64,000 bases of DNA from NCBI RefSeq assembly GCF_001583435.1, contig NZ_CP013251.1, positions 1,943,617-2,007,616 on the forward strand, written 5' to 3'. A program made the position numbers and the translations under genes. Positions 1-64,000 of the stretch are shown here, piece after piece (position 1 is the stretch's first letter; each line of letters starts with the position of its first letter). A model generated the notes under the pieces. It ran no database searches and was not told where the DNA came from. It saw only the letters and a program-made list of their open reading frames with translations. The stretch is from Endozoicomonas montiporae CL-33 (GTDB lineage: Bacteria > Pseudomonadota > Gammaproteobacteria > Pseudomonadales > Endozoicomonadaceae).

Positions 1-36
1 GTACCAGTGTCTGGTGATTAAGCGAGTAAATATCCG

Positions 37-2940
37 TTAAAGGGCTTTAATCGCTTCCATCTGCTCTTCCAGCTTGGATTTGGCATCAAGCGCATCAGCC
101 AGTTTGGCTTTCTCTTTCTCAACCACTGCTGCCGGAGCCTTGCCGATAAACTTCTCGTTGTTCAGCTTACCTTCAAAGCGGGTGACTTCTTTCACCAGCT
201 TGTCGATTTCCTTGCTCAGACGGGCAATTTCAGCATCCTTGTCAATCAGGCCAGCCATGGGTACCAATACTTCCATGGAACCCACCAGTGCCGTGGTGGA
301 CATAGGCGCTTCTTCACCGGCTGTCAGAAGGCGAACGTCGTCCAGCTTGGCCATAGCCTGCAGGAAAGTGCGGTTCTCTTCCAGGCGGCTTTCGTCGTCA
401 GCCGAAGTATTACGCAAGATGACGTTCAATGGCTTGCTCGGGCCAATGTTCAGCTCGGCGCGAATGTTACGGATGCCAACAATAAAGCCTTTCAGCCACT
501 CGATGTCCTGCTCGGCTTTTTCATCGATCTTGCTGCTGTCGCACTCAGGGTAAGACTTCAGCATCAGGGTATCGCCGTCAACGCCTGCTTCTGCCTTGAT
601 GTTCTGCCAGATTTCTTCAGTGATAAATGGCATGAACGGGTGAGTCAGACGCATCAGGGCTTCCAGTACGCGCACCAGTGTACGACGGGTGCCGCGTTTG
701 CGCCTTTCAAGCATTTCGGTCGCTTCCGACATCCTGTCTCCCGCGACACTTGGACTGTCCTGTCCATCGTCCCACAATACCGGTTTGGATAATTCCAGAT
801 ACCAGGCACAGTATTCATTCCAGATGAAGTCGTACAGATTCTGGGATGCATGGTCGAGTCGGAAATCAGCCAGGTTTTTTTCTATCTGGGTTTCCAGACG
901 CTGAAGCTTGGAGATGATCCAGCGATCCGCCAGAGTCAGCTCAACCTCACCACCGTTCTGACCACAGTCTTCACCTTTGGTGTTCATCTGCACATAGCTG
1001 GCGGCGTTCCAGATCTTGTTACAGAAGTTGCGGTAACCTTCCAGACGCTTCATGTCCCAGTTGATGTCACGGCCGGTAGAAGCCAGTGAATACAGGGTAT
1101 AACGCAGGGCGTCGGTGCCGTGGGCAGAGATGCCGTCTTCGAAGGTTTTGCGGGTGTTCTTTTCGATCTTCTTCGCCAGCTGTGGCTGCATCATGTTGCC
1201 GGTGCGCTTTTGCACCAGACTTTCCAGATCGATGCCGTCAATCATGTCCAGCGGGTCCAGTACATTACCCTTGGATTTGGACATCTTGTCGCCGTTTTCG
1301 TCACGGATCAGACCGGTGACATAGACGTGTTTGAAAGGCACATGAGGGTTGCCGTCTTCATCCTTCATAAAGTGCATGGTCATCATGATCATGCGCGCTA
1401 CCCAGAAGAAGATAATGTCGAAACCGGTGACCAGTACGTCGGTAGGATGGTAGGTTTTCAGACGATCGGTCATTTCCGGCCAGCCCAGGGTGCCAAAGGT
1501 CCACAGGGCGGAGGAGAACCAGGTGTCGAGTACGTCTTCATCCTGCTTCAGCTCAACGTCGTCGGCAATGTTGTGCTTCTGTCGTGCTTCTGCTTCGTTG
1601 CGGGCAACGTACAGGTTGCCTTCATTGTCGTACCAGGCTGGAATGCGGTGACCCCACCACAGCTGACGGGATACACACCAGTCCTGAATATCGCGCATCC
1701 AGGCAAAGTACATGTTTTCGTACTGCTTCGGTACAAACTGAATGCGGCCGTCTTCTACCGCTTCAATGGCTGGTTTTGCCAGAGGCGCTGCGCGAACAAA
1801 CCACTGGTCAGTCAGCATAGGCTCAATCACCACACCGGAACGGTCGCCGTAGGGCACCATCAGTTCGTGGTCTTTAACGTCTTCCAGCAGACCCAGCTCG
1901 TCCATATCGGCAACAATGGCTTTACGAGCAGCGAAACGCTCCATGCCATGGTACTTTTCCGGAATGAACGTATCGATGCTGTCGTTGGCCGTACCGTCGC
2001 TGTTGAAGGTTTCTGCCGCATCACGGATATCGCCGTTCAGGGTCAGAATGTTGATCATGGGCAGGTTGCAGCGTTTGCCGACTTCGTTATCGTTGAAATC
2101 GTGCGCCGGGGTGATTTTTACACAACCGGTGCCTTTTTCCATGTCAGCGTGTTCGTCAGCCACAATCGGGATGCGACGGTTAACCAGTGGCAGCAGGATG
2201 TCTTTGCCGATCAGGGCTTTGTAACGCTCGTCTTCCGGGTTAACTGCGACACCGGTATCACCCAGCATGGTTTCCGGACGAGTCGTGGCGACCACAATGT
2301 AGTCTTTGCCTTCAGCGGTCTTTTCGCCATCAGCCAGCGGGTAACGCAGGTGCCACATGTGACCCTTGACGTCTTTGTTTTCCACTTCCAGATCGGAAAT
2401 GGCGGTGTGCAGTTTCGGGTCCCAGTTAACCAGACGCTTGCCACGGTACATCAGATCATCTTCGTACAAACGTACAAACACTTCCTGAACCGCTTTGTAG
2501 AAACCCGGGTCCATGGTGAAGCGTTCATGATCCCAGTCAACAGAAGCACCCAGACGGCGCAGCTGGCGGGTAATGGTGTCACCGGATTCTTCTTTCCATT
2601 CCCAGACCTTGTCGATAAAGGCTTCACGATCATAGTCGTGGCGGCTTTTACCTTCTTCAGCCTGAATTTTGCGCTCAACGACCATTTGCGTGGCGATACC
2701 GGCGTGGTCGGTACCCACCTGCCACAAGGTATTGCTGCCTTTCATGCGCTGATAACGGGTCAGGGCATCCATGATGGAGTCCTGGAACGCGTGCCCCATG
2801 TGGAGGCTACCGGTCACGTTCGGCGGTGGAATCATAATGGTGTAAGGGTTGCCTTCACCGGAGGGAGCGAAATAACCTTTCTCCTCCCAGGTTTGATACC
2901 AGGTGCGCTCGGTAGCGTGCGGATTGAACGTTTTTTCCAT
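37..2940 (-). CDS. valS: Valyl-tRNA synthetase
   Basis: Charges tRNA-Val with valine in the cytoplasm (class I synthetase with editing domain). The 967-residue length fits the bacterial family. The HIGH-type signature is seen as HMGH near residue 47 in the context [15 protein letters not shown], and the KMSKS loop near residue 550 as DKMSKSKGN. The C-terminal about 70 residues are charged and heptad-like, as expected for the coiled-coil arm. It starts at an ATG and lies downstream of holC on the same strand, the common gammaproteobacterial holC-valS order, though a sialidase-like gene of opposite strand has come to lie between them. Very confident. Confidence 0.98.
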
Positions 2941-3102
2941 AACTACAGGATTCTTGCGGGTAGGGGTAATGAGATAAACAGCGTATTATACATGCAAATG
3001 GCTAAGGTCTGTAAGGGTGTATTTGGTCAGGTTTATTTCTTGATCTCTGGCTGTGGATGATGGGTAATTACCCGTTATCCTGTTGTCGTCGTTGTTAAGA
3101 GA

Positions 3103-3144
3103 TTAAACGGTTAAAAGGTTAAACGGTTAAAAAGTTAAACGGTT
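3103..3144. repeat. 16-nt tandem repeat, 2.6 copies
   Basis: Two 16-nt units (TTAAACGGTTAAAAGG and TTAAACGGTTAAAAAG) followed by a 10-nt partial unit abut the start of the sialidase-like gene. The block fills the place where its ribosome binding site should be. No SD-like sequence is visible there. Confidence 0.85.
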
Positions 3145-4203
3145 GTGCCCCCTATGAAGGCGAATCAGAATCTGAGACAGGTTGAAAACGGTCTGCTGTT
3201 TGATCCCGAATGCGTCCCCTTTCGCAGCTGTCATGCTTCGACCCTGATCCTGTTGCCGGAGGGTGACAAGCTGGTTGCCTTTTTTGCCGGTAGCTCTGAA
3301 GGTGCTGGTGATAGTTCTATATGGATGGTGCGTCAGCGGTCAGGAGTCTGGTGTGAACCGGAACAAGTGACTGTAGGGTCTGGTCTGCCTTGCTGGAACC
3401 CAGTGCTGCATTTTGCCGATGGCGTTGTCTGGCTGTTTTATAAGGTGGGTGCCAACCCTCAGAGCTGGATAACTGAAGTGATTCATTCGTTTGATCTGGG
3501 AAATAGCTGGTCCAGTGCCCGACCACTGGTGCCGGACTCTACTTCACCGCGAGGGCCGGTCAAAAATAAACTACTGGTACTGAGTAATGGTAACTGGCTG
3601 GCGCCTAATTCTGTTGAGTCAGGGAACTGTTGGGATGTCAGGGTTGACGGTTCCCGGGATCAGGGTGAATCATGGCATGAATGTTCTGTGCCTTTTCGGC
3701 ATATTTCATCAGGAACCAGTGTCCGCGCTGGCTGGTCGGGCCTATAATCGGGCGAACTGTGGGAAAGTGATCTGAAAACCTCATTTCAGTGGGACGGTGT
3801 TATCCAGCCCGGAATGTGGGAGTCGCAACCCGGGCATGTTCACATGCTAATGAGAAGTACCCGCGGTGTTTTGTATCGCAGTGATTCAATGGATTACGGT
3901 GACAGCTGGTGTGAGGCCTACTCAACCACGGTTCCCAATAACAACAGCGGGATCGATCTGGTAAAAGCAGGTGAATCGCTGATACTGGTCTGTAATCCTG
4001 TACCCGGGAACTGGGGTGAGAGGACGCCACTTTCCATTCTTGTTTCGGAAGATAATGGTCGCAGCTGGTCATCACCCATTCATCTAGAAACTGCGGCAGG
4101 GGAGTATTCGTACCCTGCTGTTATCGCTCAGGACGGGTTGTTGCACGTGACGTACAGCTGGAATAGGCGTTCCATTGCTTATCACTGTTTGCAGTGGCTA
4201 TGA
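3145..4203 (+). pseudogene. Sialidase-like BNR-repeat protein, interrupted by an in-frame TAA
   Basis: Family members are beta-propeller exo-sialidase-like glycosidases with Asp-box repeats. Here the frame opens at GTG 3145 (or ATG 3154), hits TAA at codon 201 (3745-3747), then continues in the same frame to 4203 with clear family sequence. Examples after the stop are VIQPGMWESQPG, NNNSGID, NWGERTPLS, VSEDNGRSW and EYSYPAV. Asp-box-like motifs (SxDxGxxW) occur on both sides, such as SFDLGNSW and SEDNGRSW. Read through, it would be 352 residues, a normal length. No signal peptide is obvious. The simplest reading is a nonsense-inactivated gene. A base-call error is the alternative. It ends 6 nt into the convergent small gene downstream. 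Confidence 0.8.
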
Positions 4204-4584
4204 TTCCCAGGGCGAATTGGGCGTGTCGGATACTGGCTGAAGTTTATCCAGTAGCTCTTCAAGATGGTTATTCAGCTCTTTGTTTAACCGGCTTTCAATG
4301 CGAACCAGCTCTTCATCAATCAGGGTTCGAATCAGTCGCCTGCCTTCGGTACGAAGCTGGTGACGTAATTCGATAACCGGATCGCCATCGCTGCCTGATA
4401 CAGGCTCGCTCAGGTTGATCACCGCAATGGTTTGTCGTTCAGCTTCAGGGTCTGACTGTCCTTCGATGATGTCAGTCAGCAGAGGAATGCTTTCGCCGGT
4501 GTTTTCAAAGAGACTGTCTTTATCCAGCAATACCTTCAGGCGTTCCAGCTCGTTTAACAGGTCGCTGTTTTTTTCAGTATTCAA
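4198..4584 (-). CDS. Small acidic protein co-transcribed with holC (unknown function)
   Basis: 128 residues, rich in Glu, Leu and Arg, probably helical, with no catalytic motif I recognise. The start is TTG at 4584, overlapping the holC stop (TTGA). It is chosen because a strong AGGAGGT Shine-Dalgarno sits about 6 nt upstream, inside the end of holC. Translational coupling to holC is likely, so a link to the polymerase III chi subunit or to valS is an inference from position only. The rare start codon suggests modest expression. Confidence 0.65.
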   Translation of the reverse strand: MNTEKNSDLLNELERLKVLLDKDSLFENTGESIPLLTDIIEGQSDPEAERQTIAVINLSEPVSGSDGDPVIELRHQLRTEGRRLIRTLIDEELVRIESRLNKELNNHLEELLDKLQPVSDTPNSPWES

Positions 4585-5024
4585 TGCCGACCTCCTGCAG
4601 CAATGTCGTGCAATTCAGGTTTAACCCCGTCGGTTTTGTAATCACGAAACTTCTGCCTCAGCGTTTCTACGGGTCCCGGACTCTGGTCAACAATTTCACA
4701 GGTGCGATGAAAACCCTTGTAAAACGTCGGAATGTCTGAGGCAAGATTAATCAGCAATGCGCCTTCGATCTTGCCCGGGTCAGTATGCCCAAGGGTAATC
4801 GGTGCCAGAGACGCTTTATTATTCTCCCTGATTTCATGGGGCAAAAAGCGTTCTTCGCGCCACTCCCACAGCAGGCGATCCATGGTTTCGCACTGAATGG
4901 CATTGTCTGTATGAATATGCACAGGCAGGCCAGAACGCCACGCCTTGTCGGTCAGGCGACAGGCGAAGTCCCGTACAGCCTTTGTGGACTGTTGTTGCAG
5001 CAGGTAGAAGGTAACTTGAGGCAT
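4581..5024 (-). CDS. holC: DNA polymerase III, chi subunit
   Basis: 147 residues. The chi subunit of the clamp-loader complex links it to single-strand DNA binding protein. Family features are the N-terminal VTFYLL strand, the ACRLTDKAWRSGLPVHIHTDN segment and the LLWEWREERFLPHE segment, all typical of HolC. Its place next to valS and near pepA matches the conserved gammaproteobacterial cluster. It overlaps the downstream small gene by 4 nt. Function is confident from sequence plus context. Confidence 0.92.
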   Translation of the reverse strand: MPQVTFYLLQQQSTKAVRDFACRLTDKAWRSGLPVHIHTDNAIQCETMDRLLWEWREERFLPHEIRENNKASLAPITLGHTDPGKIEGALLINLASDIPTFYKGFHRTCEIVDQSPGPVETLRQKFRDYKTDGVKPELHDIAAGGRH

Positions 5025-5129
5025 AGCGAGAGTGTAATCGGAAACGGGTGGGGAGAAAAGACTGAAGGCTATGGCCGGAGAGATTCTGGACTACATTTAT
5101 TGTTTTTAGCTGTAATAGATAGAACGTTT

Positions 5130-6566
5130 ATGAAAAAAAACAGTAATGATTCATTGAGCAATAGACTGCTTCCAGTACTATTCGGGTTGGACAGGTTAGT
5201 CCAGAGAGTAATCAAATCGCTTGTTTGTCTCATTGTTTCAACGGCTGCTTTCTCGCTTTGGGCTGATGCGGCGGTACAGTCAAAAAGACTTGGTCACTAT
5301 GTCGCTGAGAAAAAAGTGACGTCAGAAATATCCCGACTTTATCAGAGCGTTCCGGCTATGGACTGGAAGCAAATCAGTCAAGTGATGGCAATGGCCGGAA
5401 TGACTCTGGATGCTGACAGCGAAGGTGTATGGATTCTCAAACAAGGGGCGGATGGCCAAGTTTTCACCCTGTTTAAACTGATTGATGATATTCATAAACG
5501 TTTTGACCAGGTGACTGATCATAAAGCTGATGAGTTGAAACGAATGGTTGTGTCGCTACTTAAACATCAGAAGGCTGAGGCACCGGCACTCCCGTTAGAG
5601 CTGAGCCACCAGAAGCGTGATATTGCCCTGCTATGGGTCGCTTATTACCAGCTAATGAATACTGACGTTGATCTGGTGGCCTCTGAAACAATCAACCGGA
5701 CAGTAAAGGCCTACTATTTACACTTTCTTCGCCTCGGTTTGGCTTCAGGGTTGCACGCCCGTATTAGTCAGGATTTGCAGCGTGTGATCGACGCGCCAGT
5801 CAGTGAGATACCCACCAGTTATGTGGCAGGCTATGTCTATGGCGTCAGAAAAGCATTTAACGATTTGGCTGTGATTGATGAAAAACGCATAGCTCTTGGA
5901 GAGGAGATGAATGAGGTGTTCAGCCCGATTGAGCCTGTGGAACCCGGAAAGCTTGATAGACTAATCAGGTGGCTTAATCTGGGTTCGGCTCATTATGAAG
6001 TTGCAGTGTACAGGCAGCAGCGGGAGAGCGCACTGGGCATGGTTGAATTTATTGATCGATACAAAGATCAGCCAGAAAGCTATGGTCTTATCGTTGCCGT
6101 CAATCATTTAAGAGCGCTGACAGGGGTGATCAGCCTTTATTTGAATCCTGATACGGCTAAATATGCCAATGACCGGCTTTCTGGTCTGGTGGTGAATTTT
6201 AATCACATGAAACTGCCTGTTTCTTATAACGGTAATTCCAGTTCAAATCTCTTCAAAGATCATCAGCAAAATAGCACTAAAGACAATACAAAAGAATTTT
6301 TTGATGGCTTTCTGAAACACTTCGAGGAATATATTATCGACCATTTTCAAAGGATTTTTGGTAGCCACTCCAATGAAGTGCTTCGTTTTCTTTCCAGTGA
6401 AGTTCATGGGCTGGTTTATCAGACCGAAAGTACAATTGAGTCATACAAGGCTAACAAGATAAGTCCGGTGGCAGTAGAGTATATGCAAGGCAGGCTGCCA
6501 ATGCTTAAAACTTCGCTGGCTGGCTTAAATCACAGAATTTTGTTGATATTTGAACGTTTCAGATAA
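5130..6566 (+). CDS. Exported orphan protein, unknown function
   Basis: 478 residues from ATG 5130. The frame is open further upstream but that part is antisense to holC, and the ATG at 5130 begins a Lys/Asn-rich N-terminus (MKKNSND) followed by a hydrophobic segment around residues 25-48 ending in WADAA, a plausible signal peptide or membrane anchor. The rest is helical and charged with no motif I recognise. An Asn/Ser/Lys-rich linker lies near residues 370-390. No neighbour suggests a role. It could be a secreted or periplasmic host-interaction protein, which is only a guess. Confidence 0.7.
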   Translation: MKKNSNDSLSNRLLPVLFGLDRLVQRVIKSLVCLIVSTAAFSLWADAAVQSKRLGHYVAEKKVTSEISRLYQSVPAMDWKQISQVMAMAGMTLDADSEGVWILKQGADGQVFTLFKLIDDIHKRFDQVTDHKADELKRMVVSLLKHQKAEAPALPLELSHQKRDIALLWVAYYQLMNTDVDLVASETINRTVKAYYLHFLRLGLASGLHARISQDLQRVIDAPVSEIPTSYVAGYVYGVRKAFNDLAVIDEKRIALGEEMNEVFSPIEPVEPGKLDRLIRWLNLGSAHYEVAVYRQQRESALGMVEFIDRYKDQPESYGLIVAVNHLRALTGVISLYLNPDTAKYANDRLSGLVVNFNHMKLPVSYNGNSSSNLFKDHQQNSTKDNTKEFFDGFLKHFEEYIIDHFQRIFGSHSNEVLRFLSSEVHGLVYQTESTIESYKANKISPVAVEYMQGRLPMLKTSLAGLNHRILLIFERFR

Positions 6567-6824
6567 TGTAAACCAGAGGAATAATAATTTTATGATTTGA
6601 TTCTTCTGCTTGCTGTGGGTATCACCTTGCTTTTGGAGATGCCCGCCATAACCCGCTGATTGGATATAGCTATCTTGATGCCCCTGAAAATGACCAGTAG
6701 TAGTCAATATTTTCCCCTGAACCTGAAAAGCCTCGTCTGTTAAGTTGTAAAGAATTGTTATTTATTTGCTCTCCGAATTTGTCAAAGAGTCGGTTTACCC
6801 GCTATAACTAATCTTCCTGTCTGA
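6567..6824 (+). other. Intergenic stretch with a short coding remnant
   Basis: Positions 6596-6700 read as an open 34-codon stretch without a start (ending in the sequence GYSYLDAPENDQ and TAG). It has protein-like composition but no SD, so it may be the tail of a lost gene. The rest is AT-rich and probably carries the promoter of the downstream transporter. No firm promoter could be placed. Confidence 0.3.
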
Positions 6825-8273
6825 ATGATCAGCCAGTCTATAAAAAATAAGCATTCAAATAATTCAAAGTCATTTTTTGATTCGGCACCAGTCTTTTTTA
6901 AAAAGCGATATCAGGTTAGTTATTCTTCTATGGTTAGCGATAAATTGACAAGCGAACCGCCATGCAATGCTGAATCAGATGCTATCAATCGGAAGTATCG
7001 TTATTGGCGGCTGCATGTCTTTATCGGCATTTATGTAGGGTATACCGCTTTTTATATCACCAGAAAGTCGCTGACTTACATTACGCCAGTTCTGATTCAG
7101 GATCTCGGGCTGGATAAAACCGATATCGGATTGATAGGCACTCTGTTCTATTTTACCTACGGCACCAGTAAGTTTATCAGCGGCATCATTAGCGATCGTT
7201 CAAATCCCCGTTATTTTATGGCAGCCGGCCTGTTTCTTACCGGTGTCATTAATATTTTGTTTGGTTTGAGTACCTCTTTCTGGGCTTTTGCCAGCCTCTG
7301 GACAGTGAATGCGTTCTTTCAGGGCTGGGGATGGCCGCCCTGTTCCAAAATACTGGCTAACTGGTTTTCACGCACGGAACGGGGCTTCTGGTGGGGGCTT
7401 TGGAACACAGCACACAACCTTGGTGGCGCTATTGCTCCGGTGGCCCTGAGTTTTTTTGTGGTCACTCTGGGTTGGCAGTTTGGCATGTATGCTGCGGGTA
7501 TTTTTGCCCTTGTGGTGTCATTGATTCTGCTGGTGGAGTTAAGGGATATTCCTTCCCGAATGGGTTTGCCATCGGTTGGCAGGTGGCGCAACGATCAATT
7601 GGAAATCGCTCATGAGCAGGAAGGTAAGGGCTTGCCTCTGAAGGCGATATTCTTCAAATACGTTATCAGCAATCGCTATCTGTGGTTGCTGGCGCTTTGT
7701 TACATACTGGTTTACGTCGTGAGAATAGCCATCAGTGACTGGGGCAATTTATATCTTACAGAAGTCCATAACTGCTCCCTGACCCGGGCGAACTCTGCTC
7801 TGTCAGTGCTTGAAATTGGAGGATTCATGGGGTGTCTGGTGGCGGGTTGGGGTTCTGACTGGTGGTTTGGCGGCAATCGCACGCCCATGAATACGATCTT
7901 TTCAATCGGTGTCTTGTTGAGTGTGGCGGGTTTATGGTTGATTCCGGTCAGTGGTTATTTTGTTCAGCTGATGCTGTTTTTCCTGATTGGTTTTTTTGTG
8001 TACGGCCCCCAGATGCTAATTGGCATGGCGGCGGTAGAATACTCGCATAAAGAGGCTGCCGGTGCTGCCAGTGGTTTTGTGAGTCTGTTTGCCTACTTCG
8101 GTGCAGCCATGGCGGGTTTGCCTCTGGCCTTTGTTATGGAATCTTTTGGCTGGGACGGCTTCTTTATAACCCTGAGTACCTGTTCTTTTCTGATATTGAT
8201 GATTCTACTGCCATTGCTTCGATCAGAGAAAGCTTCGATCAGAGAAGGCTTCGATCAAAAAAAGCTTCGATGA
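6825..8273 (+). CDS. UhpC/GlpT-type organophosphate:phosphate antiporter family protein
   Basis: 482-residue major facilitator of the organophosphate:Pi antiporter group, inner membrane. It resembles UhpC more than UhpT. Matching stretches are KYRYWRLHVFIGIYVGY, FYITRKS, GTLFYFTYGTSKFISGI, NAFFQGWGWPPC, RTERGFWWGLWNTAHN, VYVVRIAISDWGNLY and FFVYGPQMLIGMAAVE. UhpC family members sense external glucose-6-phosphate for the UhpBA pair, but no uhpA or uhpB lies in this window, so it may transport a sugar phosphate itself. The first 45 residues are not family sequence. ATG 6930 is an alternative start; neither has a good SD. Confidence 0.85.
   Translation: MISQSIKNKHSNNSKSFFDSAPVFFKKRYQVSYSSMVSDKLTSEPPCNAESDAINRKYRYWRLHVFIGIYVGYTAFYITRKSLTYITPVLIQDLGLDKTDIGLIGTLFYFTYGTSKFISGIISDRSNPRYFMAAGLFLTGVINILFGLSTSFWAFASLWTVNAFFQGWGWPPCSKILANWFSRTERGFWWGLWNTAHNLGGAIAPVALSFFVVTLGWQFGMYAAGIFALVVSLILLVELRDIPSRMGLPSVGRWRNDQLEIAHEQEGKGLPLKAIFFKYVISNRYLWLLALCYILVYVVRIAISDWGNLYLTEVHNCSLTRANSALSVLEIGGFMGCLVAGWGSDWWFGGNRTPMNTIFSIGVLLSVAGLWLIPVSGYFVQLMLFFLIGFFVYGPQMLIGMAAVEYSHKEAAGAASGFVSLFAYFGAAMAGLPLAFVMESFGWDGFFITLSTCSFLILMILLPLLRSEKASIREGFDQKKLR
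8217..8271. repeat. 16-nt tandem repeat at the end of the transporter gene
   Basis: Three full units of CTTCGATCAGAGAAAG (with small changes in copies 2 and 3) and a 7-nt partial unit. The period is not a multiple of three, so each unit is read in a different frame. The repeat encodes the last 18 or so residues of the UhpC-like protein, a tail absent from the family. Confidence 0.85.
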
Positions 8274-8275
8274 GT

Positions 8276-8313
8276 AAAGCCTGTAACTGAGGGTTCTCAG
8301 CTACAGGCTTTTT
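8276..8313. terminator. Rho-independent terminator between convergent genes
   Basis: The arms AAAGCCTGTA and TACAGGCTTT, with further pairing of the inner bases (CTGA/TCAG), form a long stem followed on the plus strand by TTTTT and preceded by As. It can serve both the transporter (plus) and pepA (minus). Confidence 0.85.
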
Positions 8314-8315
8314 GG

Positions 8316-9797
8316 CTAGAGCTGATTCAGCAGATACTGAGTCAGCATAGGAACAGGTCGTCCGCTCGCCCCTTTATCTTTTCCGGAAGACCATGCGGTA
8401 CCGGCAATATCAAGGTGCGCCCAAGGATAAGCTTCGGTGAAGCGAGCTAGGAAACAGGCAGCAGTGATGGTGCCGCCGGGGCGACCGCCGATGTTTGCCA
8501 TATCGGCAAAGTTGCTGTCCAGCTGGGCGTCGTATTCTTCACCGATAGGCAGTTGCCATGCCTTATCCATGGCTTCATTGGAAGCAGTCAGTAGCTGCTG
8601 TGCCAGTTCATCATTGTTGCTGAGCAAGCCGGTGGTGTGGTGTCCCAGGGCAATGACGCAGGCGCCGGTCAGGGTGGCAACGTCAACAACGGCTTTGGGT
8701 TTGTAACGTTCGGCGTAGGTGAGAGCATCACACAGTACCAGTCGGCCTTCTGCGTCGGTGTTCAGAATCTCGATGGTTTTGCCCGACATGGACGTTACAA
8801 TATCGCCCGGGCGGGTCGCTGTGCTGCTGGGCATGTTTTCTGCCGCAGCCACCATGCCGACGATGTTCATCGGTAGTTCCAGCTGCACAATGGTATTCAT
8901 AACGCCCAGAATGCTGGCTGCACCACACATATCGAACTTCATTTCATCCATGGCTGCACCGGGTTTCAGAGAAATACCGCCGGTGTCGAAGGTGATGCCT
9001 TTACCGAGTAAAACAACCGGCTTATCACCCTTTTTGCCACCTTTGTAATCCATCAGTATCAGTTTGGATTCCTGAGCCGAGCCGTTACCCACTGACAGCA
9101 GGGAGTGCATGCCCAGCTTTTTCATGTCGGCCTCGCCCAGCACCTTGGTGGTTAGCTTGGCGTTACCCTTTGCCAGATCTTTTGCCTGATCTGCAAGAAA
9201 GGTCGGGTGGCAGACATTGCCGGGCAGGTTGCCCAGAGTGCGCGCCACGTTGCGACCAAAGGCAATGGCTTTCCCTTGTTCAACGGCGTCTTTGGAAGGT
9301 TTGCTGCCTTTACGGTCAGTGAGTATGGTCACTTTTTTCAGTGTGGCCGCCGGAGCTGGCTTGCTTTTGAATTCTTCAAACCGGTAAAAGCCATACTCAA
9401 TGGCTTCAACCAGCTGACGGACTTTCCAGAACTGGTCGCGCTCTGCCACATCAACATCATCCACACAGATCATGGCGTCTTTGATGGTGCCTGCTTTCAG
9501 TTGGGCAACAATGGCCTTAACCACCTTTATATAGTCTTTTTCTTTCAGCGCTGATTTGCCTTCACCGGTGGCGACCAGTAGCAACTGGTCGCAGGCTGCT
9601 TCAGGAACAACGGGTAATAACACGGACTTACCGGCTTTATAAGGGAGGTCTCCCCGCTTCAAAATCGAAGTCAGCATACCGTTGCTGACTTCATCGATGG
9701 CTGATGCTGCAGGTGATAAACCGGATTGGTCTGTCGTAATGACCAGCAGACCGGCTTTCTGTTTAGCCACTGCGCCGCTTTTTACAACAAATTCCAT
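8316..9797 (-). CDS. pepA: Leucyl aminopeptidase (cytosol aminopeptidase, M17)
   Basis: 493 residues. Two-metal exopeptidase that removes N-terminal residues. In E. coli it also binds DNA in Xer recombination and carAB control. The M17 signature NTDAEGRL is near residue 347. Metal and substrate residues sit in GKGITFDTGGISLKP and DMCGAAS upstream of it. The length is normal for PepA. It is divergent from lptF across a 359-nt gap, the conserved gammaproteobacterial arrangement of pepA and lptFG. Confidence 0.97.
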   Translation of the reverse strand: MEFVVKSGAVAKQKAGLLVITTDQSGLSPAASAIDEVSNGMLTSILKRGDLPYKAGKSVLLPVVPEAACDQLLLVATGEGKSALKEKDYIKVVKAIVAQLKAGTIKDAMICVDDVDVAERDQFWKVRQLVEAIEYGFYRFEEFKSKPAPAATLKKVTILTDRKGSKPSKDAVEQGKAIAFGRNVARTLGNLPGNVCHPTFLADQAKDLAKGNAKLTTKVLGEADMKKLGMHSLLSVGNGSAQESKLILMDYKGGKKGDKPVVLLGKGITFDTGGISLKPGAAMDEMKFDMCGAASILGVMNTIVQLELPMNIVGMVAAAENMPSSTATRPGDIVTSMSGKTIEILNTDAEGRLVLCDALTYAERYKPKAVVDVATLTGACVIALGHHTTGLLSNNDELAQQLLTASNEAMDKAWQLPIGEEYDAQLDSNFADMANIGGRPGGTITAACFLARFTEAYPWAHLDIAGTAWSSGKDKGASGRPVPMLTQYLLNQL

Positions 9798-10156
9798 GAA
9801 CGCTCCTGTTGGACGTAGGTCCTGTCATGTTCGCTGGCTCATGTTTGTGTCACCGAAGGTTTTCACTGAGCCTGTTGGGCGATATCAGTATTTTATGCGG
9901 TCACATCTACACACTCAGGCTGTATTGATAGATAATGACCTGATGGAGTATTTGACCAGAACACAGTTCGGATGTGAATTTCCAGTAATCTGTTACGTTT
10001 TAACAGCTTGCTGAATCCCGAAGTGTTGTATAACTGCTCCGAAACGTAGTTTAAATGGTTACTGCTGGTTTGACGAACGCTTGTTTTGGAAATTAGCCAC
10101 TAAAGATGACGGCAGTAACAGACCCTTATCAGCTATCGGAACTGTGAAAACCGATC
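9798..10156. other. Divergent promoter region pepA / lptF
   Basis: No gene is convincing here. A weak plus-strand promoter candidate is TTGCTG (10008-10013) with TATAAC (10029-10034), but its spacer of 15 nt is short. The minus-strand pepA promoter could not be placed. Confidence 0.4.
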
Positions 10157-11263
10157 ATGCCTTCGATTATATTTCGATATTTAGCCAGAGAGATGCTGCA
10201 GGTCATGCTCGCAGTCACTGGCGTAGTTCTGCTCATTATTATGAGTGGGCGGTTTGTGAATTATCTGGCGCAGGCTGCCAGTGGAGCGTTGAACGCCGAT
10301 TTTTTGTTCGCCATTATGGGTTACCGGATGCCGGAATTTCTGGTGATGATCATACCGCTCGGGCTGTTTCTCGGGATCATCATGGCTTACGGTCGTTTGT
10401 ATGTAGAAAATGAAATGACCATTCTCGGAGCCACCGGCATGAGTCAGGGGCAACTGTTGCGCATGACCATGATTCCGTCACTGGGTGTGATGGCATTAGT
10501 GGCGTTCCTGAGTCTTTATATTGCCCCGAAAGGTATTCAGCAGGTGGAAATGTTGTTGATCCAGCAGGACGCCATGACCGAGTTTGATACCCTGGTGCCC
10601 GGGCGTTTTCAGTTGTTGGAAGGGGGCAGTCGGGTTACCTACACCGAAGCCCTGAGCGGCGATCGTCAGCAAATGCAGAAAGTCTTTATTGCCAGTCGTT
10701 CCGACGATCCCAACAGTGCGGTGATGTCTCTGGTGTTAGCGGACAGCGGCAGGATATCCACTACCGAGGAACAGGGACAGCGCTACCTGATACTGAATGA
10801 CGGTTTCCGTTATGACATGATACCCGGAGTAGGCAATGTACGGGTGATTGAGTACGACACCTATGGCCTGCGTATGGAAGAACGTACTATTAATGAAGAA
10901 ATCAGCCGCGAACAGGCTCTGCCCACCAGTGTGTTAATAAAATCGAACGACACCCGTCTTATTGCCGAGTTGCAGTGGCGACTCTCATTACCTTTGCTGG
11001 TGCCTATTATTGTTCTGCTGGCCGTGCCACTCTCCCGTGTGAATCCGCGACAGGGACGATTTGTGAAGTTACTGCCAGGTGTACTTCTGTACCTGTTTTA
11101 TCTGGCGTTGCTGATGTTTGCCCGCAGTGCGGTGGATGACCAGCGAATTCCTGCCAGTATTGGCGTTTGGTGGGTGCATGCTATTTATCTGGCCATAGGC
11201 CTGTTACTGGTGTCGCAGGAGACACTGCAACTGAAGCTGGGCCGGAGTAAAGCCAATGCGTAA
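10157..11263 (+). CDS. lptF: LPS export permease LptF
   Basis: 368 residues. It is one of the two transmembrane subunits of the LptB2FGC transporter, which drives lipopolysaccharide from the inner membrane to the outer. N-terminal membrane segments (residues about 15-120), a periplasmic beta-jellyroll-like middle and three C-terminal membrane segments follow the family plan. MPSIIFRYLAREML and the PLSRVNPRQGRF loop are typical. It overlaps lptG by 8 nt, so the two are translationally coupled. Confidence 0.95.
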   Translation: MPSIIFRYLAREMLQVMLAVTGVVLLIIMSGRFVNYLAQAASGALNADFLFAIMGYRMPEFLVMIIPLGLFLGIIMAYGRLYVENEMTILGATGMSQGQLLRMTMIPSLGVMALVAFLSLYIAPKGIQQVEMLLIQQDAMTEFDTLVPGRFQLLEGGSRVTYTEALSGDRQQMQKVFIASRSDDPNSAVMSLVLADSGRISTTEEQGQRYLILNDGFRYDMIPGVGNVRVIEYDTYGLRMEERTINEEISREQALPTSVLIKSNDTRLIAELQWRLSLPLLVPIIVLLAVPLSRVNPRQGRFVKLLPGVLLYLFYLALLMFARSAVDDQRIPASIGVWWVHAIYLAIGLLLVSQETLQLKLGRSKANA

Positions 11264-12314
11264 ACTGGACCGTTACATTGCATGGAATGTACTGGCGGCC
11301 ATGCTGGTGGTGCTGGTGGTGCTGGTACTGCTGGAATCTCTGTTTTCGTTTCTGGGGCAGCTGGACGATGTGCGGGCCAATTACCAGCCGCTGGATGCTC
11401 TGCTGTACACCATTATGCTGATGCCCAAGAAAATCTACGAGTTTATTCCTGTATCAGCCATGATTGGTTGTCTGGCGGGGCTGGGTAGTCTTGCTTCAAA
11501 CAGTGAACTGGTGGTCATGCGGGCAGCCGGTGTGTCCCTTTGGCGTATGGTCTGGTCTGTTATGAAACCCGCTTTGCTGATGGTGGTGGTGGGTTCAATG
11601 ATTGGCGAATACGTGTCGCCGGTCAGTGAACAGATAGCAGAAACCCAGCGTCGTATTTTGCGGTCTTCCCAAGGGGCGTATTCCGGTGAAGGTGTCTGGC
11701 ACCGGGAAGGCAATGAATATATGTATTTCAATGCCGTTGAGCCTAATGGTGTGCTCTATGGTGTCAGTCGCTACAAATTTGACGATAACATGCGCCTGCA
11801 GGAAAGCTCGTTTGCCAAGCGCGCTATCTACCAGAAAGACCACTGGCTGTTGGAAGACGTCGTGACCAGCCGTTTTGACGGTGAGAAATTTGTGGAAGAG
11901 CAGGCGACCATTCAGCCCTGGGACACCAGTCTGACCACAACGTTGTTGAAGGTGGTGGTGGTCAATCCCGATGCTTTGTCTATATCGGGTTTGAAAACCT
12001 ACACCAACTATCTGGATGAACAGGGTCTGGACTCCGGTGAGTATGACCTGGCTTTCTGGAAAAAGGCTTTGCAGCCGCTATCGATTTTTTCTCTGGTGCT
12101 GGTGGGAATATCCTTTGTCTTTGGTCCGCTGCGATCAGTGAGTATGGGGTTGAGAATTTTCTCCGGTGTGGTGACCGGCGTGGTCTTTATGATCGTGCAG
12201 AACCTGCTGGGTCCCTCCAGTCTGGTGTTTGGATTTCCGCCGATACTCTCTGTTTTGTTCCCGATTGGCATCTGCATTCTGGTAGGGGCATTGTTGTTGC
12301 GAAAGGCCGCCTGA
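11256..12314 (+). CDS. lptG: LPS export permease LptG
   Basis: 352 residues. The partner of LptF in the LPS transporter. It starts MRKLDRYIAWNVL and has the family arrangement of N-terminal membrane helices, a periplasmic domain around residues 130-260 and C-terminal helices with FVFGPLRSVSMG. The start overlaps the end of lptF, confirming the operon. Confidence 0.95.
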   Translation: MRKLDRYIAWNVLAAMLVVLVVLVLLESLFSFLGQLDDVRANYQPLDALLYTIMLMPKKIYEFIPVSAMIGCLAGLGSLASNSELVVMRAAGVSLWRMVWSVMKPALLMVVVGSMIGEYVSPVSEQIAETQRRILRSSQGAYSGEGVWHREGNEYMYFNAVEPNGVLYGVSRYKFDDNMRLQESSFAKRAIYQKDHWLLEDVVTSRFDGEKFVEEQATIQPWDTSLTTTLLKVVVVNPDALSISGLKTYTNYLDEQGLDSGEYDLAFWKKALQPLSIFSLVLVGISFVFGPLRSVSMGLRIFSGVVTGVVFMIVQNLLGPSSLVFGFPPILSVLFPIGICILVGALLLRKAA

Positions 12315-12366
12315 CTGAAGGCTTGCTCAGAACTTGCTAAAGACTCGCTAAGTAGAAGGTGTTTGC

Positions 12367-12394
12367 TAAGGCGGTATCATCAGATATCGCCTTA
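12367..12394 (+). terminator. Hairpin after lptG, possible terminator
   Basis: Arms TAAGGCGGTATC and GATATCGCCTTA around a 4-nt loop, with one bulged G. There is no T-run, so intrinsic termination is uncertain. Confidence 0.4.
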
Positions 12395-12478
12395 ACAGGC
12401 AGGCAGAAGCATGGGGGGATTAATAATGAGGATGTTCAGCGTTTTCACTGTGCTGATGCGCACTGACCGGATAACCGA

Positions 12479-12646
12479 TCAGCGGCGATAACCTTGTGCT
12501 CTTCTGCGGTGTTGCCGGTGTTGGACGGGTTTAACAGGAATGGGAGCAGGTTGTAATGACTTTTCCATATCCTGCTGTATGGAAAGCAGCATGGTCGCCA
12601 GTTTGGCTCTGGCTGAACGAATGGCTTTTTGCAGCGAAGTGATCAT
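12479..12646 (-). CDS. Small basic protein, unknown
   Basis: 55 residues from ATG 12646, which has an AGGA SD 7 nt upstream. The frame is open 14 codons further up but without a better SD. The N-terminal half is amphipathic (SLQKAIRSARAKLATMLLSIQQ); the C-terminal half is Arg/His/Gln-rich. No family recognised. It could be a real small protein or chance. Confidence 0.35.
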   Translation of the reverse strand: MITSLQKAIRSARAKLATMLLSIQQDMEKSLQPAPIPVKPVQHRQHRRRAQGYRR

Positions 12647-12829
12647 GGCCTGTTCCTGAAAATAAAACTTAGGGCACTCACTGAGCATCTTGGAATGCCG
12701 AATCTTTGTTTCAGCGCGAAATGGTCATGCGCTTCGTTGATTGTAACTCATGTAAGTAAAAGTACTAATACATATTTCGGCTTTTATCTTTTTGTTTTGT
12801 AATGATTAGTAATTAACAACCTCTGCCGC

Positions 12830-13342
12830 CTATTTTTTGGGCAGGTGATTTTTAGGCAGGTGATTTTTAGGCAGGTGATAGGTGCCTGACCCTGATGCAT
12901 AGTCCTGCCAGCTTTTCCTGTTTCTGTCCCATAATACCCACAGAGTACCGAGGCAGCCTGCCAGAATGGATGGGAAAGCGATCAGGAAACGGACCAGAGC
13001 TTGCCGTGCAGTAATTTTACTGCCGTCTTCATTGAGAATGTGTATGCGCCAGGCCTGCATACCCAGCGTCTGGCCTTTACGGGTCCAGAAGTACGCAAAG
13101 AAACTGAAGATGGTTAGAAAGAGAGCAGCATAGAAAACCGGACTGTCCAGAGATTCGCCGTTGTCAGTCATCTGTTTCAGCTGTTCGGTGCCGTGGATCT
13201 TAATCAGAATACCCAGATTAATGAAACCGACCAGAAAACTCAGTGAAATGACCAGAAAAGCGTCATAGACCATAGCGGCCAGTCGCCGCCAGAGCGGGGC
13301 GTGTACCATGGCTACTTTGATAGCTGGCTGTTCTGACTGCAT
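12830..13342 (-). CDS. RDD family membrane protein
   Basis: 170 residues with three membrane segments and RDD-domain features: LWRRLAAMVYDAFLV near the N-terminus, and GQTLGMQAWRIHILNEDG and QALVRF later. Role unknown; RDD proteins are variously linked to ion transport or membrane assembly. The C-terminus carries the repeated pentapeptide HLPKN three times, made by a 15-nt DNA repeat and absent from the family. Confidence 0.85.
   Translation of the reverse strand: MQSEQPAIKVAMVHAPLWRRLAAMVYDAFLVISLSFLVGFINLGILIKIHGTEQLKQMTDNGESLDSPVFYAALFLTIFSFFAYFWTRKGQTLGMQAWRIHILNEDGSKITARQALVRFLIAFPSILAGCLGTLWVLWDRNRKSWQDYASGSGTYHLPKNHLPKNHLPKK
12841..12879. repeat. 15-nt in-frame tandem repeat at the end of the RDD gene
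   Basis: Two units of GCAGGTGATTTTTAG and a 9-nt partial third unit. The period is a multiple of three, so the pentapeptide HLPKN is repeated in the protein. Confidence 0.85.
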
Positions 13343-13775
13343 GTGTACTCCGTAACATGAGCTGTTTTATCGTTATCAGTCTGTTGCATTGTGGATCAGC
13401 TTTTATCGCTTGAACAGACATTCAAATCAATAATTTTTTAAAAGCAGCTGCTCAGACAGTAAAGGGCGCTTTTTATACCCGTTCAAAGAAGGTAAATGTC
13501 AGGAAAGCCTTAGGTGAATAATCACCCTGAAGACCGATGCGCGACAGTTACTGTGCTGAAAGTGTTAGAAACGCATATAGAGGTAAGGGTGTGTCCACAT
13601 TTAATATGTAGAAATCCACATTTGCAGCCATTTCCTATATCCCTAAAGTACCGACCTCAAACGGACTGCATTGTAACGAACTGTCATGAGTTGGCGGTTG
13701 CAATGTAAAAGTGCCCGCAGGGTCAGCCTGTCTGATCCGGGTGGGTAACGTTAACTTGAGAAATCCGGGATTTCT
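13343..13775. other. Divergent intergenic region with a possible Pho box
   Basis: No gene is supported. At 13671-13698 there is TTGTAAC GAA CTGTCAT GAGT TGGCGGT. The central half-site CTGTCAT is a perfect PhoB half-site and a weaker one sits 11 nt either side, about 90 nt before the Na/Pi symporter start. This would make sense for phosphate control but is tentative. Confidence 0.3.
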
Positions 13776-14930
13776 ATGCAAGCAACGAGTGCTTCTGTCG
13801 AAAACAGAGCCGTAACGAATTCTTTCCTGCCCTGGCTGGCTGTACTGGGGTTGGTATACACCCTGCTGGTGGCCGTGGGTCTGATCGGTGATGGCTTTAA
13901 ATGGGCCGCAGGGGGCGAAGACGGTGCGGCAGCACTGTTTGAGTTTGCGACCAATCCTTTCATGGGACTGATTGTCGGTACTATGGCAACCGCCATGGTG
14001 CAGTCTTCCAGTACGGTCACTTCCATTACGGTCGGTCTGGTGGCAGCCGGTTTGCCGGTGAGTACTGCGATTCCAATGATCATGGGTATCAACATTGGTA
14101 CGACCATGACTTCTACCCTGGTCAGTCTGGGTAGCATGGGCAAGCGTAACCAGTTCCGTCGTTCATTCTCGGCAGCTACCGCCCATGGCTTCTTTAACCT
14201 GTTTGCTGTTGTTTTGTTCCTGCCGCTGGAGCTGGCGACCGGTTTTCTGGCGAAGTCCTCGGATTACCTGACCGATATGCTGTATGGCGGCTCAAGCACC
14301 AGTGTCGGTGGTTTCGATTTCATCAAGCCGCTGATCAAGCCGGTGACCAATGCATTCTCTAATGTGGCAGAAAGCGCACTGCCGGGCATGTCTGGTGGTG
14401 TTGTACTGGCATTGGTTGGTCTTGCACTGACATTTATGTCCATCAGTCTGCTGGGGAAAATCCTGAAGCAGCAGATGGTGGGTCGGGCCAAAGACCTCAT
14501 GCATAAAGCCATTGGTAGCGGTTCAGTGGGCAGTATTGCGTCCGGTAGCCTGATTACCTTCCTGGTTCAGTCTTCTTCCACCACCACCAGCCTGGTGATT
14601 CCTCTGGTCGGCAGTGGTGTGTTCCGTCTGAAAGACATTTATCCGTTCACCCTGGGGGCGAACATTGGTACCTGTATTACGGCTCTGCTGGCGGCGATTT
14701 CCCTGAGTGGACCAATGGCGGCAGCGGGTCTGCAGATTGCTCTGGTACATTTGCTGTTTAACGTGTCTGGTGTTCTGCTGATCTACGGCGTACCTGCACT
14801 GCGTGGCATTCCCTATCATGCTGCCCGTCGTTTTGCACAGGTGGCCAGTCGTCGTAAGTCTGTTGTCTTTGGTTATGTGTTTGGTGTTTTCTTCATCATT
14901 CCCGGCCTGTTGATTTTGCTGACCAGCTGA
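13776..14930 (+). CDS. Na+/phosphate cotransporter (NptA/PF02690 family)
   Basis: 384 residues, integral inner-membrane protein. It has the two inverted Na/Pi repeats that define the family, each with a QSSS motif: MVQSSSTVTSITVG near residue 75 and LVQSSSTTTSLVIP near residue 264, each followed by an NIGT motif (GINIGTTMTS and GANIGTCITA). It lacks the C-terminal PhoU-like extension of the longer bacterial YjbB type. Likely sodium-driven phosphate movement; direction not shown by sequence. Confidence 0.9.
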   Translation: MQATSASVENRAVTNSFLPWLAVLGLVYTLLVAVGLIGDGFKWAAGGEDGAAALFEFATNPFMGLIVGTMATAMVQSSSTVTSITVGLVAAGLPVSTAIPMIMGINIGTTMTSTLVSLGSMGKRNQFRRSFSAATAHGFFNLFAVVLFLPLELATGFLAKSSDYLTDMLYGGSSTSVGGFDFIKPLIKPVTNAFSNVAESALPGMSGGVVLALVGLALTFMSISLLGKILKQQMVGRAKDLMHKAIGSGSVGSIASGSLITFLVQSSSTTTSLVIPLVGSGVFRLKDIYPFTLGANIGTCITALLAAISLSGPMAAAGLQIALVHLLFNVSGVLLIYGVPALRGIPYHAARRFAQVASRRKSVVFGYVFGVFFIIPGLLILLTS

Positions 14931-14953
14931 TTGACGACACTTTACTTTATCCA

Positions 14954-14975
14954 GCAGGCAGAGCTTTCTGCCTGC
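14954..14975 (+). terminator. Hairpin after the Na/Pi symporter
   Basis: Perfect 9-bp stem GCAGGCAGA / TCTGCCTGC with loop GCTT. No T-run follows, so it may be only an RNA-stabilising hairpin. Confidence 0.4.
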
Positions 14976-15011
14976 GCTGTCTGAAAACGTCACACGACGT
15001 TGGGAATGCCC

Positions 15012-15218
15012 ATGAGTGATCTGAAGCAGTACAAGAAGCAGAGAAAGAAGCTGAAGCAGGAAATCAAATCAACAGAGGCGCACCTGAAGCGACTGAAACA
15101 CGAGTTGCGGTCTCTGAGAGAAGGTCAGCAGCATCAGGTGATTGAAGAAGAGCTGGATCAGTTGATGGAAAAACCATCACTGTTTAAAAACCTTATGAAG
15201 CTTTTTGATAAATCATAA
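15012..15218 (+). CDS. Small coiled-coil protein, unknown
   Basis: 68 residues, highly charged (KKQRKKLKQEIKSTEAHL), predicted as one long coiled coil with a short hydrophobic tail. ATG 15012 is preferred over ATG 15006 because a GGGA SD lies 7 nt upstream. It ends just before a strong terminator. Unknown function. Confidence 0.6.
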   Translation: MSDLKQYKKQRKKLKQEIKSTEAHLKRLKHELRSLREGQQHQVIEEELDQLMEKPSLFKNLMKLFDKS

Positions 15219-15245
15219 GTACTTAGTTATTTAGTTGTTTCATTC

Positions 15246-15270
15246 AAGGCAGCCATTCGCTGCCTTTTTT
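15246..15270 (+). terminator. Rho-independent terminator
   Basis: Stem AAGGCAGC / GCTGCCTT with a 5-nt loop and TTTTTT tail, ending the Na/Pi-small protein unit. Confidence 0.85.
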
Positions 15271-15328
15271 GTGTCTGCACGACGCTCATTGTCTATTCTG
15301 TGGTTGGACAATTCCAAAGTGTTATCGC

Positions 15329-15891
15329 ATGTTCGACACAAAAAACGTTGTAGAAACCTATAATACCAATTCCATCTTCTAAACATGAATTACGCAGTTA
15401 TTTCAAACCACTGGCTCTGCGTCGGAACTCCTCGCAATAGTCAGCTATTACTCGTCGTTCTTCCTTGCCCAGCGATTTGAAATAGCTTGCTCATGATCAT
15501 ATTTAGAAAATGGAATTGGTATAACCAGAATAAAGATCATCACGCGTTTCGTACCGATATGGAACGATATTCGCTGCTAACATGGCTGCAAACAGTGGCA
15601 GATAAACGAGTGCTTGATCTTGCCAGCGGGGCGGGTAATTATAGCCGGATGTTTTGTCGGTTGGGTGCTCGGCAAGTCATTGGCATTGATGCGTCGGCTG
15701 AAATGGTGGCAGCAGCCAGAAAGTACACCCCTGAAGTAATGCCTGTCACTTATTACAACCAATACTGTGGACAGTTTTCTGAGAATTCGATACTGATGCA
15801 CCAAGGCCTGTGCCACAAGGGCCGGGATTTAATACGAAGCCTTGGGTTTAATCCCCGCAGCTTGCTGCGACGTACCCAAGAGCTAACCTGA
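15329..15891 (+). pseudogene. Class I SAM methyltransferase, split by a MITE and truncated
   Basis: Removing the 158-nt miniature element at 15364-15521 together with one TAA duplication restores one frame from ATG 15329: MFDTKNVVETYNQNKDHHAF, then the SAM-binding motif I VLDLASGAGNYSR and motif II VIGIDASAEMV. Family sequence stops near 15740, and what follows to the stop at 15891 is not methyltransferase. So the gene is both interrupted and 3'-truncated. It may have been an integron cassette or a chromosomal gene at the edge of the mobile region; I cannot tell which. Confidence 0.75.
15364..15521. mobile_element. 158-bp MITE with TACCAATTCC ends
   Basis: The inverted ends begin TACCAATTCCAT and extend about 30 nt with few mismatches (TTCTAAACATGA on the left, TTCTAAATATGA on the right, reverse complemented). 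A TAA target duplication flanks it (15361-15363 and 15522-15524). No coding capacity. Its insertion in codon 12 of the methyltransferase gene is exact. The internal sequence can fold. A degenerate end of the same family is at 24577-24612. Confidence 0.8.
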
Positions 15892-15908
15892 TACCCCGCA
15901 GTTTGCTC

Positions 15909-17400
15909 CTATCTCTTTAACACATCTCCTAATCTTGTCTTATCCTTTTTTCAGATGAGTCAAGATTGTGCTTCCACTTCCTCCTGAACAATGGGCAGAA
16001 CTTACTTTTGGGTGCGCTGATTTGGGTGATCAACGTCGTACAAAAAGGCTGGTGCACACAGCAGCGGAACTATCCGCTCATACGGGTTCGTCATTGGCTG
16101 AGTCTTGTGAAGGTGACCTGTCCTTATTGGTTGGCGGTTACCGCTTAATTGAAAATGAAGCTGTTAAGCCTGAAGCCATTGCCGAGGCTGGCTTTCAAGC
16201 AACTCTGCATGCTCTTCAGGACTCTGAACTTATTCTGGCTCTTGAGGATTCAACAACCCTTGGTTACAAACATTCCGCAAGGTCAAAGCTTGGTGATTTG
16301 GGTGGACCGAAAGACGCCATAACCAAGGGATTTTGGGCTCACTCTGTTATGTTGCTGGATGCCGAAACAGAACGGACTTTGGGGCTCATTGACCAGCAGC
16401 GCTGGATCAGAGATGACGATCAGCGTGGCCAAAAGCATCAACGCAAACAGCGACCTTACGAAGAGAAGGAGAGCTTTAAATGGCAGCAGTCTTCAGAAAA
16501 TATTGAGCGCAGGTTGGGTGAGGCTATGGCTAAAACGATCAGCGTCTGTGACCGTGAAGCGGATATTTTCGAATATACCCTCTACAAGCTTAAACATGAC
16601 CAGCGATTCATCGTCCGGGCAACACAGAACAGAACCCTGATTGATAACGACAAACTACTGTTTGATGCCGTTGCAGAAACGCCTGTACTGGGTAGCTATA
16701 CCGTTATAATCCCGCAGCGTGGTGGCAGAAAAGAGCGAAAGGCCACCCTGCAAATAAAGAGTAAAAGCGTCACCATTCAATCACTACAAAGACCCGGAGG
16801 TCGGCTTCAACCAATCAAGGTTAATGTTGTTACAGCACAGGAAATCAAGAACGACGCTGAAGATAAGCTGTGCTGGATTCTTTTAACCACAGAGCCCATT
16901 GCGACATTTGAAGACTGTCGTAAGGTGCTACGGTTTTATGAACTCCGTTGGCGCATAGAAGAATTTCACAAAGCTTGGAAAACAGGTGCTGGTGTTGAGC
17001 GTCAGCGTATGCAAAGCGCAGATAACCTTGAACGCATGGCCGTGATACTGATGTTTGTGGCTGTTAGGCTGATACAAATACGCGAGGCGCTCATGCTGCC
17101 TTATGTGCGGACTGATGACGAAGTGTGGCATGAAGAAACACCAGCCAATCAGGTAGTCAGTGATGATGAGTGGCAGGTGCTTTGGTTAAAGATGGAAAGT
17201 AAAAAGTTACCAGACAAGCCGCCATCGTTGATTTGGTTGTTCCAAACCATTGCCAAACCAGGTGGCTGGTGCAACTCCAAACGCACAGGTCGCCCTGGTT
17301 GGCTGGCAATTTGGAAGGGCTGGGCAAAGCTACAGATTGGCGTCGAGGTCTGGCGCATGGCTCGCCAGTTCTGGGGTGTAGAGATGTGTTAAAGAGATAG
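15909..17400. mobile_element. IS4-family (IS50/Tn5-like) insertion sequence, intact
   Basis: 1492 bp. The perfect 20-bp terminal inverted repeat is CTATCTCTTTAACACATCTC at 15909-15928, matched at 17381-17400. Its length and pattern recall IS50 ends. The 10-bp target duplication CAGTTTGCTC (15899-15908 and 17401-17410) is perfect. Both ends and the transposase are intact, so the element looks recently active. Confidence 0.93.
15968..17392 (+). CDS. IS4-family transposase, Tn5-like
   Basis: 474 residues from GTG 15968. Domain order follows Tn5 transposase: N-terminal DNA-binding part (LGDQRRTKRL), DDE catalytic core with the first Asp in ALEDSTTLGY, the second in CDREADIFEY, and the Glu in the YREK-like WRIEEFHKAWKTG block, then a C-terminal dimerisation part. 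Complete and uninterrupted. It acts in cis on its 20-bp ends. Confidence 0.93.
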   Translation: MLPLPPEQWAELTFGCADLGDQRRTKRLVHTAAELSAHTGSSLAESCEGDLSLLVGGYRLIENEAVKPEAIAEAGFQATLHALQDSELILALEDSTTLGYKHSARSKLGDLGGPKDAITKGFWAHSVMLLDAETERTLGLIDQQRWIRDDDQRGQKHQRKQRPYEEKESFKWQQSSENIERRLGEAMAKTISVCDREADIFEYTLYKLKHDQRFIVRATQNRTLIDNDKLLFDAVAETPVLGSYTVIIPQRGGRKERKATLQIKSKSVTIQSLQRPGGRLQPIKVNVVTAQEIKNDAEDKLCWILLTTEPIATFEDCRKVLRFYELRWRIEEFHKAWKTGAGVERQRMQSADNLERMAVILMFVAVRLIQIREALMLPYVRTDDEVWHEETPANQVVSDDEWQVLWLKMESKKLPDKPPSLIWLFQTIAKPGGWCNSKRTGRPGWLAIWKGWAKLQIGVEVWRMARQFWGVEMC

Positions 17401-17467
17401 CAGTTTGCTCCGGGGCTTCGCTCCTCCACCCGACGCCGCCGGCGCGACTGAACCAGGCGTTATGCTC

Positions 17468-17767
17468 CTAAATCACCTGTTCAGATGCTTCCCAAAATTT
17501 CGTATATGCTTCTTCAAGTTTTGGTTGCAGGTGTTTAATCAGAATGTCGTGTAAATCTATCATTATTCCAAGTCTGCTTTTGTCATCAAGTTCTTCTGAA
17601 TATCGGTTAAAAAATTCATTGCAATATTCAAGAATTTTTCTCAAATGTTGAGAGATAAGCTTTCTGCTTCCGATTATCGCCACATCCGCCTCTGGATTTG
17701 TCGGGTGTGGAAGCTCAATAACTATGGGATTGATAGATTTTGTATATCGAATGTAAGGGTAGAGCAT
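17468..17767 (-). CDS. Small protein in cassette region, unknown
   Basis: 99 residues, AT-rich gene unlike the GC-rich core genes around it, ending 3 nt from the GTTATGC core of attC 1. It runs against the attC orientation, so it would need its own promoter. It contains helical, acidic sequence (KILEYCNEFFNRYSEELDD) and no motif I know. A stop codon directly precedes the ATG, but the miniature element at 17781 begins only 14 nt upstream and may have removed its promoter or 5' end. Confidence 0.5.
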   Translation of the reverse strand: MLYPYIRYTKSINPIVIELPHPTNPEADVAIIGSRKLISQHLRKILEYCNEFFNRYSEELDDKSRLGIMIDLHDILIKHLQPKLEEAYTKFWEASEQVI

Positions 17768-17780
17768 TTCTCTCGCCTAG

Positions 17781-17985
17781 GAGGTTGTCCGAGAATAGCG
17801 CCCGTAGCGAGGATGGCAGAAAATTGAGGATGAAAAAGCGGTTTTGTAAGGAGAATAGCGAGCTATTTGACGAACAAAAGCGATTTTTCAGACCAATTTG
17901 CTGCCACCGCACGACGGCATGGATGCCAGAGCTAGGGCAACGCAGGAGCAGTTGCCGGAAGGGCAGTCTATTCTCGGATAGCCTT
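17781..17985. mobile_element. 205-bp MITE, copy A
   Basis: Inverted ends GAGGTTGTCCGAGAATAG on the left, and AAGGCTATCCGAGAATAG read from the right, flanked by CTAG on both sides (17777-17780, 17986-17989). It is the inverted counterpart of the 205-bp element at 24337-24541. CTAG duplication suggests mobilisation by an IS5-type transposase (inference). Confidence 0.8.
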
Positions 17986-18108
17986 CTAGGTATTGTTACG
18001 CATGGTCTAAATGAGCAAACTGCTTTACAAAACTAGATTGGTCATTAGTACGATATTAAATGTAAGAAGATGTTAGAACTTAGCAATAGAGAAAAAAGCT
18101 TAATTAGT

Positions 18109-19507
18109 GGGTGTGCTGCCTAATTAATGTACTGGAGGAAGGTTGTGTGTGACAGGGAATCCGTAACGGCTCATTTTTGACCAAAATGCATTCCAGGATC
18201 CGGATGTGCAAACCAGTGCCCTTAACGTCAGCAACATCGATGCTCCCTGCTCCTTCCAGCGCATTCCTGAACGGCACATTCTCTGTTTCACCAATGTTTT
18301 ACAGCCTGCTTCAGTCACTCCCGAACCTATCGGCAAGTTCTGCTCTCTCGCTTGCGGATAAATCATCTGATGCCAATGATTTTTGAAATACGTTCTGGCA
18401 CTGATTAACTTTTCCAGAGACGCAGTACGGTTGTTGCCTGGCTTTGCACTATCAAGCTCTTCCTGAAGTCTTTTGGCTGCACCCTTTTCATGTTTCAAGT
18501 CGTGTAGTTTCTGCTTCAACCATGCATGCCTCTCCTGTGATGCTTTTTTGCCGGGATAAAGAGCCTCAGCAGCCCCGGCAACATATTCAGAGACATGGTA
18601 AAAGTCCAGCACCTGCACGGTTGTAAAGGGCTCTAAAAAAGTCCAGTTATCCGCTGCTCCGTCAGCAATTCCCACATAAACTGCATCAGGATATCGCGCT
18701 TTAACCTTGTTGATTTCTCTTGAAAATCTGCTTTTAAAGGTTCCCTTGCCGTATTCTGGTGCCTCTGCACAATAGATGGTATGGAGCCGCTCCCCTTCGT
18801 CATCATAAAGGCTTATCGTGCCACACATGGCTTCACGATAGCCTTCGTAATAAAGAAGGTTGGCTCCATCAAGGCCGATGCCTATTGTTTTTACTGCCTT
18901 AGGCAAATCGGGTATGTCGTATGCCCATTTTTCTTCTTTTGCCTGAGCGATGCTTGCTACGACATCAGCCAGATCTCTAAGCGTCGAACGACTACTCTTG
19001 CGGCCATGGTTTTGTAGTAAGTCTTCTTCTACCTGGGGAGCAGCCATTTGTGCATATTTCCAACTGACGAGCCGGGCAAAAGCAGGAGTCGAGTTGACAA
19101 TGATTCGCGCATTCTGATCCAGGGGACAAAAGGTTTCACCACCCTGACTGCTTTGATATACATAGCGTGCCAACTTAACGGAACCCCATGAAGTTTCATA
19201 CACTTTGGGTTCTTTTTTGTGCTTGCTGCTCATGGTAATCCCGCCTACTTTTATAGGCGAACCATCGGTGTCCATGGCTTCAAGCTGTTTTTCTACCCCA
19301 AGCACGCCTGCTTCGTTGAGGCTACCCTGAAGAGCAGTCTCAAAGTCAAGCATTGAGTCACCATGCTGGATGGTAATCAGGATCTGCGTTTCGTTGTTTT
19401 CTGAAGAGATAACTTGAGCGGGCATATGGTGAAGGCTGTAAGATTTTCAATATCTTAAAATAGACAGAAAATGTTGTTTCTTCCTACATTAATTACCGCT
19501 TACACCC
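18109..19507. mobile_element. ISKra4-family insertion sequence, complete
   Basis: 1399 bp bounded by related ends starting GGGTGT, both sharing the block TAATTAATGTA about 12 nt in. It is flanked by a perfect 8-bp duplication TAATTAGT (18101-18108 and 19508-19515). The single transposase gene lies on the minus strand and is intact. Confidence 0.88.
18124..19425 (-). CDS. ISKra4-family transposase
   Basis: 433 residues. It has the family's central DDE-type core: the first Asp in GIGLDGANLLYY, the second in YVGIADGAADNW, and the Glu in IGSGVTEAGCKTLVKQRM. VLDFYHVSEYVAGAAEAL and CRSGMRW are typical of this group. Complete. It differs in sequence from the ISKra4-type transposase at the right edge of the window. 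Confidence 0.9.
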   Translation of the reverse strand: MPAQVISSENNETQILITIQHGDSMLDFETALQGSLNEAGVLGVEKQLEAMDTDGSPIKVGGITMSSKHKKEPKVYETSWGSVKLARYVYQSSQGGETFCPLDQNARIIVNSTPAFARLVSWKYAQMAAPQVEEDLLQNHGRKSSRSTLRDLADVVASIAQAKEEKWAYDIPDLPKAVKTIGIGLDGANLLYYEGYREAMCGTISLYDDEGERLHTIYCAEAPEYGKGTFKSRFSREINKVKARYPDAVYVGIADGAADNWTFLEPFTTVQVLDFYHVSEYVAGAAEALYPGKKASQERHAWLKQKLHDLKHEKGAAKRLQEELDSAKPGNNRTASLEKLISARTYFKNHWHQMIYPQAREQNLPIGSGVTEAGCKTLVKQRMCRSGMRWKEQGASMLLTLRALVCTSGSWNAFWSKMSRYGFPVTHNLPPVH

Positions 19508-19922
19508 TAATTAGTGGAATGCTGTATAATCCTGATGCAGAAGGACTGCCTGAAGATAGATTGTTTGCGAAGAAACTTTGCCATCAAATCAATACTAACT
19601 TTGACAATAAAGAGAAAAATCTTTTAATTCAGAAGCTTTTTTCAAAAGCGGATGTAACTACACAATTAAATGGTAATTTTTGTTGCGATTACGGATACAA
19701 CATTGAAGTAGGTAAAAACTTTTACATGAACTTTAATGGAGTAATCCTAGATTGCAGCAAGGTTACTATTGGTGATTATGTGATGATAGGTCCCAATGTG
19801 ACTATTTGTACAGCGGGTCATCCAATAGATGCTAACACTCGCTATACATATTATGGTGGACCCCACTGTCAAGACAGTAAACCAACAAATTTAAGTTAAG
19901 TCCTGGCAGTGGTCCAAAGCCC

Positions 19923-20756
19923 TCATGCAAAGTGAATTGCCTTAGGCGTTTTATAACTCAACGACTGGTGTAATCGTTCAGTGTTGTAAAACTCAAAGTA
20001 TTCATCCAGCCCAGTATAAAGCTCTGGAACAGTCTGAAATTCATGCGTGTACAGCCATTCATGTTTGACGGAGCGCCACAGCCTCTCGACAAAAATGTTA
20101 TCCAGTGCTCGCCCTTTCCCGTCCATGCTGATACGTATTTCCCGTTCCTGAAGAGGTGCCAGAAAATCATTACTGGTAAACTGACACCCTTGGTCAGTGT
20201 TGAATATATCAGGTTCACCTTGTTCCAAAGCTCGACCCAGCGCATGAATACAGAAGTCTGCATCCAGTGTGTTCGACAGCTCCCAGCTGACCACGTAACG
20301 GCTGTACCAGTCAATAATGGCAACCAGATACATAAACCCCTGAGGCATCGGGCAGTACGTAATATCAGTACTCCAGACCTGATTGGGTCTCACAATATCA
20401 ACGCCGTTCAACAAGTACGGGTAAACCTTATGCTCTTTGTTTCTCAGGCTTGTGCCCGGTTTTGGTCCGACAGCCTGTATGCCCATCAGCCTCATAAGTC
20501 GCTGTATACGCTTCCTGTTGACCGGAAAGCCCTGCTCATTCAGCCATGCAGTTATCTTACGACTGCCGTAAAACGGTGTACGTGTATACTGCTCATCAAT
20601 GAGCCTCATCAGATTCAGATTCTCAGGGCTTTCCAAAGCTGGAGAAGCTTGGTAATACCAGCTTGACCTGCTTAACCCAACCAGTTCACATTGGCGCTGA
20701 ATGCTGATCTTCGAGTGATCCGGGTCTATGCATCTCCGTTTGTCATCAATGGACAT
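19923..20756 (-). CDS. IS3 transposase OrfB (integrase catalytic domain)
   Basis: 277 residues. HTH_21-like start (RQCELVGLSRSSWYYQ), then the rve core with DDE residues in VWSTDITY, FNTDQGCQFTS and the Glu of NIFVERLWRSVKHEW. The start overlaps the orfA end, and an A9 run (20763-20771, T9 on the plus strand) lies just upstream, allowing -1 frameshifting to make the OrfAB fusion as in other IS3 elements. Confidence 0.93.
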   Translation of the reverse strand: MSIDDKRRCIDPDHSKISIQRQCELVGLSRSSWYYQASPALESPENLNLMRLIDEQYTRTPFYGSRKITAWLNEQGFPVNRKRIQRLMRLMGIQAVGPKPGTSLRNKEHKVYPYLLNGVDIVRPNQVWSTDITYCPMPQGFMYLVAIIDWYSRYVVSWELSNTLDADFCIHALGRALEQGEPDIFNTDQGCQFTSNDFLAPLQEREIRISMDGKGRALDNIFVERLWRSVKHEWLYTHEFQTVPELYTGLDEYFEFYNTERLHQSLSYKTPKAIHFA

Positions 20757-21030
20757 TGCCAGATTTTTTTTTCAACCAGTCCAGCTCCATTTTAAGCCGT
20801 CCGATCTCCTGATACAGGGGGGCAGTGAGCGCATCTGGATCTACCTCTGGCCGTGCCCTGCCGAAGACTTCTGGAACCCCCTGGAGTAGCTGTCGCTTCC
20901 ACTGGCTAACCTGAACGGCTGCAACTTCGTGTTCGCTTGCCAGCTGGTTTATGGTCTTTTCGCCCTTGTAGGCTTCGAGTGCTACCTGTGCCTTAAATTC
21001 GGGCTTATGTCGTTTTCTTTTTGCTGTCAT
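20746..21030 (-). CDS. IS3 transposase OrfA (HTH protein)
   Basis: 94 residues from ATG 21030, chosen because GGAGGG sits about 6 nt upstream; the frame opens 7 codons earlier without an SD. HTH_Tnp_1 fold: KRKRHKPEFKAQVALEAYKG, then ASEHEVAAVQVSQWKRQL, and a C-terminal leucine zipper-like GRLKMELDWLKKK that ends at the slippery A9. Confidence 0.9.
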   Translation of the reverse strand: MTAKRKRHKPEFKAQVALEAYKGEKTINQLASEHEVAAVQVSQWKRQLLQGVPEVFGRARPEVDPDALTAPLYQEIGRLKMELDWLKKKSGNVH

Positions 21031-21106
21031 GATTCCCTCCTGCAGGGTCATCTTACAGCCAGAAAACTTAACTTAGCTACCTGTCCAGTTTATGGGGTCC
21101 ATCATA

Positions 21107-21606
21107 TACCAAAGCCAGCGTTGGTTCGATTTATCATGAACATACGACCACTGCTCATCTAGCTCAGCCTCTTGGCAGACAAGCCCTAAATGAATAATTG
21201 CATCTGACTTGAGATCAATAGTTTGAATATTTGGGTTGACCTTTACCAGACCGCTTTCTTTTTTTTTAGAGTCTTTATTACTGTTGTCTTGCTTATTCCG
21301 AGTACTTTACTTGTATCCCTGATTCCGCTGCCATTTATTGCCATATCGATGATTTTTTCTTTAACGCCAGGCTCACAGGCCTTGTAGCGATATTCAAGCA
21401 TGAAGGTTTTGATTTCACATTTGTCATTACAGCAATAGTATCGTGGAACATCATGAGTGCTGTATCCGAAAGGCCGAACTTGGTTACTGCCACATGTTGT
21501 ACAGAGGACTTGCGTAAGGCACATTTTTAAACCGCATTTTTCAAAGTTGCCGAATGTCGTATTTTAGCAGACAGGGCTAGAATCACAGAACTGTGCCACT
21601 ACCCAC
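21107..21606 (-). mobile_element. IS1-family remnant, insB truncated by IS3 copy 1
   Basis: insA is whole (21243-21524). The start of insB reads on from about 21240 down to 21107 as VNPNIQTIDLK...DEQWSYVHDKSNQRWLWY and is cut there by the IS3 end. The right boundary near 21606 is estimated and its end sequence is uncertain. Confidence 0.75.
21243..21524 (-). CDS. IS1-family InsA protein
   Basis: 93 residues. An N-terminal zinc-ribbon-like part with CxxC pairs (CTTCGSNQV and YYCCNDKC), followed by the HTH region GIRDTSKVLGISKTTVIKTLKKK. In IS1 the InsA protein represses and, by frameshift, fuses with InsB. The final KKKK region is the expected slippery site (A-rich). Because insB is cut, no active transposase can be made from this copy. 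Confidence 0.85.
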   Translation of the reverse strand: MCLTQVLCTTCGSNQVRPFGYSTHDVPRYYCCNDKCEIKTFMLEYRYKACEPGVKEKIIDMAINGSGIRDTSKVLGISKTTVIKTLKKKKAVW

Positions 21607-22144
21607 GCACTCTTCCAAAAAAATCTTGAAATAGAAGAAGCCGGAAAACAGAATAAAGATGATGTTCATTCTACAATCTGCTAAAGTCAGCGCAATTTTT
21701 ATACTTTGATGTAAATAGTTATGAATAAATTAACTGTAAACAACTACAAGGAAGATAAATTTTATCCAAAAGTAGTTGAAGCCGTTGAAAATTGTCTCAA
21801 AAGGAAAAAGTACATAACACCAATTAATGTGTTTGTTTCAATGGAGCTGCTAGATAAAAATGAGTTTAACAGGTGGAAGAGTGGCTCTGTTCCTTATTTA
21901 GAAAAAGTTATAAAGTGTAATTTAAGTAAGGCATCACGAATCTTACGTTTAATCGGTTTTCATTGTCATGATTTAAACATGAAACCATCAAATACTGCAT
22001 ATAAAGGTAAACATGGTTTTCTTCGATTTACCAAAACTGGAGAGCACAGGCTGGAAGAGGTTTATTCTCGCAGTATGGTGGACCCCACTGTCAAGACAGT
22101 AAACCAACAAATTTAAGTTAAGTCCTGGCAGTGGTCCAAAGCCC

Positions 22145-22976
22145 TCATGCAAAGTGAATTGCCTTAGGCGTTTTATAACTCAACGACTGGTGTAATCGTT
22201 CAGTGTTGTAAAACTCAAAGTATTCATCCAGCCCAGTAAAGCTCTGGAACAGTCTGAAATTCATGCGTGTACAGCCATTCATGTTTGACGGAGCGCCACA
22301 GCCTCTCGACAAAAATGTTATCCAGTGCTCGCCCTTTCCCGTCCATGCTGATACGTATTTCCCGTTCCTGAAGAGGTGCCAGAAAATCATTACTGGTAAA
22401 CTGACACCCTTGGTCAGTGTTGAATATATCAGGTTCACCTTGTTCCAAAGCTCGACCCAGCGCATGAATACAGAAGTCTGCATCCAGTGTGTTCGACAGC
22501 TCCCAGCTGACCACGTAACGGCTGTACCAGTCAATAATGGCAACCAGATACATAAACCCCTGAGGCATCGGGCAGTACGTAATATCAGTACTCCAGACCT
22601 GATTGGGTCTCACAATATCAACGCCGTTCAACAAGTACGGGTAAACCTTATGCTCTTTGTTTCTCAGGCTTGTGCCCGGTTTTGGTCCGACAGCCTGTAT
22701 GCCCATCAGCCTCATAAGTCGCTGTATACGCTTCCTGTTGACCGGAAAGCCCTGCTCATTCAGCCATGCAGTTATCTTACGACTGCCGTAAAACGGTGTA
22801 CGTGTATACTGCTCATCAATGAGCCTCATCAGATTCAGATTCTCAGGGCTTTCCAAAGCTGGAGAAGCTTGGTAATACCAGCTTGACCTGCTTAACCCAA
22901 CCAGTTCACATTGGCGCTGAATGCTGATCTTCGAGTGATCCGGGTCTATGCATCTCCGTTTGTCATCAATGGACAT
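22145..22976 (-). pseudogene. IS3 OrfB, frameshifted copy
   Basis: Same as OrfB of copy 1 except that two bases (TA) are missing near 22237, in the segment equivalent to 20017-20018 of copy 1. The frame changes after VPELY, so the protein ends at 250 residues and loses its last 30 or so, after the DDE Glu. This copy is probably inactive unless supplied in trans by copy 1. Confidence 0.88.
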
Positions 22977-23250
22977 TGCCAGATTTTTTTTTCAACCAGT
23001 CCAGCTCCATTTTAAGCCGTCCGATCTCCTGATACAGGGGGGCAGTGAGCACATCTGGATCTACCTCTGGCCGTGCCCTGCCGAAGACTTCTGGAACCCC
23101 CTGGAGTAGCTGTCGCTTCCACTGGCTAACCTGAACGGCTGCAACTTCGTGTTCGCTTGCCAGCTGGTTTATGGTCTTTTCGCCCTTGTAGGCTTCGAGT
23201 GCTACCTGTGCCTTAAATTCGGGCTTATGTCGTTTTCTTTTTGCTGTCAT
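22966..23250 (-). CDS. IS3 transposase OrfA, copy 2
   Basis: 94 residues, identical to copy 1 OrfA except Ala to Val (GCG to GTG codon) in DPDxLTAPL. Start ATG 23250 with the same GGAGGG SD. It ends at the same A9 slippery run. Confidence 0.88.
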   Translation of the reverse strand: MTAKRKRHKPEFKAQVALEAYKGEKTINQLASEHEVAAVQVSQWKRQLLQGVPEVFGRARPEVDPDVLTAPLYQEIGRLKMELDWLKKKSGNVH

Positions 23251-23354
23251 GATTCCCTCCTGCAGGGTCATCTTACAGCCAGAAAACTTAACTTAGCTAC
23301 CTGTCCAGTTTATGGGGTCCATCATACAGTTTTGTATCTACACGGAAAGAGTAG

Positions 23355-23415
23355 TCCTAACAAATGGTTCCAAGGGACCGCGCCTGCGGTGGCGCCCTTG
23401 AATCAGGCGTTAGCC
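23355..23415 (+). other. attC site 2 (integron cassette recombination site)
   Basis: 61 bp from TCCTAAC to GTTAGCC. Between the cores, CCAAGGG pairs with CCCTTG, with an extra unpaired base on one side, and the inner arms (GCGCC, GGCGC) form the stem of the folded bottom strand. The end AATCAGGCGTTAGCC is classical. The upstream cassette gene stops at its first base. Plus orientation, matching the cassette gene. Confidence 0.88.
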
Positions 23416-23458
23416 ACATATATAGAAGCTGTTGCTTACCACATATCAAATGTTATTT

Positions 23459-24235
23459 TTAATACATGGTTCCTTCACTTTCAAATTTAAATTTTGCTTT
23501 ACTACTTAACTTGTTTTTAAATCTAGAATAACAAATTCTCAAGAGTTCTTTGGCATCCATATTTTTTGGATTTTTTTCAAGAACCTTTATTGCACTTGAA
23601 TAGGCATTGTTAACACTTTGTTCTGTAATATTATCATCCGACGTTGAAGAAAAATATCTTGAAAAATATAAAACTGATGCCTCATAATTATGTGATAAAA
23701 AGCTGCTAAAGGCAATTTCATAAAGAATTGTATTATAATTATTTATAGTGAAATTGTTTTGATAGATATTTAAAAACTTTTCAGCTACTTTAATAGCAGC
23801 TTCCAGGTTACGAAGATTTCTAAAAGCAACAGCTTTTAATAAATAGCTATAGCCGTTATCGACTCCTTCAGGTAAACTGGCATGTATTAAAACTTGTTGC
23901 CAACTGGCAAAGTTTTTATATTCACGTGCCTGCTTTAAAAGATCTTTGCCCTCTTTGTACCAATCACTACTTTGTTGTTCATAAGTATTTAAGGAAGAAA
24001 GTAAGCTTATCATTGATATCGTTCCTGCATCAACAATACTAGGGAGAGTGAAGGGCGAGTAAAAGCTGTTTGAAGTTGGGGCTATTGGCATTTTGCAGTT
24101 AGGACAGTGACTACATGCTTCAGTGATTTCTTTACCGCAGTATGAACAATTCGCTGCATTCACGCTCTGAACGGTTAAGCCTGATAAAATGAACAGAACA
24201 GTGTAAAAACACAAAGCATAATTGAAATTGCACAT
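23459..24235 (-). CDS. Secreted zinc-ribbon/TPR-like cassette protein
   Basis: 258 residues, AT-rich. N-terminal signal peptide-like segment to about residue 28 (ending VNAA), then a double zinc-ribbon CxxC pattern (CSYCGKE, CSHCPNCK) and a helical repeat-like C-terminal region. It lies between attC 2 and the broken attC 3 but on the opposite strand to the attC polarity, so it must use its own promoter. Function unknown. Confidence 0.65.
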   Translation of the reverse strand: MCNFNYALCFYTVLFILSGLTVQSVNAANCSYCGKEITEACSHCPNCKMPIAPTSNSFYSPFTLPSIVDAGTISMISLLSSLNTYEQQSSDWYKEGKDLLKQAREYKNFASWQQVLIHASLPEGVDNGYSYLLKAVAFRNLRNLEAAIKVAEKFLNIYQNNFTINNYNTILYEIAFSSFLSHNYEASVLYFSRYFSSTSDDNITEQSVNNAYSSAIKVLEKNPKNMDAKELLRICYSRFKNKLSSKAKFKFESEGTMY

Positions 24236-24290
24236 GTTAATTTTTTATACCAAGCTGCCATGTAATGAACACATCATAGCCCTGAATAGG

Positions 24291-24332
24291 CGGCTAAAAA
24301 AGTTTTCCAGCGGACGCGCCTTCGGCACGCCA
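24291..24332 (+). other. attC 3 remnant, 3' end removed
   Basis: Starts CGGCTAAA (degenerate left core), then GGACGCGCC TTCG GCACGCC forms the attC-type stem. The expected right core GTTR is absent because the 205-bp MITE starts at 24337. The sequence before it (TTCCAGC) fits an attC left arm. It is a broken site. Confidence 0.55.
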
Positions 24333-24336
24333 CTAG

Positions 24337-24541
24337 GAGCCTGTCCGAGAATAGTCTGCCCTACCGGCAACTGCTCCTGCGTTGCTCTAGCTCCGGCATC
24401 CATGCCGTCGTGTGGTCGTAGTAAGTTGGTCTAAAAATCCGATTTTGTTCCTCAAATAGCTCGCTATTCTCCTCTCAAAACCGAATTTTTATCTTCAATT
24501 TTCTACGATCCTCGCTACGGGCGCTATTCTCGGTCAGCCTC
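24337..24541. mobile_element. 205-bp MITE, copy B (inverted relative to copy A)
   Basis: Same length and about 85 % like copy A when reverse complemented. Left flank CTAG, right flank CCAG, so the duplication has one mismatch. It cuts into attC 3. No coding capacity. Confidence 0.78.
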
Positions 24542-24576
24542 CCAGTATTTACCGGTGGATAATCGCAGTCAGCAAT

Positions 24577-24612
24577 TATACCAATTCATGTTTAGAAGAC
24601 GGAATTTGTATA
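24577..24612. repeat. Degenerate end of the TACCAATTCC MITE family
   Basis: ATGTTTAGAAGACGGAATT then TGTATA is the reverse complement of the end of the MITE at 15364. Only this end and a short TATACCAATTC remain, making a 36-nt imperfect palindrome. It marks the right edge of the mobile region, 20 nt before napF ends. Confidence 0.55.
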
Positions 24613-24631
24613 ACCTGGCAGTTGGCGGTCA

Positions 24632-25153
24632 TTAACGGCTATGCAATGTGATGGCTTTGTCGTAACAGTCCAGCGAGCATTCACCGCAGCCGGTACACAG
24701 GGCTTCATCAATCTGTATACGGTTGTTTTGAATCTCAATGGCGTCTTCTTCACAAGCATCAATGCAGAAGTCACAGGGCTGGTTCAGGGCGAGCTGACAG
24801 TGACCACTGACCCTGGCGATGGCTTGTATACGACGGCCGTTTTCTTTGTCCAGGGCACCGGTCGGGCACTGATCAACGCACAGGTTGCAGAAGGTACAGC
24901 TACCATAATCCAGTGACAATACCGGCAGGTTTTCCAGTACCGGGTGTTTTTCTTCAGAACGGCGAATCACCCGTTGTGGGCAGGCATCGATACACTGATC
25001 ACAACGGTTACACAGCGCCAGAAAGCTTGGGTTGTCCAGCGCCCAGGGCGGGCGCGGGTAGATCGATTCAGGCAATTCAACCGGTTTGGGTTTTACCAGT
25101 CGCCGAAACAGTGCGCGGCGATTGGGGGACTCAAGCTCTTCATGGGCATTCAT
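24632..25153 (-). CDS. napF: NapF-like ferredoxin-type protein
   Basis: 173 residues with four 4Fe-4S type cysteine groups: CNRCDQCIDACP, CTFCNLCVDQCP, CDFCIDACEEDA and CTGCGECSLDCY. It is cytoplasmic (no signal). NapF normally helps load FeS clusters of periplasmic nitrate reductase, but no nap genes are seen here; it sits behind a TorD/DmsD-type chaperone in the DMSO reductase island. It probably supports maturation of DmsA or a related oxidoreductase. The start is ATG. Confidence 0.85.
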   Translation of the reverse strand: MNAHEELESPNRRALFRRLVKPKPVELPESIYPRPPWALDNPSFLALCNRCDQCIDACPQRVIRRSEEKHPVLENLPVLSLDYGSCTFCNLCVDQCPTGALDKENGRRIQAIARVSGHCQLALNQPCDFCIDACEEDAIEIQNNRIQIDEALCTGCGECSLDCYDKAITLHSR

Positions 25154-25206
25154 CGATCTAACCCTTCCAAAGTTCAGCAGTCGTTAAATAGTGTTTAAGC
25201 AACTGT

Positions 25207-25872
25207 TCAGCGGTACAGTCTGGCGATACGGAACTCGGCTTCCGTCAGTGTCGCCAGTTGCTCCAGACTGCCTTTTGCCAGCAGGCTGATGCCACGGTAT
25301 ACATCGGTTTGTGCATTGTCGTACAGGATGTCCAGAAAATGCGGAGCCCATGTCAGCACATGTTCACTGAGGAAATCTTTTAATACCGCGCGCTGGGTGT
25401 CCAGACAGGCGCTGTCGGTTTCTGTTTCCACCATTTTGGCTAAACGTTCGGCCATAAACGCAAACATCAGTCCAAGGTGGTCTTCCGGTTCCCGTGTGCC
25501 TGTGTCTATTTCAACACCGCATTCCCGATAAAACTGTTTGACGGCCAGAGTCGGTTCTCCACACAGTGTCTGCTCTTCGGTCAGATACACTGAAGCCCAG
25601 GGCGCTGCTTTCAGCTCTGCGGGGCCGACGAACAGTTCGGCGTAGTCTGCTTTTATATGTTTAACCGTGGCTTCATTCAGGCTCTGTAAGCCTTGAGCAA
25701 TCAGCGCCAGACCTTTGTCGATATCATTCTCTGGTACGCCGTCCTGCCCATGCTCGGCCAGTTGCTTCAGCTGTTCCAGAAACCCTGCGTCAGGTGACTG
25801 ATGCAGGCACTGGTAGAGCAGCTGACAGGAAAATTGAAAATCCGCCAGAATCGTTCGGGCTTCGTTGGTCAT
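25207..25872 (-). CDS. TorD/DmsD-family chaperone
   Basis: 221 residues. Cytoplasmic chaperone that binds the twin-arginine signal of a molybdoenzyme and holds it until cofactor is loaded. The family block EPEDHLGLMFAFMAERLA fits the E-x-DH motif of TorD/DmsD. The NapF and MoCo genes beside it and dmsA 3.5 kb away indicate DmsA as its partner (inference). It lies 221 nt downstream of moaA and 53 nt before napF, so napF is likely cotranscribed. dmsD-like but closeness to TorD cannot be judged by eye. Confidence 0.85.
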   Translation of the reverse strand: MTNEARTILADFQFSCQLLYQCLHQSPDAGFLEQLKQLAEHGQDGVPENDIDKGLALIAQGLQSLNEATVKHIKADYAELFVGPAELKAAPWASVYLTEEQTLCGEPTLAVKQFYRECGVEIDTGTREPEDHLGLMFAFMAERLAKMVETETDSACLDTQRAVLKDFLSEHVLTWAPHFLDILYDNAQTDVYRGISLLAKGSLEQLATLTEAEFRIARLYR

Positions 25873-26018
25873 GATGATGTCTCGTCAAACAAAGAGTGAA
25901 ATAGCAGGCTCTGTGAAAGAAATAATCCCATTTCGGGACAGGGAAGTCTCTTGGGGCTTTTCCGATAGCGGTTTCGTCTTCAGCACAGTGCTCAGTGGAG
26001 AATGTTCCGGTGAGAATG

Positions 26019-26038
26019 CTCCGGGAAGGCTCCCGGAG
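26019..26038 (-). terminator. Hairpin between moaA and the TorD-family gene
   Basis: Perfect 8-bp stem CTCCGGGA / TCCCGGAG around a 4-nt loop. No T-run on the minus strand, so it may act as a weak terminator or RNA stabiliser. Confidence 0.4.
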
Positions 26039-26093
26039 AAAGTGCGAGTATGGTCAGATTGAAAACTGAGGGGCGCTATTTTCGGAATGCCTC

Positions 26094-27074
26094 TCAGCCA
26101 CCAATTTGCGCCAGAGTGGCAGTGCCTCCGGTGTAACCGTTCTGCAAAAAGTGCTTATCCTGCTTCAGTTGCAGGAAGTTCTGAATACGGCTGATCAGTT
26201 CCGGCTGCTGTTCATCGTTCTGCAGCAGATGCCTGAGATCGTAACCCTGATCACCAAACAGGCACAGTTGCAACTTGCCCAGACTGTTCACCCGCAGGCG
26301 GTTACAGTCTTCGCAGAAGTCCGGTGAATAAGGCGTGATCAGGCCAATACGACCACGATAGTCCGGGTGGAAGTACTCCTGCGCCGGACCGGCAGACTTG
26401 TGTCGGGCGACTCTTACCCAGCCGCTTTCAAGCAGTTGATCACGGACAGTACTGCCTTCCAGATGATGCTGGTTAAAGAAATCCTGATTGTCACCGGTTT
26501 GCATCAGCTCGATGAAACGCAGAGTAATGGGTTGCTCTTTAATCCAGTTCAGGAAGTCGGGCAGTTGATCAGCGTTGTGACCGCGCATCAAAACGGCATT
26601 AACCTTGAAACCGGTCATGCCCAGTTCAAACCCTTTGTCGATGCCGCTGAGGGTTTCCTGCAGACGGTTATGGCCGGTAATGGTTTCAAAGCCGCGGGCG
26701 TCCAGGCTGTCAACGCTGACATTGATGGCATCCACCCCGGCTTCCAGCCAGGATTCAATCCGCTGATCCATCTTGTAACCATTGGTGGTCATGGCAACGG
26801 TCTGAATACCGGGAATCTGTTTGATCGTGGTGACAATGCTGTTAAATTCATGACGCAGAGTCGGCTCTCCGCCGGTAATACGCACTTTTTCAACACCCAG
26901 TCGGGCGAAGGCGGTCACCAGACGGCGGATTTCATCCACGGTCAGGGATTCTTTGTGATGGTGCTCTTCACACCCGTCCGGTAAGCAGTAGTTACAGCGG
27001 AAGTTACACAGATCAGTAACAGAGAGTCTTAGATAGGGGAAAGTCCGCCCCTGATTGTCTTGCAAACGTAGCAT
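26094..27074 (-). CDS. moaA: GTP 3',8-cyclase
   Basis: First step of molybdenum cofactor synthesis. Radical SAM enzyme: the N-terminal cluster motif is CNFRCNYC near residue 27, and the C-terminal cluster cysteines are in FCEDCNRLR and KLQLCLFG. It ends in GG (LAQIGG), as active MoaA needs. The start ATG 27074 is preferred over a TTG 5 codons up because GGAAAGG sits 7 nt upstream; 326 residues. This SD is also part of the probable riboswitch. Confidence 0.96.
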   Translation of the reverse strand: MLRLQDNQGRTFPYLRLSVTDLCNFRCNYCLPDGCEEHHHKESLTVDEIRRLVTAFARLGVEKVRITGGEPTLRHEFNSIVTTIKQIPGIQTVAMTTNGYKMDQRIESWLEAGVDAINVSVDSLDARGFETITGHNRLQETLSGIDKGFELGMTGFKVNAVLMRGHNADQLPDFLNWIKEQPITLRFIELMQTGDNQDFFNQHHLEGSTVRDQLLESGWVRVARHKSAGPAQEYFHPDYRGRIGLITPYSPDFCEDCNRLRVNSLGKLQLCLFGDQGYDLRHLLQNDEQQPELISRIQNFLQLKQDKHFLQNGYTGGTATLAQIGG

Positions 27075-27080
27075 CAAACA

Positions 27081-27200
27081 CCTTTCCAAATACGGGAGGC
27101 ACTGACATTTCTGTCAGCACCCTGGTAGCAGCGCGCACATCTTTCTGCTACGGCTTCAGAACCATGCCATGGGTTTAGGCCCGGAAGCTCGGCGCTCTTT
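27081..27200 (-). promoter_or_regulatory. Probable molybdenum-cofactor riboswitch before moaA
   Basis: The leader on the minus strand has several stems: GTAGCAG with CTGCTAC, a CTGACA-GAAA-TGTCAG stem with a GNRA tetraloop, and GCTTC with GAAGC. It ends in GCCTCCC with a short gap to GGAAAGG, which doubles as the moaA SD. This resembles the Moco RNA motif known in front of moaA operons. I recognised it by eye; a covariance search would settle it. Confidence 0.6.
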
Positions 27201-27317
27201 AAAGATAGAGTTGTTACGGGCTATCCTAACCATCTGTCACGGTGATTGCTATATGGAAATGCCGCTTTGTGAAAAAATGTTTATGATATTGTTCGATATT
27301 TGTTGAATTTGTGCGTT

Positions 27318-27860
27318 ATGCAAGCTGTAGAGTGTCAAATACCCCTGATTGGTTTTGCGGCGTTCAGTGGAACCGGCAAAACCACTCTGTTGGAAAAGCT
27401 GTTGCCCCTGCTGGTCAAGCGAAATCTCAGAGTGGGAATGGTGAAAGCCTCACACCATGATATTGAGCCGGATAAACCGGGAAAAGACAGTTATCGTCTG
27501 CGTCATGCCGGAGCCCTGCAACTGGTGCTCAGTACGCCGCACCGGTCCATCTGTTATACCGAGCGAAATCCGGAGATATCACGAAAGTTATCAGACCAGC
27601 TCCGGTTGCTGGATCTTGAACGTCTGGATCTGGTGGTGGTTGAAGGCTTTCGGGACGAGCCTTTCCCGAAAATAGAACTGCATCGTCCGGTTCGAAATAA
27701 ACCACTGCTGTATCCGAATGACGCCAACGTGATTGCGATTGCCAGAGACGATCAGGGCTATCAGCCGGAGCGTCCCATGCCTGTTCTGGACCTTAATCAG
27801 CCAGAACAGATTGCTGATTTTATTTTTACCACAATATTAAAGGAAACTTCCCATGACTGA
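27318..27860 (+). CDS. mobB: Molybdopterin-guanine dinucleotide biosynthesis protein B
   Basis: 180 residues from ATG 27318; the frame is open 6 codons further up at TTG, which I reject. It is a GTPase-like partner of MobA in making MGD. Walker A is GFAAFSGTGKTTLLEKLL, and the region VVVEGFRDEPFPKIELHR is typical of MobB. It overlaps moeA by 8 nt, so the two are one operon. Divergent from moaA. Confidence 0.93.
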   Translation: MQAVECQIPLIGFAAFSGTGKTTLLEKLLPLLVKRNLRVGMVKASHHDIEPDKPGKDSYRLRHAGALQLVLSTPHRSICYTERNPEISRKLSDQLRLLDLERLDLVVVEGFRDEPFPKIELHRPVRNKPLLYPNDANVIAIARDDQGYQPERPMPVLDLNQPEQIADFIFTTILKETSHD

Positions 27861-29094
27861 TTGCTGTTCAGCCCCGGGACTGATGCCTCTGGAACAGGGA
27901 CTGGAAAAGCTCTGTCAGGAAATCACCACGGTGACAGAAACTGAAGCGGTGATTCTGGACAATGCGCTGGACAGAATTCTTGCGCAGAGTGTGATTTCAC
28001 CGGTGAATGTACCGTCCCACAACAATTCAGCGATGGATGGTTATGCCCTTCGTCTGGGTGATCTGGCCAATGCGGATACGTTGCCGCTGGCCGGACAGTC
28101 GCTGGCGGGGCATCCGTTTCAGGGTGAAATGCCGGCAGGGCACTGTGTCCGGATTATGACCGGTGCCAGCGTACCGGATGGTGCGGATACAGTGATTATG
28201 CAGGAGCAGGTAAACGTCACCGATCATGGCATTCAGTTTTTGAATAAGCCCAACAAGACAGGCAGCAACATTCGTCTGGCGGGTGAAGATATCCCGGAAG
28301 GCTGTGAGGTGTTTACTGCGGGTCATAAAGTACGTGCGCAGGATCTGGGGCTTCTGGCTTCACTGGGTGTGCCAGAGGTAAACGTATATCGTCGTATTAA
28401 GGTGGCGCTTTTTTCTACAGGCGATGAGCTGAAGCTGCCCGGTCAGTCGTTGGGTCCGGGTGATATTTACGACAGTAATCGTTTTGCCCTGAAAGCCATG
28501 TTAAAGCGTCTGGGAGCTGACATTCTGGATCTCGGACTGATTGCCGATGACCCGGATGCTTTGCGACAAGCCTTTTCGGAAGCCGACTGTCAGGCAGATG
28601 TTGTCATTACGTCAGGCGGCGTGTCGGTGGGGGATGCTGATTTTGTGAAAGATATTCTGCAGGAAATGGGCAGGATGTCGTTCTGGAAGCTGGCGATCAA
28701 GCCGGGTAAGCCGTTTGCCTTTGGACGACTGCCAAACAGCTGGTTTATCGGACTGCCGGGTAATCCGGTGTCTGCAACCGTCACCTTTCAGCAGTTGGCG
28801 ACACCGGCGTTGATGCATCTGATGGGTGCCAGACAGGCAGAGCTGCAAACCATTCAGGCCATCTGCAAAACGCCCCTGAAAAAAGGCCCCGGTCGTCGTG
28901 AGTTTCAGCGCGGTATTCTGTCAACGGGCGACAATGGTCAGATGGAAGTCGTTACCACGGGCAGTCAGGGTTCTGGTGTCATGCGCTCCATGGGGCTGGC
29001 GAACTGTTATATCGTTCTCCCTGAGGAGCAGGGTAATGTGGCAGAGGGTGAGCAGGTGACGGTTCAGCTGTTTAATCATCTGTTGATGAACTGA
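27853..29094 (+). CDS. moeA: Molybdopterin molybdenumtransferase
   Basis: 413 residues. Inserts molybdenum into adenylyl-molybdopterin. Motifs include NNSAMDGYA near residue 55, MTGASVPDGADTVIMQE, FSTGDELKLPG, the SDxxxSGGVSVGDADF region (TSGGVSVGDADFVKD) and the GLPGNPVSATVTF block. Complete length. It shares an operon with mobB by an 8-nt overlap. Its 3' end is 339 nt before dmsA. Confidence 0.95.
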   Translation: MTDCCSAPGLMPLEQGLEKLCQEITTVTETEAVILDNALDRILAQSVISPVNVPSHNNSAMDGYALRLGDLANADTLPLAGQSLAGHPFQGEMPAGHCVRIMTGASVPDGADTVIMQEQVNVTDHGIQFLNKPNKTGSNIRLAGEDIPEGCEVFTAGHKVRAQDLGLLASLGVPEVNVYRRIKVALFSTGDELKLPGQSLGPGDIYDSNRFALKAMLKRLGADILDLGLIADDPDALRQAFSEADCQADVVITSGGVSVGDADFVKDILQEMGRMSFWKLAIKPGKPFAFGRLPNSWFIGLPGNPVSATVTFQQLATPALMHLMGARQAELQTIQAICKTPLKKGPGRREFQRGILSTGDNGQMEVVTTGSQGSGVMRSMGLANCYIVLPEEQGNVAEGEQVTVQLFNHLLMN

Positions 29095-29433
29095 TCTATT
29101 AGTCACCACCATTTAACCGATAACTCCGTCATTTTTCGAGATGGCGGCAAACCTGAATAATTCTCAACTGCGGGTACGTCAGGGCTTTGCGGCATCTGAC
29201 AAGTGTATGTCGCATCGGTGTTGGTAGCTCGTCGCATAGCCACTGAACGTTATATTTGATAGCACAAAAAATAGTCATTAAAAATTGATCCAGATCAATT
29301 CTGTCTTCTAAATCCAGCCGTTAGTATGCACGCTGTCTGAATCCTGACTGAGCGATTCTTATTCAGCAGCGGCGTGCGACTGCTCAATAAGTGTTCTGCT
29401 ACTCAGGTCAAACCAAGCTGACCGGAACACTCA
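29095..29433 (+). other. Upstream region of dmsABC
   Basis: 339 nt without a gene. It holds the FNR box, a TAGTAT -10 candidate (29322-29327) and a weak downstream stretch leading to the dmsA start. No other feature seen. Confidence 0.7.
29285..29298 (+). promoter_or_regulatory. Perfect FNR/ANR box upstream of dmsA
   Basis: TTGATCCAGATCAA is an exact match to the TTGAT-N4-ATCAA consensus. A -10-like TAGTAT at 29322-29327 would place the site near -41.5, the class II activating position, so dmsABC should be switched on without oxygen. Confidence 0.85.
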
Positions 29434-31863
29434 ATGAAAAACTGGCTTGATAAAACCATCCTGTCGCCTATGAAACGGCGAAACTTTATGAAGTGGGGCT
29501 CTCTGGTAGGGGGAGCTGCTGTAGCCAGCGCAGGACTGCCATTGAAGTCTGTTGCCAAAACCGCTTCTACTGCTTCAACAGCCTCTGAAAACAAAACTAC
29601 CTGGTCCGCCTGTATGGTGAACTGTGGTAGCCGTTGTGCGCTGCGTGTTCACACGACTGACGGCGTAATTACCCATGTTGAAACCGATAACCGTGGTGAT
29701 GACCAGTACGGCCAGCACCAGATGCGTGCGTGCCTGCGTGGTCGTTCTATCAAGCACCGCGTATACAACCCTGATCGTCTGAAATACCCGATGAAGCGGG
29801 TAGGTCAGCGTGGTGAAGGCAAGTTCGAACGCATCAGCTGGGATGAAGCCCTGGATCTGATGGCGGACAAGCTGAAGTACACCATCGACAACTATGGCAA
29901 CGACGCTATCTTCATGACTTACGGTTCCGGTACTCAGGGTATGCGTACCGACGGTAAGGATTCTTTCAAGCGTCTGTTTAACATGATGGGTGGCTTCCTG
30001 GATTACTACGGTAACTACAGCTGGGGTCAGATCATGATGGCGACGCCGTTTACTTACGGTAATAAAAAGCCAAACTCCTACGGCAGCTTTACCTCCGAAA
30101 TTGAAAACGCCGAGCTGTTGGTGATGTTCGGTTACAACCCGGCAGAGACCCGCATGAGTGGTGGTGGTGAAATCTACGACCACGTAACAGCACAGCGCAA
30201 AAAGAATGTTCGCACCATTATCATCGATCCGCGCTATACCGACACCATGCTCGGCAAGGAAGATGAGTGGCTGCCAATCCGTCCGGGTACCGATGCTGCA
30301 CTGGTCGAAGCGATTGCCCATGTTCTGATTACCGAGGACATGGTGGATCAGGCATTTCTGGACAAGTTCTGTCAGGGTTACGATGAAAAGACCCTGCCAG
30401 CCAGCGCGCCTGCCAATGGTCATTACAAAGCACACATTCTGGGTCAGGGTGCTGACGGTATCGAAAAGACCCCTGAATGGGCTGCTGGTATTACCGGCAT
30501 TCCAGCCAAAAAGATTATTCAGCTGGCTCGTGAAATTGGTACTGCTAAACCTGTTTACATTACTCAGGGTACCGGTATCCAGCGTCAGTCTAATGGTGAG
30601 CAGGCTTCCCGCTCCATTATTATGCTGCCGATTCTGACTGGTAACATCGGTCTGCCTGGCACTAACACCGGTGATATGCCAGGTAACTTCAGCTATCCGG
30701 CGGCTCGTCTGCCTGTCGGCGACAACCCGATTAAAGTGCGTGTGCCGTTCTTTAAGTGGGTGGATGCGATCTGGCGTCACGATGAAATGACTGACATTAC
30801 AGACGGTATTCAGGGTGAGAAAAGCCTGAAAAATCCGATCAAATTCCTGATCAGTCATTCCGGTAACGTGCTGATGAACCAGCATGCCAACCTGAACAAC
30901 CAGAAAAAAATCATTGGTGACGAAAGTCTGGCCGAGTTCATTGTTGTGGTGGATAACCACATGACCGCCAGTGCCCGTTATGCAGACCTGTTGCTGCCGG
31001 ACGTGACCACCATCGAGAACAACGAAGTCAGCTCCGACGGATATTCTTCCGGTGTGATGGGTGGTCTGTTCCCGCTGGTACGTGCCATTGAGCCTTTGTA
31101 CGAGACTAAATGTTCTTACGACATGTGTGTGGGTCTGGCCGAGCGTCTGGGTATTAAAGATCAGTACACAGAAGGTCGTACCCGTGACCAGTGGCTGGAA
31201 CATCTGTATGCCGGTGCGAAACAGAAAGACGACAGAATTCCTACACTGGAAGCACTGCGCGAGCAGGGACCATGGCTGATTATGGCGCCGGAAGAAGGTC
31301 GTATTGCTCTGGAAGATTTCCGTAAAGATCCGGTGAATAATCCAGTTGGCACGCCATCCGGTCGTATCGAAATTTACTCCACCGGTCTGGAGAAAATCGC
31401 CAAAGAGTGGATTCTGCCGGAAGGTGATGTCATCACCCCGATTCCACAGTATGTGAATGCCTGGGAAAGCCATCTGGACCCGAAAACCAAAGACTTCCCG
31501 TTGCAGCTGGTGGGTTATCACACCAAAGGCCGGGTACATTCCACTTACCACAATATTCCCGAGCTGCGTGAAGCGGTGTTTGACGGTGTCTGGATGAACC
31601 CTGTAGATGCCGCTGCCCGCGGACTGAAGAGTGGTGACCGGATTCGTGTCTGGAATGACCGTGGTGAAATTCACGTCGCCGTTAAGGTAACACCACGCAT
31701 CATGCCGGGTGTGACCGCACTGGGGCAGGGCGCCTGGTTCAAACCAAACCGTAAAGGTATCGACAAGGGTGGCTGCCTTAACACGCTGACCTCCGAACGT
31801 CCGACACCTTTGTCCAAAGGTAACGGACAGCACACCATGCTGGTTGAAATCGCCAAGATCTGA
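29434..31863 (+). CDS. dmsA: Dimethyl sulfoxide reductase catalytic subunit A
   Basis: 809 residues; reduces DMSO (and perhaps other S- or N-oxides) with a Mo-bisMGD cofactor in anaerobic respiration. The twin-arginine signal is MKRRNFMKWGS near residues 13-23, with hydrophobic stretch and AASAG after it. The FS0 cluster cysteines are CMVNCGSRC and the later MRACLRG; the serine ligand to Mo is likely in NYSWGQ near residue 191. Length is normal for DmsA/YnfE. It is followed by dmsB after 13 nt. Confidence 0.95.
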   Translation: MKNWLDKTILSPMKRRNFMKWGSLVGGAAVASAGLPLKSVAKTASTASTASENKTTWSACMVNCGSRCALRVHTTDGVITHVETDNRGDDQYGQHQMRACLRGRSIKHRVYNPDRLKYPMKRVGQRGEGKFERISWDEALDLMADKLKYTIDNYGNDAIFMTYGSGTQGMRTDGKDSFKRLFNMMGGFLDYYGNYSWGQIMMATPFTYGNKKPNSYGSFTSEIENAELLVMFGYNPAETRMSGGGEIYDHVTAQRKKNVRTIIIDPRYTDTMLGKEDEWLPIRPGTDAALVEAIAHVLITEDMVDQAFLDKFCQGYDEKTLPASAPANGHYKAHILGQGADGIEKTPEWAAGITGIPAKKIIQLAREIGTAKPVYITQGTGIQRQSNGEQASRSIIMLPILTGNIGLPGTNTGDMPGNFSYPAARLPVGDNPIKVRVPFFKWVDAIWRHDEMTDITDGIQGEKSLKNPIKFLISHSGNVLMNQHANLNNQKKIIGDESLAEFIVVVDNHMTASARYADLLLPDVTTIENNEVSSDGYSSGVMGGLFPLVRAIEPLYETKCSYDMCVGLAERLGIKDQYTEGRTRDQWLEHLYAGAKQKDDRIPTLEALREQGPWLIMAPEEGRIALEDFRKDPVNNPVGTPSGRIEIYSTGLEKIAKEWILPEGDVITPIPQYVNAWESHLDPKTKDFPLQLVGYHTKGRVHSTYHNIPELREAVFDGVWMNPVDAAARGLKSGDRIRVWNDRGEIHVAVKVTPRIMPGVTALGQGAWFKPNRKGIDKGGCLNTLTSERPTPLSKGNGQHTMLVEIAKI

Positions 31864-31876
31864 GGGTACTGAATAA

Positions 31877-32497
31877 ATGGCTCAAATGGGATTCTATGTC
31901 GATACCAGTAAGTGTACCGGCTGTAAAACCTGTCAACTGTCTTGTAAAGACACAAACGACCTGCCTGTAGGGGTCAACTACCGTCGTGTTTACGAATACG
32001 CCGGTGGTGACTGGGTGCAGCATGAAGATGGCACCTTCAGCAACGATGTGTTTGCTTACTATGTGTCTGTCAGCTGTAATCACTGCGCCGAACCAGCCTG
32101 TGCCAAAGCCTGTCCTACAGGTGCCATGCACAAGCGCGAAGAAGACGGTCTGGTGGTCGTCAATGACAGCGTATGCGTCGGCTGTCGTTACTGTGAAATG
32201 GCTTGCCCCTACGGTGCGCCGCAGTTTAACCCGGTCAAGAAAGTCATGAGCAAGTGCGATGGCTGCTACAAGCGTGTTGCTGAAGGTCAGCAACCGGTTT
32301 GTGTCGAGTCCTGCCCGCTGCGTGCGCTGGAGTTTGGCCCGATCGACGAACTGTGTGCCAAATACGGCAGCCGCGCCGATGTGGCACCACTGCCGGATCC
32401 AAAGCTGACTGATCCATCGCTGATCATTGGCACCTGTCGCAATACCCGCCTGACCGGTGACACCACAGGCAAAATCGAGAATCCACAGGAGGTGTAA
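31877..32497 (+). CDS. dmsB: DMSO reductase iron-sulfur subunit B
   Basis: 206 residues, four 4Fe-4S clusters: CTGCKTCQLSC near the N-terminus, CNHCAEPACAKACP, CVGCRYCEMACP and CDGCYKRVAEGQQPVCVESCP. It passes electrons from DmsC to DmsA. No signal peptide; exported with DmsA through Tat. Confidence 0.95.
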   Translation: MAQMGFYVDTSKCTGCKTCQLSCKDTNDLPVGVNYRRVYEYAGGDWVQHEDGTFSNDVFAYYVSVSCNHCAEPACAKACPTGAMHKREEDGLVVVNDSVCVGCRYCEMACPYGAPQFNPVKKVMSKCDGCYKRVAEGQQPVCVESCPLRALEFGPIDELCAKYGSRADVAPLPDPKLTDPSLIIGTCRNTRLTGDTTGKIENPQEV

Positions 32498-32499
32498 TC

Positions 32500-33342
32500 G
32501 TGAGTCAGTTATCTCTGGTTTTCTTTACCGTTCTGGCGCAGAGCGCCGTCGGTTTATTCGTTGCACTGGGTTTGGTGGAAATGCTCGCCAAACCGAACGA
32601 GCAGGTCATGACCCGCTCGTTCATGGCGGTGTTTGTCCTGCTGGGTATTGGTGCTGTGGCATCGGTGACTCATCTGGCGCAGCCGCTGCGTATGTTTAAT
32701 GTGATGTTTGGTGTGGCTCACGCTTCGCCACTGAGTCTGGAAATTGTGGCACTGAGCCTGTTTGGTGGTGCAGGTGTCGTTTATACCGCCATGCGCCTGT
32801 TCGGTATTGCGCCGGGCCTGCAAAAGCTGTTGCTGCCTGTCGCCATGGTGCTGGGTATCGTACTGATTCTGGCCATTGCCAAAGTGTACACGCTGGCGAC
32901 TGTGCCAACCTGGAACAGCAACTGGACCACTTTCCAGTTCCTGATGACGGCTGCTGTGGTAGGCCCTCTGGCAGCCGCTGCACTGTTGCGTTTCCAGTCC
33001 GTTGAACTGGGTGCTGTGCAAATGCTGGCTGACAAAGCGTTGGCGACCACCGTACTGATGACCATGGCGATGGCTCTGGTTGGTTATGTGGGTTATCTGT
33101 TCTGGCTGGGACAGTTGCCGGTAGCCGTTAATCCTCTGGCGATGCTGAGCTATGGTCAGATGCTGGCAATGGTTCGCATGGTACTGCTGGTGGGTGGTGT
33201 GCTGATGTTTGCAGTGTCTGCCCTGCGTGGCGGCAGCTGTGGCTATCAGGCCGCTACCAGCTTTGTGATGGTGCTGGTGTCCGAGTTTATGGGACGCGCC
33301 TTCTTCTACGATATCTACCTGAGTGCCGGCTCCGGCATGTAA
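32500..33342 (+). CDS. dmsC: DMSO reductase membrane anchor subunit C
   Basis: 280 residues, GTG start with strong AGGAGGTG SD. About eight hydrophobic segments; menaquinol oxidation and anchoring of DmsAB in the inner membrane. MSQLSLVFFTVLAQSAVGLFV, VTHLAQPLRMFNVM and VSEFMGRAFFYDIY are DmsC features, including a conserved E-GR motif at the C-terminus. Third gene of the operon; its stop overlaps a 20-bp palindrome. Confidence 0.93.
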   Translation: MSQLSLVFFTVLAQSAVGLFVALGLVEMLAKPNEQVMTRSFMAVFVLLGIGAVASVTHLAQPLRMFNVMFGVAHASPLSLEIVALSLFGGAGVVYTAMRLFGIAPGLQKLLLPVAMVLGIVLILAIAKVYTLATVPTWNSNWTTFQFLMTAAVVGPLAAAALLRFQSVELGAVQMLADKALATTVLMTMAMALVGYVGYLFWLGQLPVAVNPLAMLSYGQMLAMVRMVLLVGGVLMFAVSALRGGSCGYQAATSFVMVLVSEFMGRAFFYDIYLSAGSGM

Positions 33343-33359
33343 TACCCTATAGGGTATTA
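33340..33359. repeat. 20-bp perfect palindrome at the dmsC stop
   Basis: TAATACCCTATAGGGTATTA, the first TAA being the dmsC stop codon. It could be a protein-binding site or an RNA hairpin next to the terminator. Confidence 0.8.
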
Positions 33360-33373
33360 GTGATATCGTCTGA

Positions 33374-33414
33374 CAGCCCCGAACTATTTGTTACTGGTTT
33401 CGGGGTTGTTTTTT
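33374..33414 (+). terminator. Rho-independent terminator after dmsC
   Basis: CAGCCCCGAA pairs with TTTCGGGGTTG and is followed by TTTTTT. Convergent modC ends 61 nt away. Confidence 0.8.
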
Positions 33415-33474
33415 CTTCACTTGAACAAATTCCGGGTAGGTATCAATTGGGCAGTTAGTACTGTTTGGTCAATG

Positions 33475-34560
33475 TCAGACTACCTCCAGCCCCGATGATT
33501 TAAAGCAGGCAAAAACGTCTTTTCCAACACCCAGTTGCAATCGGTCAAACGATTTTCTGGTGATCTGGCAGATCAACTCCTGTTCACCCAGACTCAGGCA
33601 GAGTAATACGTGATGATTACCTTGCTCCTGTACGCTGGCAACATGAACCGGAATGCAGTTCAGGATACTGGATGATTCCAGTGGTGTGAGTGTCAGACTG
33701 ATTTCACTGGCTGGCAGCACGACCCTGACCTGAGTGTTTTCAGGAATATCGAGCTGACCCACATGCAGCTGGTGTCCATCGACCTGGATATCGGTCAGTC
33801 CATAGTGAGGGTGATGTTCCAATACCGTGGCGTCCAGAGCAGACAGCTTCTGGTCATTGTTGCCCTGATCTTCCAGACGATTAATCAACCGACGACAGCT
33901 GCCTTTTTCAATCACCTGACCCTGATGCATGAGCAACAAGTTGTCTGCCAGTCGTGCTACCTCTTCTTTCGAATGGCTGACAAATACCACAGGGATATTA
34001 AATTCCCGCTGAATCTGTTTCAGGCAGGGCATGATGCTGAGTCTGGAAGACCAGTCCAGCGATGCCAGCGGTTCATCCATTAACAGCAGGGAAGGGGCAT
34101 TAACCAGCGTACGGGCAATGGCAACCCGCTGCTTTTCACCACCGGAGAGTTTATCGACGGTTCGCTCCAGCAAGTGTCTGATGCCCACCTGTTCAATGAT
34201 GTCATCAAAGGATAGGGCAGACTGATCTGGCGTTGCACGTTTCAGGGCAAACTGCAGATTGCCCATAACCGTCAGGTGCGGGAACAGTCTGGCTTCCTGA
34301 AAAATGTAACCAATGCCTCGCTGTTCGGGGGGAAGAAAAACCCCCTGCTCCGAGTCCAGCCATGTGCGACCATTACAGGTTATTTTGCCCTGAACGCCTT
34401 TTTCCAATCCGGCAAGGCAGCGCAGCAGTGAGGTTTTGCCACATCCGGAGGAACCCATAATGCCCCAGATGCTGTCCAGAGACAGACTCTGCTCTACCTT
34501 TATATGAAAATGATCTCTGGGTAACTCCAGAGCAAACTGCAGGGTGTTGGACTCCATCAA
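33475..34560 (-). CDS. modC: Molybdate ABC transporter ATP-binding protein
   Basis: 361 residues. Walker A GSSGCGKTSLL near residue 36, Q-loop, ABC signature LSGGEKQRVAIART, Walker B LLLMDEPLASLDW; the C-terminal third is the TOBE (molybdate-binding) part. The start overlaps the end of modB by 4 nt. Last gene of the modABC unit. Confidence 0.96.
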   Translation of the reverse strand: MMESNTLQFALELPRDHFHIKVEQSLSLDSIWGIMGSSGCGKTSLLRCLAGLEKGVQGKITCNGRTWLDSEQGVFLPPEQRGIGYIFQEARLFPHLTVMGNLQFALKRATPDQSALSFDDIIEQVGIRHLLERTVDKLSGGEKQRVAIARTLVNAPSLLLMDEPLASLDWSSRLSIMPCLKQIQREFNIPVVFVSHSKEEVARLADNLLLMHQGQVIEKGSCRRLINRLEDQGNNDQKLSALDATVLEHHPHYGLTDIQVDGHQLHVGQLDIPENTQVRVVLPASEISLTLTPLESSSILNCIPVHVASVQEQGNHHVLLCLSLGEQELICQITRKSFDRLQLGVGKDVFACFKSSGLEVV

Positions 34561-35219
34561 CGCAGGCTTCCTCGACGGTCAATACTGTACAGCACGACCA
34601 GTAATGTCATGGCAAAGGCCAGCAGACCTCCGGCAATGGTGTGGGCGGTATCAAACTGTTGGGTTTCCACCGCATCAAACAGGGCAATGGACAATACCTG
34701 GGTTTCGCCGGGAATATTGCCACCAATCATTAGCACAACACCAAACTCGCCAATGGTATGGGCAAAGCCCATGCAGGCGGCCAGCAACAGTGCCCGCCGG
34801 GTGTTGGGCAAGACGATATTGATAAACCGGTCCAGACGACGTGCGCCCAACATGGCAGCGGCTTCGAGCAATCCGTGATCGAGTTGTTCAAAAGAACGCT
34901 GCAGGGGTTGTACGACAAAAGGCAGGGAATACAGTACCGAGGCGACGACCAGTCCGGAAAAGCTGAATGCCAGTGTCGAACCGGTCATATTGAGCCAGAA
35001 CTGCCCTATGGGGTTGTTAGGCGAAAAGGCCAGCAGCAGATAAAAGCCCAGAACGGTGGGAGGCAAAACCATTGGCAGGCCAACCAGTGCTTCTATAACC
35101 GGGCACCAGCGACTGCGCATGGTAGACAGTTTCCATGCCAGCGGGATACCAATCACCATCAGAATAAGTGTGGTGACAAACGCCAGTTTCAGGGTCAGCC
35201 AGACTGCTGCTGATAACAT
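34557..35219 (-). CDS. modB: Molybdate ABC transporter permease
   Basis: 220 residues, five to six membrane segments, with the ABC permease EAA-like loop LEAAAMLGARRLDRFINIVLP. It makes the inner-membrane channel for molybdate. The start codon is 13 nt after the modA stop. Confidence 0.95.
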   Translation of the reverse strand: MLSAAVWLTLKLAFVTTLILMVIGIPLAWKLSTMRSRWCPVIEALVGLPMVLPPTVLGFYLLLAFSPNNPIGQFWLNMTGSTLAFSFSGLVVASVLYSLPFVVQPLQRSFEQLDHGLLEAAAMLGARRLDRFINIVLPNTRRALLLAACMGFAHTIGEFGVVLMIGGNIPGETQVLSIALFDAVETQQFDTAHTIAGGLLAFAMTLLVVLYSIDRRGSLR

Positions 35220-35232
35220 TTATGGGGTTTCC

Positions 35233-35982
35233 TTACTTCGCGGGTCGATAACCCTGACTTGCAATATAAGCCTGACTGGTGTCGTTGAGCAGATAATCCA
35301 TGAACGCTCTGGCTTTGGGTTCTTTACTCTGTTTTAACAGCACCAGCTCCTGCCGGATGGGAGCATGATAGCTCTCTGGAATGTCCAGTATCCGATTCTT
35401 CGGTTGATCCAGTACCTGTGCTTTTGCCACCAGACCCAGATCAACATTGCCACTGGCAACAAACTGCCAGGCCTGCTGAATGCTGGCACCCTGCACCAGT
35501 CGGCCCTGATAACCCTGCCAGAGGTTCATTTTTTCCAGTGTTTGCTGTGCTGCCGCACCATAGGGAGCCAGTGCCGGATTGGCAATCGCCAGACGACCTT
35601 TATAGGCTTCCAGTGTTTTCAGTGTGACCGGCTGATCCCTATGACTCCAGAGAACCAGACGACCATAGGCATAGGTTTTACGGCTGTCAGGTACAATGAG
35701 GCCATTTTTTTCAAGCATGGCCGGACGTTCGTCGTCGGCAGACAGAAACAGGTCAAAAGGCGCACCATGACTGATCTGGTTGTAGAGAATGCCGGACGAT
35801 GCCGAAGAAACCAGCACTCTGGCATCGTGCTTCTTTTCAAACTGTTCAGCCAGTACGTCCAGAACGGGTTTGAAGTTGGCGGCTACGGCGACCCGGATGG
35901 TGGAGGCAGAAGCCAATGGGCTGATCAATATTATCAACAGCGACAGGCAACAAAACAGTTTATTTCGTACTAACCCTGCCAT
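35233..35982 (-). CDS. modA: Periplasmic molybdate-binding protein
   Basis: 249 residues with an N-terminal signal peptide ending near SPLASA, then the ModA fold: VAVAANFKPVLDVL, VSSASSGILYNQI and HGAPFDLFLSADDERP, which carry the oxyanion-binding serines. It overlaps moaE by 13 nt, so the mod genes appear to be read through from the moa unit. Confidence 0.95.
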   Translation of the reverse strand: MAGLVRNKLFCCLSLLIILISPLASASTIRVAVAANFKPVLDVLAEQFEKKHDARVLVSSASSGILYNQISHGAPFDLFLSADDERPAMLEKNGLIVPDSRKTYAYGRLVLWSHRDQPVTLKTLEAYKGRLAIANPALAPYGAAAQQTLEKMNLWQGYQGRLVQGASIQQAWQFVASGNVDLGLVAKAQVLDQPKNRILDIPESYHAPIRQELVLLKQSKEPKARAFMDYLLNDTSQAYIASQGYRPAK

Positions 35983-36431
35983 CGTTGTGCAGCATCCTTG
36001 TCACTTTGCCGTTCTTCAATCCAGCGGTCACCTTCGGGTGTTGTTTCTTTCTTCCAGAAAGGAGCGCGGGTTTTCAGGTAATCCATAATAAAATCGCAGG
36101 CAGCAAATGCGTCCTGTCGATGGGCACTGGCAGTGCCGACAAAAACGATGCGATCGGTCGGATGCAGTTGACCGACCCGATGAATCACACTCACTGCATA
36201 GAGCGACCAGCGTTCACTGGCTTCATCAATGATGGTTTGCAGGGCGCTTTCGGTCATGCCCGGGTAGTGTTCCAGATACAAACCACTGACATGATCGTCG
36301 AGGTTATTGTCCCGTACCAGTCCGGTAAACGTAACAACGCCGCCCACCGCAGCATTGTCGGATAACCTTGCCTGCTCCAGAGCCGGGTCAAAATCGTCGG
36401 TTTGGACAGAAAGGTGAACAGTGGTTGTCAT
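35970..36431 (-). CDS. moaE: Molybdopterin synthase catalytic subunit
   Basis: 153 residues. Works with MoaD to put two sulfurs on precursor Z. The family blocks GGVVTFTGLVRD, LYLEHYPGMTE, VIHRVGQLHPTDRIVFVGTAS and the C-terminal WKKETTPEGDRW (catalytic Lys region) are present. Normal length. Confidence 0.95.
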   Translation of the reverse strand: MTTTVHLSVQTDDFDPALEQARLSDNAAVGGVVTFTGLVRDNNLDDHVSGLYLEHYPGMTESALQTIIDEASERWSLYAVSVIHRVGQLHPTDRIVFVGTASAHRQDAFAACDFIMDYLKTRAPFWKKETTPEGDRWIEERQSDKDAAQRWQG

Positions 36432-36436
36432 GATGA

Positions 36437-36688
36437 TTAACCACCTGTGACCGGTGGGAAAAAGGCGACTTCGTCACCGTCTTTCAGTTCGGCATCACGG
36501 CGGGTCATGGCCTGATTCACCGCCACCAGAGTTCGGCCATCTTCCATCACCTCACGCCAGTCGTCGCCTTTTTCCGACAACTGTTTGCGCAGTTCCGAAA
36601 GCGTAGCTGGCTGCTCGTCGGCAGATAGCATCAGTTCATTACAGTTCAGCTGCTCACGGTAGCTGGCAAAAAATAATACTTTCATCAT
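36437..36688 (-). CDS. moaD: Molybdopterin synthase sulfur carrier subunit
   Basis: 83 residues, ubiquitin-like; ends in GG (FFPPVTGG), the carboxyl end that is thiocarboxylated. Directly before moaE (5-nt gap). The moeB-type enzyme that adenylates it is not in this window. Confidence 0.94.
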   Translation of the reverse strand: MMKVLFFASYREQLNCNELMLSADEQPATLSELRKQLSEKGDDWREVMEDGRTLVAVNQAMTRRDAELKDGDEVAFFPPVTGG

Positions 36689-36701
36689 GTTTTTACATCA
36701 C

Positions 36702-36837
36702 TGTAGGTTGGGACGAGCGAAGCGACCTCCCAACACGGGAGCTGAATGCAGTCACCGTAGTAGGATTCAATTCAGGCTACTGTGTTTATATCAAGTCACC
36801 GTGTTGGGAGGTCGCGTTCCGCTCGTCCCAACCTACG
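36702..36837. repeat. Inverted pair of a 35-bp repeat between moaC and moaD
   Basis: TGTAGGTTGGGACGAGCG... and the inverse ...CGCTCGTCCCAACCTACG bracket a 60-nt spacer. Each arm also contains its own pairing (GTTGGGA...TCCCAAC). A related single copy is at 41991-42023. The long RNA hairpin may affect the moaC-moaD mRNA. Confidence 0.85.
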
Positions 36838-36852
36838 TATCATTGCAAGTAA

Positions 36853-37329
36853 TTAGTGGCTGGCTTTATAGTGACCGCTTTTGCCGCCACTCTTTTCCAG
36901 TACCCGAACTCCGTCAATCTGCATGTCTTTGTCTGCCGCTTTGCACATGTCGTAAATGGTCAGGGCGGCGACAGATGCGGCCGTCAGGGCTTCCATTTCA
37001 ACGCCGGTTTTACCGCTTAAACGACAGCAGCTTTCAATGCGAATGCGGTGGTGTTCTGGCTGTACTTCGAACTCGATGCCAATGTAGTTCAGCATTAACG
37101 GATGACAGAGGGGAATCAGGGTTCCGCACTGCTTTGCCGCCTGAATACCGGCAATACGAGCCACAGCCAGTACGTCACCTTTTTTCAGGCCATTGTCCTG
37201 AACCAGTACCAGGGTTTCCGGTTTCATGGTGATGTAGCCTTCGGCTCTGGCTTCACGACGAGTGGCGTCTTTGTCACCCACATCGACCATGCTGGCTTTG
37301 CCCTGTGCATCGGTATGAGTCAGACTCAT
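36853..37329 (-). CDS. moaC: Cyclic pyranopterin monophosphate synthase
   Basis: 158 residues. Second step of MoCo synthesis, after MoaA. Motifs are the [17 protein letters not shown] region, LIPLCHPL and [31 protein letters not shown], all typical. Its start overlaps moaB by 4 nt. Confidence 0.95.
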
Positions 37330-37850
37330 GCAGTCACCACTTTCAGATGCTCGACAAAGTTGCAGGGGCGGTGGGTGCTGTCCAGCTGTTCTTTAATAAT
37401 GCCCTGCCATGCGGTTTTGCAGGCATTGTTGGAACCGGGCATAACAAAGATAATGGAGCCATTGGCAAAACCGGCAACCGTTCTGGACTGAATGGTTGAG
37501 GTGCCAATCTGTTCATAAGATAACTGTCGGAACAGTTCGCCGTAGCCGTCTACTTCCTTGTCAAACAGTGGTAGTACAGCCTCTGGCGTGCTGTCTCTGC
37601 CTGAAAAACCGGTACCGCCGGTGATCAATACGGCCTGAACGGTATCGGAGGCAATCCAGCGGGACAGCACTTCACGAATCTTGTAGATGTCGTCTTTGAC
37701 AATCGCTTTGTCAGCCAGATGGTGACCTGCCGACTTGAGATGATCGACCAGCAGGTGACCGGACGTGTCGTTGTCTTCGGTGCGTGTATCGGAAACCGTC
37801 AGAACCGCCATCTGCAATGGAATAAATTCTGAAACCTGTTTATGAGCCAT
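37326..37850 (-). CDS. moaB: Molybdenum cofactor biosynthesis protein B
   Basis: 174 residues. MogA/MoaB family: adenylation of molybdopterin. The MoCF motif [14 protein letters not shown] and the upstream [13 protein letters not shown] are conserved. Overlaps moaC. Confidence 0.93.
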
Positions 37851-37881
37851 AGGGTCTCCCTGTCGCTATTAGGAGTACATC

Positions 37882-38520
37882 TCAGGAGTACTCTTTATGT
37901 ATGTTCTGACTCCAGACAAAAGTCTGGCATGCCTGCCACTCTTGTGGAGTATTGGTATTTCTGAACAGCGTTGCCTGCTCCGGTGCGGGCAGTGGAATGG
38001 CTTTGCCGTCCAGCTGATGGAGCAAGCGCCAGATCGAATAATCTTTTCGATCCGGGCTGTTAATCGCCTGATCCACCTGCTTGCGCACTTGTGGATTGAC
38101 CGGAAGGCAGACAGGCAGCGTGAAGTCCTGAAAATAGCAGGCAGACTGATGCTGCGCGCAATAATCCGCCAGATGCTTCAGCGATTCGGCTGACAGCAAT
38201 GGCATATCCACCGGTACAACCAGTAGGCACGATTCATCATTAATTTCCAGCTCCTTAATACTCAGCAATGCCGCATGAATACCACTGAGCGGGCCTCTGC
38301 CCGGCAAACGGTCGATAACGGTTTGACCGTAATTTTGACCGCAATAAAGGCCAGCCGTCTCGCTGTTGGCACTGATCAGCACAGGGGCAGCCCCTGCTGC
38401 CGTCAGGGTTTCAGCCATTGCCCGAAACAACGGTTTGTCCTGCCATTCCAGCAGTGCCTTGTTGCGACCCATTCTGGACGATCGTCCGCCAGCCAGAACG
38501 AGCCCGTATAAACTGCTCAT
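37882..38520 (-). CDS. mobA: Molybdenum cofactor guanylyltransferase
   Basis: 212 residues. Adds GMP to MPT to make MGD. N-terminal motif LAGGRSSRMGRNKALL and the later VVPVDMPLL, which carries the nucleotide-binding Asp. It is 31 nt upstream of moaB, so the moa-mod genes start here or at its promoter. Confidence 0.94.
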   Translation of the reverse strand: MSSLYGLVLAGGRSSRMGRNKALLEWQDKPLFRAMAETLTAAGAAPVLISANSETAGLYCGQNYGQTVIDRLPGRGPLSGIHAALLSIKELEINDESCLLVVPVDMPLLSAESLKHLADYCAQHQSACYFQDFTLPVCLPVNPQVRKQVDQAINSPDRKDYSIWRLLHQLDGKAIPLPAPEQATLFRNTNTPQEWQACQTFVWSQNIHKEYS

Positions 38521-38593
38521 TGGGCGTTTTTTGAACCATTCAACGTGATGTGGGGATACTAACAGAGCCTGTCTGAATCACATAGGTCTCAGG

Positions 38594-39583
38594 TCAACAG
38601 GATGAGCATTTATGTTGAGTCAGGAATTCGGGAATGCGCTGTTCCAGCCAGTAGTCCAGTTGATGCGGGCGACCACCGATAAAGCCGACATGCCCGCCGC
38701 GGCAAGTCAGTTCCAGTTCTGTACTGTCCGACAGTTCTTCAGGCTGTGGCACACAGTCCGGTGTCATAAACGGGTCATCACTGGAATGGATGATCAGGGT
38801 GGGGCGGGTGATGCCTTCCAGATAGTAGCGGCTGCTGGCTTTGCGGTAGTAATCTTCTCCGCTCTGAAAACCATGCAGGGCAGCAGTGATGTAGTGGTCA
38901 AAGTCTTCAAAGGTGTTCAGGTAGCCATAGTTGGTAAACGGCTCCAGCGCTTTGGCGCGATCATGCCAGCCCTGCCTCTGAAAAAAACGAAGCTTGTCGT
39001 GCATTTGCCGGTGCATATCGGTTAGAAAACGGTTGCGATAGATGCGTGTCGCGCCATGGTTCATTCGATGGGCACAGTGATCCAGCCGAAAAGGTACCGA
39101 TACGGCGACAGCGGCTGACAGTAAACTGTTACTGCCTTCTTCCCCCTGGTATTTCAGCAGAACATTACCGCCCAGAGAGTAGCCAGCTGCCATCATTTGT
39201 TTGTCAGGATATTGTTGCTTTAAATGCTGAAGTACATCCTTTAACTCCTGACTATCCCCCGAGTGGTAACTGCGTGGCTGCCAGTTGGGCTCGCCACTGC
39301 ACCCTCTGAAATTGATGCAGACTGATTGTATGCCCTGCTGATCAAGACGGGTTTGCAGGCCGGTGATGTATTTGGATTCGGAACTGCCGGTGAGTCCATG
39401 CAGTAACACGACCAGATGATCCGATTCTTTCGGCCCGTACCAGTCCAGATGCAGAAAATCACTGTCGCTGGTTGTAAAACATTCACGGTGTCGTTTAAGT
39501 GTTTTGGGCTTGCGAAACAGGGGTGACCATAATGTCTGCAGATGGGGGCTGTTGAGTCCGGGGCAGGGGGAAAATGGCAGCAT
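38594..39583 (-). CDS. YheT-like alpha/beta hydrolase
   Basis: 329 residues from ATG 39583 (MLPFSPCPGLNSPHLQTLW), chosen because AGGA lies 7 nt upstream; the frame runs 15 codons further at a TTG. It has the nucleophile elbow GYSLGGN near residue 145, with HGLTGSSESKYITG before it, and the C-terminal HSSDDPFM (Asp) and GGHVGFIGG (His). Same family as E. coli YheT. Substrate unknown; likely esterase. Confidence 0.88.
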   Translation of the reverse strand: MLPFSPCPGLNSPHLQTLWSPLFRKPKTLKRHRECFTTSDSDFLHLDWYGPKESDHLVVLLHGLTGSSESKYITGLQTRLDQQGIQSVCINFRGCSGEPNWQPRSYHSGDSQELKDVLQHLKQQYPDKQMMAAGYSLGGNVLLKYQGEEGSNSLLSAAVAVSVPFRLDHCAHRMNHGATRIYRNRFLTDMHRQMHDKLRFFQRQGWHDRAKALEPFTNYGYLNTFEDFDHYITAALHGFQSGEDYYRKASSRYYLEGITRPTLIIHSSDDPFMTPDCVPQPEELSDSTELELTCRGGHVGFIGGRPHQLDYWLEQRIPEFLTQHKCSSC

Positions 39584-39679
39584 GGATAATCCTGAGAAAT
39601 AACGCTTGATAAACCCGAGCAAAAGCAACTGCCGACATAATAAACAGCACAGGACACTTAAAGCAAATTAGGTTACAGA

Positions 39680-41402
39680 GTGCCTGTCAGAAAACCTCTG
39701 AAAAACGGCAGTCGTTCTTGGCCGACAGAAGTTGATAACGGCTGGATTTGAGTTACCAGACGAACAAAGGATGTTTTTTGTACCGCACTGTTCAAAATAC
39801 AACCTGATTCGACTATCTACAAGCGCAGTAATCTCTCATGCCCGGCATGATCAAAAGTAAACTGACGGAAGCCTGGCTGAAAGGCTACTGACGATCTCTG
39901 GTCAGCAGAATTTTACCCAGCCGTTTCAGGTTGCTGGCGACAACAGCCAGTGCGACATAGCGCTCAAAGCCTTCTATCCCTTTATCCGGGCATTTGTCGA
40001 GACCATTCGCTTCCAGTGCATTGATATCGGATTCAACGGCTGAGTGCTTCCTTCTTGCCCGGATAAATTCCGGGTGGCATTCCCGTTTTTTGTCATTGGC
40101 TGACAGCCTGCCTTTCTTGGGAAGAACTGAATGCTCCAGAAGAACTTCCAGCTTTTCAAGATTGCCCGGACTCCAGAAGCCTTTGTCGTAGCTCACCTGG
40201 CTTAATGTCGGGAACCGCTTTTTGGCAGCCTCAGCCATAGGTACTGTAACCTGGTCGTCTGTTTGTTTTTGCATGACCTGATGATGCAAAGTAAAACCGA
40301 ACTGATCCTGCAACACGCAGACCCGTAACCCCAGTTCAACCGGAGTTCCGGCTTTGCCTTTGCTGATCCATTCTGTATGAGGCTCAAAGATTGAGAACAC
40401 CTTCTCATTATGGGGAATCTGCTCATGTTCTATCACCCGTCGGTAAATCAGGTTTATCTGGTGACGGCTGTGGGCTATGTGGTATTTGAGGTTTTCCAGC
40501 CTTGGCTCATCCGGTTGTTTTTTCAACAGCAAGGACAAGGTCGTTTCAGCTTTGCGGACAATTGAAAGGCTGTACTTTATGTACTCAAGGTGAGCCATTT
40601 CAATGTCGTGCTGCCGCTGCTGTTGTTTCAGTTCACAGGTTGCGCTGGAATGCTTCAGGTTTCGAGCCTTGTTGTAGCGTTTGCGATGCTGGTCTTTAAG
40701 ATATTTGCTCTGACGCCAGCCCGGAAGCTGGTACTGATTGGAGAGAGCGGATGCAAACTCAATGCTTTTACGGCAAGCGTCGCTCAGAAGGCTGATATCC
40801 GTGGGGAAATGGACATCGGTTTTGACTACGAAGGAATCGGCACGGCCATGTAGCGGCTCATCTTTTTTTTAACCAGCTGGTGACCTGCATCCACCGTGAC
40901 CTGGTTAATCTGATCCAGTATCTCCGGTGTGAAGAGGCTGATGTTATCCTGCAATGTTTGTATGTGGTAGGAATGGGTACAATATGGGCCGTGACCGAGC
41001 ATTTTCCGTAATGTCCCATGTTCATTAGCCAACTCTTGCAAGCGGTCATAGTCACAATTAGTGACAAGGCGCAGAGTGCCGAAAACCAGAATGTTCCAGA
41101 GGTCCATACCGGGACGACCGTTGTGCCGACTGGCAGGAATCATGTTCTCAAGCACCTGAAAAACCCTGTGTCGCAGATCAGGTGTTATCCAGATATGTTG
41201 CAGCCCCCGAAGCAGACGGGGAATGTCGTCTCTGGACTTGGGATTAAACGTGATGGCAGAGATATCAACTTCGCCCAACTGCATTTGTGGGTTGATGGTT
41301 TGGCGCATAAATGTGAAAACAGCTTGTTTTGGAAAATCTTCGAGTACTATATGGGGCTACAGGCTGCTGTTTTCAAGTGTTTGTGGGTTTTCGGACAGGC
41401 AC
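39680..41402. mobile_element. ISNCY-type element with 6-bp duplication
   Basis: About 1723 bp. Ends GTGCCTGTC(A/C)GAAAACC, inverted, flanked by a TACAGA duplication (39674-39679 and 41403-41408). It carries one transposase gene on the minus strand with a frame break. The element sits between the yheT-like gene and the tad promoter. Confidence 0.78.
39885..41308 (-). pseudogene. ISNCY-type transposase, two frames joined at an A8 run
   Basis: The N-terminal part starts at 41308 (MRQTINPQMQLGEVD...VTVDAGHQLVKKK) and leaves its frame at an A8 run (40863-40870 as T8 on the plus strand). After a -1 shift it continues DEPLHGRADSFVVKTDVHF, through SVLPKKGRLSANDKKREC, ending at 39885. The whole protein would be about 475 residues. 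The break may be a disabling indel or a programmed slip; A8 is a classic slippery run. Confidence 0.8.
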
Positions 41403-41743
41403 TACAGAGCTGGAATGGGTTTCTCATTTTTTCGTTAGTTTGCTTAAAGTCTTCATTTTCTTATTAAAAAAGGGCTTCATAAAAAATCAAATTGAATGCG
41501 TTTAATTAATCGGAAGTGATGATTTTATTTTTATATGCTCTTAATTTATAAAAGAAATATTTTAATAAGCTGCAAGCATTTCTTTGACGGCATTGTCAAT
41601 ATGTCTCATCTTGACTCAGATCAATTAAGTGGTGGATATGTGCTGTTTTTTTTGAAAAAAATGGTAAAGTAAGTGCAAATTAACAATTAGTTCGACTCAT
41701 AAGCTGCTTCGCAGGCAGGTCAATAAAAAAAGAGGAGCTAATC
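41403..41743 (+). other. Upstream region of the tad operon
   Basis: 341 nt, AT-rich, no gene. Contains an FNR-like site (41611-41624) and the palindrome TTGAC-N6-GTCAA (41584-41599) just before it. An exact -10 was not found. SD for flp is AGAGGAG just before the ATG. Confidence 0.6.
41611..41624 (+). promoter_or_regulatory. FNR-like site upstream of flp
   Basis: TTGACTCAGATCAA matches the FNR consensus except for one base. It lies 120 nt before the flp start codon. The site may tie Tad pilus expression to oxygen, but the promoter spacing is unknown. Confidence 0.5.
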
Positions 41744-41950
41744 ATGTTAACCAAGTTGTATGTTAAGAGTGCTGTAGCGCTTGATCAACTCAGGAAGGAT
41801 GAGCGTGGGGTGACTGCGATTGAGTATGCGATTGTGGCGGTTGCTATTGCAGGGGTTGTTGCCGCAGTTTTTACATCTGATAGTTCAAGTGGACTAAAAA
41901 CTGCTTTAGACGCTGCATTTACGAATATTACTAATGCTATTACACCGTAA
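41744..41950 (+). CDS. flp: Flp type IVb pilin
   Basis: 68 residues. The processing site G-VTAIEYAIVAVAI has the Glu and Tyr (E5, Y6) of Flp pilins, and the leader ends in ERG. SD AGAGGAG 8 nt upstream. The main structural protein of the Tad pilus. Confidence 0.94.
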   Translation: MLTKLYVKSAVALDQLRKDERGVTAIEYAIVAVAIAGVVAAVFTSDSSSGLKTALDAAFTNITNAITP

Positions 41951-41990
41951 TAGGCTTATAACTTTCATCAAGTAGTTAATTTAATGCTCA

Positions 41991-42023
41991 TGTTGGGAAT
42001 CGCTTCGCTTGTCCCAACCTACA
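41991..42023. repeat. Solo copy of the 33-bp TGTTGGGA repeat between flp and tadV
   Basis: Same sequence as the repeat at 36702 in inverse form. The arms GTTGGGA and TCCCAAC can pair. It ends 3 nt before the tadV ATG and leaves no visible SD there. Confidence 0.8.
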
Positions 42024-42026
42024 ATT

Positions 42027-42449
42027 ATGATTTTGATATTGCATTTAATTAATGCTGGTATTGTCGTTTATAGCGATGTGACCAGACGGGTGATTAATAA
42101 CTATCAAGTGTTGTTGGTTTTAATATTGGGTCTGTTTACATCAGGCGTAGCGAATCTGCAATGGGGGTATTGGGCAGTTGCCTCCATTGGTCTTCTGTTG
42201 TTTTTTACAGGTGTGGTAGCCGGTGGTGATATTAAATTGTTGCTGGCGTATCTGGTAGGAATTGATTCCCGGTGGTGGTTGCTGGTGTTTTTATTAATGG
42301 CGATCATCGGTGGCGTGTTGGCACTGGGTTATTTGTTGTACGGTGTGCTGATTAATAATGTGCAAGGAGTTCGTGCAAGGGGTTTGCCTTACGGAATTCC
42401 AATTGTGATTTCAGGTTTTATCGGGGTCTGGTTAACGACCATCAGTTAG
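42027..42449 (+). CDS. tadV: Prepilin peptidase TadV/CpaA
   Basis: 140 residues from ATG 42027. I reject the upstream TTG 42009, which lies inside the 33-bp repeat. Aspartic protease of the type IV prepilin peptidase group, with the two Asp residues in YSDVTRRVINN and the later GGDIKLL (GxGDxK-type). Four to five membrane segments. Processes Flp and the pseudopilins TadE and TadF. Confidence 0.9.
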   Translation: MILILHLINAGIVVYSDVTRRVINNYQVLLVLILGLFTSGVANLQWGYWAVASIGLLLFFTGVVAGGDIKLLLAYLVGIDSRWWLLVFLLMAIIGGVLALGYLLYGVLINNVQGVRARGLPYGIPIVISGFIGVWLTTIS

Positions 42450-42514
42450 TGTTTAACCATTGATGGTCGGCTTCAACCCTAAACCTGAATCTTATTTGAA
42501 CATGGGGGATGAGC

Positions 42515-43270
42515 ATGGATCGTCGCCTGATATTAGGTTCTGCCTTTATTCTTTGTACTGCGGGTATTTTTGGTTTTTTAACCAGCAATCGTTCTGCGCC
42601 GGAAGAAAACGTATCGGCCCCTTCTGGGGAACCCTTTTTTGAAGTCTGGGTGGCGGAGTCGGCTATTAATAAAGCTGACGTTATTGAACCGGTCATGTTG
42701 AAAATCACCAAGGTGCCTGAATCCGAAGCGTATAAAGCCGGTGTGGTGAATAAAAAACGGTTTGATATTCCTCCCGGTGCTTTAGCAGGGGTGGATTTTG
42801 AAACGGGTTCGATTATTCCTGAAAACAAATTATTGGTTCCGGGGCAGCCCGGCCATATGTCGTTGTTGCTGGGGCCGGATCAGGTGCCTTATCCCATTAA
42901 AATAGAAGGGCAGATTGCCCTGATTGATATTCTTGCGCCGGGCGATGAAGTGGACGTGGTATTAATCGCTTCGTCTGACCAGAACCTGGCTGCTAATCCT
43001 TCCCTGAATTCGTATCGCGGTTTAACGGTGACGCCTTTGTTAAAGGCTCGTCCGGTGGTGGATGTAAAAGAGAGTAAGGACGATGGCATTACGGTGGTCA
43101 TTGCCCTGAGCCGTCAGGAGGTTAGCCAGATGATGATTGCCCGCCGCATAGGTTTGCTGGATGTGTATAAATCGTCTGCCGATGCCATGACCGAGATGCG
43201 GGTGGGGGATGTGTTGTCTGACTTTACTTCAGTGACAGAACTTAGGGGTCGTGAGCGCGTTGCTAATTAG
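42515..43270 (+). CDS. rcpC: Tad pilus assembly protein CpaB/RcpC
   Basis: 251 residues from ATG 42515 (GGGGA about 6 nt upstream); ATG 42509 is possible. N-terminal membrane anchor, then an SAF domain (VWVAESAINKADVIEPVMLK). Works with the RcpA secretin in the periplasm. Confidence 0.88.
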   Translation: MDRRLILGSAFILCTAGIFGFLTSNRSAPEENVSAPSGEPFFEVWVAESAINKADVIEPVMLKITKVPESEAYKAGVVNKKRFDIPPGALAGVDFETGSIIPENKLLVPGQPGHMSLLLGPDQVPYPIKIEGQIALIDILAPGDEVDVVLIASSDQNLAANPSLNSYRGLTVTPLLKARPVVDVKESKDDGITVVIALSRQEVSQMMIARRIGLLDVYKSSADAMTEMRVGDVLSDFTSVTELRGRERVAN

Positions 43271-43337
43271 AGCTTAGATGCGCATCGTTCACTTAAAAAC
43301 GGGCTCATTAAAAGAAAGCATAAAGAGAGCTGTTGTT

Positions 43338-44711
43338 ATGGACATTCCTGGAAAGCGAATAAAAATATCGGGGTGTTGGTTATGGTTTGTTCTGATGCTC
43401 CTGATCTGTCCCGCCACCATGGCCCGGAGCATTATTAATATCGGGCTCGATGAAGCCCTGCCACTGCAATACAGAACCGCTATTGATACGGTGTTTATTG
43501 CCAATTCCGATATTGCCGATTACCAGATATTAAAAGGTAATCGTCTGGTAGTGTTTGGCAAGGAAGTGGGTTCAACCTCTCTGCTGATTCTGGCGGCCGA
43601 CGGTAAAACCATAGACAGCAAAACGCTGGTGGTGAACAAATCCCTGGCTCATATACGACAACAGCTGATGATTCGTTTTCCCGGTCAGTCCATCGATGTA
43701 CTGAATCTGGGCGATCAGGTGGTGTTATCCGGTAATGTTCCTTCTGAACAGATGAAGCGGGACATTTATCGTCTGGTCGGCGAGCTGCTGGAGAAAGAAG
43801 TCACCACCGAAAAGCGCAGCTGGGTCACCGACGATAAAACCTTCGATTTACGCTTTCTTACCGAGCATCGTTATCACGGTATTGTGAATAATATCGAAGT
43901 TGAAGAGGTCAAGCAGGTCAATGTGAAGCTGACCGTTGCAGAAGTTTCCCATTCGTTTATGCGGCAACTGGGTTTTCGCTGGGGGTCAGTACAGGCTTCT
44001 GCCAGTGGTGACGGCGTTTTTCTTGGAAACGGTCATTTTCTGGATATGGTGGGTAACATTTCATCGTCCGATATTGCCCGCTATATCTCTGCGGCCGACG
44101 ACGACACCATGGGGCAGGTGCTGGCAGAACCCAATCTATCGGTGATTTCCGGTGAAACCGCTTCGTTCCTTGCCGGTGGTGAAATGCCTATTGTCACCAT
44201 TCTTAACGATACCCAGAGTATTACCTATAAAGAGTTTGGTATCCGGCTTGAGCTGGCGGCTGAAGTCTTGAAAGACGACAAAATTAATCTGTCCATGCAG
44301 CCGGAAGTCAGTGCCATCGACAGTCAGGTCGCACAGAACACCCTGAATATTCCAGCCTTCAAAACCCGCAGGGCGCGGACAACGGTTCAGCTCGGTGATG
44401 GGGAAAGTTTTGTACTTGGCGGTTTGCTGAACTCCGAAGAGCGTGAGGCCTTGTCAAAAATCCCTTTGATTGGCGACATACCCATCCTGGGTTCGCTGTT
44501 CCGGCATACAACCACTGAACGGCAAAAGACGGAACTGATTATTGTTGCCACGGTAAATCTGGTGAAGCCGGTTCAGCCCGGTACCGTACAGATACCCCAG
44601 ATGCAGCTGAACAACAGTTTGCTCCATTACTTTAACCTGATGGGACCGGAACACAGCCAGCGGTACAACAAAGCGCGGCTGATTCTTTCTGCAGGGGGGT
44701 TTAAAGAATGA
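43338..44711 (+). CDS. rcpA: Tad outer-membrane secretin
   Basis: 457 residues from ATG 43338 (a signal-peptide stretch WLWFVLMLLICPATMA follows); an ATG 60 nt earlier is possible. Periplasmic N domains, BON-like segment, then the secretin core (MGQVLAEPNLSVISGETASFLAGGEMPI, VQLGDGESFVLGGLL, LFRHTTTERQKTELIIVATVNLV). Forms the outer-membrane channel for the pilus. Overlaps the next gene by 4 nt. Confidence 0.92.
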   Translation: MDIPGKRIKISGCWLWFVLMLLICPATMARSIINIGLDEALPLQYRTAIDTVFIANSDIADYQILKGNRLVVFGKEVGSTSLLILAADGKTIDSKTLVVNKSLAHIRQQLMIRFPGQSIDVLNLGDQVVLSGNVPSEQMKRDIYRLVGELLEKEVTTEKRSWVTDDKTFDLRFLTEHRYHGIVNNIEVEEVKQVNVKLTVAEVSHSFMRQLGFRWGSVQASASGDGVFLGNGHFLDMVGNISSSDIARYISAADDDTMGQVLAEPNLSVISGETASFLAGGEMPIVTILNDTQSITYKEFGIRLELAAEVLKDDKINLSMQPEVSAIDSQVAQNTLNIPAFKTRRARTTVQLGDGESFVLGGLLNSEEREALSKIPLIGDIPILGSLFRHTTTERQKTELIIVATVNLVKPVQPGTVQIPQMQLNNSLLHYFNLMGPEHSQRYNKARLILSAGGFKE

Positions 44712-45010
44712 AACCTTTGCTTTTCTCTTGCCTGTTTATCGTCTTAACCGTGCCAGTTGCAGGCTGTTCCGGGTGCTTTTTACCGCAGCAACCGACGAAG
44801 ATAGCCATTCAGCAGCAGGCCGATGGTCGTTATGGTGTTGTGGTCAAAGACTGTACGCCTTATGCATTGTCGGATATTAAAGCGGCTCAGCATGGCTGTT
44901 ATGTGGAGAACAGTCGGTTTCAGTCCATGGTCAACCCGGAAAAAATACTGCCAGTGTCTGATACATCAGACGGTAAACGACCCACTGCGGGTTCCTATGA
45001 GTTGCAGTAA
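44708..45010 (+). CDS. Small lipoprotein in the CpaD/RcpB position
   Basis: 100 residues. Lipobox VAGC (residues 17-20) after a signal stretch. Four further cysteines (CSGC..., DCT, HGC). It sits where the lipoprotein CpaD/RcpB is coded in other tad loci but is only half as long, so it may be a diverged pilotin or an unrelated lipoprotein. Confidence 0.7.
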   Translation: MKPLLFSCLFIVLTVPVAGCSGCFLPQQPTKIAIQQQADGRYGVVVKDCTPYALSDIKAAQHGCYVENSRFQSMVNPEKILPVSDTSDGKRPTAGSYELQ

Positions 45011-45024
45011 GTAAGGAGATTGGC

Positions 45025-46521
45025 ATGTTGGAACTCACAAAAGAATTGTCCAGAGACCGGGCTGAAACCCGTTCAGGTGGTGACTTGGTCAAAGACGATG
45101 TCAGTCTGATTCTGTATCAGACCAAAGCCTGTTTCAATCTTCTGAAAGAAGCCATGTTGTGCGAAGGATTGGCTGCACCATCCGGACAGTCCTGCCCCAT
45201 TGAACAGGTGTCTGGTGTGATGGCTAAGGCTGAAGAGCCGTTGTTGTTTATCGAAGTGGAAGACTGTCCGTTTGAAGTGGCGTTGTCACTAAAACAACAG
45301 GTTTCCCACAACACTCGGGTCATACTGATTGGTCGGGAAGACCGGATCAGTACGTATCGGGCACTGGAAGAAATGGGTTTTTATTATCTTCTGTGGCCTG
45401 CTGAAAAAAGTGAAGTCATCAGCTTTCTTCAGGCGCTAATGGACGACGTTCATCGTTCAAAAGGCCCGCACTTTGCCCGAACCGCCATGCGCATTGCCGT
45501 GGTCAGCCTGAAAGGAGGCACTGGCTGTACTCTGGTGGCTGCGGAAATGGCGTACGGTCTGGGAAGAATGACACGACAACCGGTTATCATTGCCGATCAC
45601 GGGTATTGTCAGAGCAATATGGCGATCATGCTGGGCAAAAAAGATCTGGCACGGCGACCTATTTCCGAGGAAGGCTTCAGGCATCACACCCTGACCAATA
45701 TTCTTGATCCTGTGGGAGTTCAGAGTCAGCTGGTTCGGGTCGAGTCCGGCATCAGTTATCTGGGCTTTGAGTCCAGAGAGGTTGACTCTGCCCAGATGCG
45801 AGAGTACACCCACAACATGATCGCGACCCAACTGCGTGATACCAACTTTATTATTGAAGATTATTCCGCGTCCGTGAACTTCTATCCGGACCCTCAATGG
45901 TTATGCCCGTCAGTAGATTGTGTGTTGTTGGTGGTGCAGCCTTCATTGTCTGGTTTGCATGAAACCAGAGAGTTTCTCCGACAGTTCAGGGCTGAAATGG
46001 CCAACTGTGATGACCCAGCCCGTTTGTTGGTGGTGGTGAACCATTGTGTACCGCCGGACACCATTGATAAAGCCATGGTGGAACAGTTTCTGGATTATCC
46101 GGTGAGTATGGAGCTGCCTTTCCAGAAGCACTGTGAAACCTGGCTGACGTCAGGCAAACGGTTTATGGATGGGAAGAATTCACTGGCACAGCCTTTTCAA
46201 CAACTGGTGCGCATCGTACTGGGTCAGCCAGTAGAAAAACCGCAGTCGTTATTGCAGCGGCTGAAAGGATTAATGCCGAGCAGCAGGAACGAAAAAACTT
46301 CAAAACGTTCTGTGCCGACCCTGTCGGAACTCAACGACAACCCGATGCCGGTGGAACATAAAACCGACCCGGAAACAATGGAACCACCTTTAAAGACCGA
46401 AACATCAGCGTTTAAAAGCGACAGTAACAAAGCATCTAACCCTGTCCACTTAGCCTCTGTCCACTCAGCCTTTGGCGGGCTGAGTGGTCATCAGGCCAAA
46501 GAGGGGGAGCAGAATGTATAG
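45025..46521 (+). CDS. tadZ: TadZ/CpaE pilus localisation ATPase-like protein
   Basis: 498 residues. N-terminal receiver-like region (residues 20-150), then a ParA/MinD-like fold with deviant Walker A LKGGTGCTLVAAEMAYG near residue 163. Role: places the pilus machine at the cell pole. The last 100 residues are a low-complexity tail. Confidence 0.9.
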   Translation: MLELTKELSRDRAETRSGGDLVKDDVSLILYQTKACFNLLKEAMLCEGLAAPSGQSCPIEQVSGVMAKAEEPLLFIEVEDCPFEVALSLKQQVSHNTRVILIGREDRISTYRALEEMGFYYLLWPAEKSEVISFLQALMDDVHRSKGPHFARTAMRIAVVSLKGGTGCTLVAAEMAYGLGRMTRQPVIIADHGYCQSNMAIMLGKKDLARRPISEEGFRHHTLTNILDPVGVQSQLVRVESGISYLGFESREVDSAQMREYTHNMIATQLRDTNFIIEDYSASVNFYPDPQWLCPSVDCVLLVVQPSLSGLHETREFLRQFRAEMANCDDPARLLVVVNHCVPPDTIDKAMVEQFLDYPVSMELPFQKHCETWLTSGKRFMDGKNSLAQPFQQLVRIVLGQPVEKPQSLLQRLKGLMPSSRNEKTSKRSVPTLSELNDNPMPVEHKTDPETMEPPLKTETSAFKSDSNKASNPVHLASVHSAFGGLSGHQAKEGEQNV

Positions 46522-47791
46522 TGTGCAGGACGTTTACCTGAAACTCAGAACGCGTATTTTTGATGCACTGGACGCCGAAGCGGTGAGTCAACTGGCGTCG
46601 GAACGTTTGAAAGACCAGCTTCGCACCGCTGTGGACACGCTGGTGGACAAGGAAGCGGTGCAGATTCCGGTGCTGGTGCGCTACGAGTTTGTTGACCGGC
46701 TGATGGATGAGATTAAAGGGTTTGGCCCTTTGCAGCCTTTGATTGATGACGATGATATTTCAGACATTATGGTGAATGGTTCGGGCTGTGTGTATGTCGA
46801 ACGGAAAGGGAAACTGTCCCGAACCGATGTTACCTTTATTGATGAAAGTCAGTTGTTGGGTATTGCCAAGCGTATTGCAGCGCTGGCAGGGCGTCGGGTC
46901 GATGAATCGCAACCCTTGTGTGATGCCCGGCTGCCTGATGGCAGTCGGGTCAATATCGCTATTCCACCCATAACGCTTGACGGTTCTGCCATTTCCATTC
47001 GCAAATTCGGACGCCGCGAGCTGTCACTGGAGCAGATGGTGAACTTCGGCACCTTGTCCATTGCCATGGCAAGGGTGTTGGCAGTGGCTGCCAGTTGTCG
47101 TCTGAATATCCTGATTTCCGGTGGTACCGGTTCCGGTAAAACCACCCTGTTAAATGCCTTGTCGAAGTATATCTCTGATTCTGAACGGGTGATTACCATT
47201 GAAGACGCGGCCGAGCTGAAATTGCAGCAGCCCCATGTTGTTCGTATGGAAACCCGTCCACCTGGCATAGAAAACACCGGTTGTATCGATCAGCGGGATC
47301 TGGTCATTAATTCCCTGCGAATGCGCCCTGACCGGATTATTGTGGGCGAGTGTCGGGGCGGTGAAGCCTTCGAAATGTTGCAGGCGATGAATACAGGGCA
47401 CGACGGTTCAATGTCTACCCTGCACGCTAACACTCCCAGAGATGCTTTAGCCAGAGTCGAGAGTATGGTGATGATGGCGGCACCGAATCTGCCGCTGGAA
47501 TCCATTCGCCGGAACATTACCAGTGCCGTTGACCTGATTGTTCAGGTGTCCCGGTTGCACGATGGCAGTCGCAAGATCATCAGCATCAGTGAAGTGATTG
47601 GTATGGAAGGCGACAGTGTGGTGATGGAAGAAGTATTCCGGTTTGAGCCTTCTGCTACACAGCCTGACCAGATGGTGACAGGGCAGTTTACCACGGCAGG
47701 TCTGATGGGCCGTTCGGCACTGCGCACCAAGGCGCGTTTCTTTGGTATGGAAGAAACCCTTGAACACGCGTTTCAGGAGAGACAGTTATGA
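46514..47791 (+). CDS. tadA: Tad secretion ATPase
   Basis: 425 residues from ATG 46514 inside the tadZ end, chosen for the AGGGGGAG SD. It powers pilus assembly. Walker A SGGTGSGKTTLLNAL, Asp box/Walker B RIIVGECRGGEAFEML, His box GHDGSMSTLHANTPRDAL. Complete. Confidence 0.96.
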   Translation: MYSVQDVYLKLRTRIFDALDAEAVSQLASERLKDQLRTAVDTLVDKEAVQIPVLVRYEFVDRLMDEIKGFGPLQPLIDDDDISDIMVNGSGCVYVERKGKLSRTDVTFIDESQLLGIAKRIAALAGRRVDESQPLCDARLPDGSRVNIAIPPITLDGSAISIRKFGRRELSLEQMVNFGTLSIAMARVLAVAASCRLNILISGGTGSGKTTLLNALSKYISDSERVITIEDAAELKLQQPHVVRMETRPPGIENTGCIDQRDLVINSLRMRPDRIIVGECRGGEAFEMLQAMNTGHDGSMSTLHANTPRDALARVESMVMMAAPNLPLESIRRNITSAVDLIVQVSRLHDGSRKIISISEVIGMEGDSVVMEEVFRFEPSATQPDQMVTGQFTTAGLMGRSALRTKARFFGMEETLEHAFQERQL

Positions 47792-48696
47792 TCTGGTCAC
47801 TATTGATTGGGCTGTCTGTTGTTCTGTTGTTGCTTTATTGGCAAAAACCTTCAGATCCTCTGGCCTTTATTCGCATGGATGACGAGTCCAAACAGCAGAA
47901 AACGACGAGCGCCGTAAATATGTCGGCGTTGGCCGATGAGCCTTTTAAAGCCAGAGTCAAAAATGGTGTTAACAATTTCAAAGTGCGTGTGGGAGCGCGC
48001 TTCCGGCTTAAAGTGGCTGCTTTTCTGTTGTTGACGGTGGTGCTGGCCTGGTTTTGCCAACCCTACCTTTCAGAAGTGCCTTTAGTGGTCTTGTGGCTTC
48101 TGATCTTTGTCGTTTGCTCACTGGTGGTAGTGCGTGGTTTGCAAGTGTATGAGCGCAAGCAGTTTGATGCGTCATTTCCCAATGCCCTTAATATGCTGTC
48201 GGGTGCGGTCAGTTCCGGCGAGAGCCTGATGCACGCCATCATCTTTGTTGGTGATTCCTTGCAGGGTGTGGTGGGCAAGGAGTTTAAGCTGATGGGGCAG
48301 CGGCTCAGTATGGGGCAGGCGCCGGATGAGGTGCTGGCGAAGTCCTGTCACCGTTTTCCTTATGCGCCTTTTTATTTCTTTGTGATTACCCTCAGAGCCA
48401 ACATCAACCGGGGTGGACAGCTGAAAGAAATTATTCGCAACCTCAATCAGGTAATGTTTAACAGCGAAGCACTGCAAAAGAAAAAGAAGGCGCTGACGTC
48501 TGAAGCAAGAATGTCTGCCCGCATTGTAGCCGCTATACCGATCTGTTTTCTGGTCATGATGAAATACATGAGCCCGGATAACTATGACTTTGTGATGAAT
48601 GATCCTGCGGGACAACCTGTTTTTTATTATGTGCTGATCAGTGAAATGATCGGGCTCGGGATTATCTGGATGTTAATGAAGCGAGTGCAGGGGTAA
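47788..48696 (+). CDS. tadB: Tad inner-membrane platform protein B
   Basis: 302 residues. GspF/T2SS_F domain in the second half (NMLSGAVSSGESLMHAI), with membrane segments at each end. Overlaps tadA by 4 nt; tadB and tadC form the platform for TadA. Confidence 0.93.
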   Translation: MIWSLLIGLSVVLLLLYWQKPSDPLAFIRMDDESKQQKTTSAVNMSALADEPFKARVKNGVNNFKVRVGARFRLKVAAFLLLTVVLAWFCQPYLSEVPLVVLWLLIFVVCSLVVVRGLQVYERKQFDASFPNALNMLSGAVSSGESLMHAIIFVGDSLQGVVGKEFKLMGQRLSMGQAPDEVLAKSCHRFPYAPFYFFVITLRANINRGGQLKEIIRNLNQVMFNSEALQKKKKALTSEARMSARIVAAIPICFLVMMKYMSPDNYDFVMNDPAGQPVFYYVLISEMIGLGIIWMLMKRVQG

Positions 48697-48699
48697 GTG

Positions 48700-49557
48700 A
48701 TGACACCATTAATCAGTCTTCTGGTCTCTCTGATTTTTGCCACGTTGCTGATTGTGGTGATGGATCGTTATTTTACCCGTCAGACGGTGCGTAGCTGGCT
48801 GGGCTTGTCTCATTCCATTACCGGTTGGAAAACCTTGTTTGATGTGTTCGAGCATAAGCTGGCTTATCGTCGCAAAGACGTTGAAACCAGCCTGATGCGT
48901 GCCGGTATTTATAACGCCAGAATCGCTGTTTTTTATTTTCCGGCAAAGATTGCAGTGGCTGTGATTCTGGTGTCGCTGACGTTTCTGTTCAGTGACGAAC
49001 TGGGCTATGAAACCTTTTCCGAGCAGCTGCCTCTCGCGTTTGCCGCTCTGGTGTCTGTGATTCTGGTTCCTGATCTGTGGCTGCAGAAACGCCAGAAAAA
49101 ACGCATACGTAAAGTGTCGTCAGAGCTGCCTTATGTGATTGACCTGATGGCGGTGTGTATTCAGACCGGAATGACCATTGAATCTGCCATTGCCTACCTG
49201 GGGGAAGAGCTGAAGAGTTTTGATAAAGACCTTGCCTACGTGATGCGCAGGCTGGATTCGGTATCACGGGTGACCGGTATGACCAGAGCGCTGGACGAGT
49301 TGCTGGAGCACTTTCCCACTAACCAGATGCAGAGCTTTGTTTATACCATCAGCCAGAGTTTGCAGTATGGCAGCTCGATTTATAGCGTGCTGACTACGCT
49401 GTCAGCCAGTATTCGCGAGATCGAGATGCTTGAGCTGGAAGAACGGGTTGGCAAACTGTCGGCAAAAATGTCGGTGCCTCTGATTCTTTTCATTATGTTT
49501 CCCATTGTCATTCTGATTACTGCACCGGGCATTATGAGGATGTTGTCTAATGTTTAA
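48700..49557 (+). CDS. tadC: Tad inner-membrane platform protein C
   Basis: 285 residues from ATG 48700 (GCAGGGG SD 6 nt up; a GTG 3 nt earlier is possible). GspF-type domain ELPYVIDLMAVCIQTGMTIESAI, with C-terminal membrane helices. Overlaps tadD by 8 nt. Confidence 0.93.
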   Translation: MTPLISLLVSLIFATLLIVVMDRYFTRQTVRSWLGLSHSITGWKTLFDVFEHKLAYRRKDVETSLMRAGIYNARIAVFYFPAKIAVAVILVSLTFLFSDELGYETFSEQLPLAFAALVSVILVPDLWLQKRQKKRIRKVSSELPYVIDLMAVCIQTGMTIESAIAYLGEELKSFDKDLAYVMRRLDSVSRVTGMTRALDELLEHFPTNQMQSFVYTISQSLQYGSSIYSVLTTLSASIREIEMLELEERVGKLSAKMSVPLILFIMFPIVILITAPGIMRMLSNV

Positions 49558-50305
49558 AACGTATTCATGGATTGTTGTATTGCTGGTGCCGCTGATGATT
49601 CAGGGGTGTACGACAACGGGGCAAGTCGTTACGGATATTGATGCGCCCAATGAGGCATTGTTGCAGGCTGCAGGTAATCATGCGGGTTTGATTGAGCTTT
49701 ATAAGACCCGGTTAATGAACGCTGGCAATGTGCAGGAACAGGATCAGTGCCGTTATCAGCTGGGTCAGGCTTATTTAGCAATGTCTGACCCCGAATCCAC
49801 CTTGTTTTATATCAAGCCGGTGACGGATGAAGGGCGTGGAAATGATCAGCTCTGGCTGTTGAAATCGCGGGCTTATCTGGCGCTGGATCAGCCGGATAAA
49901 TCACTTTACTGTGCAGAAACGGCACTGGCTATAAAGAACAATAATCCTTATGTACACAACCAGCTGGGACAGGTGTACGCACGAGTGGGTGATTATGCCG
50001 GGTCACGCGCTGCGTTTACTGAAGCAAGAGTGTTGATGCTGGACGATGTGATTGTCAAAAATAACCTGGCCATGCTGGACATTCTGGAAAGCGATTACGA
50101 TTCTGCCGTCAGACGACTGATGCCGGTTTATAACGCGGGTCAGGCGGACGACACGGTAAAAGCCAACCTGGTACTGGCGCTGGTGCGCAGTGGCCGTTAT
50201 GACGAGTTTGTGTCGGTCATGCAGTCGGCTGAAACAGAAGAAGAACGAGTGGTGCTGTTCAGTATTCTTGCGGCGCTGGAGCCTGTCATTCGAAACAGGG
50301 AGTAA
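49550..50305 (+). CDS. tadD: Tad lipoprotein with TPR repeats
   Basis: 251 residues. Lipobox MIQGC near residue 19, then TPR-like repeats (QLGQAYLAMSDPES, KSRAYLALDQPDK, QLGQVYARVGDYAG). Supports secretin and pilus assembly. Confidence 0.9.
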   Translation: MFKTYSWIVVLLVPLMIQGCTTTGQVVTDIDAPNEALLQAAGNHAGLIELYKTRLMNAGNVQEQDQCRYQLGQAYLAMSDPESTLFYIKPVTDEGRGNDQLWLLKSRAYLALDQPDKSLYCAETALAIKNNNPYVHNQLGQVYARVGDYAGSRAAFTEARVLMLDDVIVKNNLAMLDILESDYDSAVRRLMPVYNAGQADDTVKANLVLALVRSGRYDEFVSVMQSAETEEERVVLFSILAALEPVIRNRE

Positions 50306-50310
50306 CCGTT

Positions 50311-50820
50311 ATGAACCCTGTACCGGTCAAGAAAAAGAAACAGCAGGGTGTGGTCGCCATTGAAACCGCTTTGGGGTTGTTTGGCTTTCTGTTGATGATC
50401 TTCTACTGGATGGAAGTCAGTTACATGGGCTTTGTTTCTGCTCTGATGGATTACACCGTGTCGGAAGTGAGTCGCGAGGCAAGAACCGGCAATCATCAGG
50501 GCAATTATCAGGCGGTGGTCGAAAGGGCTGTGTTTAACAGTACCGATTCACTCTGGATGCAGTTTCTTGATACGTCAAAGATTACGGTGTCTGTACGCTT
50601 TTTCAAGGGTGTTGACCAGTTGGCAGAGGATGATTGTGAACTGGTCGCTGGAGATTGTCCGTCAGGTGCACCACGGTGGTCACCAATAGCGGTCTATCAG
50701 GTGTCATACCCCTATCAGCCATTATCGTTTGCGTTGTTTTCCGAGCCGAATCATTCAATGCGCATCAGTCGTGAAGTCATTGCGATTCAGGAGTATGAAC
50801 GGGATGAATTTGATGGTTAG
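50311..50820 (+). CDS. tadE: Pseudopilin TadE
   Basis: 169 residues. Processing motif QQG-VVAIETALGLFGFLLMI with E5, then a long periplasmic domain. A minor pilin-like partner of Flp. Confidence 0.88.
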   Translation: MNPVPVKKKKQQGVVAIETALGLFGFLLMIFYWMEVSYMGFVSALMDYTVSEVSREARTGNHQGNYQAVVERAVFNSTDSLWMQFLDTSKITVSVRFFKGVDQLAEDDCELVAGDCPSGAPRWSPIAVYQVSYPYQPLSFALFSEPNHSMRISREVIAIQEYERDEFDG

Positions 50821-51391
50821 ACGACGTTTTTCAGGCATTGGGCAAAGGGGTGTCTTTACCATTGAATTTGCCCTGATTGCTTCATTTATTGCGCTTGTGC
50901 TGGTGTTTATTTCCGATATGGCAGCCCGGCAAACGTTGCAGGGACACTTGCAACGGCTTAGTTACTCGGGCGTCAACGTGATCAAAGAGCGCACCCAGCT
51001 GTATGGCAGCACCAGTGGTTTGATGACACATAAGCAGGCGAGTCAGCTGTTCGAGATTCTCAAACGTTCCATGTCCCGTACTATAAGTGGTTTTCAAGCG
51101 GATAAAATCGGGCTGCACATTGAACAGGTGATGTTTAATGATGCCGGAAACTGCTCCGGAAACCAGAACGATGACGCTTGTCGGCTTGCCTCGTTTTCTC
51201 TCGGTGGCTCGGGCTGTCGGTCAGTGATTCCGGTGCAAAACAGAACGGAACTGTTTTTGAAAACCAGCTGGGGCAACCCGATTTCGCTGTATCAGGTGAC
51301 CTTGTGTTATGAGGCACCCAACTGGTATGGAAATGTGATAGGTGATGATTTTTCAAAACTGCAATCCACGGCATTTATGATGGGGCGCTGA
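50804..51391 (+). CDS. tadF: Pseudopilin TadF
   Basis: 195 residues from ATG 50804, overlapping the end of tadE; nearby ATGs at 50795 and 50813 are possible. Processing motif QRG-VFTIEFALIASFIAL with E5. Four cysteines in the periplasmic part, so disulfides are likely. Confidence 0.85.
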   Translation: MNLMVRRRFSGIGQRGVFTIEFALIASFIALVLVFISDMAARQTLQGHLQRLSYSGVNVIKERTQLYGSTSGLMTHKQASQLFEILKRSMSRTISGFQADKIGLHIEQVMFNDAGNCSGNQNDDACRLASFSLGGSGCRSVIPVQNRTELFLKTSWGNPISLYQVTLCYEAPNWYGNVIGDDFSKLQSTAFMMGR

Positions 51392-51407
51392 ACACTCGGA
51401 GGTTGTT

Positions 51408-52793
51408 ATGAAGCCGATAGCAAGCAAAGTTAGACAACGGGGTGTCGCGGTCATTTTATTTGCCATTATGCTACCGGTTCTGATGGGTATGCTGGTGCTG
51501 GGCGTTGAGGGTGCGCGATTTTTAAGAGTCAAGGCCGATGTCGGGGATGCTGTAGAAGTCGCCAGTCTGGCATTAAGTGCCCGTGATGAGCTGGATGCTG
51601 AAAAAAACCGGCGTCTTGCCACCACCTATATAGAAGCCTTGGTACCAAATGCCGGCATTTCACAGGTTCAGGTGAAACGTACTGACTGTGAGGATAATCG
51701 CAATGTGTGTGATCCGAATCAGCCGGATCGTTTTACCGAGTATGAAGTTAGTGCTGTGGCAACGTTTCAAAGCTGGTTTCCCGGGTTTTCGGAAAGTGGT
51801 TTTGGTTTTGATCGGTCGGTTAGGGTGTCATCCAAAGCGGTGTCCCGAAAATATCAGGGTGTGGGTGCGGTTGATGTGTTTTTGGTGGCGGATTTTTCCG
51901 GGTCGATGAATTTTGACTGGGATTGTAGCGAAAGCTGTTCTCAAAGGCCGGATGACGAAAGCAATCGCATTAATAAATTGATGGCTGTTGTTAAGGATGT
52001 TGCAGAGGAACTCGAGAAGCAATCAAGGATTTATGATGTCGAAAATACAATAGCTTTAATACCCTTTAACCTGACAACAAGGGATTATGACTCTTCAGGT
52101 ACCCTCTGTCGTGTACAACAAGCTATTTATTCGGACAGTAAGACAAATGTTGAGAAAATGTTTGATGAGAAAGAGTGTATTAAGCTAGCCGGTTCCGCCC
52201 TGGAGAATTTCAAGGGCGATAAAGCGAATTTTCACACAATAGATTCTACAAATAATGCTGACAGTTTGATTAAAGAACTGAAGGAGATGACGGCGAACCA
52301 CGGAACGGCATCTTTCGAGGGGATAATCAGGTCAGCACAGCTTGCTAATCAGCCTTATCCAAAACTTGTTAACCCAAGAAGGCTGATAATTGTTTTATCT
52401 GATGGCAAGGATAAAGGAAAGCTTTATTGGTGCACGTCCTACAAGAAAAAGTCAGGTAAGTGTAAAAAATGGTTATCAGCCGATGTTAATACTATCCATC
52501 AAGAGCTGCTGGAACAGGATTATTGCAGTGTGATACGAAAAAAACTTAACAGCTTGACGGTACCAAATAGTAAAGAACCGTCAGAAACTATTCAGGTGCA
52601 GTCGAAAATAGCCGCCATAGGTTTTGGCGCAGGCTACAACATTAAGGGGAATGCCAATATCAATCAGTGCGCCGGCATCGAGAATGTTTATATGGCGGAT
52701 AATGATGACGACATTCGACGTTTGATTTTATACCTGATTGCAGAGGAAATAGGGCATTTGTATGACAGGGGCTATAACAGCAATCCTAGTTGA
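51408..52793 (+). CDS. tadG: TadG, von Willebrand factor A-domain protein
   Basis: 461 residues. TadG-type N-terminal membrane segment (QRGVAVILFAIMLPVLMG), then a VWA domain with a MIDAS motif DFSGSMN near residue 168 and the later TASFEG and LSDGKD. Last gene of the pilus operon. The E5 seen in TadE and TadF is a Leu here, so it is probably not cut as a pilin. Confidence 0.9.
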   Translation: MKPIASKVRQRGVAVILFAIMLPVLMGMLVLGVEGARFLRVKADVGDAVEVASLALSARDELDAEKNRRLATTYIEALVPNAGISQVQVKRTDCEDNRNVCDPNQPDRFTEYEVSAVATFQSWFPGFSESGFGFDRSVRVSSKAVSRKYQGVGAVDVFLVADFSGSMNFDWDCSESCSQRPDDESNRINKLMAVVKDVAEELEKQSRIYDVENTIALIPFNLTTRDYDSSGTLCRVQQAIYSDSKTNVEKMFDEKECIKLAGSALENFKGDKANFHTIDSTNNADSLIKELKEMTANHGTASFEGIIRSAQLANQPYPKLVNPRRLIIVLSDGKDKGKLYWCTSYKKKSGKCKKWLSADVNTIHQELLEQDYCSVIRKKLNSLTVPNSKEPSETIQVQSKIAAIGFGAGYNIKGNANINQCAGIENVYMADNDDDIRRLILYLIAEEIGHLYDRGYNSNPS

Positions 52794-52903
52794 GGATTTG
52801 GCATTCCATTGATAGATGGTATCAAATGTTGATTTTCGGCAATTAACGGTTTTCTGGCGGCAGGTAAACTGTCGCAATAGTGCTGATATGATGATGCCCA
52901 TAC

Positions 52904-53710
52904 ATGAGTAAATACCAACTGTCTCTTGTGTTCTTCACCATTCTTTGCCAGTGGAGCGTAGGTGCTGTTCTGGCCGTGACCATTTACCGTAGCCTGCCTG
53001 GCGTGAATAAGCATCAGTGGAATGCCAAAACGGTGGTTGCTCTGATTTGACTGGCCTGCTTTATTGGTTCTGTCTGCCTGTTCAGTCACTTGGACAGTTG
53101 GCTGCTTGCGATGAATGTGCTGTCGGGTTTCGGGCATTCATGGCTGAGTCGTGAACTGCTGGCTTTGCTGGTGCTTAATGTTTGCACAACACTATGGATG
53201 GTGTCTCATAACCATGATTCCAGAAAACCCTTTCATCAGTGGATGGGGGTGGTGACCAGTATAACAGGCATAATGGCCGTTCTGATGTCGGCTCATGTGT
53301 ATGCATTGCTTCCGTCCCGACCTGAATGGAATACGGTTCTGACGCATCTGACCTTCCTTTGTACCGTACTGGTGCTTGGCATCACCACGGTGATCGTTTT
53401 TATAAGGGCTTATGACAATCTGGTGGTTCCATCCACCATTCGTTACCTGCTGGGGCTGAGTGTGCTTGCCACTCTGGTTGTGGTGACACTCTTTGTCCGG
53501 CATATCGATAAATTTGCTACGCATAACTGGATGACGATGTATCAGCTGGTGGGAACCGTGCTGGGCGGTGCCTTGTTATTTGTTATGGCAGGCAATTCAA
53601 ACCGTTATAAGCCCGAGTGGGTCTTTCTGGTGATGTTGCTGATTCTGAGTGGTGAAGTAGCAGGGCGCGTGTCGTTTTACAGTTCTATGGTGACGCCCGT
53701 ACATTGGTAG
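52904..53710 (+). pseudogene. Second DmsC-like anchor protein with in-frame TGA
   Basis: From ATG 52904 the frame gives MSKYQLSLVFFTILCQWSVG, close to the start of the DmsC above (MSQLSLVFFTVLAQSAVG). Codon 49 (53048-53050) is TGA, then the same frame reads on without a break to TAG 53710 through seven hydrophobic segments and a C-terminal VAGRVSFYSSMV, the DmsC-like end. 268 codons in all. No dmsA or dmsB partner beside it. Most likely a nonsense pseudogene, but could be a sequencing error. Confidence 0.8.
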
Positions 53711-53734
53711 ACTCAAGTGTGTCGGAAATAGTGT

Positions 53735-53759
53735 GAGGGCAAGCACAGCGCTCGCCCTC
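53735..53759. terminator. Hairpin between dmsC-like gene and crotonase gene
   Basis: Arms GAGGGCAAGC and GCTCGCCCTC with one mismatch and a 5-nt loop. It lies between two convergent genes and may terminate both, though there is no T-run. Confidence 0.5.
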
Positions 53760-53770
53760 TGGAGTTGAAA

Positions 53771-54610
53771 TTATTCTAGAGGCGGTGTGACCGTCCACAG
53801 GTCTTCAAATTCAGCCTCGGTTCTCATGGCACTGGCCTGCAGGGCAATGGCCATTTCTCCGGGCTGGAACATACCGCTTTGCCAGGTAGCCATATACTTC
53901 AAACCATCGGCAACGGAGTGGTCCCGGGCAAAATTCATCATTTCTTTACTGCCGGAAACCGCCAGAGGAGAATTGCCGGCAATTTGTCGTGCAATGTCCA
54001 TTACCTGCTGCATCATGGTGTTTTTATCAGGGTAGACGGTGTTGACCAGTCCTGATCGAAGCGCTTCTGCGGATGATAACTTGCGTCCGGTATAAGCCAG
54101 TTCCCGCGCCAGACCTTCCGGCATCACTTTGGGCAGGCGTTGCAGTACCCCGAGGTCTGCTGTCATTCCCAGCTTTGTTTCCTTGACCGAGAAATAAGCG
54201 TCTTCTGTTGCGTAGCGGCAGTCGGCGGCACTGATCAGGTTAATGCCGCCACCAATACAGCCGCCATGGACAGCAGCCAGAACCGGAATTCGAATGGTTT
54301 CCAGTGCCGTGAAGCAATCCTGCAACTGCATCACCATACGCCTGAGGTTTTCTTTGCGGCGGCCTTCTTCGCCAGAGACCAGTTTGGCGGGCGGGTTCAT
54401 AAACACTTCCAGATCCATACCGGCACAAAACAGGGAGCCAGTGCCGGATATCACAATCACCCGCGCACTGGCTTCGGTATCGATGGTTCGAATGGCTTCA
54501 GGGAACTCACGCCAGAAATCCAGATTCATGGCATTACGCTTATCCGGACGGTTCAGTTCGATGGACGCAATACCGGCTTCAATGGTGACGAGTAAACTTT
54601 TATAGGCCAT
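53771..54610 (-). CDS. Crotonase family, dienoyl-CoA isomerase-like
   Basis: 279 residues. Enoyl-CoA hydratase/isomerase fold: oxyanion-hole loops at GTGSLFCAGMDLEVF and AVHGGCIGGGINLISAADCRY. The active-site region SVKETKLGMTADLGVLQRLPKV carries the Glu and Asp positions of delta(3,5)-delta(2,4)-dienoyl-CoA isomerase (ECH1), not the two-Glu pattern of hydratase. Likely works on polyunsaturated fatty acids or a similar CoA thioester. Divergent from the SDR gene. Confidence 0.85.
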   Translation of the reverse strand: MAYKSLLVTIEAGIASIELNRPDKRNAMNLDFWREFPEAIRTIDTEASARVIVISGTGSLFCAGMDLEVFMNPPAKLVSGEEGRRKENLRRMVMQLQDCFTALETIRIPVLAAVHGGCIGGGINLISAADCRYATEDAYFSVKETKLGMTADLGVLQRLPKVMPEGLARELAYTGRKLSSAEALRSGLVNTVYPDKNTMMQQVMDIARQIAGNSPLAVSGSKEMMNFARDHSVADGLKYMATWQSGMFQPGEMAIALQASAMRTEAEFEDLWTVTPPLE

Positions 54611-54715
54611 TTCATTATCCGCTTCTTATTATTTGCCGCCGTCCACAATAAGAAGCTGGCGATAGACTGTCAATCCTGTCAGTGATCGTCGTTAATAACG
54701 GAATGTTATGAAAAT

Positions 54716-54745
54716 CATCATAAGAATTAATTTTTAATTATGATG
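54716..54745. promoter_or_regulatory. Inverted repeat in the crotonase/SDR divergent promoter
   Basis: CATCATAAGAATTAA and TTAATTATGATG are imperfect inverted arms around TTT. Position in the 176-nt divergent gap fits an operator; the TetR gene 55602-56201 is a candidate binder (inference). Confidence 0.4.
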
Positions 54746-54786
54746 GCTTGCCCTTACACTCGGCTTTTTTCTTTTCTGGAATGATC

Positions 54787-55584
54787 ATGGATCTGGATTT
54801 AGCGGGTAAAAAAGTACTGGTGACGGGTTCTACCAGTGGTATTGGCAAGGCGATTGCGGTGGCTTATCTGAAGGAAGGTGCTGTCGTTTACATTAATGGT
54901 CGTGACGACGCTCGCTGCAAGGCCATTGCTGATGAACTGGCGGCTGAATACAAGGCTGAAGGTCGTGTAAAAGTGGCCGCCGCTGATTTGTCCGATGCCC
55001 GGCAGGCGGCGGCACTGATTGAGCGCCTGAATGCTGATGGCGGTGTTGATATTCTTGTCAACAACACCGGTATTTTTGAAGTAAAAGCCTTTGAAACCAT
55101 TACCGATGAGGAATGGATGCATTACTTCAATGTCAACATTATGAGTGCCGTTCGTCTGTCCCGCGCCATTCTGCCCGATATGTTGGAGCGTGGTTTTGGA
55201 CGTATTGTTAATGTGTCGTCTGAGTGTGCAATCAAGCCTCTGGGTCAGATGGTGCATTACTCGGTGACGAAAACCGCATTGTTGTCACTGTCCCGTGCCC
55301 TGTCTGAGCTGACCAAAGGCAAGGATGTGACGGTTAACTCTGTACTGCCCGGACCGACCTGGACTGATGGTGTGGAGAATTACTTTGATACGCTGGCAGA
55401 AAAGGAAGGCAAGCCAACGGATGAGCTGATCAGCAATTACTTTGCTGACCACGAACCCACCTCGTTGCTGCAGCGTTTTGTCTCTGTGGAAGAGGTGGCT
55501 AAAGCCACGGTTTATCTGACCAGCAACCGGGCGATGAATGGTCAGTCGCTGCGTGTTGAAGGCGGTATTGTCCGGGCGATTTAA
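54787..55584 (+). CDS. Short-chain dehydrogenase/reductase
   Basis: 265 residues from ATG 54787 (GGAA SD 7 nt up). The Rossmann motif TGSTSGIGKAIA near residue 12, NNTGIFEV, the catalytic Ser in VNVSSECA and the YSVTK motif (YxxxK). C-terminal LTSNRAMNGQSLRVEGG is typical. Substrate unknown; NAD(P)H-dependent. Confidence 0.9.
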   Translation: MDLDLAGKKVLVTGSTSGIGKAIAVAYLKEGAVVYINGRDDARCKAIADELAAEYKAEGRVKVAAADLSDARQAAALIERLNADGGVDILVNNTGIFEVKAFETITDEEWMHYFNVNIMSAVRLSRAILPDMLERGFGRIVNVSSECAIKPLGQMVHYSVTKTALLSLSRALSELTKGKDVTVNSVLPGPTWTDGVENYFDTLAEKEGKPTDELISNYFADHEPTSLLQRFVSVEEVAKATVYLTSNRAMNGQSLRVEGGIVRAI

Positions 55585-55601
55585 ACCTGTATTCCGGCAG
55601 C

Positions 55602-56201
55602 TTAGCGACGGTTAGCCAGGCTGCCATCCAGAAATATGTCACTGAATTGTCTGGCGACATCGCTCAGGTCGATTTCCTGCTCACGGTGATACCAGCTGGA
55701 GATCGACGTAATCAGCCCGGTAAAGGCTCTGACCGAGACATAAACATCCAGATGTGCTTTCAATTCCCCCTGCTGCTGGGCACGGGAAAATAGTTTTTCC
55801 AGTAGCTTGTGATAAATATGGGACTGCTGGCGTATTTTTCCCCGGTTCTCTATTGGAATTGATTGTCGTTCGTTGTCAAAAACCAGCATGTAATTGGCTC
55901 GTTCTTTAAGCGAGTTCAGAATGTAATCCAGAAGTTGCCGGATGGTTTGCTGTAATGGCAGGTTGGCCTCATACAATGACTCAAGGTAACTGACCTGATG
56001 TCTGATACCTTCCAGACACACGGCTTCCAGTGCTGCTTCTTTGGACTTGAAGTAGTAATACAGACTGCCCTGCTTGATTTCGAGTTTTTCGGCAATGTCA
56101 GCAGTGGCTGCGCCATGAAAGCCTTTGTCTGCAAACACCGCAGCTGCTGCATCTACCGCTGCCAGATAACGCCTGTCGTATCGTTTTTTTGTATCAGCCA
56201 A
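55602..56201 (-). CDS. TetR-family regulator
   Basis: 199 residues. N-terminal HTH (FADKGFHGAATADIAEKLEIKQGSLYYYFKSKEA), as in FadR/AcrR-type TetRs that sense acyl-CoA or fatty molecules. Ends 17 nt from the SDR gene, so it is convergent with it. It probably controls the crotonase/SDR genes. Confidence 0.88.
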   Translation of the reverse strand: MADTKKRYDRRYLAAVDAAAAVFADKGFHGAATADIAEKLEIKQGSLYYYFKSKEAALEAVCLEGIRHQVSYLESLYEANLPLQQTIRQLLDYILNSLKERANYMLVFDNERQSIPIENRGKIRQQSHIYHKLLEKLFSRAQQQGELKAHLDVYVSVRAFTGLITSISSWYHREQEIDLSDVARQFSDIFLDGSLANRR

Positions 56202-56336
56202 TCGAGACTCCCTGAATATCGTACTGATGTAAGCTTCTTTTTATGCGGAAGAGTATACCCGCCTGATGCAACTTCAGAAATCCACTTGTTGGCGCTTTTA
56301 CCGATTTGCGAACAAAAGTCTTTTCTTTATTTAAAT

Positions 56337-56369
56337 AGCTCTATAGAATTTCTTTAGCTCTATAGAATT
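56337..56369. repeat. Direct repeat AGCTCTATAGAATT x2 upstream of cysD
   Basis: Two perfect 14-nt copies, start-to-start 19 nt apart, each with a TCTATAGA core palindrome. 120 nt before the cysD start. Possibly a regulator site (CysB is one candidate), unproven. Confidence 0.6.
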
Positions 56370-56488
56370 GAATGTTTTTCTGTAGCGAACACCCCGGACG
56401 CAGGCATCCTTGCCTGACAGCTACGGGATAAAATAATAATAAAAACCAAGCGCATGTTATGGCTTGCTCTGAACGGAGTTAGCATCGG

Positions 56489-57391
56489 ATGAAATCCCTT
56501 ACTCACCTTCAACGTCTTGAGGCGGAGAGTATCCATATCTTCCGGGAAGTGGTCAGCGAGAGCCGAAACCCGGTATTACTGTACTCTATTGGCAAAGACT
56601 CTTCGGTTTTGCTGCATCTGGCGATGAAAGCTTTTTACCCTTCACAGCCTCCTTTTCCCATTTTGCATGTTGATACCACCTGGAAATTTCAGGAAATGAT
56701 CGAGTTTCGCGATAACCTCGCGAAAGATCTGAAGCTTGATCTGATCGTTCATATCAATCAGGAAGGGGTCGAGCAGGGCATTGGACCATTGACGCATGGT
56801 TCTGCCGTGCATACCGACGTCATGAAGACCCAGTCACTAAAGCAGGCGCTGGATAAGTATCAGTTTGACGCCGCTTTTGGTGGTGCGCGTCGTGATGAAG
56901 AGAAATCCCGGGCGAAAGAACGAATCTTTTCTTTTCGCAGTGATCAGCACCGCTGGGACCCTAAAAATCAGACTCCGGAGCTATGGCGAACCTACAACAG
57001 CCGTATTCATAAAGGCGAAAGCATGAGGGTATTTCCACTGTCTAACTGGACGGAGCTGGATATCTGGCAATATATCCATCAGGAAGGTATCCCGATTGTA
57101 CCTTTGTATCGAGCCAGAGTTCGTCCGGTGGTGAAGCGCGACGATGCATTGATCATGGTGGATGATGATCGTTTTGAGTTGCGCGACCATGAACGCATTG
57201 AAATGCGCAAGGTACGTTTTCGCACGCTGGGTTGTTATCCGCTGACGGGTGCTGTGGAGTCTGAGGCTGAGACACTGTCTGATATTATTCAGGAAATGCT
57301 GCTAACGACAACGTCAGAACGACAGGGCAGGGTGATCGATCAGGATCATGGTGCATCCATGGAAGAGAAAAAACAGGAGGGGTATTTCTGA
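56489..57391 (+). CDS. cysD: Sulfate adenylyltransferase subunit 2
   Basis: 300 residues. PP-loop ATP pyrophosphatase: [17 protein letters not shown] near residue 35, [16 protein letters not shown] and the C-terminal [21 protein letters not shown]. With CysN it forms APS from ATP and sulfate. The stop overlaps the next start (TGATG). Confidence 0.96.
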
Positions 57392-59295
57392 TGGCACATG
57401 TATCCGATCTTATCGCAACCGATATCGATGCTTATCTGACCGAACAGGAGCATAAGAGTTTCATGCGGCTGATTACCTGTGGCAGTGTCGATGATGGCAA
57501 GAGTACCCTGATTGGTCGCCTGTTGTTTGATGCCAAGATGATTTTCGAAGATCAGCTGGCAGCACTGGAAGCAGACAGTAAACAATCCGGAACCACCGGA
57601 GAAGCGATGGACCTTGCCTTGCTGGTGGACGGTCTGGCGGCAGAACGGGAACAGGGAATTACGATTGATGTTGCCTATCGTTATTTTTCAACGGATAACC
57701 GCAAGTTCATTATTGCCGATACGCCCGGTCATGAACAATATACCCGGAATATGGCAACCGGTGCTTCCACGGCTGATCTTGCCATTATTCTGATTGATGC
57801 CCGAAAAGGCGTTCTGACCCAGACCCGACGACACAGTTATATTGCTTCATTGCTGGGCATTCGCCATGTTGTGCTGGCTGTGAACAAGATGGATCTGGTG
57901 GACTATTCACAGACAACCTTTGATGCCATCAGGCAGGATTATCAGTCGTTTGCTGAAAAGCTGGGCTTTAGCGATATCACTGCAATCCCCATTTCAGCGC
58001 TGAAGGGCGACAATATCCTGCAGCATTCCGGACAGACAGGTTGGTATCAGGGGCCTGCACTGATGGAGTTTCTGGAACAGGTGGATGTGACACAGGAAAA
58101 TACGGATAAAGATTTCCGGATGCCTGTGCAGTGGGTCAATCGTCCTGATCTCGACTTTCGAGGATTCTCAGGCACGATAGCAGCAGGAAGCGTAAAGGTA
58201 GGCGATGATATTGTCGCATTGCCAGGAGGTAAACGCAGTTGTGTTAAAAGTATTGTGACGTACGACGGCGAGTTACCAGCAGCGATCTGTGAACAGGCTG
58301 TCACGATTACCCTGGAAGATGAAATTGATATTTCCAGAGGGGATGTGCTGGCAGCCGCGAAGGCCAGGCCTGAAGTCACAAACAGTTTTGCCACGGATAT
58401 TCTATGGATGGACGACCATGAAATGGTTTTAAACCGTCCTTACCTCATCCGGCTGGAAAACAACACTGTGCCGGGCCGCCTGACTGACATTACTTATAAG
58501 ATCAATGTGAATACCCTTGAACAGCAGGACGCTGAAGTCCTGACCCTGAACGAAGTGGCTCGCTGCGAGCTGGCACTGACCGAAGACATTGCCTTTGACC
58601 CGTATGAAGATACCCGCAGTATGGGCAGTTTTGTCATTGTTGATCGCATTACCAATAAAACCGTTGGCTGTGGCATGTTACGACGGGGGCTGGATAATGC
58701 TGCGAACGTTCATTGGCACGCACTGGATCTGGATCAGGCTGCCCGAGCCCGGGCAAAAGAACAAAAGCCAGTGGTTCTGTGGTTCACCGGTTTGTCCGGC
58801 TCAGGTAAATCAACGATTGCCAATCTGGTGGAAAAAAAGCTGTTTGCCCGCGGCAATCACACCTATACGCTGGATGGTGATAATGTACGGCATGGTTTGA
58901 ATAAAGACCTTGGCTTTACCAAAAAAGATCGGGTAGAAAACATTCGTCGCATCAGTGAGGTTGCCAATCTGATGACCGATGCCGGATTGATTACCCTGAG
59001 CTGCTTTATTTCACCTTTTCGTGCTGACCGGCAGCAGGCAAGGGAGTTATGTGGAGCCAGCCGTTTTATTGAAGTATTCATTGATACACCCCTGGAGGCT
59101 TGTGAAAAGCGTGACCCTAAAGGGTTGTACCATAAGGCTCGTAAAGGGTTGATAAAAAATTTCACAGGACTGGACAGCCCTTATGAAGCTCCGCTTAAGC
59201 CGGAAATCCATATTAAGACTCTGGAACTGTCGCCGGAAAAAATTGCAGACCGGATTGTCAGCTATCTCGACAGAGAAGGCTTTCTGACGACCTGA
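57391..59295 (+). CDS. cysNC: Fused sulfate adenylyltransferase subunit 1 / APS kinase
   Basis: 634 residues. N-terminal GTPase half as in Cys[27 protein letters not shown] and NKMDLV; C-terminal half as in Cys[16 protein letters not shown] and [15 protein letters not shown] with phosphoacceptor Ser of the CysC type. With CysD it makes PAPS from sulfate in two steps. A NodQ-like fusion is known in rhizobia and other proteobacteria. Confidence 0.95.
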
Positions 59296-59340
59296 AGCTA
59301 TTTCCTGTCAATAATTGAGGCTAAAAAATAGAGGCTTAAT

Positions 59341-60300
59341 GTGACTTACTACGATGTCTTCAATGGTGATGCTGATGGTATCTGCTCTTTGCTTCAGCTT
59401 CGGCAAGTCAACCCCGTTGATTCGGTGCTGGTTACCGGTGTGAAGCGGGATATTGCCTTGCTTGATCAGGTGACGGCAGGGTCAGGCGATCAGGTGACGG
59501 TTCTGGATATTTCCATGGAAAAAAACCTTGATGGGCTCAACCGGTTGTTAGGCAATGGGGTTCAGGTTTTTTATGTCGATCACCATTTTGCCGGTTCGGT
59601 GCCTGAAAGCAGGCAGCTGACAACCATTATTAATGAAGCGCCGGATATCTGTACCAGCCTTCTGGTGAATCAGCATTTGCAGGGAGCCTGCGCTAGCTGG
59701 GCTGTTGTCGGGGCATTTGGGGATAACCTGAAAAACAGTGCCCGATCTCTGGCAAGGAAATCAGGGCTGTCGGCAGATGAGACCCGGAAGCTGGAAGAAC
59801 TGGGTATTTACATCAACTACAACGGCTATGGCTCCTCTCTTGAGGAGCTGCACTTCAAGCCTGATGACCTGTATCGAATCTTGTTGCCTTATGATCATCC
59901 ATTGTCATTTATTCATGAGAGCAGCAAAGAGTTTGCTTTGCTGAGGGATGGTTACAGCAATGATATGGACGCCGCCTGGTTGTTGCAGCCTGAATATACG
60001 ACAGAAAGCTGTGCTGTCTATATTCTACCGGATGCCCCCTGGGCACGCAGAGTGGGTGGGGTTTTTGGCAATGATCTTGCTAACCAGTCGCCTGATCGTG
60101 CCCATGCGGTTGTCACAGAAAAAGCAGACGGACACTATCAGGTCAGTGTACGGGCACCCTTAAATCGCAAGTCTGGTGCGGCTGATCTGTGTCGTCAGTT
60201 TGTTACCGGCGGTGGTCGTGCGGCTGCGGCTGGTATTAATCATCTGCCAGCCGCATCTCTGGAACAGTTTGTCAGTAAACTGGTTGAGCAGTATCTTTGA
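59341..60300 (+). CDS. DHH-family phosphoesterase
   Basis: 319 residues, GTG start with AGAGG SD. DHH motifs: DGDADGI near residue 10, VDHHFAG around residue 80, and the DHHA1 GGGRAAAAGIN near the C-terminus. Next to cysDNC this could be a pAp phosphatase (NrnA-like), which removes the 3'-phospho-AMP left over from sulfotransfer or sulfite-making reactions. Substrate is an inference from location. Confidence 0.8.
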   Translation: MTYYDVFNGDADGICSLLQLRQVNPVDSVLVTGVKRDIALLDQVTAGSGDQVTVLDISMEKNLDGLNRLLGNGVQVFYVDHHFAGSVPESRQLTTIINEAPDICTSLLVNQHLQGACASWAVVGAFGDNLKNSARSLARKSGLSADETRKLEELGIYINYNGYGSSLEELHFKPDDLYRILLPYDHPLSFIHESSKEFALLRDGYSNDMDAAWLLQPEYTTESCAVYILPDAPWARRVGGVFGNDLANQSPDRAHAVVTEKADGHYQVSVRAPLNRKSGAADLCRQFVTGGGRAAAAGINHLPAASLEQFVSKLVEQYL

Positions 60301-60318
60301 ATTATCGTTGAATGGAGG

Positions 60319-60341
60319 CAGGGCAACGAAAGGTTGCCCTG
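60319..60341. terminator. Hairpin between convergent genes
   Basis: CAGGGCAAC and GTTGCCCTG pair perfectly around GAAAG. Lies between the DHH gene and the SRPBCC gene. No T-run. Confidence 0.5.
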
Positions 60342-60358
60342 GTTTCAGGCAGTATGGT

Positions 60359-60823
60359 TCAGACGGCACAGGCCACTTTCTCAGCGTATTCCTTCAGCCC
60401 GCTGGCACATAGGTTGAAACCGTCCTCTACCGGTTTGCCCATTAAATCCAGCATCTTCTTCATGGTTTCCGGGTCAGAACCCCTGAAGTCATCAACGGAT
60501 TGATAAAGACAACGGTTGTCATCCAGTCTGGTCAGCTGCTGGGTACGAACGGCGTGTATCGGGTCACCAGCGTTATTAGCCATTGCCCAGGCTATCAGTT
60601 CATTGGGCTCAATCCGGGTGATGTATTCGATCTGCTCCTGCAAGCCAAATCCGAGTTCAACCATCATGACAATGGGGGAACCTATCTCCAGTGTTGCCTC
60701 GGCTTTAGGGCAGAACCTGTTCCACTTATGGTAATCACTGAAGTTGACCAGAATGTCCCAGACGACTTCAACGGGCGCATTGATGGTGACTGTCTCAGAA
60801 GACACCGAATTCTCAGTAATCAT
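60359..60823 (-). CDS. SRPBCC/START-like protein
   Basis: 154 residues. Polyketide cyclase/START-type fold: VTINAPVEVVWDILVNFSDYHKWNRF, then alternating strands and a C-terminal helix. It probably binds a hydrophobic ligand. AAGGAAA SD. It is the last gene of the DUF1214/sulfotransferase operon. Confidence 0.75.
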   Translation of the reverse strand: MITENSVSSETVTINAPVEVVWDILVNFSDYHKWNRFCPKAEATLEIGSPIVMMVELGFGLQEQIEYITRIEPNELIAWAMANNAGDPIHAVRTQQLTRLDDNRCLYQSVDDFRGSDPETMKKMLDLMGKPVEDGFNLCASGLKEYAEKVACAV

Positions 60824-60847
60824 TGTCTGTTTCCTTTTTATACGCTG

Positions 60848-62019
60848 TCAGTCGCTGATCGGAAAACGCTTGTCCCGGGTATAGAATGCGAATCGCTCAT
60901 CAATCATGTCGGCAGTCAGCCCAAAGCTGGCGAAGTCGTATTCATGCTTTCCATGCTTGTTTTTCGGGTTGTCGTCGATGTGTTTCTGCATTGCGTTCCG
61001 CGAGGCGTCAGTCAGATGGAAGTTGAAGTGGCTATACACTTTCTCCACCAATGCCATAGGCTGCTCAACAAACTCCTGTTGGGAACAGTCAATAAACAGT
61101 TCCTCCGGCAATGTGGCCCTGACTTTTAGTGCCCGCTCCAGTGAGCTGGCATACCATTCCATAACCTTGCGACCAATATCGTGAGCATCAAGGTGACTGT
61201 AGTCCCTGGCGTACATGGACATCACGGCCCTGTTCAGACTGTTGATCGATGGAATAACGTGTTTGGGGTCACGATGACACCAGATAAACCGGGCATCAGG
61301 AAAGACGGTCATGATCGCGTCCAGCCTCACATATGCGACGGTGCTTTGAGTAACCATTGCTTACCCGGGTTGCGCCAGTTCAGCATTTGCAGCTGCTTTT
61401 TTTCATGCCGGTAAAGAGACTCGAGGTTTCTGGATTTGAACCAGCTGCCGTAAGGTTCAAACAGACCTTCAAAACCCAGCTGTGCGCCATCAAAGGCAAA
61501 AGCATGCAGCATGACGCACTCTTCCGGTGTGTCGGCATCAATGTAATGAATTTTCTGAAAATCCTTGAATTCTTCAGAAGCCAGTGCCTGAACCAGAAAA
61601 GGATAACGGGGATCTTCGTCACCGGGCTGCGAGCTGGGAAACACATAGGGGAACTGTATTTCCCATTGCAGAGGTGCGCGGTTTTCCGGTGCCGCCGCCA
61701 ACAGGTTCAGCAGAGCCGAAGTACCTGAACGGGGAAGACCGGTAACAAACACCGGCGCCTTGATGTCCTGTTTTCCGATATCCGGAATTTGCCTGTAACT
61801 CTGTTCCCACCGCAGTCTGGTTTCCAGTAGTCGGATAACCCGGTTGCGACACTCTTTTCGTCCGGCAGGGTCTTTAATCAGGTTGTCATAGGTTTTAACC
61901 AGAGCGTCCAGCCCTTCCCGAAAGGGTTCTGTGCCAAAGTCTTTGAAACCGGTGTTCTTTATGGCCCGGGCAATCACATCGTCGGCATTGAGTGTCACGA
62001 CGGTTTTTTCAGCAAGCAT
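60848..62019 (-). pseudogene. PAPS-dependent sulfotransferase, frameshifted
   Basis: First part 62019 down to 61327 has the 5'-PSB loop GLPRSGTSALLNLL and ends LLKAPSHM then TGA; the second part continues in another frame from RLDAIMTVFPDARFIWCHRDP to the C-terminal ISD. The break is near 61330-61350 and a single-base indel explains it. The good SD (AAGGA) is at 62019. Family: Sulfotransfer_3 (PF13469). Inactive as read, unless the frame is a sequencing slip. Confidence 0.8.
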
Positions 62020-62032
62020 GATTCAGTTCCTT

Positions 62033-63028
62033 TCAAAGACAGGTTTCTTTCAGTTCTGTCAGCTTGAGCACCCGGGTTTTCAGCTCCGGATGATGGTCAG
62101 CGGCAATCCAGCGCCAGCACATGGTTCCAATGTTGTGTCCAGCCGTTTCAATCCAGTTGGGTGCGCCGGGGTCCGTATGGGAAATCACCAGTCTGACGCT
62201 GCCATCGGGTTCGTAATGAGCGGTATGTTTATTGACATGGATGTTGTGATGGCGGTAATCAAGAGATTCCATCCACCAGTTGTCGAGCTGGAAATTCCAG
62301 GTCTGGCACTGGGGAATCTCAGGCGCTTCGATCACCAGTACCTCGTCGTCTTCCAGTTGCCAGGCACTGTGGAAGTAATAAATATTCGGGTCACCACCAA
62401 TGAACTGGCAGTATTCCTGATCAGCGGGTGGCAGTGTGTTGAGGGTGGGAAGGAAGGATTCACTCCAGTTTTCAAACATATTGGCAGCGCCCTGTAAAAA
62501 ACGGACGGCACCGTTTAATCCCTGCTCAAGTTTCTCAGCGGTTAATGGCTCCGGACGATGGCTTTCTGAACCGATTCGTTCGATTTTCAGTTTTGCTGCG
62601 GTTTCATTGATCCGGTCCTGAAACGTCTGTCGCACATTAATAGCATTGGTGTCAGGGGACATACGTAACCAGTTGCCCTCCTGTTCTTTCTGGCTGACGA
62701 TGATTTCAAAGGAACCGTCGTCTTCTATCTGAATGTCTCCGGAGTCGAGAAACCCCGTGGTTTCCATGCTCCCACCGCTTGCGTATTTATTGATGATGGC
62801 ACTGAAGCCCAGATAATCAACAGAGCCCCGGCTACCGGTGATTCTATAGTCGTATTCTGGGTTGATTCGGGCGCTTTCGTAGCGGTTGTCGGGGTTATCG
62901 ACACCCAGCTTGATGGTCTCATGACAACCACAGCGCAGGTGTGGGAACATCGGGTCGTTATGCTCCAGAAAACTTTCCAGTCCGCCGCGTAGCAGGCGGG
63001 TGAGGTATCGATAGGGTGAAAGTCTCAT
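62033..63028 (-). CDS. DUF1214 protein, N-terminus lost at the ISKra4 junction
   Basis: 331 residues. The first residues MRLSPYRYLTRLLRGG match the middle of the family's N-terminal part, so about 30-40 residues and the native start and promoter appear to have been lost where the ISKra4 element lies. The DUF1214 core is in the second half: WNFQLDNWWMESLDYRHHNIHVN. Genes of this type sit with sulfotransferases in some actinobacteria and marine bacteria. Substrate unknown. Confidence 0.7.
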   Translation of the reverse strand: MRLSPYRYLTRLLRGGLESFLEHNDPMFPHLRCGCHETIKLGVDNPDNRYESARINPEYDYRITGSRGSVDYLGFSAIINKYASGGSMETTGFLDSGDIQIEDDGSFEIIVSQKEQEGNWLRMSPDTNAINVRQTFQDRINETAAKLKIERIGSESHRPEPLTAEKLEQGLNGAVRFLQGAANMFENWSESFLPTLNTLPPADQEYCQFIGGDPNIYYFHSAWQLEDDEVLVIEAPEIPQCQTWNFQLDNWWMESLDYRHHNIHVNKHTAHYEPDGSVRLVISHTDPGAPNWIETAGHNIGTMCWRWIAADHHPELKTRVLKLTELKETCL

Positions 63029-63039
63029 ATTGACTGGTA

Positions 63040-64000
63040 CTATAATTCCAAGTCACCTTTCTGCATGGGGAATGGGATGACATTGTCCATACCCACTTCC
63101 GTGACCTTGGCGCAGTAGGTCACCGCCAGTAACTTCCAGCCATTGTCGAACATGCCACTCTGAATTAATGACCTTGCTGTCAAAATACCTTGGCCTCCGG
63201 GATGCCGCCACCTCATTCCAGAACACTTCATTCGCTGCGTTACCAAGGTTTTACAAGTAGCCTCAATAACCCCTGAGCCTATTGGCAAGTTGTGCGACAA
63301 GTGTTCAGCATAGTTCATGCGGGTTCGATTACTTCTGAAGTACTCCAGCTCTGTTTTCAACTTCGATCGACGAGGGTGTCGTTTATGCTGGTAAGCCAGA
63401 GCTTTGATGACTTTTTCAACACCTTCGGGCTCCTCTTTGAGGATGTGGCGATAGGTGATGAACTTTTCTCTGGATTTGTTGCTGTTTTCACCATAGGACA
63501 GGTCAAACGCTTTCTTCAGGTGCTCTGCGGCATGATAGAAGTCTACAACCTCGTGACCTTCAGGGAGTTCATTGGCAAGGTAGGTCCAGTTGTCTTTTGC
63601 CCCATCAGCGACTTTAACAAGCGTCAGATCTGGCCTCTGTCGAAGAGCTTCGCTCAGGAGTGCGGAGAGTGATTGTTTCAAAGTCACTTTCTTGCTTTCA
63701 GGCATTCGACTCATCCTGACCGTTGAGAGGCGTTCACCCTGTGCATCGTAAAACGACAATGTTCCACAACTGGCCTCCTGACAGCCAGCAGGGCCACGGG
63801 TTCGCTTGCCATCGACTCTATTCTGTTCCCGCTTTTCCTGACGTTTACCATCTTTCATCGGCAACATGACGCCATCAAGAGAAGCGGCGGCAGTCACAGC
63901 TTCTTCAGGAACCTTGACGCTTTCCCAGAGAAAGTCTTCAAAGGCTTCCCTATTGGGTTCCCACTGCGCATTGAACTTTTTGGGTAGTCTGGCCAGAGAG
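63040..64000 (-). CDS. ISKra4-type transposase, 5' end beyond window
   Basis: The frame is open to the window edge; 320 residues are visible. DDE core: the first Asp in SLDGVMLP, the second in VKVADGAKDNW, and the Glu in LPIGSGVIEATCKTLVTQRM; VVDFYHAAEHLKKAF is typical. The visible end is complete (LEL then stop at 63040). It is not a copy of the transposase at 18124, so it belongs to another element of the same family. Confidence 0.88.
   Translation of the reverse strand, partial: SLARLPKKFNAQWEPNREAFEDFLWESVKVPEEAVTAAASLDGVMLPMKDGKRQEKREQNRVDGKRTRGPAGCQEASCGTLSFYDAQGERLSTVRMSRMPESKKVTLKQSLSALLSEALRQRPDLTLVKVADGAKDNWTYLANELPEGHEVVDFYHAAEHLKKAFDLSYGENSNKSREKFITYRHILKEEPEGVEKVIKALAYQHKRHPRRSKLKTELEYFRSNRTRMNYAEHLSHNLPIGSGVIEATCKTLVTQRMKCSGMRWRHPGGQGILTARSLIQSGMFDNGWKLLAVTYCAKVTEVGMDNVIPFPMQKGDLEL

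Follow-up and report, generated by a model that had tools for sequence, protein, structure and literature searches.

CALIN elements are clusters of attC sites without an integron integrase, thought to be degraded integrons, and the IntegronFinder 2 default minimum for such an element is two attC sites (both as given in the available part of PMC9024848). In the window, the whole stretch of 64,000 nucleotides from Endozoicomonas montiporae CL-33 that was analysed, a CALIN-like cassette remnant shredded by mobile elements had been predicted at 15329-24541. The window is like a CALIN in that no intI lies near its attC sites and cassettes. Judged from its sequence, the region is a genuine remnant of integron cassettes without integrase, with a true attC and no IntI over the cut-off in the searched genome, but the window alone is not a CALIN under IntegronFinder 2 defaults, because it has one complete attC only and two are required; the clusters of 29, 8, 2 and 2 attC matches in the same genome fit the definition better.

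Sites were scored with an attC covariance model trained on the attC sites of relatives, with the window held out. The clear attC announced by the original prediction was recovered at 23355-23415 (+ strand) with 57.7 bits and an E value of 1.9e-12 over the whole window, and with E 3e-13 over 15000-24800 with filters off. It was the sole site of the window satisfying the R''/R' and L''/L' arms with the extra base, and its closest attC in the genome, by pairwise alignment, was L080:8583-8643. Its attC nature may draw weak support from the single-strand folding of 23352-23415, which was equalled by 8 (bottom strand) and 4 (top strand) of 200 shuffles. A plasmid search with the attC as query returned short chance-level matches only (E 8).

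Two other traces are attC halves, recognized by their clear likeness to complete attCs elsewhere in the genome. The 3' half (L'-R' side, 17401-17465, + strand), fused to a REP-like repeat, matched positions 17-87 of the 87-nt attC L080:18532-18618 with a score of 100, where 200 shuffles reached 38 at most, and the attCs of the genome in blastn with E 5e-15, and reached just 10.4 bits in the covariance model (E 3.2 in the window, 0.5 over 15000-24800 with filters off). The 5' half (R''-L'', 24294-24334, + strand) is cut at MITE B; its 5' part scored 62 against the intact attC L083:8363-8421 (best of 200 shuffles, 32), and it was found by blastn in attCs of the genome at 85-94% over 33-41 nt, with no covariance match over 15000-24800, filters off. 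Neither place holds a complete attC, and both halves were ordinary in folding, 72 and 33 of 200 shuffles, respectively, being as good. The original prediction was to be abandoned if the model had no match at 23355-23415 or 17411-17465: the former is matched at the E value given above, and the latter fails if the model alone counts. The broken attC expected at 24291-24332 is borne out by alignment and blastn, but not by the covariance model. All three traces point in the same, plus, direction, as had been proposed.

The 3' half lies against an IS4/Tn5-type insertion sequence (15909-17400, + strand; Dimer_Tnp_Tn5 and Tnp_DNA_bind), the ends of which were set via another copy and which is flanked by the direct repeat CAGTTTGCTC at 15899-15908 and 17401-17410. 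Its left flank (15828-15908, + strand) is the left part of a REP-like dispersed repeat, recognized by further copies in the genome and their consensus context (at least 15 near-full and at least 5 partial further copies, with 40 of 92 candidates scored); the repeat resumes beyond the insertion sequence as far as the CCGGGG common to repeat and attC. No attC 5' end was found at 15880-15910, where the score of 18, from the duplicated target only, was below the shuffle maximum of 25. A single attC with both ends beside this insertion sequence was rejected, and of the attC thought to be split by it (15881-17465) only the half at 17401-17465 is retained.

At least eight mobile pieces were counted within 15363-24545, in agreement with the shredding and the "at least six insertions" that had been proposed. 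MITE A (15363-15522), inserted near the start of a backbone methyltransferase gene, has 26-nt inverted arms (15363-15388 and 15497-15522); a 76% copy of 15361-15525 is present in locus L084 of the same genome, and a MITE A remnant at 24583-24611 is a 29-nt arm 93% complementary to 15363-15391. The first copy of MITE B (17777-17989) is an 87% inverted copy of the second (24333-24545). An insertion sequence on the minus strand (18105-19512), which we take to be ISKra4-like, encodes a 433-aa transposase without any Pfam match and has a 99.86% copy within the large attC array of the genome (L079 12082-13489). Two IS3-type copies (19852-21106, with rve and HTH_21 domains, and 22074-23326, both on the minus strand) are 99.76% identical, and an IS1-type fragment (InsA, 21107-21604, minus strand, HTH_Tnp_IS1) has 99.8% copies in L084 and L085.

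The backbone is represented on the left by the 5' piece of a broken class I methyltransferase gene (15487-15760, + strand, Pfam Methyltransf_25), homologous to an intact 237-aa gene adjoining napF in two genomes of the same genus, G022 and G021. On this synteny the ORF at 15487-15891 was rejected as a cassette gene. Nothing convincing of the methyltransferase 3' part was found elsewhere in the genome. On the right stands a napF-like ferredoxin gene (24632-25153, minus strand, Fer4 domains), with homologues in 6 of the 10 genomes of the genus, this one counted (E<=1e-20). On the nptA side, conservation of the locus is confined to G022; the agreement of G020 is limited to the napF side, and no DNA match to the locus was obtained in G019. 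The covariance model found no attC in the loci of relatives, including the methyltransferase-napF locus of G022 and G021 (best 15.9 bits over four loci).

Four other coding stretches lie between these edges. A maltose-acetyltransferase-like gene piece (19471-19851, Pfam Mac), truncated at either end by an insertion sequence, and a gene that the second IS3 copy interrupts (21721-22073) run in the same direction as the attCs (+). The latter, a cassette gene by position only, has 33 related proteins, itself counted, and no attC at E<0.05 beside its Parashewanella relative. The two ORFs directly beside attC sequence, of 99 aa (17468-17767) and 258 aa (23459-24235), are both antisense to it, on the minus strand. 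Neither belongs to any Pfam or PADLOC family (PADLOC, run on 4 proteins, had no match below E 0.01); protein searches returned only itself for the former and only a same-genome version for the latter. The 258-aa ORF lies within the cassette 23416-24293, which is bounded by the intact site at one end and by a site lacking core R' at the other; normal excision should therefore fail even with an integrase. The remaining gene, antisense to the attC, would need its own promoter; the promoter scan gave no candidate before the start at 24235 (6 sites found, 3.5 expected).

The genome contained 44 attC matches (covariance model, E<=0.01); a single array accounts for 29 of them and two prophages for 10. 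The array and the first prophage have one cassette in common, core to core, with 371 of 372 bases identical and different sequence outside; on this sequence evidence, cassette exchange between them by integron-type recombination is well supported, and since the breaks fall at core sites, phage-borne cassette traffic is directly testable. Beside relatives of the cassette genes in other phages, all 14 loci on other contigs were without an attC at E<=0.1 (16 of 18 loci having been taken), and all 84 loci of a wider set were without one at E<=0.5; the best 80 of 483 had been kept for that set, and L260, once more the first prophage, was omitted. No IntI over the cut-off of 265 bits was detected in the searched part of the genome, although unread sequence close to the largest array leaves room for intI; the best match was 79.6 bits, and the two best frames match the IntI model only outside positions ~190-236. 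The intI gene that a complete integron has was not found in the searched genome. IntI was over the cut-off in 20 of the 37 family genomes. The flanks of the large array had no match to the integrase flanks of relatives. Tyrosine recombinases (414 and 428 aa) near two attC clusters, considered as cassette integrases, were taken as phage integrases, these regions being called prophages.

Antisense to their attC were 16 of the 24 distinct cassettes of the genome, against 2.1 expected from shuffled interiors, one cassette depending on an attC match that is weak genome-wide (E 0.05); the Fisher values, from 1.7e-10 to 1.6e-7, are too strong because cassettes are not independent. Integrase loss as the cause was not supported: G025, of the same genus and also without IntI over the cut-off, has 17 same-direction and 2 antisense cassettes, and G020, in the same condition, 2 and 0. 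For the reading of antisense cassettes as mainly phage genes, PHROG matches (E<=0.001) gave no clean contrast: 8 of 17 antisense or ambiguous ORFs between attCs in this genome (17 of 19 distinct scanned), or 11 of 20 with three phage-like ORFs just outside attC pairs (best E of those three <=1.8e-8); 10 of 30 antisense ORFs of relatives (30 of the 34 distinct ones, after removal of three containing X and one 61 aa long); and 7 of 20 of their same-direction ORFs (20 of 141 distinct, the first 19 in random order plus the 22nd, two short ORFs skipped). The codon-usage score was not decisive: it was positive for 10 of 30 ORFs in the antisense group and for 1 of 30 in the same-direction group, and negative for all others, clear same-direction genes among them. 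We tentatively suggest, with more doubt than conviction, that cassettes move between the array and the two prophages by integron-type recombination, most genes being antisense and expressed from phage or own promoters instead of an integron promoter, and that the remnant in the window, with its two attC-side genes likewise antisense, is a fossil of that pool. The antisense arrangement might be a working, phage-linked mode, and the bias poses the question of which transcription serves these cassette genes.

The remnant at 15329-24541 is very probably a defunct fragment of an integron cassette array, moved into the methyltransferase locus and cut by insertion sequences and MITEs. Its cassettes would once have been assembled by an integron integrase, on attCs of the type still present elsewhere in the genome; illegitimate recombination at repeats may then have put a short array piece in place of the methyltransferase 3' part, with the REP-like repeat joined to attC within the common CCGGGG at the left edge and MITE sequence at the right edge, and later insertions would have cut it further. 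The intact attC could still partner an integrase acting in trans. The intact methyltransferase running up to napF in G022 and G021, with no attC there, favours this history, as do the intact attC, the scores of the two halves, the 44 attC matches of the genome, the lack of IntI over the cut-off and the mobile pieces. Against it count the single site passing the covariance model, the genes at 19471-19851 and 21721-22073, which are at most putative cassette genes and, unlike the other two, run with the attC, the Parashewanella relative without an attC, the limited conservation of the locus in relatives, the room left for intI in the unread stretch and the lack of a promoter candidate before 24235. 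A chance palindrome or REP-like repeat as the nature of the hairpin at 23355-23415 would agree with the failure of the other two sites in the model and with a folding that is by itself just mildly unusual; the E value of the site makes this hardly credible, as does the behaviour of the same model, with zero matches at E<=0.01 in 7 of the 37 family genomes and 103 in one genome with an intact IntI.

Direct insertion of one or two circular cassettes by an integrase at a secondary, non-attC target, the sites being broken later and no array piece moved, seems unlikely. The single remaining intact attC, the presence in the genome of further attCs, solitary or in pairs, at a distance from the large array, and the integron-type exchange seen in the shared cassette would suit it, but three attC traces and the lost methyltransferase 3' part suggest a larger piece with deletion, and the edges are REP-like and MITE sequence rather than a core-like target. 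Arrival with an attC-carrying phage that later decayed is very improbable, even though attC cassettes do occur in two of this genome's prophages: no phage structural or replication Pfam family occurs in the stretch (10 proteins), both attC-side genes lack relatives outside this genome, and the locus falls outside the prophage regions given in the available part of PMC4781883.

An integrase-less cassette remnant such as the dead array piece favoured here is a known kind of thing, with dozens more attC sites in the same genome, some of them in prophages. The window is a clear example of array decay and scatter in a genome rich in insertion sequences, among relatives that have retained intact integron integrases; the wider finding of array-prophage sharing and antisense bias is more useful than the remnant itself. 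The large array resembles the superintegron of G022 (103 attC matches, IntI 463 bits), of the same genus, in being a long one-direction array with attCs of the same type, 87% or less alike by eye. It differs from that sedentary chromosomal integron in that no intI was found in the searched genome, in its shorter cassettes (median gap 308.5 against 572 bp) and in their mostly antisense genes. As in the phage CALINs of PMC9892861, in the part available, attC clusters occur in two prophages of this genome; that part describes same-direction cassettes as most typical, whereas the four distinct callable cassettes of the first prophage are antisense, and the window stretch itself is outside any prophage. 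The gene-less and antisense-promoter cassettes of the Vibrio superintegron, as far as the available part of PMC11014356 describes them, make transcription against the array direction possible, as might apply here, but those cassettes are gene-less, whereas the present ones carry whole antisense ORFs.

The original prediction of an integrase-less, CALIN-like cassette remnant is right in kind, as the stretch holds fossil integron cassettes that retain a single intact attC site, but is partly wrong in detail. The window sits in one contig of 5,430,256 bases. The attC family was absent from an Rfam scan of the window, and a covariance model was built from 20 attC sites in arrays near integron-integrase matches of six family genomes, the window being excluded from training. 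This model recovered the attC claimed at 23355-23415 on the + strand (57.7 bits, E 1.9e-12), the runner-up match in the window reaching 12.8 bits. Its cores are TAAC ... GTTA and its arms carry one extra C, an extra base in the arms being a typical attC trait. Alignment with the closest attC of the same genome covered 55 columns with a score of 82, the best of 200 shuffles scoring 30.

Two further sites proposed at 17411-17465 and 24291-24332 stand as halves that align with attCs of this genome, but the covariance model alone gave 10.4 bits at 17401-17465 and no match at 24294-24334. The half site at 17401-17465 aligned with positions 17-87 of an 87-nt attC (score 100, best shuffle 38) and has a full L'-R' at its end; that at 24294-24334 aligned with the first part of a 59-nt attC (score 62, best shuffle 32) and retains only R''-L'', with the inverse core TAAA instead of TAAC. 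The reading of 15881-17465 as an attC split by an IS was not upheld: the left flank of this IS4/Tn5-type element (15909-17400, ends set by a second genomic copy, CAGTTTGCTC as direct repeat on both sides) is a dispersed repeat in which an attC arm was not found (score 18 vs a shuffle maximum of 25). At least 15 near-full and at least five partial further copies of the repeat occur in the genome, and in 15 loci viewed in context its right end was mostly GATACCCCGGAGCTTGCTCCGGGGTAGTTCATT. The window sequence past the IS is CTCCGGGGCTTCG, the same as in attC sites. It follows that an attC and a REP-like repeat had been joined in shared letters by the time the IS arrived. The REP-like repeat (window 15828-15908) is approximately 95 bp long and dispersed in many genomic copies, the IS being inserted in the window copy.

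The predicted minimum of six insertions was exceeded, with eight mobile pieces in the stretch: MITE A, MITE B (two copies, inverted relative to each other), the IS4/Tn5-type IS, an IS that we take to be ISKra4-like, two IS3-type elements and an IS1-type fragment. The ISKra4-like IS shows 99.86% identity to a copy within the large attC array of this genome. This count leaves out the REP-like repeat and a remnant of MITE A at 24583-24611. The ORFs at 17468-17767 and 23459-24235 adjoin attC sequence, are both antisense to it, and had no known relatives outside this genome. An acetyltransferase-like gene piece and a 131-aa ORF run in the direction of the attCs and are at most candidate cassette genes; the latter has relatives elsewhere, and its Parashewanella relative had no adjoining attC at E < 0.05. 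At least 452 mobile elements are given for the genome in the genome paper (PMC4781883).

At the corresponding locus, the relatives G022 and G021 have an intact 237-aa methyltransferase gene followed within ~10 bases by the napF-like ferredoxin gene. In the window the methyltransferase gene is cut down to its first part, with MITE A near the gene start; its 3' part had no convincing match elsewhere in the genome. The intact relatives and the truncated window gene together delimit a foreign stretch at ~15761-24639. For the nptA-like gene and the small gene on the left, G022 alone has counterparts; the match to G020 starts at napF and extends to the right, and a DNA match was not found at the G019 locus. 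An attC search of these four loci yielded nothing above 15.9 bits (E 0.1). To the right, a molybdenum cofactor riboswitch (27063-27206, - strand, 93.1 bits) precedes a moaA-like gene.

Genome-wide, the model gave 44 attC matches at E<=0.01, possibly an underestimate, since 150 of 1124 first-look candidates were scored. They comprise 29 at 1577969-1610031 (- strand), eight at 1680253-1682856, two at 4658362-4658757, and two at 3713382-3715081; the remaining three stand singly, at 818549, at 2877723 and in the window. The 29-attC array (L079, L080) runs in one direction and holds many cassettes of 220-370 bp, some duplicated; IntI was not found in it. The predicted lack of an integrase agrees with the search of the genome for IntI (TIGR02249), in which the best match reached 79.6 bits against a cut-off of 265, within the limit set by an unread stretch near the array. 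In both of the best frames, the matched part of the model lies outside positions of about 190-236, and a search with a relative's IntI added nothing convincing. Beyond the expected integrase end of the array lie IS21-type genes (by ORF reading), then the unread stretch; PMC4781883 mentions gaps in the assembly at two places, near 1.6 and 2.8 Mbp.

IntI was over cut-off in 20 and attC matches were present in 30 of 37 family genomes; 11 had attC matches without such an IntI, several being draft assemblies or having broken intI frames. Family integron integrases are often broken into frames. G022 (L032, L138-L141) carries a very large chromosomal integron, with 103 attC matches genome-wide, most in ~80 kb beside an intact IntI. 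In G021 (L039, L040), a 140-nt stretch beside integrase genes occurs in three and five identical copies and presumably resembles part of a group II intron.

The group of eight and one group of two fall in the IMG/VR contigs IMGVR_UViG_2687453173_000001 and _000006, and are enclosed by two prophages listed as intact for E. montiporae CL-33 in PMC4781883. Both clusters (L082 8254-10857, equal to 1680253-1682856, and L083 8363-8758) have a tyrosine recombinase gene nearby, and their inter-attC genes are antisense. One cassette is common to the array (L079 15785-16242) and the first prophage (L082 8936-9365), identical core to core at 371 of 372 bases; outside it, the upstream attCs are of different type and the downstream sequences unrelated. 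Sharing of this kind is what integron-type exchange is expected to leave; ordinary homologous recombination is unlikely to break off at both cores. In the second prophage the cassette has diverged (L083 7999-8421), agreeing with the array copy in 338 of 385 aligned columns.

Cassette direction was taken from the longest ORF between neighbouring attCs 100-1500 bp apart. Among 30 cassettes of this genome, 21 were antisense, four with the attC, four ambiguous and one without ORF, as against 37, 158, 17 and 10, respectively, among 222 cassettes from arrays sampled in 14 relatives; three other ORF definitions agreed. The 24 distinct cassettes gave 16 antisense, four same, three ambiguous and one none, their shuffled interiors averaging 2.1 antisense and 3.7 same. 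A bias general to IntI-less genomes was rejected, G025 having 17 same and two antisense. Phage protein families (Lar-like, HNH, phrog_419) include several of the antisense genes, but the share with PHROG matches (8/17) was not distinct from that of relatives' antisense (10/30) or same-direction (7/20) ORFs.

The word 'integron' does not occur in the part of PMC4781883 covered, and in PMC11968832 it appears only inside a reference title. A reverse cassette orientation bias was not reported in the titles and abstract openings searched or in the parts covered of PMC11014356, PMC8876359 and PMC11023631, which leaves its absence in print unproven. The window remnant is ordinary in itself; less ordinary are the cassettes of the genome to which it leads, which are shared with a prophage and mostly antisense.
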